Shown piece after piece: positions 1-36,783 of a DNA stretch of 36,783 bases. The position numbers were made by a program, and so were the translations under genes. The DNA is taken from the NCBI RefSeq assembly GCF_028276765.1, contig NZ_JAPYVU010000013.1, positions 1 through 36,783 on the forward strand. The letters run 5' to 3'. The stretch is from Sulfurihydrogenibium sp. GTDB taxonomy: Bacteria > Aquificota > Aquificia > Aquificales > Hydrogenothermaceae. A model generated the notes under the pieces. It searched no databases. It worked only from the letters and a program-made list of their open reading frames with translations, and was not told the origin of the DNA. Numbering within the stretch: the stretch's first letter is position 1; the number at the start of each line of letters is the position of its first letter.

Positions 1-613
1 ATAACCCACACGGTTCAGATGGAACCTTATTAGGACAAGAGAATACAGAGGGTTTGCAAGACTTTATAACCCACACGGTTCAGATGGAACTTAAACAACT
101 TTAACGAAAACAAAAATTTCTTAAAAACTTTATAACCCACACGGTTCAGATGGAACGAATTACTCAAAGCTTATGAAACCAACGAAAAAATCACTTTATA
201 ACCCACACGGTTCAGATGGAACAAAAATTTTTGCCGACTCCTCAGTTCCTGGTTGCTGCTTTATAACCCACACGGTTCAGATGGAACTAGTGTTTCTGAT
301 AGCTTTTTGCATATTTCTTCATACTTTATAACCCACACGGTTCAGATGGAACTCTTTTGCTGTTTTTTTGATATGTTGTTCTTCGTCTCTTTATAACCCA
401 CACGGTTCAGATGGAACTTGGGGATATTGAGATTGACGTAGAGTTTTATTATTACTTTATAACCCACACGGTTCAGATGGAACGGCTTTATGCGGGATTT
501 TATAGCCGATTTAATCACACTTTATAACCCACACGGTTCAGATGGAACTTGTAAAAAGTAAATTCCAATTTGACAGTTCTTGTTCTTTATAACCCACACG
601 GTTCAGATGGAAC
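1..613 (-). CRISPR. CRISPR array, 10 repeats and 9 spacers, cut by the left window edge
   Basis: Ten copies of a 29-bp repeat are visible. The first (1-25) lacks its first four bases because the window starts inside it; the others begin at 62, 128, 194, 259, 324, 389, 455, 520 and 585. All look identical. On the + strand the repeat starts CTTTATAACCCACACGG and ends TCAGATGGAAC. The nine spacers are 36-37 bp, unique and AT-rich. Read on the - strand, the repeat starts GTTCC, has ACCGTGTGG in the middle and ends ATAAAG. From memory this resembles the Aquifex repeat layout (GTTCC...ACCGTGTGG...GAAAC), so I infer leftward transcription with the leader on the right. A good promoter at 677-705 facing left agrees. 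No cas gene is in the window, so the subtype cannot be told. Confidence 0.97.
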
Positions 614-1268
614 CCGTTAACTTTTAACTCAAAAATAAAATCGCTTTTAACTTACTCTATCAATATTCTGATAATCATTATACCAAACTTTTAAAAAATC
701 CGCAAGTTGAAGTTTTTTGCAGCAAACCTCGATATACAGAAAATATATTATTATATTTTATCCTTTAACATCCCATCACAAGCCAACCGCTGAAAACCAC
801 AAACTCAGAAGCTCGCTGCAAATACCACTCTTTAACTTCCCGATCTCAAAAAATTTTAAAATAAAAAATTATAAATTTTCAAAAAATTAAACACTAAAAA
901 TTTCAAAATTAAAAAGTTTAATTCATCAAATACTTACAATTACTTTTCAAAAAATTTCTTTAAAAACATCACTACCCAAGCTCAAATCAAACTTCAAAAA
1001 ATAAAATTGCATTACCAATACCTTAGCTTCACTGACTTATAAATCATCTTACCAAATCATCAATCAATCAGATAAAAATCACTAAATTATTGATAAACCA
1101 ATCTCCAACGTCTCACATCTCACATCTCACGTTTCACGTAAAACAAGCTTGTGTGGGCTAACCTATTCAATTGACAAGGTACAGTTAAAAAAATTAAAAA
1201 GCTAATATAAATATACAAAAAAATTTTCTACCTGTCAAGCAGAAAATGAAAGCTGTTAAAAACCCTTC
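614..1268. other. Gene-free AT-rich stretch: CRISPR leader side, G-poor on the + strand
   Basis: I see no gene here. The + strand is very poor in G from about 720 to 1140 (the 961-1020 line has about 14 C and 2 G) and carries long A/T runs at 840-960. Four tandem 7-mers of the TCTCACA/TTTCACG type lie at 1111-1138. The left part probably includes the CRISPR leader. A TTGACA at 1171-1176 has no -10 at a good distance. Confidence 0.5.
677..705 (-). promoter_or_regulatory. Predicted CRISPR leader promoter facing the array
   Basis: On the - strand there is a perfect extended -10, TGGTATAAT, with the TATAAT hexamer at 677-682. A weak -35 (TTGCGG, 700-705) lies 17 bp upstream. The predicted start, near 670, is about 57 bp before the first repeat (613). 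This is the expected position for a leader promoter giving pre-crRNA. Confidence 0.55.
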
Positions 1269-1277
1269 TGCTATAAT
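1269..1277 (+). promoter_or_regulatory. Extended -10 promoter of the kdsC unit
   Basis: TGCTATAAT is a perfect extended -10. No convincing -35 is present. The predicted start near 1284 would leave an approximately 80-nt leader before the kdsC TTG codon, containing a short leader ORF and a hairpin over the ribosome binding site. Confidence 0.5.
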
Positions 1278-1296
1278 ATTTCATCCTGTAGAGCTT

Positions 1297-1368
1297 ATGA
1301 AAAAAATATCCAAAGCATTTTTGAGTAGAATTGAAAGTAGTCCTTTTCAAAAAGGAGTGAAAGGTTGA
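1297..1368 (+). CDS. Candidate 23-codon leader ORF overlapping the kdsC start
   Basis: An ATG at 1297 opens 23 codons (MKKISKAFLSRIESS then PFQKGVKG) and stops with TGA at 1366-1368. That TGA overlaps the kdsC TTG start (1365-1367), a layout typical of translational coupling. The ribosome binding site before ATG 1297 is weak (a GAG six bases upstream). Inside the ORF, TCCTTT (1341-1346) can pair with AAAGGA (1351-1356), covering the kdsC Shine-Dalgarno; ribosomes on the leader ORF would open it. It may be a chance ORF: there is no homology evidence. Confidence 0.3.
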   Translation: MKKISKAFLSRIESSPFQKGVKG

Positions 1369-1898
1369 GATACGAGCAAATCATAGAAAAAGCTAAAAAA
1401 ATAAAATGGTTCGTTTTTGATGTAGATGGAGTTTTAACTGATGGAAAAATTATCTACGACTCAGAAGGCAAGGAAATAAAAATGTTTTATGTAAAAGATG
1501 GAATAGGTATTCATATGCTTAACATGGTTGGTATAAAAACAGCCATCATTACAGGCAGAAGTTCAGAAATAGTAGAGAAAAGAGTAAGGGAGTTAAACAT
1601 TACAGAAGTTTTTCAAAACTCTTCAAATAAATTAATCCATTACAATGAGCTTAAAGAAAAGTATAATCTTAAAGATGAAGAAATTTTGTATATTGGAGAT
1701 GATATTGTTGATATTCCAGTGTTAAAAAGGGTTGGATTTGGAGCGACTGTTCCATCTGCACCGGAAGAAGTTAAAAAGTATGCTATTTATATTACTAATA
1801 AAGAAGGTGGAAATGGAGCTGTTAGGGAAGTTATAGACTTGGTTTTAAAAATTCAAGGCAAGTATGATGAAATCATTAAAAAATACTGTGAGATTTAG
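1365..1898 (+). CDS. kdsC: 3-deoxy-D-manno-octulosonate 8-phosphate phosphatase (KdsC)
   Basis: A HAD-superfamily phosphatase of 177 residues, the usual KdsC size. It removes phosphate from KDO 8-phosphate in the cytoplasm during LPS inner-core synthesis. The catalytic motif FDVDGVLTDG places the two aspartates at residues 19 and 21. ITGR (62-65) is the second motif, and IGDDIVDIP (about 110-118) holds the metal-binding acidic residues. There is no cap domain, as expected for this tetrameric subfamily. The start is TTG, supported by AAGGAG just upstream and by family alignment; no ATG lies early enough. It abuts the methyltransferase gene with no gap. Related C0-type HAD phosphatases are possible but less likely, given the length and the other LPS genes nearby. 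Confidence 0.9.
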   Translation: MRYEQIIEKAKKIKWFVFDVDGVLTDGKIIYDSEGKEIKMFYVKDGIGIHMLNMVGIKTAIITGRSSEIVEKRVRELNITEVFQNSSNKLIHYNELKEKYNLKDEEILYIGDDIVDIPVLKRVGFGATVPSAPEEVKKYAIYITNKEGGNGAVREVIDLVLKIQGKYDEIIKKYCEI

Positions 1899-2444
1899 AT
1901 GCAAGATAGGGAAAGGTGGAATCAAAAGTATTTAAGCGGTTTTTCAGGAGAAAAAGAGCCATCAGAAATTGTCAAAAACTTTTATCATTTGGCAAAGGCA
2001 GGAAGGGCGCTTGACATTGCAGCAGGTTTAGGCAGGAACTCTTTATTCTTGGCAGAAAAAGGCTTTGTAGTTGATGCTGTTGATGTTTCTGATGTGGCAA
2101 TTGAAAAACTAAAAACATTACATCCAAACATTAATCCAATTCATCAAGATTTAAAAATTTACAGACCAGAAAAAGATAAATACGATTTGATAATCAATAT
2201 AAACTTTTTAGAAAGAATTTTATTTCCATACATAAAGGAAGCTTTAAAGAAGGATGGTGTTTTGATTTTTGAGACTTTCCTTGAAGGAAGTCCATCAAAA
2301 AACAGTGATTTTTTACTTAGAAAAAATGAGCTATTACATAGCTTTTTATCTTTGGAAATAGTATACTATCAAGAAAAAGAAGTTATTACTTGTAAAAATG
2401 AAAAAGCATACAAGGCTTATTTGGTTGCAATAAAAAGATGTTAA
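1899..2444 (+). CDS. Class I SAM-dependent methyltransferase, TehB-like
   Basis: A 181-residue cytoplasmic methyltransferase. Motif I, ALDIAAGLGRNSLFLAEKG, lies at about residues 38-56. An acidic loop, VDAVDVSD, follows, where the aspartate should bind the ribose of S-adenosylmethionine. A motif IV-like stretch (YDLIININFLER) and a late LIFETFLEG strand complete the fold. The layout resembles TehB/small-molecule methyltransferases, but the substrate cannot be read from sequence. The ATG follows the kdsC stop directly, and the 3' end overlaps the MATE gene by 7 nt, so the three genes are probably co-transcribed. Confidence 0.75.
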   Translation: MQDRERWNQKYLSGFSGEKEPSEIVKNFYHLAKAGRALDIAAGLGRNSLFLAEKGFVVDAVDVSDVAIEKLKTLHPNINPIHQDLKIYRPEKDKYDLIININFLERILFPYIKEALKKDGVLIFETFLEGSPSKNSDFLLRKNELLHSFLSLEIVYYQEKEVITCKNEKAYKAYLVAIKRC

Positions 2445-3754
2445 ATCAAGATACAAAAAAGATTTTATCTTTGGCAGTTCCTGCTGCTTTAAGCAATTTT
2501 TTAGATATCGTTCAAGTACTTGTAGATATGATCATGCTTGGAAGGGTTTCTCCCTCTGCCATAGCGTCAGCCGGTATATCTATGCAGTTTTTAGGGCTTT
2601 TGTATGCAATGATGGCTACTTTTTCAGTAGGTACTTCTGTTGTAATTTCCCGGTACATCGGAGCAAAGCAGTACTCACAGGCAAACAAAACCGCCTTTTC
2701 TATCTCTGTTTTTTCTTTACTATTATCCATTCCGTTTACAACCTTAGGCTTTTTCTTTTCTAAGTATATTTTTATGTTTATGGCAGGTTCTGATGAAGTA
2801 ATCAGGCTTGGTCAAGAGTATTTTTCTATATTGGCTTTGACCTTTCCGGTTTTATTCATGGAAATGGCTATATACTCTGCATTTAATGCAGCAGGAGACA
2901 CAAAAACACCTTTAAAGATAGTAATCGTTGCAAACATTATAAACACGGTGCTTGCTTATGGACTGATATTTGGAAATTTTGGATTTCCAAGGCTTGAAGT
3001 CAAAGGTGCTGCCATTGCCACAGCCGTAAGCTATTACATAAGCTTTTTTATTTATCTGTACGTGATAAACTCAAAACATTCAAAAATTAGATTTGAATTT
3101 GAATTTATACTTGAAGAAGTCAAGAAGATTCTTAAAATCGGTATTCCAAGTGGTTTGGAAAGGACTTTAACATACTTTTCTTTTTTACTTTTTGTAAAGA
3201 TAATAGCTGATTATGGAATTTACACACTTGCAGGGTATCAGGTAGGACTTAGGATAGAAGGGCTTGCGTTTATGCCGGGTTTTGGCTTTACAATCGCAGC
3301 AATGACCCTTGTAGGTCAAAGCCTTGGTTCTAACAATCCACAGCAGGCAGAAAAATATTCAAAAGAGATAATAAAGATTGCTTCTATTTTCATGGGTCTC
3401 ATGGGTGTTGCGATGGTAATCTTTCCTGAGTATTTAGCCATGGTGTTTACAAATGATAAAAAAACAATAGAAGAGGCTTCTTTATACTTAAGAATAGTAG
3501 GACTAACTCAAATTCCTTTAGCAATAGGGTTTGTTTTAAGCGGTGTTTTAAGAGGTGCAGGAGCTACAAAAACAACATTATACATAAATACATTTTCTTT
3601 ATGGGTTTTAAGAATCATTCCGGCTTACATACTTTCAAAAATTTTTGGAAATATTTTATTTGTGTATTTAGCAATGTTTTTAGAAACATACCTAAAAGCA
3701 GCTATACTTTGGTATTTCTTTAAAAAGGGCGATTGGAAAAAGATTAAAGTTTAG
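2438..3754 (+). CDS. MATE family efflux transporter
   Basis: An inner-membrane protein of 438 residues, typical MATE length, with about twelve hydrophobic helices in two halves. Family-like features are the N-terminal ILSLAVPAALSNFLDIVQ helix, the VDMIMLGRVSPSAIASAG loop, AFNAAGDTKTP, and the mirrored VLSGVLRGAGATKTT in the second half. MATE proteins export drugs or metabolites in exchange for Na+ or H+. The start overlaps the preceding methyltransferase by 7 nt. A palindromic element begins right after the stop. The substrate is unknown. Confidence 0.9.
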   Translation: MLNQDTKKILSLAVPAALSNFLDIVQVLVDMIMLGRVSPSAIASAGISMQFLGLLYAMMATFSVGTSVVISRYIGAKQYSQANKTAFSISVFSLLLSIPFTTLGFFFSKYIFMFMAGSDEVIRLGQEYFSILALTFPVLFMEMAIYSAFNAAGDTKTPLKIVIVANIINTVLAYGLIFGNFGFPRLEVKGAAIATAVSYYISFFIYLYVINSKHSKIRFEFEFILEEVKKILKIGIPSGLERTLTYFSFLLFVKIIADYGIYTLAGYQVGLRIEGLAFMPGFGFTIAAMTLVGQSLGSNNPQQAEKYSKEIIKIASIFMGLMGVAMVIFPEYLAMVFTNDKKTIEEASLYLRIVGLTQIPLAIGFVLSGVLRGAGATKTTLYINTFSLWVLRIIPAYILSKIFGNILFVYLAMFLETYLKAAILWYFFKKGDWKKIKV

Positions 3755-3755
3755 T

Positions 3756-3906
3756 GAGAGTGCTTACAAAAATCTACATCGTTATTCTGCAGCCGTTGAA
3801 GAATCTCTTTTTTTTCTTTTCAAATTAAAAAATCAAAGAGATCCTTCGGACTTCGTCCTCATGATGACAAGGAAAGGTAGGTCTACGAGAATTTTGGAAT
3901 ATTCTC
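3756..3906 (+). repeat. Palindromic MITE-like element, forward copy
   Basis: An approximately 151-bp copy with degraded ends (GAGAGTGCTTACAAAAAT on the left, ATTTTGGAATATTCTC on the right). The two halves carry TTATTCTGCAGCCG...GAAGAATCTC and GATCCTTCGG...CTCATGATGACA, which pair into a long hairpin. It sits between the convergent MATE and aspC genes and may stop transcription from both sides. Confidence 0.8.
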
Positions 3907-3945
3907 TCCGACATATTTACAAACTAATTTTGTTATTTCTTGCTC

Positions 3946-5124
3946 CTAACTTTCCAACTTCTCTAAAGCTTCTTTAATTCTTCTTACTCCTTCAACAATA
4001 TTATCCATAGATGTTGCATAAGATAATCTTATATAACCTTCTTTTCCAAAGGCTGAGCCGGGAACTACTGCAACTCTTGCATTTTCAAGTAAATACTCTG
4101 TTAGGTCTAAATCGTTTTTAATATTACCTTTTATGTAATAAGAAACATTAGGAAAAGCATAAAATGCGCCTTCTGGTTTAACACACTTAACGCCTTTAAT
4201 GCTGTTTAAAGCATCGACTATATAATCTCTTCTTTTTATAAACTCATTTCTCATCATCGCTGGAAATTGACCGTTGTCTTTTAATGCTTCTAAAGCTCCA
4301 TACTGGGCAAAAGTTGTTGGGTTTGAGATTGTCTGACTTTGTATGTTAGTAATAGCTTTTATGTACTTTTCAGGAGCTGCAACCCATCCAAGCCTCCAAC
4401 CTGTCATAGAGTAAGATTTAGAAAATGCTCCAACTGTAAATGTTATCTCTCTAACTTCTTTTGACAAAGAAGCTATGCTAACGTGTGGCTCTCCATAGCT
4501 AAACTCTTCATAACACTCGTCAGAGATTATCATTATTTTGTGTTTTAAGCAAACTTCTGCTATTCTTTCAAGCTCTTTTTTTGGTATTACTGCACCGGTA
4601 GGGTTTGATGGTGTGTTTAAGACTAAAGCCTTTGTTTTTGGAGTTATTGATGATTCTACTATTTCCGCCGTTAAAACAAAGCCGTTTTCTTCTGAAAGCT
4701 CCGGTTTAACACTTTCTCCATCGTTTAAAGCTATCTGCTCTGTATAAGAAACCCAATAAGGAGCTGGAACTATCACTTCGTCTCCCGGATTTAAGAGAAT
4801 TGCAAAAATCTCATATAAGCCCATTTTAGCACCGGGAACTACTATAACTTCTGAAGGTGTGTATTCTATGTTATTTCTGTTTTTTAATTTCTCTGCAATT
4901 GCTTTTCTAAGCTCTGGAATACCTGCCGCCGCTGTGTATTTTGTTTTTCCTTCTTTTAATGCCTTTATTGCTGCTTCTTTTACAAAGTCCGGTGTATCAA
5001 AATCCGGCTCTCCTGCCCCAAAGCTTATTATATCAACACCCTTAGCTTTAAGCTCGTTAGCCTTTGCAGTTATTGCGAGTGTCTGAGAAGGTTTTATTTT
5101 TTGAATTCTCTGAGATAATTCCAT
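3946..5124 (-). CDS. aspC: Aspartate aminotransferase, PLP fold type I
   Basis: A 392-residue cytosolic aminotransferase that interconverts aspartate/2-oxoglutarate and oxaloacetate/glutamate. FGAGEPDFDTP is seen at 35-45, TPSNPTG at 171-177 (Asn174 contacts PLP), SDECYEEF at 201-208 (Asp202 pairs with the pyridine nitrogen) and SKSYSMTGWRLGW at 235-247 (Lys236 forms the Schiff base). A late YIRLSYATS carries the substrate carboxylate arginine. These are features of the Igamma aspartate aminotransferases common in thermophiles; some also act on prephenate or other amino acids. A GAGGTG ribosome binding site precedes the ATG. It lies 23 nt after waaF on the same strand, so the two are probably one transcript. 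Confidence 0.9.
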   Translation of the reverse strand: MELSQRIQKIKPSQTLAITAKANELKAKGVDIISFGAGEPDFDTPDFVKEAAIKALKEGKTKYTAAAGIPELRKAIAEKLKNRNNIEYTPSEVIVVPGAKMGLYEIFAILLNPGDEVIVPAPYWVSYTEQIALNDGESVKPELSEENGFVLTAEIVESSITPKTKALVLNTPSNPTGAVIPKKELERIAEVCLKHKIMIISDECYEEFSYGEPHVSIASLSKEVREITFTVGAFSKSYSMTGWRLGWVAAPEKYIKAITNIQSQTISNPTTFAQYGALEALKDNGQFPAMMRNEFIKRRDYIVDALNSIKGVKCVKPEGAFYAFPNVSYYIKGNIKNDLDLTEYLLENARVAVVPGSAFGKEGYIRLSYATSMDNIVEGVRRIKEALEKLES

Positions 5125-5147
5125 TTTTCACCTCTACTTGAGATTTT

Positions 5148-6140
5148 TTAACTTAATATTTTATCAATATTTTCAATTACCATCTCAGGATTTATTTTTT
5201 CCATACATTCATGTGTTCCAATGGGACATTTATCATGACCATGAAGCCCGCAAGGTCTACATTTTAAACCCTCAATCTCTACAACAATTCCATTTTTATA
5301 AGGATAAAATCCAAAATCTTTAACAGTTGGACCATAGATATCAATTATTGGAACGTTAAAAGCCACTGCCATATGAACAGGTGCAGAATCGTTAGATATC
5401 AATAATTTTGAATGCTTAATTATCGCAAAACTTTCTCTTAAAGAACTTTTTCCAACCAAGTTTAAAGGAGTGTATTTAGCAATGTTTAAAATTCTATTTG
5501 TAAACTCTTCATCCTCCTTTCCACCAATCAAGATAACATTTTCATTTTTACTAATCAGATAATCAATTACACTTGCAAAGCCTTTTTCAGTCCATCTTTT
5601 TGTTGCCCACTTAGACCCGGGAGCAATCACAATGTAGTTTTTAGAAGTTAAATTATACTTTTGAATATATTTATCTTCTACTTCGTCTAAAAATAGTTTT
5701 GGATCTTTTACTATCTTTTTTTCATCAAAATCTGGAAGCTTTTCAAGAAGTTTTAGATTTCTATCTATCTCATGAGTGCCGTCAAATCTGTGAGGAACTA
5801 AGTCTGTGTATAAGAAAGAAAATCCTGCTTTGTCAAATCCAATTCTTTTTTTGATTGATGCAAAAAATAAAACATAAGATGCCCTATGAGACCTATGAGG
5901 AGAGATTGCAATATCAAACCTTTTTCTGATTTTTTTTATTAAGTCTATCGTAGAATCTCTACTTTTTTCAAAGATTATAAGCTCATCAACATATGGATTG
6001 TTTTTTAAGACATCTTTCCCAAAAGATTTTGTAATAATGGCAAGATGTGAGTTTGGATAGATGTTTTTTATAGATTCTAATAATGGCGTAGTTAAAATCA
6101 AATCACCCAAGAATGCTGTTTGATAAACTAAAATTTTCAT
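5148..6140 (-). CDS. waaF: ADP-heptose:LPS heptosyltransferase (WaaF-like, GT9)
   Basis: A 330-residue GT-B glycosyltransferase of family GT9 that adds heptose to the LPS inner core at the cytoplasmic face. Visible are the N-terminal ILVYQTAFLGDLILTTPLL, the donor-binding APGSKWATKRW (173-183), and NDSAPVHMA (250-258) followed by DIYGP. A late cysteine cluster (C294, C297, C305, C312; CRPCGLHGHDKCPIG) is common in this family. WaaF is the best fit, though WaaC or WaaQ cannot be excluded. No Shine-Dalgarno precedes the ATG, and an extended -10 sits so close that the transcript may be leaderless. aspC follows downstream. Confidence 0.85.
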   Translation of the reverse strand: MKILVYQTAFLGDLILTTPLLESIKNIYPNSHLAIITKSFGKDVLKNNPYVDELIIFEKSRDSTIDLIKKIRKRFDIAISPHRSHRASYVLFFASIKKRIGFDKAGFSFLYTDLVPHRFDGTHEIDRNLKLLEKLPDFDEKKIVKDPKLFLDEVEDKYIQKYNLTSKNYIVIAPGSKWATKRWTEKGFASVIDYLISKNENVILIGGKEDEEFTNRILNIAKYTPLNLVGKSSLRESFAIIKHSKLLISNDSAPVHMAVAFNVPIIDIYGPTVKDFGFYPYKNGIVVEIEGLKCRPCGLHGHDKCPIGTHECMEKINPEMVIENIDKILS

Positions 6141-6147
6141 TAAAAAA

Positions 6148-6156
6148 ATTTTAACA
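6148..6156 (-). promoter_or_regulatory. Extended -10 promoter immediately before waaF
   Basis: On the - strand TGTTAAAAT occupies 6156 down to 6148, and only 7 nt separate it from the A of the waaF ATG (6140). Transcription would start at or within a base of the start codon. This agrees with the absence of a Shine-Dalgarno. Confidence 0.4.
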
Positions 6157-6220
6157 TAGATTGAAAAAAGTGATACGTAATGGTGTATACAAGTAAAATT
6201 AGAGCAACCTTGGGAATAAT

Positions 6221-6240
6221 TTGGGTTATAATATACCCAA
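6221..6240. promoter_or_regulatory. Inverted repeat TTGGGT/ACCCAA around a TATAAT hexamer
   Basis: TTGGGT (6221-6226) and ACCCAA (6235-6240) are perfect inverted arms around TATAATAT. TATAAT at 6227-6232 could be the -10 of the broken gene at 6277, with the arms as an operator. No good -35 is seen. It lies in the divergent region between waaF and the pseudogene. Confidence 0.35.
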
Positions 6241-6276
6241 ATAAATTTTTAATAAAGCGATAAAAAGAAAATAATC

Positions 6277-6662
6277 ATGGGGAAAGAACTAACTTTTGAC
6301 AATTTACACAACCATTTATGTGATTTTACAAAGATAGAAAACGGCATTATTGATGTTTCAAGTTATGATTTTGTAGAACCTGTTGGTTAGCTATACTAAA
6401 AGCTATACATCAAGAGATAAAAGATATTGAGATCAAATCAGATCCAAACTCGCGCTTTTACTCTTATTTAAAAATATTAAATGAAGCTCCTTACGATAAA
6501 AATAAAACTTACATTCCTATGGAGATTGTAAAGAGTAATAATACTAATATTAACAAGGAAAGATTGGTAAAGAAGATAATCAGCAATTTTAAGGACTTGA
6601 AAAGTGACGACGAAGAAGATTTAAAGAAATATTTAGATTATATACCTTGGGTGAAAAATTAG
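6277..6662 (+). pseudogene. Frameshifted STAS-like protein gene
   Basis: An ATG at 6277 opens 37 codons ending at TAG (6388-6390). The reading continues without loss of coding character in another frame from TGG (6384) for 92 codons to TAG at 6660-6662. The junction, EPVG then WLAILKAIHQEI, is explained if one GGTT unit was lost from an ancestral GGTTGGTT, a 4-bp deletion. IIDVSSYDFVEPVG followed by WLAILKAI resembles the STAS-like domain in front of some histidine-kinase-type ATPase proteins, but this is pattern recall only. The ATPase part is missing, so the gene is also truncated. Its last codons belong to a sequence shared with 18695-18779, including half a palindromic element. Confidence 0.55.
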
Positions 6663-6683
6663 CAGTTTTTATAAATTAAAAAT

Positions 6684-6750
6684 GAGATCCTTTGGCTTTA
6701 CAGCCTCAGGATGACGGACAAAGCAAGCATGATGAAATTTTTACAACCCT
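6684..6750 (+). repeat. Right-half copy of the palindromic element
   Basis: Only the right half is present: GAGATCCTTTGGCTTTACAG, then CCTCAGGATGACGG, ending in ATTTTTACAACCCT (compare ATTTTTGGAACACCCTC in the intact copy). It can still form a small hairpin (AGGATGACG lacks its partner, but GGCTTTACAGCC pairs). It lies between the pseudogene and the 3' end of ligA, which converge. Confidence 0.7.
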
Positions 6751-6761
6751 TTCAGCTTCAT

Positions 6762-9549
<2,788 letters not shown>

Positions 9550-10338
9550 CCGGTTTTCCGATTTCTGGCTTTGATTGTACTTCTATTATATCTAAATTAT
9601 TATCTTGGCACATCTTTATTATCTTTTCTTTCTCATCTTTAAAAATTCCTGAAATAAGCCAGTATTTTTTAAATTTATCTTTTAAGTCTTTGAAATATTT
9701 ATCAAAAATTTCCATTTGCAGGTTTGATAAAACTACATCGTAGGTCTTTGAAATGTCTTCTATACTTCCTTGCCAGCAGTTTATAGAAACTCCATTTTCC
9801 CAAGCATTTATTTTACACTCTTCAACTGCTTCTTTTTCAATATCTATTGCGTCAACCTCTGCACCAAATTTAGCTGCCGCTATAGATAAAATTCCGGTTC
9901 CACATCCCACGTCAATTACTTTATCTCCTTGTGAAACATACTTTGGAATTAAAGAAAGCATTATTTGAGTTGAAGGGTGAAGTCCTGTTCCAAAAGCCAT
10001 GGCAATTTTTAATCTTATAGGAATTAAATCTTTTCCTTCGTATATTTCCCATTCAGGTAAGATAATAAAAGGTGGTATTTCAATCGGTTTAAAATTTTCT
10101 TTCCAGACTTCTTCCCAATTTTCTTCTTTTATATCTTCTTCTAATACTATTTTTCCGGCTCCTAAATCTTCAAAAATATTATTTATCATAGATTTTATCT
10201 CTTCATAGCTTGAATCTTCTGAGTATATCGCAAAATAAACTTCTTTGTCATCTTTATTCAGTAATTCTACACCATACCCATTTAATTCTACTAAAAAAAC
10301 TTCAAATAAATCAGATGGGATTTCACATACGAATTTTT

Positions 10339-10761
10339 TCATTTTTCATCCTTTTTTTTGTATTTTTTATAAATATACTCTTCAACTTTCACAATTTCCA
10401 CTTTTGGTATATGTACCAATGCTTCATTTTGTTTTTCTACATCTGAGCTGTATCTTGTTTTTATCTCTTCTTTTAAGTAATTAAGTAAAAAATCTATCTG
10501 TTTTTGAAGTTCTTCTATTTGGTTTTTCATCTGTAAAATCGCATCTACGCCGGCAAGGTTAACTCCAAGCTCTCTGGTTAAAAATAGAATAAATTCCAAC
10601 CTTTCTAAATCTTTTTCTGAATACATTCTTGTTTTTCCTTTTGTTCTTGACGGTACAAGTAAACCTTCCCTTTCGTACAATCTTAGTGTTTGCGGGTGTA
10701 TATTATACATCTTTGCTACTGTTCCTATCATAAATAACGGCTCTTCTTTTCTTGTCTTCAT
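10339..10761 (-). CDS. hspR: MerR-family heat-shock repressor, HspR-like
   Basis: A MerR-type winged-helix regulator of 140 residues from this start. The DNA-binding part contains IGTVAKMYNIHPQTLRLYER and EGLLVPSRTKGKTRMYSEKD, and a coiled-coil tail follows (about 90-120). HspR represses dnaK/dnaJ operons and uses DnaK as co-repressor in actinobacteria and others; the position 22 nt after dnaJ supports this name. I chose ATG at 10761 over the GTG at 10770, because the GTG lies inside the GAGGTGG ribosome binding site that serves 10761. No effector-binding domain is present, which argues against a metal- or drug-sensing MerR. Confidence 0.82.
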   Translation of the reverse strand: MKTRKEEPLFMIGTVAKMYNIHPQTLRLYEREGLLVPSRTKGKTRMYSEKDLERLEFILFLTRELGVNLAGVDAILQMKNQIEELQKQIDFLLNYLKEEIKTRYSSDVEKQNEALVHIPKVEIVKVEEYIYKKYKKKDEK

Positions 10762-10783
10762 GGCTTCCACCTCTTAATAAAGC

Positions 10784-11923
10784 TTATAATTTTTGATAAT
10801 AACGTTGATTTATTTTTTGGTCTTTTTTTAAAAAATCTATACATTTTTGACTATCTTTTGATAATTCTTCTATCTTTGGAATAATAACATTGAACTGTAA
10901 AATCAGGTCGCCATAACCTGATTGTTTAAGTCTTGGCATACCTTTTCCTTGTATTCTCAACGTATCTCCAGGCTGTGTTCCGGAAGACACTTTAACCTTT
11001 TCTGTTTTACCATTGATTAATGGTATTTCTAACTCTGTACCTGCTATTGCTTCGGCAACGGCTAAATTAACATTTAAATAAAGGTTGTCTCCTCTTCTTT
11101 CAAAAAGCGGATGTGGTTTAACATTAACTACTACCCATAAATCCCCAGGAATTCCGCCAAATCTTCCACTGTGTCCTTTTCCTGGTATTCTTAATTTACT
11201 GCCATTATCTACTCCCGGTGGAACTCTAACCTTAACTTTTTCTTTTTTAATAACAAGTCCTCTTCCATTACATACCGGACAAGGTTCTTGTAATACCCCT
11301 GCTCCGCCACAAGTTGGACAGGTTTGAGATATTCTCATAAATCCGCCAAGGCTTTGATATATCTCTCCGATTCCACCACAGGTTGGACAGGTTTTTACAT
11401 CTGAACCGGCTTTAACGCCAGTTCCACCGCATGCTTCACAAATTACATAACGTGGCACTTCAAGCTCTATGGTTGTACCATTGTAAGCATCTTCTAAGGA
11501 TATTGTTATAGTTTGATAAATATCAGCTCCATCTTCTCTTTGCTGATAAGCTCTTCTTCTGCCTTGTGAAGAAGCTCTTCTTCCACCACCGCCAAAGAAT
11601 CCAAAAATATCATCTAGATCTCTGAAAATATCTTCTAAATTAACGCCGCCTCTCGCACCAAAGCCTGCAAAATCTTCGTAGTTTACTCCGCCTCCACTTA
11701 AACCTGCATGGCCAAACTGGTCGTATATCCTTCTTTTCTCCGGGTCTGAAAGTACTTGATATGCTTCGTTTATTTCTTTAAATTTCTCTTCTGCTTCAGG
11801 ATTGTTTGGGTTTAAATCCGGATGATATTTTCTTGCTAACTTTCTATAAGCTTTCTTTATTTCATCTTGAGTTGCATTTCTACTTACTCCCAAGATTTCA
11901 TAATAATCTCTTTTTTGCTCCAT
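10784..11923 (-). CDS. dnaJ: Chaperone protein DnaJ
   Basis: A type I DnaJ of 379 residues, the co-chaperone that stimulates DnaK ATPase. The J domain holds HPD at 34-36 ([10 protein letters not shown]). A Gly/Phe-rich linker with [10 protein letters not shown] follows. Four zinc motifs come next: [24 protein letters not shown] and CPVCNGRG. A complete C-terminal substrate domain ends the protein. dnaK and grpE are not in this window. AGAGG lies before the ATG. It is the first gene of the dnaJ-hspR-prmA-deoC-ligA unit and has its own promoter at 11957-11984. Confidence 0.97.
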
Positions 11924-11956
11924 GGATAACCTCTTTTTAAATTATTGATAAATAAT

Positions 11957-11984
11957 AATATAATGTTTAGTATGTTATTGTCAA
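11957..11984 (-). promoter_or_regulatory. Sigma-70-type promoter of dnaJ
   Basis: On the - strand a consensus TTGACA (11979-11984) and TATATT (11957-11962) are separated by 16 bp. The predicted start near 11950 gives an approximately 27-nt leader with an AGAGG site. It is the only promoter in the window with a perfect -35, consistent with a strong chaperone promoter. Confidence 0.6.
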
Positions 11985-11989
11985 GTTGA

Positions 11990-12008
11990 TTAATATTTGA
12001 AATATTAA
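11990..12008. promoter_or_regulatory. Perfect 8-bp inverted repeat upstream of the dnaJ promoter
   Basis: TTAATATT and AATATTAA are separated by TGA. The site lies 5 bp upstream of the dnaJ -35. It could bind HspR or another regulator, but it does not match the HAIR operator (CTTGAGT-N7-ACTCAAG) known from actinobacteria. Confidence 0.3.
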
Positions 12009-12010
12009 AT

Positions 12011-12115
12011 GAGAGTGTCTAAGGTTTTTGTAAGGTGTATAAAATATATGATATATCAGCCAAAAGATTTAATAAAAGCGATTCTTTGCCGGCTACAGAA
12101 TAACGATTAACAATG
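12011..12115 (-). repeat. Degraded palindromic element, reverse orientation
   Basis: GAGAGTGTCTAAGGTTTTTG (12011-12030) matches the inverted right end of the family, and GCGATTCTTTGCCGGCTACAG followed by AATAACG matches the inverted left half. The middle is not recognisable. It lies in the divergent dnaJ-rsmE spacer, just upstream of the rsmE promoter. Confidence 0.5.
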
Positions 12116-12149
12116 GTAATTGATTCGTTAAAACTTGGTACATTATCAA

Positions 12150-12158
12150 TGATATAAT
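12150..12158 (+). promoter_or_regulatory. Extended -10 promoter of the rsmE unit
   Basis: TGATATAAT is a perfect extended -10 with no convincing -35. The predicted start near 12165 gives an approximately 40-nt leader, with AAAGG just before the rsmE ATG. Confidence 0.5.
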
Positions 12159-12205
12159 GTTAGCAGATTTAAGAAATTCTTACATTACGACTAAAAGGTT
12201 AGCCG

Positions 12206-12916
12206 ATGAGCCTGCCAAGATTCATAGGAGAAAAAGAAGGTAATTATTTAGTTTTAAAAGACCAAGAATACAATCATGCTGTTAAGGTTTTAAGAGTTAA
12301 ACAAGATGATTTAATAGAAATCAATACATTAGATGGGAATGTTTATCTTGCTAAGGTAGAAAATATTAGCAAAAATCAGCTTATAGCCCTGCCAATAGAA
12401 AAAATCCCCATTAAAGAAGAAGAATTTAAAATAACATTGTACCAATGTATGCCAAACCAACTTTCAAAGATAGATGAAATTATAGAGCCATTATCGCAGC
12501 TTGGAGTTTATAAACTAATTCCTGTAATATCCAAAAACTCAGCAGTAAAAGAGCAAGATATAATCAAAAAACTTGAAAAATGGGAAAGAATAGCCCTTAA
12601 CTCAATAAAACAATGTAAAAGACCATTTCCATTGATTATTGAAAAACCTATAAAATTATATAATATTAAAAGTAATGATGAATTAAAAGTTGTATTTTAT
12701 GAAAAAGAAAAGCAGAATAAAGTTAAAATGCTTATGAATAAAACTTTAAAATCTGTGTCAGTTTTTATAGGAAATGAAGGTGGATTTAAAGAAGAGGAGA
12801 TTGAATACCTTAGGAAGGAAGGTTTTATTTCATTATCCTTGGGAGATTACATTTTAAAAATGGAAACTGCTATAATAATTGGAATATGTCAAGTTAAGTG
12901 TATTTTAGAAAATTAA
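12206..12916 (+). CDS. rsmE: 16S rRNA (uracil1498-N3)-methyltransferase (RsmE)
   Basis: A SPOUT-class methyltransferase of 236 residues that modifies U1498 of 16S rRNA in the 30S subunit. The N-terminal PUA-like part (LPRFIGEKEG, HAVKVLRVK) recognises RNA. The C-terminal trefoil knot carries FIGNEGGFKEEE and SLGDYILKMETA, the two family signatures that bind S-adenosylmethionine. It is first in a six-gene + strand run that ends at 16870. Confidence 0.93.
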   Translation: MSLPRFIGEKEGNYLVLKDQEYNHAVKVLRVKQDDLIEINTLDGNVYLAKVENISKNQLIALPIEKIPIKEEEFKITLYQCMPNQLSKIDEIIEPLSQLGVYKLIPVISKNSAVKEQDIIKKLEKWERIALNSIKQCKRPFPLIIEKPIKLYNIKSNDELKVVFYEKEKQNKVKMLMNKTLKSVSVFIGNEGGFKEEEIEYLRKEGFISLSLGDYILKMETAIIIGICQVKCILEN

Positions 12917-12931
12917 ATGGAGGTAATAAAG

Positions 12932-13360
12932 ATGAAAAAAGTGGTAGCACTTGGAGTACTTACAGCGTTTATGGTTACAGGCTGTGCAGAAACTTACAGA
13001 CCTTCCCAGTCAACTTATGAAGGTGGTTTAATTGGAGCAGTTACAGGAGCTACAGCGGGAGCAATCTTAACCAATAATAACAAATGGAAAGGCGGTGTAA
13101 TTGGTGGTGTAATTGGTGCCATAGCTGGAGCTACAATAGCAGAAATATCAAAAAGAGGAGCTTTGGAGGCAGTTCAAACTAACCAACCGGTAAGATATCA
13201 AACTGAAGACGGAAGAGTTGTATATCAGGCAGAACCGGCTGGATATGACGCAAAAACAAAATGTCATAAAGTCCATGAGAAAATTTATGAAAATGGAAAA
13301 TTAGTTAAAGACCAAGTTAAAGAAGTCTGTGAATCTGAAAAAACAGAAAGAAATTACTAA
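12932..13360 (+). CDS. Small lipoprotein with glycine-zipper segment
   Basis: From ATG 12932 the protein has 142 residues. I chose this start because GGAGGT (12919-12924) lies 7 nt before it; an in-frame ATG at 12917 would precede that site. The N-terminus is a lipoprotein signal (KKVVALGVLTAFMVTGC), with the cysteine as the lipidation point. A glycine-zipper hairpin follows (GGLIGAVTGATAGAIL, GGVIGGVIGAIAGATIAE), as in SlyB/OsmB-type outer-membrane lipoproteins. The C-terminal soluble part has CHKVHEKIYENGKLVKD and a late cysteine, possibly a disulfide pair. The function is unknown; membrane integrity is a reasonable guess from the family. Confidence 0.8.
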   Translation: MKKVVALGVLTAFMVTGCAETYRPSQSTYEGGLIGAVTGATAGAILTNNNKWKGGVIGGVIGAIAGATIAEISKRGALEAVQTNQPVRYQTEDGRVVYQAEPAGYDAKTKCHKVHEKIYENGKLVKDQVKEVCESEKTERNY

Positions 13361-13372
13361 TCCGGAGAAAAA

Positions 13373-14350
13373 ATGTTTCCGGTCAATAGATTAAGAAGGC
13401 TGAGAAAAAATGAAAACATAAGAAGGCTTGTAAGAGAAAATCATCTTTTGGTTGATGACCTAATATATCCAATTTTTATAGAAGATGGAAAAGATATTAA
13501 AAAAGAAATACCATCTATGCCGGGAATATTTAGATGGTCGTTAGATAGAGTCAATGAAGAACTTGATGAAGTGGTAAATCTTGGGATTACGGCATTGCTT
13601 CTGTTTGGAATCCCTTCCCATAAGGATGAAGTTGGTTCGGACACTTGGAATGAAGAGGGAATAATCCAAAGAGCTATAAGGCATATTAAAAAACATTATC
13701 CAAATCTGTATGTAATCACGGATGTTTGTTTTTGTGAATACACATCACACGGCCATTGCGGAGTACTACACGACCATGATGTAGACAATGACCTTACTCT
13801 TGAAAATACAAAAAAACAAGTAGTATCTCATGCAAAAGCTGGTGCAGATATGGTAGCTCCTTCTGGTATGATGGATGGAGTTGTTAAAACTATAAGAGAA
13901 GCATTAGATGAAGCAGGATATAAACACATCCCAATAATGGCATACTCGGCTAAGTATGCATCTTCTTACTATGGACCATTTAGAGAAGCAGCAGATTCAA
14001 CCCCCGCATTTGGAGATAGAAGAACCTACCAAATGGACCCGGCAAACAGAAGAGAAGCCCTAAGAGAAGTAGCTATTGATATAGAGGAAGGTGCGGACAT
14101 TGTTATGGTTAAACCAGCATTGCCGTACCTTGATATCATAAGAGATTTAAGAAATACATTTAACGTACCTATCGCAGCTTACAACGTTAGCGGTGAGTAT
14201 TCAATGATAAAAGCGGCCGGTAAGCTTGGATGGATTGATGAAAAAAAGGTTATGCTTGAAACTCTTATCTCCATAAAAAGAGCCGGAGCAGATATTATAA
14301 TCACATACTTTGCAAAAGAAGTTGCTAAGATGCTGAAAAATGAAAAATAA
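13373..14350 (+). CDS. hemB: Delta-aminolevulinic acid dehydratase (porphobilinogen synthase)
   Basis: A cytosolic enzyme of 325 residues that condenses two 5-aminolevulinates to porphobilinogen in haem synthesis. The metal site is [14 protein letters not shown] (C119, C121, C129), so a zinc-type enzyme. The two catalytic lysines are Lys194 ([14 protein letters not shown]) and Lys247 ([10 protein letters not shown]). [15 protein letters not shown] is a family signature. CGGAGA lies just before the ATG. The 3' end overlaps the next gene by 11 nt. Confidence 0.97.
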
Positions 14351-15239
14351 AGTTTTATTAATAGACGGCTCATCTTATTTATACAGAGCATACTATGCAC
14401 TGCCACCCCTGACTGCTCCGGATGGAAGACCAACAGGTGCAGTATACGGCTTTATAAGAATGCTTTTAAAAACATTATCAGTCTTTAACACTCCATACGT
14501 AGCCGTTGCATTTGACCTTCCCGGAAAAACTCTTCGCCATGAAAAATTCAGTGAGTATAAGGCAACAAGAAAAGAGACTCCTAACCCTTTGAAACAACAA
14601 ATCCCAATATTAAAAGAAATAATCCAGCTTCTTGGAATAAAAATTCTTGAAATACCCGGCTACGAAGCTGACGATATTATCGCTACATTGTCAAAAAAAG
14701 CAGAAAAAGAAGGCTACGAAGCTATAATAGTTACCCCTGACAAAGACATGAATCAGCTAATTTCAGACAATATAAAAATCTTTAATCCGGTAAAAGAAGA
14801 GCTTTTAGATAGAGAAAAGATCAAAGAAAAATACGGAATCTATCCGCAGCAGTTTATAGACTATCTTACAATGATTGGCGATGCTGTAGATAATATTCCC
14901 GGTATAAAAGGAATTGGCCCTAAGACTGCTGCTGCTTTACTGCAAGAATTTGGAAGTTTAGAGAGTATATTAGAAAATGTAGATAAATTAAAAGGCAAAT
15001 TAAAAGAATCTTTCAAAGAATTAGACAAAGAGCAGCTTCAAAGAATGAAAGAAATAATAAAATTAGATGCAAACATTGAAATAAATATAAAAATAGAAGA
15101 CTTAAAAAAATCAAAACCAGACTTAGAAAAGCTAAAGCAGATTTTTCAAGAATTAGGATTTAAATCATTGTTAAAAGATGTAGAAAAAAGTAATTTAAAA
15201 ATTAAAGAAGAAAAGATAGAGCAAAAGAGTTTATTCTGA
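14340..15239 (+). CDS. Free-standing Pol I-type 5'-3' exonuclease / flap endonuclease
   Basis: A 299-residue protein equal to the N-terminal domain of DNA polymerase I, with no polymerase part. It should remove RNA primers and 5' flaps. Visible are [18 protein letters not shown] (with the catalytic Asp9), [25 protein letters not shown], and the H3TH stretch [19 protein letters not shown] (about 180-198), which holds metal-binding aspartates. A charged helical tail ends the protein. In Aquifex-type bacteria Pol I lacks this domain, so a separate gene is expected. Its start lies inside hemB and its stop shares one base with the nth ATG. Confidence 0.9.
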
Positions 15240-15868
15240 TGGCATTTACACAGCAGCAGTTAATAGAACGATTAAAAAAACATTTTCCTGACCCAAAGAT
15301 AGAGTTAAATTATGAAAATGAATTTCAACTATTGATTGTCATCATTCTGTCAGCACAGACTACCGATAAAAAAGTCAATCAGGTTTCTCCAATTTTATTC
15401 AAAAAATATCCAACCCCCCAAGCCCTTGCAAACGCAGACTTAAAAGACCTTGAAGAAATATTAAAACCACTCGGTTATTATAGAAGAAAAGCAAAACTTA
15501 TAAAAGAATGTGCTAAAGCAATTGTAGAAAAATTCAGCGGACAAATTCCAAAAACATTAGAAGAATTAATTTCTCTTCCTGGCGTTGGGAGGAAAACAGC
15601 GTCGGCATTTCTTGTGAATGCTTATAAAATTCCTGCCATTGTAGTAGATACACATGTTAAGAGAGTTGCGAAAAGATTGAAAATAACTAATCAAACTAAT
15701 CCGGAAAAGGTAGAAAAAGATTTGGCTAAATTCTTTTCAAAAGAAAATTGGGTTTATATCTCAAATGCCTTAGTGCTATTTGGTAGATACATATGTACTG
15801 CAAACAAACCAAAATGTAAAGAATGCTATGTTTCTGATATCTGTCCTTATGAAAAAAAGGATCTGTGA
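15239..15868 (+). CDS. nth: Endonuclease III (DNA glycosylase/AP lyase)
   Basis: A base-excision repair enzyme of 209 residues that removes oxidised pyrimidines and cuts the abasic site. The helix-hairpin-helix is LPGVGRKTA (113-121) with the catalytic Lys119. VDTHVKRV (136-143) carries the catalytic Asp137. The [4Fe-4S] cluster ligands are C186, C193, C196 and C202, the standard C-x6-C-x2-C-x5-C. The ATG shares a base with the stop of the 5' nuclease gene, so the two repair genes are translationally coupled. Confidence 0.96.
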   Translation: MAFTQQQLIERLKKHFPDPKIELNYENEFQLLIVIILSAQTTDKKVNQVSPILFKKYPTPQALANADLKDLEEILKPLGYYRRKAKLIKECAKAIVEKFSGQIPKTLEELISLPGVGRKTASAFLVNAYKIPAIVVDTHVKRVAKRLKITNQTNPEKVEKDLAKFFSKENWVYISNALVLFGRYICTANKPKCKECYVSDICPYEKKDL

Positions 15869-15877
15869 GGTAAAAAG

Positions 15878-16870
15878 ATGGAAATGTCAATTCCAATAAT
15901 AGAAAGACTCAAAAGAGAGGAAAAAGATATTCTTATATTTACACATGAAAACCCCGATTGCGATGGAATCGGTAGCATGATAGCCCTCTATCTTTTCTTG
16001 AAAAAACTTGGTAAGAACGTTACAATGGCTATGAAAGATGATTTTCCTTTTGTTTGCGACTTTATGCCTGAAGTAAATGAAATAAAAAAACTACCAATAA
16101 ATCATAAATTTTCTGTTGCTATTTTAGTAGATGCGTCAAGCAAAAAACGTGCCGGTGTAGAAATTTATGCTGATGAAATTATCAGAATAGACCATCACAT
16201 TGGTGGAGAGTTTGAAAGTACTTATGATATCGTAGATGATTTTAGTCCTTCCACAACTGCTGTAATGACTTATGTGTTAAGAAATTGGGATGAAAATTTG
16301 ATAGATGAAAAAATAGCTACTGCATTATATGCGGGTTTGATAACAGATACAGGTTCTTTTAGATACAACAATACAACAGACAAAACCTTTGAAATAGCAG
16401 AATTTTTAGTCAAAAAAGGCGCAAATCCGCACCATATTTCAAAAATGCTATTTGAAAGGAATAAAATCAATGTTTTAAAGTTATTGACTAAAACACTTTC
16501 TACGTTGGAGCTTTATCATAACGACCAAATAGCGGTTCTGACGGTATTTAGGGATTTTTTAAATGAAACAAATACAAAAGAAGAAGATACAGAAGGTTTT
16601 GTAAATTTTGCAAGAAGTATAGATACGGTTAAAGTTGCTGTTTTAATGATTCAAAGGGAAGATTTAAAAACGTGGAGAACTTCTTTAAGAGGAAAGGGTG
16701 AGGTTGACGTTCAGAAAATAGCTTGTAAGTTTGGCGGCGGCGGACATAAAGATGCATCAGGGTGTAGAGTTGTTGGTAATTATGAAGAAGTAAAATCTAA
16801 ATTGATTGAAGCAATATCAGAAAGTATTGATAAATTAGAGAAAATGCAGGTATTACAAGAGATTGTTTAA
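15878..16870 (+). CDS. nrnA: DHH/DHHA1 phosphoesterase, NrnA-like
   Basis: A 330-residue two-domain phosphoesterase. The DHH part has THENPDCDGIGSMIAL (22-37), LVDASS (83-88) and IDHH (104-107), all metal ligands. The DHHA1 part ends with FGGGGHKDASGC. Enzymes of this type degrade very short RNAs (nanoRNA), and many also hydrolyse 3'-phosphoadenosine 5'-phosphate. RecJ is excluded by the short length. It is the last gene of the rsmE-led run; the ribosome binding site is GAGG upstream of the ATG. Confidence 0.87.
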   Translation: MEMSIPIIERLKREEKDILIFTHENPDCDGIGSMIALYLFLKKLGKNVTMAMKDDFPFVCDFMPEVNEIKKLPINHKFSVAILVDASSKKRAGVEIYADEIIRIDHHIGGEFESTYDIVDDFSPSTTAVMTYVLRNWDENLIDEKIATALYAGLITDTGSFRYNNTTDKTFEIAEFLVKKGANPHHISKMLFERNKINVLKLLTKTLSTLELYHNDQIAVLTVFRDFLNETNTKEEDTEGFVNFARSIDTVKVAVLMIQREDLKTWRTSLRGKGEVDVQKIACKFGGGGHKDASGCRVVGNYEEVKSKLIEAISESIDKLEKMQVLQEIV

Positions 16871-16871
16871 G

Positions 16872-16952
16872 AATGTTCTAAAATTTTTTGCAAGTTTATC
16901 TTTTTGTCATATCTCCTTTTTATTGAGATTATTCGCTGACTGCAGAATGACG
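16872..16952 (-). repeat. Shortened palindromic element, reverse copy
   Basis: AATGTTCTAAAATTTTTTGC is the inverted right end; TTTTTGTCAT, GAGATTATTCGCTGACTGCAG and AATGACG match the inverted body. The hairpin loop region is largely deleted. It follows nrnA directly and is tail to tail with the next copy. Confidence 0.6.
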
Positions 16953-16972
16953 ATTAAATAGATAGCTAATTT

Positions 16973-17137
16973 TAAACTGTTCCAAAAATCAACGCTGTCG
17001 TTCTGCAGCTGGCTAAGAATCTCCGTACTTTTACTTCTCACCTATCCCCTGTATAGACAATTCATGAATTGTGCCTCTATTTACTCTCTAAAACAGGGAT
17101 AAAGTCCTTAGGGTGACAAAGAAAGCTTAATAGTCGA
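16973..17137 (+). repeat. Palindromic element, forward copy with a second palindrome nested in it
   Basis: The left end, TAAACTGTTCCAAAAATC, and the left half (GTCGTTCTGCAGCTGGC, AAGAATCTCC) are clear. The loop region holds a different palindromic sequence: a perfect 16-bp ACAATTCATGAATTGT at 17057-17072, flanked by ATCCCCTGT and ACAGGGAT. The right half survives only as GTCCTTAGGGTGACAAAG. Together with the previous copy it fills the convergent nrnA/O-antigen ligase junction. Confidence 0.6.
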
Positions 17138-17196
17138 ACAATTATTCTACCTATTAATTTGGATGAAAGTTTCTAACGTAAATAAATTTTCACTTT

Positions 17197-18369
17197 TTAA
17201 CCTTGTTTTATGGCACTATAATAATTTTCAGCAATTCCAAACATGAGAAAATACAAAGGTAAAATTGCATCCCACATACCGCTAAATATTCCACCTACAA
17301 GAAAATATGCAGGGAAAACTAAAAAGGGTAGCCCTACGATTTGATTAAATTCAGAAAGTTTCACAGTAATGGTAAACTTAAAAAATCTATACATTAAAAA
17401 CATTATTCCAATTAAACCTATTAATCCAATATTTATAAGTTCAGAGATTAAAAAGATAGATTCATAAGACCTTCCAACCGGTGATGGAGGGTCTAATCTT
17501 TCTCCCGCTGCATACCCATGACCTATAAGTAGAGGAAGAATATTTCCATTTTCAACATCTTTTTTTATAACTTCTATACCTTTTTTCCCAATTTCCCATC
17601 TTGAACTTGAAAATTCGTTTAACTGTTCCTCAGTCAATTCCTTTCCCTGAAAGACGAATTCAAATAATAACTTATACTTTGGAAATTTTTGTACAGCATA
17701 ATATGTACCACCGATAGACAGAATCAAAAAGACAGAAATCATTCCATAGATCCATTTTTTACTAATATTTGACATTTTTAGCAGTATCAAAAAGTAAACA
17801 ACATAGGAAGCAAGTATTCCAAGGATTGGATTTCTTTTTCCTGTTACAAACACTAAAAAAGTAAAAAGTATAAAAAGCATGAAAAATAGTATTTTTTTCT
17901 TAATATCTTTTTCTAATAAGAACAATGTAAAAGAAGACAAACTTCCAAGAGCAAAGATAATGCCTATCTCAAATACACCACCCCAAATTGGCTTTTCTAA
18001 TCCTTTAGAGTAATTGTAAATAGTAACAACTGCTTCAATACTACAAAACAAAACTATTGTGTAATTTACCTTTCTAAACAGCTCATATGATGGTGTGAAC
18101 AAATCTTTTGCAAAGTATGTAATATTAAAAAATGTCTGATTCAGTGCTCCTATTATTTCGTGTGGTTTGCCATAGATTGCCGAGCTTAAAATAGACGGCG
18201 TAATTATCATAAAAAGTGGTAGCTTTAAATGTCCATTTAATTTTATTTGTCTTTTTATGATTAAATATAGCTCATATAGAAGAAGTAAAATTAGAACTCC
18301 TGTGAATACAGAGATGGATAAATAAGCTGATGCAAACATGATTATTAGCAAATTTTCTTTATTTTTCAT
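17197..18369 (-). CDS. O-antigen ligase/polymerase-like membrane protein
   Basis: A 390-residue inner-membrane protein with roughly ten hydrophobic segments and one larger periplasmic region. The VTGKRNPILGI stretch and the loop SSSRWEIGKKGIEVI leading to LLIGHGYAAG are typical of the Wzy_C/O-antigen ligase family. The arginine after the serine run and the GHG are commonly conserved there. Such proteins join O-polysaccharide to lipid A-core or polymerise O-units at the periplasmic face. I cannot decide between WaaL and Wzy. It stands alone on the - strand, with the palindromic element pair behind its 3' end. Confidence 0.75.
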   Translation of the reverse strand: MKNKENLLIIMFASAYLSISVFTGVLILLLLYELYLIIKRQIKLNGHLKLPLFMIITPSILSSAIYGKPHEIIGALNQTFFNITYFAKDLFTPSYELFRKVNYTIVLFCSIEAVVTIYNYSKGLEKPIWGGVFEIGIIFALGSLSSFTLFLLEKDIKKKILFFMLFILFTFLVFVTGKRNPILGILASYVVYFLILLKMSNISKKWIYGMISVFLILSIGGTYYAVQKFPKYKLLFEFVFQGKELTEEQLNEFSSSRWEIGKKGIEVIKKDVENGNILPLLIGHGYAAGERLDPPSPVGRSYESIFLISELINIGLIGLIGIMFLMYRFFKFTITVKLSEFNQIVGLPFLVFPAYFLVGGIFSGMWDAILPLYFLMFGIAENYYSAIKQG

Positions 18370-18694
18370 TCACTCTCCAATCAATAAAAAGTTTTAAAAA
18401 TTCAAATTGTTTTGATTTAAACTTATTTGGATAAAAATTTTACAACATATTTAATTTTATAGTTTAAGGAATGATACCTGGAAAAGTTTCTGTTGTTTTT
18501 CAATCTAATGTATAGCTTACAAATCCTATTGTTTTTCATTTAATCCAAAAAATATTCTTAATATATACACTTTGATATTTAATCTGTAAAGCTTAATATA
18601 ATTACACTTATATTAGATTTTACATATTAAATATTAGAGTGTAAGATTGTGTTCATATTTAATTCAAAAGTGAAAGTTTTAGATTGTTCTAAAT
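18370..18694. other. AT-rich spacer upstream of the O-antigen ligase-like gene
   Basis: I see no gene here. It should hold the promoter of the - strand gene ending at 17197. An imperfect inverted repeat, TTACACT (18602-18608) with AGTGTAA (18638-18644), has extra pairing inside (ATATT/AATAT); its role is unknown. Confidence 0.35.
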
Positions 18695-18739
18695 TATACC
18701 TTGTGTGAGAAATTAGCGGTTTTTATAAAATTTAAAAAT

Positions 18740-18846
18740 GAGATCCTTCGGCCTTACGGCCTCAGGACGACAAGGAAAAGGTTGATTAATAAGCGTTAAA
18801 GGGAGGATAACCTTATTCGTCATTCTGCAGCCGGCGAAGAATCTGT
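18740..18846 (+). repeat. Inside-out half copies of the palindromic element
   Basis: A right half (GAGATCCTTCGGCCTTACGG, then CCTCAGGACGACAAGG, 18740-18780) comes first. A left half (GTCATTCTGCAGCCGGCGAAG, with AATCTG, about 18818-18846) follows it. This is the opposite order to intact copies, so two elements were truncated or the junction between tandem copies remains. The sequence before the right half (from 18695) is also shared with 6641 onward. Confidence 0.6.
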
Positions 18847-18862
18847 ACAAGCTAAAAGAAAC

Positions 18863-19202
18863 ATGGGAAAATATTATAAAAGAAAGCTTTTAAAACAAGT
18901 AAAAGAATTAGATGATGTTATGGAAAAACATCCAGAAATAATCTTTAGATTACAAGTTGTAGAATTGAGACTGTTCCAAAAATCCACATTGTCATTCTGA
19001 GCGAAGCGAAGAATCTCCTATTTTTCTTTTCAAGTCAAAAATCAAAAAAAAGATCCTTCGGCCTTCGGCCTCATGATGACAAGGATAAGGTAAGCTTACG
19101 AAAATTTTTGGAACACCCTCGTTGTAGAATTTGTTTTAAAACACTGTAGTAAAACTTGCAGTAGAAGCTTTTAGTGTATCAAAATCTACCATATATAAAT
19201 AA
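18863..19202 (+). pseudogene. Transposase N-terminal remnant interrupted by a MITE-like element
   Basis: ATG 18863 opens MGKYYKRKLLKQVKELDDVM and continues through PEIIFRLQVVEF. The frame is then broken by the 154-bp element at 18967-19120 and its 11-bp duplication. With the element and one duplicate removed, the frame continues VLKHCSKT. One extra base near 19155-19157 must also be ignored; after that AVEAFSVSKSTIYK follows up to TAA at 19200. This is a typical transposase helix-turn-helix (compare the common 'A..FGVS.STIYRW' pattern). The catalytic part is gone. The family (IS481- or IS3-like) is a guess from this HTH. Confidence 0.6.
18967..19120 (+). mobile_element. Intact 154-bp MITE-like element with 11-bp target duplication
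   Basis: The left end GAGACTGTTCCAAAAAT and the right end ATTTTTGGAACACCCTC are 17-bp terminal inverted repeats with two mismatches. Inside, GTCATTCTGAGCGAAGCGAAG with AATCTCC and AGATCCTTCGGCCTTCGG with CCTCATGATGAC form a long imperfect hairpin. GTTGTAGAATT occurs on both sides (18956-18966 and 19121-19131), a target-site duplication. It codes for nothing, so a transposase elsewhere must have moved it. The body resembles palindromic sequences widespread in bacterial intergenic regions. Confidence 0.85.
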
Positions 19203-19321
19203 CAATTCTGTTCTTTAAAAAATCGTTATGTATCAAAAAAGATGCTGCAATATATGCTATAGTATAACACAGAAAGACCTCATCATAGTTTAAACAAAAA
19301 ATCACCTATTACATACTTTTG

Positions 19322-19330
19322 TGATATTAT
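19322..19330 (+). promoter_or_regulatory. Extended -10 promoter of the sirtuin gene
   Basis: TGATATTAT fits an extended -10, about 65 nt before the ATG at 19397. No clear -35 is seen. Confidence 0.35.
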
Positions 19331-19396
19331 AAATTCAAACGAATCGGAATTTTTCCAAACCGGTATGACTTATACAATTATAAAGGACTAACTAAA

Positions 19397-20221
19397 ATGG
19401 AAGAAATAAAAATTGCTAAGCAGCAAATAGAGACGGCAGAAGCGATACTGATTACTGCCGGAGCAGGTATGGGTGTAGATTCCGGACTTCCTGACTTTAG
19501 AGGTACAGAAGGGTTTTGGAGAGCATATCCGATAGCCAAGAAGCTTGGGTTAAGGTTTGAAGAGCTTGCAAACCCAAGATGGTTTAAACAAGACCCCCAA
19601 TTAGCTTGGGCATTTTATGGACATAGATTAAAGCTATATAGAGAAACACAACCACATCAAGGATTTTATCTTCTAAAAGAATTAGTTAAAAAGAAAAACG
19701 AAAACTATTTTATCTTTACTTCAAACGTTGATGGACAATTTCAAAAAGCCGGTTTTGACGAAAACAAGATTGTTGAAATTCATGGCAGTATTCATTATTT
19801 ACAATGTGTAGAGCCTTGTAGTGATGAAATATGGAGTGTTGAAGGAATCGATGTTAATATTGATATGGAAAATTTTAAAGCTCTTCCACCACTACCTACA
19901 TGTAAAAATTGCGGCTCTTTGGCAAGACCAAATGTGCTGATGTTTAATGATTTTCAATGGGTTCTTCACAGAACAGAGGCACAAGAATTTAGATTTAATC
20001 TTTGGCTTGAAAAAGTTCAGAATAAAAATCAAAAGTTAGTTATTATTGAAATTGGAGCTGGAAAGGCGGTACCAACTGTAAGGCTAACGAGTGAAAGAAT
20101 AGCAAGATTACTAAATGGATTTTTGATAAGGATAAATCCAAGAGATTATGATGTCCCTACTAATATTAATGCAGTTTCTTTAAAAGTTGGCGGATTAGAA
20201 GGTTTGAAGTTAATCTTATGA
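19397..20221 (+). CDS. Sir2-family NAD-dependent protein deacylase
   Basis: A 274-residue sirtuin that removes acyl groups from protein lysines using NAD. The NAD pocket is GAGMGVDSGLPDFRG (22-36). TSNVDGQF (108-115) replaces the usual TQNIDGL. The catalytic histidine is His129 in EIHGSIH. The zinc cysteines are C137, C141, C169 and C172. RPNVLMFNDFQW (177-188) takes the place of the RPxVVxFGE motif. These differences put it in a bacterial branch away from the classic CobB, so the substrate may differ. AAAGGA lies upstream of the ATG. The gene stands alone, between transposon debris. Confidence 0.85.
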   Translation: MEEIKIAKQQIETAEAILITAGAGMGVDSGLPDFRGTEGFWRAYPIAKKLGLRFEELANPRWFKQDPQLAWAFYGHRLKLYRETQPHQGFYLLKELVKKKNENYFIFTSNVDGQFQKAGFDENKIVEIHGSIHYLQCVEPCSDEIWSVEGIDVNIDMENFKALPPLPTCKNCGSLARPNVLMFNDFQWVLHRTEAQEFRFNLWLEKVQNKNQKLVIIEIGAGKAVPTVRLTSERIARLLNGFLIRINPRDYDVPTNINAVSLKVGGLEGLKLIL

Positions 20222-20223
20222 TT

Positions 20224-20484
20224 ATAAAAGTGTGAGATTCTTCATGTAGCTTTTAGGATTAGCTTCTGACCTAATACTCACTGCGGTTAAAAATTCCAAA
20301 TACAGTCAAGCCACCAACAAGAAAGTAAAGGCAATTCAAAAATTGTTTACGATGAGTGATTAAGAGGGGAAAGAAATTCTTTTACCGGTTGCACAGCAGC
20401 ATTAACAATACGAATTTTTACAAGCAGTTTCCGGTTGCCCGCGGGTAGCATCATATAAGAACTCTTTTTGTTAGGTTAGAATCT
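20224..20484. other. Gene-free stretch with possible mobile-element debris
   Basis: No intact gene is seen. A short - strand ORF, 20347-20454 (35 codons; it includes PAGNRKLLVKIRIVNAAVQP), is richer in G+C than the surroundings, and an 8-bp palindrome CCCGCGGG lies at 20438-20445. It may be the tail of a lost transposase gene, but I cannot place it in a family. Confidence 0.3.
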
Positions 20485-20627
20485 AAGATTGTTCTAAAAA
20501 CCCAAATTGTCATTCTGAAGTCGGCGAAGAATCTCATTTTTTCTTATTTTAAAAAGAGGAGATCCTTCGGCCTACAGCCTCAGAATTACACGGAAAAGCA
20601 AGCTTACGAGAATTTTGGAACACCCTC
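20485..20627 (+). repeat. Palindromic MITE-like element, forward copy
   Basis: The left end AAGATTGTTCTAAAAACCC and the right end AATTTTGGAACACCCTC are clear, as are the paired halves (GTCATTCTGAAGTCGGCGAAG with AATCTC; GATCCTTCGGCCTACAGCC with TCAG). It is 143 bp. The flanks do not show a convincing direct repeat. The rng promoter starts about 20 bp after it. Confidence 0.8.
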
Positions 20628-20649
20628 GGATCTTAATAAAATCTTAAAG

Positions 20650-20658
20650 TGTTATAAT
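20650..20658 (+). promoter_or_regulatory. Extended -10 promoter of the rng unit
   Basis: TGTTATAAT is a perfect extended -10 just downstream of the palindromic element. The predicted start near 20665 is about 28 nt before the preferred TTG start (20693). Confidence 0.5.
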
Positions 20659-20692
20659 TATATTTCAAAAATAAGTAGCAATGAGGTATTTT

Positions 20693-22105
20693 TTGGATAG
20701 AAAGCTAATCATTACTAAAGGCATTAAGAATACATTTTATCTCATTTTAGAAGACAATATACCCGTTGAATTTAAGATAGAAGATATCGAGATATCTAAA
20801 CAAACTGGAAGTATATATAAAGGCAAGGTTTTAAGATATAGCCAAGCAATGGAAGCTTTTTTTGTTGATATCGGAGAGGATAAAGAAGCTTTCTTACCAA
20901 AAAAAGATATTTGTGAAGAAGTTTGTAAGAATATAGATAAAGGCTCTTCAATCTTGGTGCAAGTTAAAAGGTCTCCGGTTAGTACAAAGGGAGCAAAACT
21001 TTCCTGTAAAATTTCTCTTCCGGGTAAATATTTAGTACTACTTCCTCAAAGCAAAGGCAAAATCTCTATTTCATCAAAATATGAAGATAATGACGAAAGG
21101 AATGAAATTAAAGAAAGAATAAAAAATCTATTGCATGAAATAAATCAAGAAAATTTTGGATTAATCATTAGAACCGCCGCAAAGGATGCACCGGATGAAG
21201 CAATTTTAGAAGATTTTAAATTTCTTATAGAATTATGGAACCAAATCCAAAAAGATTATAATAAGAAAAAAGCTCCTTCTATAATATATGAAGAACCGTT
21301 TAAAGCCTTTGCAATTTTAAGAGATTATGCAGGCTCATTTTCCGAAATAATTTCAGATGATGTGTCTATCTTAAAGATGATTAAAAAGTTTGTATCAGAA
21401 AATTTTCCAAATGCAAACATAAAAATGACTCCATACAGAAAAAGAAAAGAGTCGTTATTCTATGAATATGAATTAGACAAGCTGATAAATAAAATCCTAT
21501 CACCTTATGCATATCTAAAAAGTGGTTCTTATCTTGTAATTCAAGAAACAGAAGCGTTGGTAGTTATTGATGTAAACAGCGGAAGCTGTCATAAACAGAA
21601 GAATTTAGAAGAAACGGCATTCAGAATAAACTTAGAAGCGATTCCAGAAATTGTTAGACAAATAAGACTTAGAGATTTAAGCGGAATAGTTGTTATAGAT
21701 TTTATTGATATGGTAAATCAAGAGCATAAAGAAGTTATCGTGGAAAGACTTAAAGAAGAGTTTAAAAAAGATAAAAGACCTGTAAAGATTAAAGGATTAA
21801 CACAGCTTGGGCTTTTAGAACTCTCAAGAAAGAAGCTTGAAGAAAGTCTTATAAAACAGCTTTCAGATTACTGTCAGCATTGTTATGGAAGAGGATATAT
21901 AAAATCTCAAGATGTAGTAATGTTTGAGCTTGAAAAGACAATTAATAAACTAAAACCATTTGCAAAAATGAAAATTATTATAAATCCAAAGCTTTCTAAA
22001 GCTGTAGACAATTTATTGGAGAATTTAAAACTAAAAGAGTTTGTAGAGATAGAGTATAATAATAAAATGCAGTTAGATAAATTTGAGGTTGAAAAAGTAT
22101 TATGA
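20693..22105 (+). CDS. rng: Ribonuclease G/E family endoribonuclease
   Basis: A single-strand-specific endoribonuclease for rRNA maturation and mRNA decay. An S1 domain spans about residues 35-115 counted from an upstream in-frame ATG at 20681 (GSIYKGKVLRY, AFFVDIGEDKEAFLP). The catalytic Mg aspartates are in VVIDVNSGS (D297) and VVIDFIDM (D340, D343). The zinc-link CxxC is CQHC (398-401), followed by YGRG. The length (about 470) fits RNase G rather than RNase E, as there is no long scaffold tail. I prefer TTG 20693: GAGGT (20683-20687) lies just before it, while ATG 20681 has no such site. The stop overlaps the bamD ATG (ATGA). Confidence 0.9.
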   Translation: MDRKLIITKGIKNTFYLILEDNIPVEFKIEDIEISKQTGSIYKGKVLRYSQAMEAFFVDIGEDKEAFLPKKDICEEVCKNIDKGSSILVQVKRSPVSTKGAKLSCKISLPGKYLVLLPQSKGKISISSKYEDNDERNEIKERIKNLLHEINQENFGLIIRTAAKDAPDEAILEDFKFLIELWNQIQKDYNKKKAPSIIYEEPFKAFAILRDYAGSFSEIISDDVSILKMIKKFVSENFPNANIKMTPYRKRKESLFYEYELDKLINKILSPYAYLKSGSYLVIQETEALVVIDVNSGSCHKQKNLEETAFRINLEAIPEIVRQIRLRDLSGIVVIDFIDMVNQEHKEVIVERLKEEFKKDKRPVKIKGLTQLGLLELSRKKLEESLIKQLSDYCQHCYGRGYIKSQDVVMFELEKTINKLKPFAKMKIIINPKLSKAVDNLLENLKLKEFVEIEYNNKMQLDKFEVEKVL

Positions 22106-23037
22106 AAAAAATCGTTGTATTTTTAATTTCAGGGTTAGTAATAGCTTCTTGTGCAGATAAAGGGCAAAAACTCTATGAAGGTCAGAAAAAACTAAGTAAG
22201 GGTCTTGAACTTTATAAAAAAGGTGAGTATAAAAAGGCAAAAGAAGAGCTTAAAAATGCAATCTTTAAATCTCAAGGTTTAACACCTGATCAAATCATGG
22301 AGGCAAGATTTGCGTTAGCGGATTCTTACTACAACAGAGAAGAATATATAGATGCAATAGTAGAATTTGAGGAGTTTATAGCACTATTTCCAACATCTCC
22401 AAAAGTGCCGGAAGCTTTATATAAGCTTGCCATATCTTACCTTTTTGTGTCTCCAGACTATAAAAGGGATATGACCTATGTAAACAAAGCACAAGAAAAA
22501 GCAGAAGAGATAATTTCAAGCTATCCAGATAGTAAATATGTTAAAGCAGCAAAAGAGATTTTAAAGAAAATAAATGAAATAAAAGCTAAACACACTTTGT
22601 ATATTGCAGAAACATACGAAAAGTATGGAAAGCCATACTCAGCTTCTGTATACTATCAGGAAGCTTATACAAACTACAAAGGTTACATAGAAAAAGACTA
22701 TGTAGCATACAAACTTGCATATAATTTAATTAATGCAGAAAATCAGTATGTAGGAGAAATAAACGAATTAAGACAAAAAATAAAAGAATTAGATAAAAAA
22801 ATCAATGAAGAGAAAGATTTAGAATCTAAAAATATACTTATTAATAGAAAGGCAATTCTTGAGCAAGAACTAAACGTATATCTAACAAGAATAGAAGAAT
22901 CAAAGCAGAGAGCAAAAGAGATTATAGAAAACTTTTCAAAAGCATTTCCAGATTCTAAGTACTTAACAGAAGTCAAAAACCTTGAAAAAAGTAGTAATTT
23001 GCAAAAATTATTAAGAAAAATAGATATCCTTAATTAA
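22102..23037 (+). CDS. bamD: Outer-membrane assembly lipoprotein BamD-like, TPR repeats
   Basis: A 311-residue lipoprotein. The signal KKIVVFLISGLVIASC puts the lipidated cysteine at 17. TPR-type helical pairs follow (YKKGEYKKAKEELKNAI; ALADSYYNREEYIDAI and EFEEFIALFPTSPKVPEAL; KAEEIISSYPDSKYVKAAKEI), matching the BamD/YfiO layout, in which the TPRs bind BamA substrates at the inner face of the outer membrane. A charged coiled coil (about 215-260) lies near the end and makes it longer than E. coli BamD (about 245). A YbgF/CpoB-like TPR protein is the alternative. The gene is coupled to rng by a 4-nt overlap. Confidence 0.82.
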   Translation: MKKIVVFLISGLVIASCADKGQKLYEGQKKLSKGLELYKKGEYKKAKEELKNAIFKSQGLTPDQIMEARFALADSYYNREEYIDAIVEFEEFIALFPTSPKVPEALYKLAISYLFVSPDYKRDMTYVNKAQEKAEEIISSYPDSKYVKAAKEILKKINEIKAKHTLYIAETYEKYGKPYSASVYYQEAYTNYKGYIEKDYVAYKLAYNLINAENQYVGEINELRQKIKELDKKINEEKDLESKNILINRKAILEQELNVYLTRIEESKQRAKEIIENFSKAFPDSKYLTEVKNLEKSSNLQKLLRKIDILN

Positions 23038-23046
23038 AGAGGTGAG

Positions 23047-23409
23047 ATGGAAACCTTAGAGATTGTAAAAAAGATAATTGAAAAAGCTGAAGAGAAAAAA
23101 GGCGAGGATATTGTAACTCTTGAAATAGGAAAGATCAATCCTATTATTGCAGATTACATGGTTATCATAACAGGGTCAGTGCCGATACATACTAGGGCAA
23201 TTGCAGATAATATCATAGGTGGTTTAAAAGAATACGGAGTAATACCTCACCACTTGGAAGGATATACAGAAGGAAGATGGATTGCCGTAGATTACGGAGA
23301 TATTATGATTAACATATTTCTGCCTGAGCTTAGAGATTATTATAAGCTTGAGTGGTTATGGTCTGATGCTCCACGGGTAGAATATACAGCAGAAGGAATA
23401 AAACAATAA
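23047..23409 (+). CDS. rsfS: Ribosomal silencing factor RsfS (YbeB/Iojap)
   Basis: A 120-residue factor that binds ribosomal protein L14 and blocks 30S-50S joining in starvation. IVTLEIGKINPIIADYMVI, the HTRAIADNI helix, EGYTEGRWIAVDYGDIMINI and the ending LPELRDYYKLEWLWSDAP are hallmark RsfS features. GAGGTGAG precedes the ATG. The stop abuts the murI ATG. Confidence 0.94.
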   Translation: METLEIVKKIIEKAEEKKGEDIVTLEIGKINPIIADYMVIITGSVPIHTRAIADNIIGGLKEYGVIPHHLEGYTEGRWIAVDYGDIMINIFLPELRDYYKLEWLWSDAPRVEYTAEGIKQ

Positions 23410-24192
23410 ATGCCGATTGGTGTATTTGATTCAGGGATAGGTGGACTTACCGTATTTAAAGAGATAGCTGCAAGCTTTCCAAAGGTAGATTTGTACTATC
23501 TTGGAGATACGGCAAGAGTTCCATACGGAAACAAATCAAAAACGACGATTATCAGATATTCTGTAGAATGTGCTAGTTATCTGTATCATAATTATAACGT
23601 AGATGCAATAGTAATAGCCTGTAATACAGCCTCTTCATATGCACTTGATACATTGAGAGAAATATTACCGATTCCTGTGATAGGCGTAGTTCAGCCGGGA
23701 GCAGAATCAGCTGTAAAAGTAAGTAAAAATAAAAAAATTGGCGTGATAGGCACGTCAGCGACTATAAAGAGCAATTCTTACCTTGAGACTTTAAAAAGCT
23801 TGGATAAAGATTTAGAAATCTATCAAAAAGCTTGCCCGTTGTTTGTTCCATTGGTAGAAGAAGGCTGGATAGATAATGAAGTAGCAAAGCTAACAGTTAA
23901 AGAGTATCTTGACGACCTTGTTAAAACAGGAATTGATACACTTATACTTGGATGTACCCATTATCCACTTTTGAAAAACACAATAAAGGATTTGTATCCG
24001 CATTTAAATATAGTTGATTCATCTGTAGCGATAGTGGAACATTTAAAAAACATAAAACTAAACATTGAAGAGACAGGAAAAAGAAAGATTTTTATAACCG
24101 ATGAGTCTCATGCTTTTGATAAGCTGAAAAATATGCTTGTTGGAGATATTAAGACAGAAAAAATAGAACTATCAGACCTATGCTCTCTTTAA
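23410..24192 (+). CDS. murI: Glutamate racemase (MurI)
   Basis: A cofactor-independent racemase of 260 residues that makes D-glutamate for peptidoglycan. PIGVFDSGIGGLTV (2-15) holds Asp7 and Ser8. The two catalytic cysteines are Cys71 (IACNTASS) and Cys182 (LGCTHYPLL). The start follows the rsfS stop with no gap. Confidence 0.96.
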   Translation: MPIGVFDSGIGGLTVFKEIAASFPKVDLYYLGDTARVPYGNKSKTTIIRYSVECASYLYHNYNVDAIVIACNTASSYALDTLREILPIPVIGVVQPGAESAVKVSKNKKIGVIGTSATIKSNSYLETLKSLDKDLEIYQKACPLFVPLVEEGWIDNEVAKLTVKEYLDDLVKTGIDTLILGCTHYPLLKNTIKDLYPHLNIVDSSVAIVEHLKNIKLNIEETGKRKIFITDESHAFDKLKNMLVGDIKTEKIELSDLCSL

Positions 24193-24207
24193 ATTCAAGG
24201 AGAAAAA

Positions 24208-25020
24208 ATGCTTAAAAGATACACAGTAAACTCACCAAAAACATTAAAAGATTTTATAGCTGAAAGCTTAAATATTTCAAAAAATCAAGCAAAAGATATT
24301 ATTGACAGTAGAAATGTTATTGTAAACAACAAAAGAGTTTGGATAGCATCACATAATCTAAAACCGGGGGATGTAGTCGAGATAGTTCAAAGTGAGCCAA
24401 AAAATGATTTAAAAATACTGTATGAAGATGATTATATCATTGCAATTGATAAACCACCAACAATCGTAAGCGATAAAGAAAACTCATCTGCAGAAGATAT
24501 GCTTAGAAAGAAGTTGAAAAACGATAAAATAAAAGCAATTCATAGACTTGATAAGGAAACTTCCGGTGTTTTAATTTTTGCAAAAGATTATAAAATCTTT
24601 GAAAAATTCAAAGAGATATGGGAAGATAAGAACGTTTTAAAAATTTACTTGGCTATATCTCATAACGAAGCAAGCTTTAAAGACTTTACAATCAATCAAG
24701 ATATAGATGGAAAACAGGCTATTACTCATTTAAAAGTTTTAAACAAAGGAAATGGTTTTACATACTTTCAAGTAAGAATAGAAACTGGAAGAAAACATCA
24801 GATAAGAAAACATCTTGCAAGTATAAGACATCCTATCGTTGGAGATAAAATTTATGGTATTAAAAAGTTTGAGAATAATTTAGTAAAAAGAGTAGCAAGA
24901 CAGATGCTTCATTCATACAAATTAGTTTTGATGCATCCTTACTTAAATAAAAAAATAGAAATAAACGCACCAATTCCGTCAGATTTTAAGAATGTGTTGA
25001 ACTATTTGAATGAGAGATGA
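24208..25020 (+). CDS. RluA/RluD-family pseudouridine synthase
   Basis: A 270-residue RNA pseudouridine synthase. An N-terminal S4 domain (about 10-60; LKDFIAESLNISKNQAKD, then VIVNNKRVW) binds RNA. The catalytic loop is HRLDKETSGVLIF (112-124), with Asp115 the nucleophile. RIETGRKHQIRKHLA is the downstream family motif. S4 plus this loop fits the RluD/RluC type (23S rRNA), but the target cannot be fixed by sequence alone. AAGGAG precedes the ATG. It is the last gene of the rng-led run. Confidence 0.88.
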   Translation: MLKRYTVNSPKTLKDFIAESLNISKNQAKDIIDSRNVIVNNKRVWIASHNLKPGDVVEIVQSEPKNDLKILYEDDYIIAIDKPPTIVSDKENSSAEDMLRKKLKNDKIKAIHRLDKETSGVLIFAKDYKIFEKFKEIWEDKNVLKIYLAISHNEASFKDFTINQDIDGKQAITHLKVLNKGNGFTYFQVRIETGRKHQIRKHLASIRHPIVGDKIYGIKKFENNLVKRVARQMLHSYKLVLMHPYLNKKIEINAPIPSDFKNVLNYLNER

Positions 25021-25050
25021 GAAGGAATCCTTCCTTTAATGTTTATCATT

Positions 25051-25152
25051 CAACCTTTTCCTGTCATCCTGAACGTAGTGAAGGATCTCATTTTTAATGT
25101 TTTTTTGAAAAGAAAGCAAGGAGATTCTTCGCTTATGCTCAGAATGACAGCA
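25051..25152 (-). repeat. Palindromic element core, reverse orientation
   Basis: CTGTCATCCTGAACGTAGTG followed by AAGGATCTC, and GGAGATTCTTCGCTTATGC followed by TCAGAATGACAG, pair into a hairpin of about 28 bp per arm. The terminal TGTTCCAAAAAT ends are missing. It lies between rluD-type and the small - strand gene, which converge. Confidence 0.75.
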
Positions 25153-25299
25153 TTAGGTGGCTTTGGTATTCTGAGAACTTTAATCTAAGAGATCTTATCA
25201 TTTAAAAAATGAGAAAATAAGAAGTTAGAAGTAATAGGTAAGAAAGGGAGGAGATTGTTCTCATGGTACAATACGAAAATAAAAGGTTAATTAATTTTT

Positions 25300-25344
25300 A
25301 GACTTAATTAAAGTTTTAAAACATTTTTTTATTAATTTTAGTCT
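25300..25344 (-). terminator. Possible AT-rich terminator hairpin
   Basis: AGACTTAATTAA (25300-25311) can pair with TTAATTTTAGTCT (25332-25344) with a small bulge. It lies just 3' of the - strand gene ending at 25353. The stem is AT-rich and the loop is long, so confidence is low. Confidence 0.25.
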
Positions 25345-25352
25345 TTCCACTT

Positions 25353-25604
25353 TTATTTAATTGATTGAATTTCTCTAATCTTTCTTGCAAGTTCTCTGAT
25401 CGCATCTATTTCACTGTATCCTTTTTCTACAAGCTCTCTAACAAATTGTGCTTTTGCTAAGGTGTTTAACTTCTCTACTATATCACCGGATACCTTACAT
25501 TCCTGAGGAGAAGGTTCGCCATTTTTTAGAGTCTCATTTATACACATTTCAATTTCTTCTGGTGTGAACTTTTTCGCAATTTCTTTTATCTCTTTTAAAT
25601 TCAT
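25353..25604 (-). CDS. Small helical protein of unknown function
   Basis: An 83-residue, charged, all-helical-looking soluble protein. I do not recognise it. It has two cysteines (CINETL, QECKV), separated by a Gly/Pro-rich turn (NGEPSPQ), and a C-terminal amphipathic part (FVRELVEKGYSEIDAIRELA). There is no signal or membrane segment. GAGGAAA lies ahead of the ATG, so it is likely to be a true gene. It diverges from the histidine kinase gene and may share a control region with it. Confidence 0.6.
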   Translation of the reverse strand: MNLKEIKEIAKKFTPEEIEMCINETLKNGEPSPQECKVSGDIVEKLNTLAKAQFVRELVEKGYSEIDAIRELARKIREIQSIK

Positions 25605-25630
25605 TTTTATTTCCTCGTCAATAAATTTTG

Positions 25631-25636
25631 TATAAT
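25631..25636 (+). promoter_or_regulatory. Possible -10 box of the histidine kinase gene
   Basis: TATAAT at 25631-25636 lies 65 nt before the TTG start, in the divergent spacer of 96 bp. No clear -35 is visible. Confidence 0.35.
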
Positions 25637-25700
25637 ATTACATTAATAAAATCCAGGTAATTTTCTATGAAAAAAAGCATAATTGTGAAGGTTTTATAAA

Positions 25701-27722
25701 TTGGAAGCGGTTATTGTAATAACCATAGTTTACTTTTTAATCTCCTTTCTTACAAATACAATTAAACGAAAAGATGTCTTTATCATATCAGCTATTTTAA
25801 CATATATTATAGATTATCTACTCAAATATAAAGGAATAAATTTTGATATTTTATCTTTATTTTTCTTATCTTTAATACTTCATGCAAAATTTAAAAAAGA
25901 GGATGTTAAAATACTATTCATTGTCATCGCTTACTATATCAGCTTAACACTGATTGTTAATTTTTTCCAAGATTTCAAATTTATAAAAGCTTTTTATTTT
26001 TTAGGATTGGTAGTTTTAAATCAAAAATCCAAAACCATTGAAAAAATTTGGTTAAGTGTTATCTCTGTATCTTTTATTTTAAGTTTAATAAATTTAAATT
26101 TCTTTAGTTACGGCATTGCTTTAATTTTACTATTTTTTGTATATTTAAAAATTTTGGAATATAAAGAAAATTTAGAAGAAAATCAAGAGGAGTTTAAGAA
26201 GAAAATTGCAAGAACAATAGAGATAGAAGTAAAAAGAGAATACGAAAAACTTGAGCTTAAATTACAGTTAGCTTATAAAAAACTAAAAGAGTTATTTAAG
26301 CTTAATACTTTTATTATAAAAGAGATTTCTTTAAATGAAATGGCACAAAAAATTGTAGAAGGTTTGATAGATTTAGGATACGCTGGTGCATACATATATA
26401 TTTCAAATGAAAATTTATCTAAGAAAGGAGGTTTTATCCCAAATTTAAAGATTATTACCGAAGGAATGAAAGATAAAACTACCGTCTCAACTTTAGAGAA
26501 TGAAAAGCTAATTTATATACCTTTAAAAGATGAAAAAGGTCTTTTGGGTTATCTGGTGGTTTATTCTAAAACCTCCTTAACACCAGAGGAAATTGAGTAT
26601 TTGATTACGTATGCTAACTCTATCTCAAACATTATTGCAAAAACAAATTACTTTTTAGAAATAGTTAAATTAAGGGATTTAATTTATAGAACTATAGAAG
26701 CTGTGAATATAGGTATTGTAGTTTTAGATAAAGATTTTAACATAGAAATTCTAAACAATTTTGCAAGAAAGTTTACAAGCCATGAAATTACAATTAACAA
26801 AAATTTATTTAAAGTTTTCCCACTTTTTAACTCAATAAAAGTACATTTAGAAGATGTCTTTTATACAAAAAAAGAATTTGAAACAAAAATTAAAGACCAA
26901 ACATCAAACAGAATTTTCGAGGTAAAAGCATTTCCAATCTCTTCTGAAGAAGCATTAAATGGTATGGTTATTGTTTTTGAAGATGTTACGGAAAAAGAAG
27001 AAATGGAAAATCAAATTATACAGTCGGAAAAACTTGCAGTTATTGGCAGATTAGTTGCTGGTATTTCACATGAGATAAGAAATCCATTAGCAATTATAAA
27101 CCAAAGTGCCTTTATGGTAAAAAGAAGGATTCAAAAATTATGTTCGAATGTTGATAATATTGATAACATTTTAGAATCGATCGAAAGAATTGAAAGAAAT
27201 GTAATTAGAGCGACAGACATAATAGAAAGATTATTGAATTTTTCTAAACCATACTATACAAAAGCTCAAAAAGTAAATCTTAAAGAAGCTGTTGAAGAAG
27301 CAATGAAATTAGCAACTCTGCAAACACAAAGAAGCGATATACAATTTTCAAAAAAACTATTAGATGTTTACGTAAAAGGTGATAAGAATGCATTAATACA
27401 ACTATTTATTAATTTAATTTTAAATGCAATAGAAGCTATAGAAAATAAAGGTAAGATAACAATAAAAATAATTCCTTTAAGAAGAGATGGAAATGTGAAA
27501 GTTGTAATAAAAGATACAGGAAAAGGAATTCCAGAAGAAATAATGGATAAGATCTTTGAGCCATTTTTTACGACAAAAGAAAAGGGGACAGGACTTGGTC
27601 TTGCGGTAAGTTATAGAATTGTTCAGGACCATGGTGGTAAAATGTTAGTCAGCAGTAAAGAAGGTGAAGGAACCGAATTTATTTTAATATTCCCAATGTA
27701 TAATGAGGAAGAGGGCGAATGA
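25701..27722 (+). CDS. Membrane sensor histidine kinase, NtrB-like (GAF-PAS-HisKA-HATPase)
   Basis: A 673-residue kinase. About six hydrophobic helices fill residues 1-150, followed by a coiled coil (155-200). A GAF-like domain comes next (about 205-315), then a PAS domain (about 325-435; GIVVLDKDFNIEILNN). HisKA has VAGISHEIRNPLA with the phosphorylated His457. The ATPase part has the N box NLILNAIEA (571-579), DTGKGIP (605-611), FEPFFTTK and GTGLGL (629-634). The start is TTG with GAAGG upstream. The stop overlaps the response regulator ATG, so the two form one sensor-regulator pair. The signal is unknown. Confidence 0.92.
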   Translation: MEAVIVITIVYFLISFLTNTIKRKDVFIISAILTYIIDYLLKYKGINFDILSLFFLSLILHAKFKKEDVKILFIVIAYYISLTLIVNFFQDFKFIKAFYFLGLVVLNQKSKTIEKIWLSVISVSFILSLINLNFFSYGIALILLFFVYLKILEYKENLEENQEEFKKKIARTIEIEVKREYEKLELKLQLAYKKLKELFKLNTFIIKEISLNEMAQKIVEGLIDLGYAGAYIYISNENLSKKGGFIPNLKIITEGMKDKTTVSTLENEKLIYIPLKDEKGLLGYLVVYSKTSLTPEEIEYLITYANSISNIIAKTNYFLEIVKLRDLIYRTIEAVNIGIVVLDKDFNIEILNNFARKFTSHEITINKNLFKVFPLFNSIKVHLEDVFYTKKEFETKIKDQTSNRIFEVKAFPISSEEALNGMVIVFEDVTEKEEMENQIIQSEKLAVIGRLVAGISHEIRNPLAIINQSAFMVKRRIQKLCSNVDNIDNILESIERIERNVIRATDIIERLLNFSKPYYTKAQKVNLKEAVEEAMKLATLQTQRSDIQFSKKLLDVYVKGDKNALIQLFINLILNAIEAIENKGKITIKIIPLRRDGNVKVVIKDTGKGIPEEIMDKIFEPFFTTKEKGTGLGLAVSYRIVQDHGGKMLVSSKEGEGTEFILIFPMYNEEEGE

Positions 27723-29122
27723 TGGAAAAGGGATATATTCTAGTTGTAGATGATGAAGAGGATTTATTAGTATCTTTTAAGGAAATATTAGAGGAAGAAG
27801 GATATAAAGTAGATATAGAATCTGATCCTGTTAAAGCTGTAGAGATGGTGAAAAATAATGATTATGACCTTATTATTTCTGATTTAAAAATGCCAGGTCT
27901 TGCCGGTAATGAATTTCTAAAAGAGATTAGAAAATATAATGGTTTTGTAAGCTTTATTATACTTACAGCCTACGGAACCGTTGATACAGCAGTAGAATGC
28001 ATGAAAAATGGAGCATACGATTACATATCTAAACCTGTGGATTTTAATGATGGAAAGATTTGGAAGTTAATAGAGGATGCTGTTAAAAAGACTAAGACAA
28101 TTAAAGAAAGTCAGCATTATAAGTCTCAATTGAACATCATCAAGTCAAGGGACAAGTTTAAAAATATAATAACGGTCAACTCATTGATGCAAGAAATTAT
28201 TGATTATTCCATAAAAATCGCAAACTTTGATTTTACTGTACTTATACATGGAGAAAGCGGCGTTGGCAAGGAGCTTTTCGCAAGAGCAATACATGAAGCA
28301 AGTCAAAGAAAAAACAATGTTTTTTTACCGGTCAACTGTGCTGCTATTTCTAAGGATATTATGGAGTCAGAATTCTTCGGCGCTAAAAAAGGGGTATATA
28401 CCGGTGCAGAAAAAGATAGGCCGGGTATTTTAGAGCTTGCAGACGGTGGAACGATTTTCTTAGATGAAATATCTGAGCTTCCATTAGACCTTCAAGCAAA
28501 ATTTTTAAGATTCTTGCAAGATAAGGAAGTTAGAAGGATAGGCGATGTAAGTGCTAAGAAAGTAGATTTAAGGGTTATTGCAGCAACAAACAAAGATTTA
28601 AAAGAATTGGTAAATCAAGGAAAGTTTAGAGAAGATTTATACTATAGATTAGAGGGTATAAAAATAGAAATTCCCCCACTTAGAGAAAGAAAAGAGGATA
28701 TCCCCGTTCTTGCTTACTACTTTTTAGAAGAGTTTAATAAAAAATACAACACCGATGTTAAAGGTTTTTCAAAAGATGCATTAGAAGCACTTATAAATTA
28801 TTCTTGGCCTGGAAATGTAAGACAACTTCAAAACGTTGTAAATGAAGCATGTATAATCGCTTTTGCAAAGGGGCAATTTATAGAATTAAACCATTTGCCA
28901 AAAGAGATAACCGGAATTGAAGATAAACATGCAATGATTTTTGACTATAACTTGGCAAAGAAAATGAACGATACAAACTTTACCACTAAGTATTTAAGAA
29001 ATCTATTATCTTTTACTAAAGGTAACATATCACAAGCAGCAAAACTTGCAAACATAGAAAGACAATCTCTTCAAAAATTGTTGAAAAAGTATAACGTAGA
29101 CCCGCAGGAGTTTAGGAAGTAA
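27719..29122 (+). CDS. NtrC-family sigma-54-dependent response regulator
   Basis: A 467-residue activator. The receiver domain has the acidic pocket DDEEDL (11-16) and the phosphorylated Asp55 (SDLKMPG). The AAA+ domain has Walker A GESGVGKE (178-185), Walker B FLDEIS (247-252) and arginine-finger stretches near LRERKEDIP. The sigma-54 contact loop is GVYTGA (225-230) rather than GAFTGA. A Fis-type helix-turn-helix ends the protein (GNISQAAKLANIERQSLQKL). It should activate sigma-54 promoters after phosphotransfer from the kinase it overlaps. A second ATG three bases in is an equal start candidate. Confidence 0.93.
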   Translation: MMEKGYILVVDDEEDLLVSFKEILEEEGYKVDIESDPVKAVEMVKNNDYDLIISDLKMPGLAGNEFLKEIRKYNGFVSFIILTAYGTVDTAVECMKNGAYDYISKPVDFNDGKIWKLIEDAVKKTKTIKESQHYKSQLNIIKSRDKFKNIITVNSLMQEIIDYSIKIANFDFTVLIHGESGVGKELFARAIHEASQRKNNVFLPVNCAAISKDIMESEFFGAKKGVYTGAEKDRPGILELADGGTIFLDEISELPLDLQAKFLRFLQDKEVRRIGDVSAKKVDLRVIAATNKDLKELVNQGKFREDLYYRLEGIKIEIPPLRERKEDIPVLAYYFLEEFNKKYNTDVKGFSKDALEALINYSWPGNVRQLQNVVNEACIIAFAKGQFIELNHLPKEITGIEDKHAMIFDYNLAKKMNDTNFTTKYLRNLLSFTKGNISQAAKLANIERQSLQKLLKKYNVDPQEFRK

Positions 29123-29192
29123 AGTCTGTATTTAGGGATTTTTAAAAAATTTAATAAGCGATCCTGAGGATAAGAAAAAGACAACTTAAACC

Positions 29193-29344
29193 GAGACTGT
29201 TCCAAAAATATACACTGTTATTCTGCAGCTGGCGAAGAATCTCCTGCTTTTTCTTTTCAAAAAACCAAAAGAGTAGACCCTTTTTAGACTTACGTTCTCA
29301 AAATGACAAAAAAGTAAACTTACAAAAATTTTTACAGCATTTTC
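29193..29344 (+). repeat. Palindromic MITE-like element, forward copy
   Basis: A 152-bp copy. The left end GAGACTGTTCCAAAAAT is perfect; the right end reads ATTTTTACAGCATTTTC. The left half (TTATTCTGCAGCTGGCGAAG, then AATCTCC) is intact; the right half is decayed (TAGACCCTTTTTAGACTTACG, then TTCTCAAAATGAC). It lies between the convergent NtrC-like and Yip1-like genes. Confidence 0.78.
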
Positions 29345-29385
29345 AATCTAAATTTTCTCCAAACCGGCACAACTTGTAAATTAAA

Positions 29386-30036
29386 TTAGCCAATTAGCAT
29401 CTGAATAAGCTTAGTTTGAAGCATTCCTAAAATTCCACTTAATATTACATAAAAGATAATAAGTACCACTATAAACTGAAAGTTTTTAGAATTTTCTGAA
29501 GGAACTTTTAAAATCTTTTCACTTCCTATATAAATAATGTAAAACATATAGAAGCTGCTTAGAAACAACACAATAGCAGTTAATGGAGAATTTATCATAT
29601 ATATAATTTCAGATATATAAACGGGTATAACAGCATAGACTACAAGGTTAAATACTTTCATTGGATTATCCTCGCCGCCAAAAGATTTGCCAAAAAAGTA
29701 AGTTAAACCTGTTAAAAATATAGGTTTAAAAGTTTCAAATACCCATACAATCAATAAGAAAATTAAAATTTTATTAAAATCATTATTTTGAAGCATGTTT
29801 AAAATTAAATTCATATAGTCAATAGTTGATTTATCAGCCTTTGGGTCATTTTTAAGCATGTCTAAAAACTGGTTTATAGAAGAAACATAGTTTGACTTTA
29901 AAACTGTAAAACCAATCAGATATCCAAGCACCGGAAAGAAAGAGAAAGGAAGAATATATTTTAAAAACATTTCAAAGTAGCCTTTAATCTCTAAGTTTTC
30001 CATAGATTTTTTTGGATTTAAATATATATCTAACAT
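29386..30036 (-). CDS. Yip1-domain membrane protein
   Basis: A 216-residue protein with about five hydrophobic helices, starting after a short soluble N-terminus (MLDIYLNPKKSMENLEIKG). The order of helices and the N-terminal 'NP..S' followed by a membrane domain are typical of bacterial YIP1/YIF-like proteins. No enzymatic residue is apparent. The function is unknown. GAGGTGG precedes the ATG. It diverges from the DHQ synthase II gene across a 112-bp spacer that holds a palindrome. Confidence 0.65.
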   Translation of the reverse strand: MLDIYLNPKKSMENLEIKGYFEMFLKYILPFSFFPVLGYLIGFTVLKSNYVSSINQFLDMLKNDPKADKSTIDYMNLILNMLQNNDFNKILIFLLIVWVFETFKPIFLTGLTYFFGKSFGGEDNPMKVFNLVVYAVIPVYISEIIYMINSPLTAIVLFLSSFYMFYIIYIGSEKILKVPSENSKNFQFIVVLIIFYVILSGILGMLQTKLIQMLIG

Positions 30037-30075
30037 TCAACCACCTCAAACGATGCTTTATTAGTTTTTTAATTA

Positions 30076-30115
30076 TACCATTTTAATGGTAATCATAATT
30101 ATTTTGTGATAAAAT
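30076..30115 (+). promoter_or_regulatory. Promoter with operator-like palindrome before the DHQ synthase II gene
   Basis: TACCATT-TT-AATGGTA (30076-30091) is a perfect inverted repeat with 7-bp arms. TGATAAAAT (30107-30115) is an extended -10. The palindrome would cover the -35 region (about 30087-30092), a typical repressor position, and it is also within reach of the divergent gene. Confidence 0.45.
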
Positions 30116-30148
30116 TAAGAAAACCATAAACTTAGTTAAGGAGAGTGA

Positions 30149-31144
30149 ATGAAAGAGTTTATTCTTGATGCAAGAAACGTTCCTAAAGCTGTAATAACAA
30201 CTGCGATAGAATCTGGAGTTGATTTTATATTAATAAAAGAAGAACAAGCAAATGAGATAAAAAAGCTTGGAAGAGTTAAATTGATAGTCCAAGACAAAGA
30301 AGGAAATCTTTCTGATGATTTTGTAATAGTAAAAATAGAAAATAAAGCCGATGAGGAAAAGGCGGCAAATCTTGCAAAAAGTGGTAAAAAAGTAATCGTA
30401 GAAACAACAGATTGGACTATCATTCCACTTGAAAACTTAATTGCCCAATCTCCCAACATATACTCAATTGTAAAAAATTCAGAAGAAGCAAAAACTTCTG
30501 TTGGCATTCTTGAAAAGGGAGTTAAAGGCGTTGTTTTAACAACAACAGATATAAACGAAGTTAAAAAGGTAGCTAAGGTTATTAAAGAAGATACTGAAAA
30601 ATTAAACTTTATTAAAGCAAAAGTGACAGCAATAAAACCTATTGGAATGGGTGATAGGGTTGCGGTAGATACGACTTCTCTTTTAAAACGTGGTGAAGGA
30701 ATGCTTGTCGGAAATTCTTCAGCCGGAATGATTTTAGTTCATGGAGAAACAGAAGAATCTGAATACGTAGCTTCAAGACCGTTTAGAGTTAATGCCGGCG
30801 CGGTTCATATGTATACAAGAGTACCAAATGGAAAAACTACCTATTTAAGTGAGCTTTCAGCAGGAAAAGAAGTTATGATATATGACTTTAACGGAAACGG
30901 AAGGGTTGTCTATGTAGGAAGGGCTAAGGTAGAAAGAAGACCCATGCTTTTAATAGAAGCTGAATATGAAGGAAAAAAACTATCAGCAGTACTACAAAAT
31001 GCAGAGACAATAAGAGTTGTAAAACCTGACGGAACGCCTATATCTGTGGTAGATTTAAAAGTCGGGGATGAAATTGTCGGCTATGTAGAAGAGGCTGGAA
31101 GACACTTTGGAATGAAAGTAGAAGAAACTATTTTGGAGAAATAA
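30149..31144 (+). CDS. 3-dehydroquinate synthase II, archaeal type
   Basis: A 331-residue enzyme of the family first found in methanogens. There, 2-amino-3,7-dideoxy-threo-hept-6-ulosonate is oxidatively deaminated and cyclised to 3-dehydroquinate with NAD, feeding aromatic amino acid synthesis without the standard AroB. Evidence is whole-length resemblance: VDTTSLLKRGEGMLVGNSS, LVHGETEESEYVASRPFRVN, AGAVHMY and SELSAGKEV. Aquifex has a homologue from memory. Whether standard AroB also exists in this genome cannot be seen. AAGGAGAG lies before the ATG. The MCE gene follows after 2 nt. Confidence 0.88.
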   Translation: MKEFILDARNVPKAVITTAIESGVDFILIKEEQANEIKKLGRVKLIVQDKEGNLSDDFVIVKIENKADEEKAANLAKSGKKVIVETTDWTIIPLENLIAQSPNIYSIVKNSEEAKTSVGILEKGVKGVVLTTTDINEVKKVAKVIKEDTEKLNFIKAKVTAIKPIGMGDRVAVDTTSLLKRGEGMLVGNSSAGMILVHGETEESEYVASRPFRVNAGAVHMYTRVPNGKTTYLSELSAGKEVMIYDFNGNGRVVYVGRAKVERRPMLLIEAEYEGKKLSAVLQNAETIRVVKPDGTPISVVDLKVGDEIVGYVEEAGRHFGMKVEETILEK

Positions 31145-31146
31145 AA

Positions 31147-32694
31147 ATGAAAACTTCACAAAAAGTAGGAATATTTGTTTTATTAGTATCAATTCTAACA
31201 GGATATTTGATTATAAAATTTAGCGGCAAAGAGTTAGGCCAATCTTTTAAGACTTACTATGTTTACTTTGATGATGCTCAGGGTTTATCTAAGGGTGCCG
31301 ATGTTCAGGTTTTAGGTGTAAAAGCAGGTAGAGTTGAAGATATAACCTTTGAAAATGGAAAAGTTAAAGCACTCTTAAAGATAAAAAAAGAAATACCCTT
31401 ATACAAAAATGCAACTGTTTCAATTAGAACTTATGGTTTAATGGGGGATAAGTATATTTATATAGACCCGGGCAGTCCTAACACAGGCAATTTAGCAGAA
31501 AATCAGGTTATCCAAAATCAAGCAAAAATTGCTTCAACGGAAGAGATGATAAATCAAATCAATGTTGCAGCGCAAAAATTTGCTCAGCTAATGGATAACT
31601 TAAACAAAGCCACCGGTGATGATAGATTAAAGAAACTCATAGAAGACTTTGATAAATTTGCTTCAAACACAAATGATGTTGTAGTAGAAAACAAAGAAGA
31701 TATAAGACAGTCTATAGCTAATATCAGACAGATTACAGCAGATATTAGACAACAGCTTCCAAGCATTATTCAAAACTTAGACAAAACTCTTGAAAACACT
31801 AAAAATATAACAGCAGAAAACAGAGAAGATATAAGAAAGTTGATCGCTAACTTAAAAGACCTATCTGTTGCATTGAAAGAAAAAGCTCCAAAGACACTTG
31901 ATTCTGTAGATAAGGCAGCTACACAAATAGAACAAGCCGTTAGTGAAAATAGACAAGATTTAAAACTCTCAATTGAAAATATCAGAAAAGCATCCCAAAA
32001 CTTAAACGAACTTTTGGCAAAAGTTAACGAAGGAAAAGGAACTCTTGGAAAATTAGTAAATCAAGATGATTTATACAATAATGTAAATGAGGGTGTAAAA
32101 TCATTCGCAGAGCCGTTTAAAGTTGTAAAAGAGTCAAATCTTGAAGTTATCATGCAAGGTGAGAAACATACAGGAAACGATGATTCAAAAGCTGGTGCAG
32201 CATTTAGATTTATACCAACAGATGACAGATACTACTATGTTGGAATACTTTCTAACTCTCAAGGTTATGTAGATAAAAAAGAAGAAATTACTTCAAACGG
32301 AACAACTACAACATACGTAACTAAAAAATATGGAATACTTTTCGACCTTCAATATGCAAGAAAAATATTAACACTTGGCTCTACACAGCTTTGGGCTCGT
32401 TTTGGTATTAAAGACTCTTCAGCAGACCTTGGTGCAGATATAGTATTAAACGATAATTTGAGATTAGTGTCAGACCTTTATAAATTTAACAGAAAAGATT
32501 TGATAAATCAGCCAAACAATCCTGAGTTAGACATTGGGCTTGAGTACAGATTTAGTGGTTATCCAATATTTGTAAAATTTGGTGGCTCTGATTTAATAAA
32601 CAGTTCTGTTAGAGGCTTTTACATAGGTGGTGGATTTGTATTTACAGACAATTATTTAAAATATCTTCTCGGCAGCTTGCCAAAAGTTAGATAA
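31147..32694 (+). CDS. MCE/MlaD-family lipid-transport protein with C-terminal beta domain
   Basis: A 515-residue envelope protein. One membrane anchor (about 8-25; VGIFVLLVSILTGYLIIKF) is followed by the MCE domain (about 35-115; DDAQGLSKGADVQVLGVKAG, GLMGDKYIYIDPG). MCE rings carry lipids between the membranes. A long helical region (about 125-330) has three related segments: ENKEDIRQSIANIRQ, ENREDIRKLIANLKD and ENRQDLKLSIENIRK. The C-terminus (335-515) is rich in alternating beta strands, like an outer-membrane or barrel-forming part. MlaE and MlaF partners are not adjacent. The first gene of the unit, 2 nt upstream, is metabolic and unrelated. Confidence 0.85.
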   Translation: MKTSQKVGIFVLLVSILTGYLIIKFSGKELGQSFKTYYVYFDDAQGLSKGADVQVLGVKAGRVEDITFENGKVKALLKIKKEIPLYKNATVSIRTYGLMGDKYIYIDPGSPNTGNLAENQVIQNQAKIASTEEMINQINVAAQKFAQLMDNLNKATGDDRLKKLIEDFDKFASNTNDVVVENKEDIRQSIANIRQITADIRQQLPSIIQNLDKTLENTKNITAENREDIRKLIANLKDLSVALKEKAPKTLDSVDKAATQIEQAVSENRQDLKLSIENIRKASQNLNELLAKVNEGKGTLGKLVNQDDLYNNVNEGVKSFAEPFKVVKESNLEVIMQGEKHTGNDDSKAGAAFRFIPTDDRYYYVGILSNSQGYVDKKEEITSNGTTTTYVTKKYGILFDLQYARKILTLGSTQLWARFGIKDSSADLGADIVLNDNLRLVSDLYKFNRKDLINQPNNPELDIGLEYRFSGYPIFVKFGGSDLINSSVRGFYIGGGFVFTDNYLKYLLGSLPKVR

Positions 32695-32707
32695 AATTTG
32701 GGGGTAA

Positions 32708-33424
32708 ATGATGAAGAGAGAAAGAGAAAGGATAAATATAGATAAAATAGAGACTCTAAAAGAATTAGACCTATTTAAAGAGCTTAAAGAAGAAGAGTTG
32801 AAGAATATAGAAAAGTTCTTTGTTGCAAAGAAATTTAAGAAAGGTGAATACATATTCTATGAAGGAGATAAAGAGCCGGGTATATACTTTGTGATAGATG
32901 GAATAGTAAAGCTAATCAAAGAAACGAACGAAGGCAAAACTGTAATACTAAGACTTGCAACAAAAGGCGAGAGCTTCGGCTGGCTTGTTATGAAAGATAA
33001 CAGACCACCTGTTAATACTTATACAGCTCAAGCTTTAATTGATACAACAGTTTTATATATATCAAATCAAGATTTCTTAAAACTGCTTTTAATGTATCCT
33101 GCTTTAGCAGTAAGAATAACGTGCGAGCTTACTAAAAATATTCTTGAAGCATATGACAGACTTAAAAGCTTAGCTGTTGAAAAGGTAGAAGGAAGAATAG
33201 CAACGCTTATTCTTGAACTTGTTGACAAGATTGGAAAGAAAGAAGGCGATAACGTAGTAATAAATGCTCCAATAACAAGACAAGATATAGCAGAAATGGC
33301 AGGAACAACGGTAGAAACAGCAATTAGAGTAATAAGCAGATGGAAAAAAGAAGGAATATTAGACACAGAAAGGGGTAAAATAGAGATTTTTGATATAGAT
33401 TATCTTCAAGATTTGATTAGTTAA
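32708..33424 (+). CDS. Crp/Fnr-family transcriptional regulator
   Basis: A 238-residue regulator. The cyclic-nucleotide-binding-type beta barrel covers about 20-135 (FKKGEYIFYEGDKEPGIYF), followed by a dimer helix and a winged helix-turn-helix (ITRQDIAEMAGTTVETAIRV, about 188-208). There is no N-terminal cysteine set, so it is not an oxygen-sensing FNR with an iron-sulfur cluster. The cAMP-contact RS pair of CRP is not evident either. The effector is unknown. GGGGG lies just before the ATG. It may control its neighbours or respiratory genes, but no site was found. Confidence 0.88.
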   Translation: MMKRERERINIDKIETLKELDLFKELKEEELKNIEKFFVAKKFKKGEYIFYEGDKEPGIYFVIDGIVKLIKETNEGKTVILRLATKGESFGWLVMKDNRPPVNTYTAQALIDTTVLYISNQDFLKLLLMYPALAVRITCELTKNILEAYDRLKSLAVEKVEGRIATLILELVDKIGKKEGDNVVINAPITRQDIAEMAGTTVETAIRVISRWKKEGILDTERGKIEIFDIDYLQDLIS

Positions 33425-33452
33425 ACCATCAAAAATTATTTAGCTAAACAAT

Positions 33453-33779
33453 ATGAAAAACTTATTAAGAAAACTTTTAGCATTTGTGATAAGTTTTATT
33501 CTATTTTTTTCATTTCCGTCTTTTGCAAAAGGCGGTAGAGGTGGAAGCTTAGGTAAGATACACAAGGTTTATATTAGAGACAGAAACCCTGCACTCTCAC
33601 TCTATGAATTGTACAAAGATTCTACTTCTGGTTATGTTTTACTGGGTGTATTTGCTGTTTATTTCGTATTTAATATTGGACTTGCCGCATTCGTTCTTGC
33701 AAGAGAATTAATATCAGCAAAAATGCAAAATAATAATCAAAAAATAAATTCATCAGAAGATTTACATTTAAAAAAATAA
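33453..33779 (+). CDS. Small exported membrane protein, unknown function
   Basis: A 108-residue protein that I do not recognise. A signal-like segment (LLRKLLAFVISFILFFSFPS, then FAKGG) is followed by a Gly-rich stretch. One further membrane helix comes next (GYVLLGVFAVYFVFNIGLAA). The tail is polar and ends SSEDLHLKK. No Shine-Dalgarno is seen before the ATG. The stop TAA directly follows seven A residues (33770-33776), a slippery sequence; a -1 shift would lead straight into the next frame and a fused protein of about 320 residues. Confidence 0.6.
   Translation: MKNLLRKLLAFVISFILFFSFPSFAKGGRGGSLGKIHKVYIRDRNPALSLYELYKDSTSGYVLLGVFAVYFVFNIGLAAFVLARELISAKMQNNNQKINSSEDLHLKK
33770..33779 (+). 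other. Slippery A7 run directly before a stop codon
   Basis: In the frame of the 108-residue protein the codons read TTA AAA AAA TAA, so A-AAA-AAA is a canonical -1 slippery heptamer. After the shift the reading is TTA AAA AAA ATA AAT TTT, and it stays open to 34417. This could be programmed frameshifting, polymerase slippage, phase variation, or a mutation or sequence error in an A run. Confidence 0.4.
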
Positions 33780-33814
33780 ATTTTGCTGAACTAAGAGATG
33801 ATGAACCAATTACA

Positions 33815-34417
33815 GTGCTAAAAAATAATTTTAGCTTAATATCAATTTTTGCAAAATTATTATTATTTGTGTTTATTTTAGTTGCAGCAATTTCAATGAC
33901 AGCTATTACAATTTTTCTTATATACAAAATTAAAGAAGAGCCAACCTATTATGCTCACTACATTTATTTAATTTTTGGTATAATGGGAAGTTTAGTAAGT
34001 ATAGGTTTTTTAAATCTTTCTTTAACTCTCTTTAATTTGAAATACATCAAGGTTTACAAAAATAAAATCATTCAAAATGCTTTTATCAAATGGCTACCTC
34101 CTTTTAATAGAAGCATAAATTTAGATCAAAAAGATTTAAAGATAAAAATTTATATTACTTCTAAGAATGTCTATCATATTATATTTACAGATAACCTTTC
34201 ATTAGTTAGAAACCTCTTGCTTAGTTTATTTTCTTTCGATTTCTTTTATCCTAAGGTGATACATATTTTTTTTAATATTAAAACTAAGTTTTACAGTACT
34301 TGCTCCTCTAAAAATGAAGTATTGAGATTTATAAATTTTCTTTTAGAGAAAATAGAAAATACTGAAGATAGAGAAAAATTAGAAGAACTTAGACAGAAAA
34401 TATTGATGGCATTGTAA
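33815..34417 (+). CDS. Membrane protein of unknown function, possibly the second half of a fused gene
   Basis: A 200-residue reading from a GTG start. Two membrane helices occur near the N-terminus (IFAKLLLFVFILVAAISMTA; HYIYLIFGIMGSLVSIGFLN). A soluble, Lys/Phe-rich part follows, and a charged helix ends the protein (NTEDREKLEELRQKILMAL). I do not recognise the family. The GTG has no ribosome binding site. The frame is open upstream to 33737, and the codons before the GTG read like protein (INFAELRDDEPIT). I therefore suspect that translation normally arrives from the 108-residue ORF by a -1 shift, or that the gene is broken. Confidence 0.5.
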   Translation: MLKNNFSLISIFAKLLLFVFILVAAISMTAITIFLIYKIKEEPTYYAHYIYLIFGIMGSLVSIGFLNLSLTLFNLKYIKVYKNKIIQNAFIKWLPPFNRSINLDQKDLKIKIYITSKNVYHIIFTDNLSLVRNLLLSLFSFDFFYPKVIHIFFNIKTKFYSTCSSKNEVLRFINFLLEKIENTEDREKLEELRQKILMAL

Positions 34418-34433
34418 ATCAAGAACTAATTTT

Positions 34434-34590
34434 GAGACTGCCTCAAAAATCCACATTGTCATTCTGCAGCCGTGCGAAGAATCTCCTATTTTTCTTTTCA
34501 AGTCAAAAATCAAAAGAGGAGATTCTTCGGACTTACGTCCTCAGGAGGATGACGGATAAAGGTAAACTTGTGAAATTTTGGAACACTCTC
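34434..34590 (+). repeat. Palindromic MITE-like element, forward copy
   Basis: A 157-bp copy with the ends GAGACTGCCTCAAAAATCC and ATTTTGGAACACTCTC. The halves GTCATTCTGCAGCCGTGCG with AAGAATCTCC and GGAGATTCTTCGGACTTACG with TCCTCAGGAGGATGACGG pair extensively. It lies between the + strand membrane gene and the convergent molybdoenzyme gene. Confidence 0.82.
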
Positions 34591-34665
34591 AAGGTTTATT
34601 TGATACTAAACTATAACAAGATAAGGACAGCCTTTTTAAGACTGTCCCTGTTTATGGTTAATATA

Positions 34666-36783
34666 TTAAGATTCAGACCCTGGCATTTTATAAGCTTCGT
34701 CTGCTAATGGAACCCATGGTCTTGGCATCCATTTTGGTCTTCTAAGTCCGCCCGGTCCTGGTGCTGGTCTTGTTAATTGATCTCTCCAAGCTTTGTAAAC
34801 TTCAAATGTTTTTTGAATATCTACAAATACATCACCTATTCTATCCTCTGGACCTGCTTTTTCTATTAATACCTTTTTGTGCCAGCAGTGCATACCGCTT
34901 ATTGGGTCTGGATTTGCTGGGAATACAGCGTTTTGGAATACTCCCGTTGTTCCTTTCCACCAGATCAATTCTGTATCTTTATTAAATTCTGGGAACTGCC
35001 ATGATTTGAATGGTTTTACACCCTCTTTTGTTCTCATAAAATACTTAGAGCCTTCGTTTTTAATATCAACAAGTACAGAACCTAATCTCATTACACCAAG
35101 CGGATGTTTAAATCCGTCTATTTTTACTTCGTTTACGAGTCTCCATCTTCCGTTGTGGTGCGAACATGCTACAACACCCGGTCTTGTTGCTTGGGTTGGA
35201 ACTGCCATTGCTACAAAGTATCCAGTTTTAATGCCTGTTAATGTATCTACAACCCAAACTTTTACAGCATCTCCTTTATTGATTCCAAGTCTTTTAGCAT
35301 CTTTTTCATAAATCCATAATGGGTTATGGTTTTGTCCTATTTCCATCAACCACTTTGCGTTAATACTTCTTGTGTGGATTAAGTATGAAAGTCTGTAAAT
35401 TGGGTTTAATACAAATGCATTCTCTTCCACAATGTAGTCGTGGTGCACTTGGCTAACGATATGGATCATTTTTTGTCTTTGTTCTTTATTTTTCGGATAG
35501 TATAAAACTGCATACTCAGGCCATTTCCAGTCTTTTAACGTTGGTGAGTAAAATTCTATGTGTCCAGAAGGAGTATGGAATCCTTGGAGAATTTTTCCAT
35601 CTTTGTATACGCCGATTGTATGCTTCTTGCCCTCTTCTTCTGCATAAACAATACCAAGCTCTTCATCTATCTTGATAGCAGATTTTGGAATTTCTTTTCC
35701 TTTATATTTGTAAACACCTTTTTCTTGGTCATAAGGCAATGGTCTTTCCATCACATAGTAGATGTTTGTCTCTTCTGTCCAAGCTCCCCTATCTCTCATG
35801 TATTCATATGGAGTTATACCAAGCTGTTTGCAGACTTCAGAAAGCTTAGGAAGTTTTGAGAACGCTGCATTGTAGTACTCTTCAATTGTAACCGGCTTTC
35901 CTGGATTTTGTTTTGATTCCCAGTATTTTCTTATTCCAAGGCTTCCGTCTGGGTCTATTGCAAATGCAAGATTGATGAAAAATTCATTTTCTTCCCAAAT
36001 TTCACCAAGTCCTACTTTTTTGTGTGCTTCCAATGTAGCTTTCGCCGGGTCGTTTGGCTTCCATCCCATCTTCATTAGTGCAACTCTTAAAACTGGCTGT
36101 CTAAATCCTGTCCATCTTTCAGGCTTTGTCTCTGAAGAATGCTGGTCGTGTCTTTCTCCGGCTAATCCCATTGGAAGTATATAATCACAGTAGAATGCTG
36201 TTTCAGCCCAGTTTGGAGACATATAAACTGTTAAACCAAATTTATTTTCATCTTTTAATGCTTCTACCCATCTAAACCCATCCGGGTTAATCCATACAGG
36301 GTTGTAAATTCTTGAAAACCATACCTCTACCTTATCCGGAATCTTTAATCCTTTTTCTTGCCATTTCTTTCTCCATTCATCATCCATCAAAAGATGTGGA
36401 TATATATAGCTAAGCTCATAAGAAGACAATGGCCATTCTGGTGGCCAGTGTAATTCGTTCCAAACTTTTACCGGGTCTGGTTTGTCTGCCATACAAGCAT
36501 CACCGCCTTTATCACCTACGTCTATAACATGCCAGTGGTGCCATCCTGTACCACCAACAGACCCAATAGAACCGGTAAACGTTAAAAGCATATTCATAGC
36601 TCTACCTACAACCCAACCACCTCTGTTTCCGGCTGCAGGACCTCTCCATTGGTAATTTGTAATAGCATTTCCTGCATAAACTACCATTTCGTAGAGTTTA
36701 TCAATCATTTCAACAGGTATTCTACATTCCTGCGCAGCCCATTCAAACGTGTAATCTTTATACATATCTTTTAAAAGCTCTAT
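34666..36783 (-). CDS. Molybdopterin (bis-MGD) oxidoreductase, catalytic subunit, C-terminal part
   Basis: The reading stays open to the right edge, with six more codons (IELLKD) before the internal Met at 36765, so the N-terminus lies outside. About 705 residues of a DMSO-reductase-family large subunit are seen. The opening (DYTFEWAAQECRIPVEMID), NRGGWVVGRAMNMLLTFTGS, GLAGERHDQHSSETKPERW and the C-terminal cofactor domain (VVACSHHNGRWRL) fit. The N-terminal iron-sulfur motif and active-site ligand are not in view. The substrate is therefore open; sulfur-compound or tetrathionate-type enzymes are plausible for this kind of organism. The tail is Pro-rich (RPAPGPGGLRRPKWMPRPW). Partner subunits would lie beyond the window or be absent. 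Confidence 0.88.
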   Translation of the reverse strand: MELLKDMYKDYTFEWAAQECRIPVEMIDKLYEMVVYAGNAITNYQWRGPAAGNRGGWVVGRAMNMLLTFTGSIGSVGGTGWHHWHVIDVGDKGGDACMADKPDPVKVWNELHWPPEWPLSSYELSYIYPHLLMDDEWRKKWQEKGLKIPDKVEVWFSRIYNPVWINPDGFRWVEALKDENKFGLTVYMSPNWAETAFYCDYILPMGLAGERHDQHSSETKPERWTGFRQPVLRVALMKMGWKPNDPAKATLEAHKKVGLGEIWEENEFFINLAFAIDPDGSLGIRKYWESKQNPGKPVTIEEYYNAAFSKLPKLSEVCKQLGITPYEYMRDRGAWTEETNIYYVMERPLPYDQEKGVYKYKGKEIPKSAIKIDEELGIVYAEEEGKKHTIGVYKDGKILQGFHTPSGHIEFYSPTLKDWKWPEYAVLYYPKNKEQRQKMIHIVSQVHHDYIVEENAFVLNPIYRLSYLIHTRSINAKWLMEIGQNHNPLWIYEKDAKRLGINKGDAVKVWVVDTLTGIKTGYFVAMAVPTQATRPGVVACSHHNGRWRLVNEVKIDGFKHPLGVMRLGSVLVDIKNEGSKYFMRTKEGVKPFKSWQFPEFNKDTELIWWKGTTGVFQNAVFPANPDPISGMHCWHKKVLIEKAGPEDRIGDVFVDIQKTFEVYKAWRDQLTRPAPGPGGLRRPKWMPRPWVPLADEAYKMPGSES

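Follow-up and report, generated by a model that had tools for sequence, protein, structure and literature searches.

The locus and its reading frames

We analyzed a stretch of DNA of 36,783 nucleotides (hereafter the window), which is contig C13 of a 1.75-Mb, 84-contig draft genome of Sulfurihydrogenibium sp. Near its end, two open reading frames, ORF1 and ORF2, lie between a regulator gene and a dispersed repeat:

32708..33424, plus strand: Crp/FNR-family regulator (crp), directly upstream, 28 bases before ORF1; it marks the conserved gene position
33453..33779, plus strand: ORF1, 108 aa, the 5' third of the gene, truncated at the TAA at 33777-33779; its alignment to residues 1-111 of P0001, the intact S. 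yellowstonense SS-5 protein, contains no internal stop
33770..33776, plus strand: run of seven A residues (A7) where the frame breaks; in the SS-5 orthologue there is one base more, A-G-AAAAAA
33776..34417, plus strand: the remaining two thirds of the gene (3' part), which continues in the -1 frame for 213 codons and a stop and has no usable start itself
33815..34417, plus strand: mechanical ORF2, taken from its listed GTG, which in the orthologue encodes a Val inside the protein
34431..34580, no strand assigned: abundant dispersed repeat, of which one copy lies here just past the gene

ORF1 encodes a signal-like segment and one predicted helix, and its last codons are TTA (33768-70) AAA AAA TAA (33777-79). 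The frame of ORF2 is -1 relative to ORF1 and stays open up to the TAA at 34415-34417. That TTA AAA AAA TAA closes the first frame and that the -1 frame leads into the second had been stated in a preliminary description of this DNA, and the coordinates confirm it. The first listed start of ORF2, GTG 33815, is in frame and lies 36 bases past the ORF1 stop. We looked for a purine-rich ribosome-binding site in the bases before it, CCAATTACA, and found none. From the break to this GTG there are 13 codons, which encode INFAELRDDEPIT, identical in the S. yellowstonense SS-5 protein. The earlier remarks that the second ORF lacks a convincing start or ribosome-binding site, and that it looks coding ahead of the GTG, thus both proved correct. 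Since INFAELRDDEPIT is coded identically in both genomes, ORF2 most likely never had a start of its own.

The dispersed repeat at 34431-34580 reads CATTCTGCAGCCG...GGAGATTCTTCGGACT...GGATGACGG, and blastn recovered 173 matches to it across 947 kb of the draft genome and 307 across that of a close relative, G004. Beyond the repeat, gene order differs from that of both SS-5 and G004. A molybdopterin oxidoreductase gene (DMSO/selenate-reductase-like) occupies 34666-36765 on the minus strand and reaches near the contig end, by which its N-terminus is probably cut off.

A single intact orthologue

Scanning GTDB contigs with ORF2 as the query returned one relative, in S. yellowstonense SS-5, which is 83% identical and sits in the same position behind crp. 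When the fused reading was compared with 41 related genomes, SS-5 was the only one to match besides the window's own genome, with a 326-codon open frame containing no stops. The SS-5 gene is a single uninterrupted ORF (L002:3626-4597) of 323 aa, and the -1-frame part of the window aligns to the remainder of P0001 over 211 codons. The test for a frameshifted gene therefore returned a homologue that is intact, in one frame and likewise located behind crp, and the alignment of orthologues that had been proposed as a check yielded a single protein.

Among 136 Aquificota genomes, the gene was present in two, the window's genome and S. yellowstonense; the single additional match in this search was weak and was judged spurious. 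We rejected weak protein matches to another genus of the family, which covered residues about 242-312 at E 5e-4 to 0.03: the best of them (L097) is antisense to a longer ORF on the opposite strand, and several others have stops inside.

The upstream crp is common to the genomes of the genus, with 78-98% protein identity. G004, whose crp is 98% identical, does not have the membrane gene; between its crp and the next gene, which is ResB-like (named by eye), lies a different, short intergenic region. This intergenic region (L007:2217-2508, 290 bases) holds a copy of the dispersed repeat in place of the membrane gene, indicating that a gain or loss of this gene took place within the genus. Because so few Aquificota genomes carry it and it is missing from so close a relative, its absence is tolerable.

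Coding constraint and protein features

Selection was estimated by NG86 from two sequences, the window copy and SS-5. The first part of the gene gave dN 0.138, dS 0.209 and omega 0.66, and the second part gave dN 0.079, dS 0.159 and omega 0.50; omega for the neighbouring crp was 0.08. Nonsynonymous change was depleted in the two parts pooled (one-sided Fisher p about 0.01), with values of 0.015 for the second part alone and 0.20 for the first. This depletion over the whole gene argues that it was a protein-coding unit and, on the pairwise comparison, the gene is protein-coding and weakly constrained.

Sequence searches of Pfam, NCBIfam and PDB recovered no family or relative for the membrane protein. 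An AlphaFold model of the intact orthologue, made without relatives, was poor (mean pLDDT 53.5); with low confidence, it suggests a signal-like N-terminal segment, one more helix, a hairpin of helices, and strands mixed with helices at the C-terminus.

Probable loss of one base at the A run

The junction reads CAT TTA AAA AAA TAA ATT TTG in the window and TAT TTA GAA AAA ATA AAT TTT GCT in SS-5. Relative to SS-5, the window is short of one base, a G at the 5' edge of the A6 run, and the loss of this G accounts for both the A7 and the early in-frame TAA. In the nucleotide alignment, this one base, at column 410 and at the A run, is the sole uncompensated gap within the gene whose length is not divisible by three. 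Elsewhere in the gene, gaps span 9, 6, 9, 3 and 3 bases, plus one compensated pair; the flanking non-coding DNA does contain one-base gaps against SS-5. The preliminary description had named a fused gene with another count of A residues as the observation that would overturn its reading, and SS-5 essentially presents it: one fused gene, with A-G-A6 at the tract. A fused orthologue that differs by one base at the tract points to a simple mutation or a sequencing error, and a plain one-base break in one membrane gene, from either cause, is very probably what the window contains.

We propose that there was one membrane-protein gene of about 320 codons, limited to the window's genome and its sister S. 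yellowstonense, and that it was interrupted when one base, the G in the GAA-AAA pair, was lost. The loss appears derived and recent, a polarity read from a single orthologue and not formally rooted. ORF1 alone would then specify a truncated and probably non-functional product. The most likely explanation is an ordinary frameshift by one base, of recent date, in a membrane gene that evolves fast and is restricted to this lineage.

Mutation versus sequencing error

Between the two origins of the break, we prefer a real mutation, which seems roughly twice as likely as an error in the draft sequence. Under the latter, the gene would be intact in the organism, and the base beside the A run would have been dropped during the sequencing or assembly of the 84-contig draft. 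We consider this less likely than not. Homopolymer edges are a common site of indel errors and the gap falls at such an edge; moreover, the window gene is intact apart from the break. However, the draft is not visibly error-prone. We surveyed 947 kb of this genome against the complete 1.84-Mb genome of G004, taking loss of the open frame as the criterion; this stricter definition was adopted because misassigned start codons and recurring transposase genes had muddied an earlier, looser survey. The fraction of orthologues truncated in this genome (8/690) was no higher than the fraction truncated in the finished G004 in the reverse direction (11/700).

Several breaks in both genomes fall at A-runs (A6-A8). 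Natural frameshifts at such runs are a normal background in the genus, and a lone one is to be expected. On contig C5 of the window's genome (L020:12340-13613), a gene is frameshifted relative to G004 by a base lost beside an A6, a lesion of the same kind, and contigs C14 (22383-23346, L155) and C3 (39813-40735, L143/L144) hold two further genes with A7-to-A8 and A7-to-A6 frameshifts relative to G004. A search of the literature on frameshifts in Sulfurihydrogenibium found nothing on this locus.

The window gene shares a single frame transition and an intact one-frame homologue with the singleton frameshifted genes, or hypothetical pseudogenes, of GeneTack (PMC3711429); like them, it is without a conserved shift site and is confined to one genus. 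We see no difference in kind; the window gene encodes a membrane protein that is restricted to its lineage and matches no Pfam or NCBIfam family. Singleton frameshifted genes validated by an intact homologue are expected to be mostly sequencing errors (PMC3711429). Judged by the GeneTack criteria, the window gene falls among pseudogenes or sequencing errors.

Slippage and other explanations

The base loss might itself have made a new slippery A7, on which slippage of the ribosome or RNA polymerase rescued the gene from the start and gave two products. If true, this would be a newly evolved recoding site, but we consider it improbable. Both halves are otherwise open, and the same picture would be expected were the full-length protein still made by slippage. 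Low-level slippage on the A7 could leak some full-length protein; we saw no sign of selection for it.

Programmed -1 ribosomal frameshifting, which the preliminary description had put forward, would yield two products, one truncated and the other fused, as happens with dnaX or the genes of IS elements. The heptamer A-AAA-AAA (33770-33776) has the phase that -1 re-pairing requires and lies directly before the 0-frame stop, as in dnaX and IS3-family frameshifting on A-AAA-AAA/G, and the -1 frame carries on the protein. Most X_XXZ_ZZN heptamers are shift-prone in E. coli, and bacterial tRNA-Lys(UUU) has been noted as highly shifty (PMC4066793). Unlike in dnaX and the IS3 family, however, the heptamer is not conserved: the only orthologue has neither heptamer nor stop, continues in one frame (TTA GAA AAA ATA) and needs no shift. 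Nor were stimulators found. Downstream RNA folding was no better than that of shuffled sequences (z -0.79 for 33780-33860 and +0.13 for 33700-33900, in a model that excludes pseudoknots), and the region 6-17 bases upstream, in ATTCATCAGAAGATTTACATTT, holds no Shine-Dalgarno-like stimulator (GAGG/GGAG/AGGA/GGNGG/AGGKG, defined in PMC4066793). Furthermore, A7 runs are commonplace, with 723 sense-strand runs of at least seven A residues in 777 ORFs (about 0.93 per ORF; the set comprises ORFs with 120 aa or more from 947 kb of the genome). The same 777 ORFs include 20 cases in which an ORF ends near a slippery heptamer and the -1 frame stays open beyond it for 30 codons or more. Programmed frameshifting is thus very improbable here; the earlier proposal correctly joined the two ORFs into one protein, but its mechanism is not supported, with the tract not conserved and the stimulators absent.

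Phase variation, in which the length of the A run would differ between cells and switch the gene on or off, had also been suggested and gains no support. The window shares with poly-A phase-variable surface-protein genes a homopolymer at a frame break in a membrane-protein gene, and one A gained within the A7 would shift the frame. In contrast to those genes, the run is short, seven A residues being common in this genome, and the orthologue has no conserved length-variable repeat: its tract, A-G-A6, is interrupted by a G and differs from the A7 by a single base. We regard such switching as highly unlikely.

Least probable of all are two separate genes, the second starting by coupling or reinitiation at GTG 33815 in the right frame 36 bases after the ORF1 stop, since this GTG is without a ribosome-binding site, the 13 residues before it are coding and the same in the orthologue, and there it encodes an internal valine of one protein; the one-frame orthologue already largely refutes this reading.

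Implications for the genus

A one-base break of this kind has little importance beyond annotation, where the two ORFs would be recorded as one disrupted gene and not as a case of recoding. Natural frameshifts regularly arise at A6-A8 runs in this AT-rich genus, and an A-run followed by a stop is therefore a poor marker for programmed frameshifting in Sulfurihydrogenibium.
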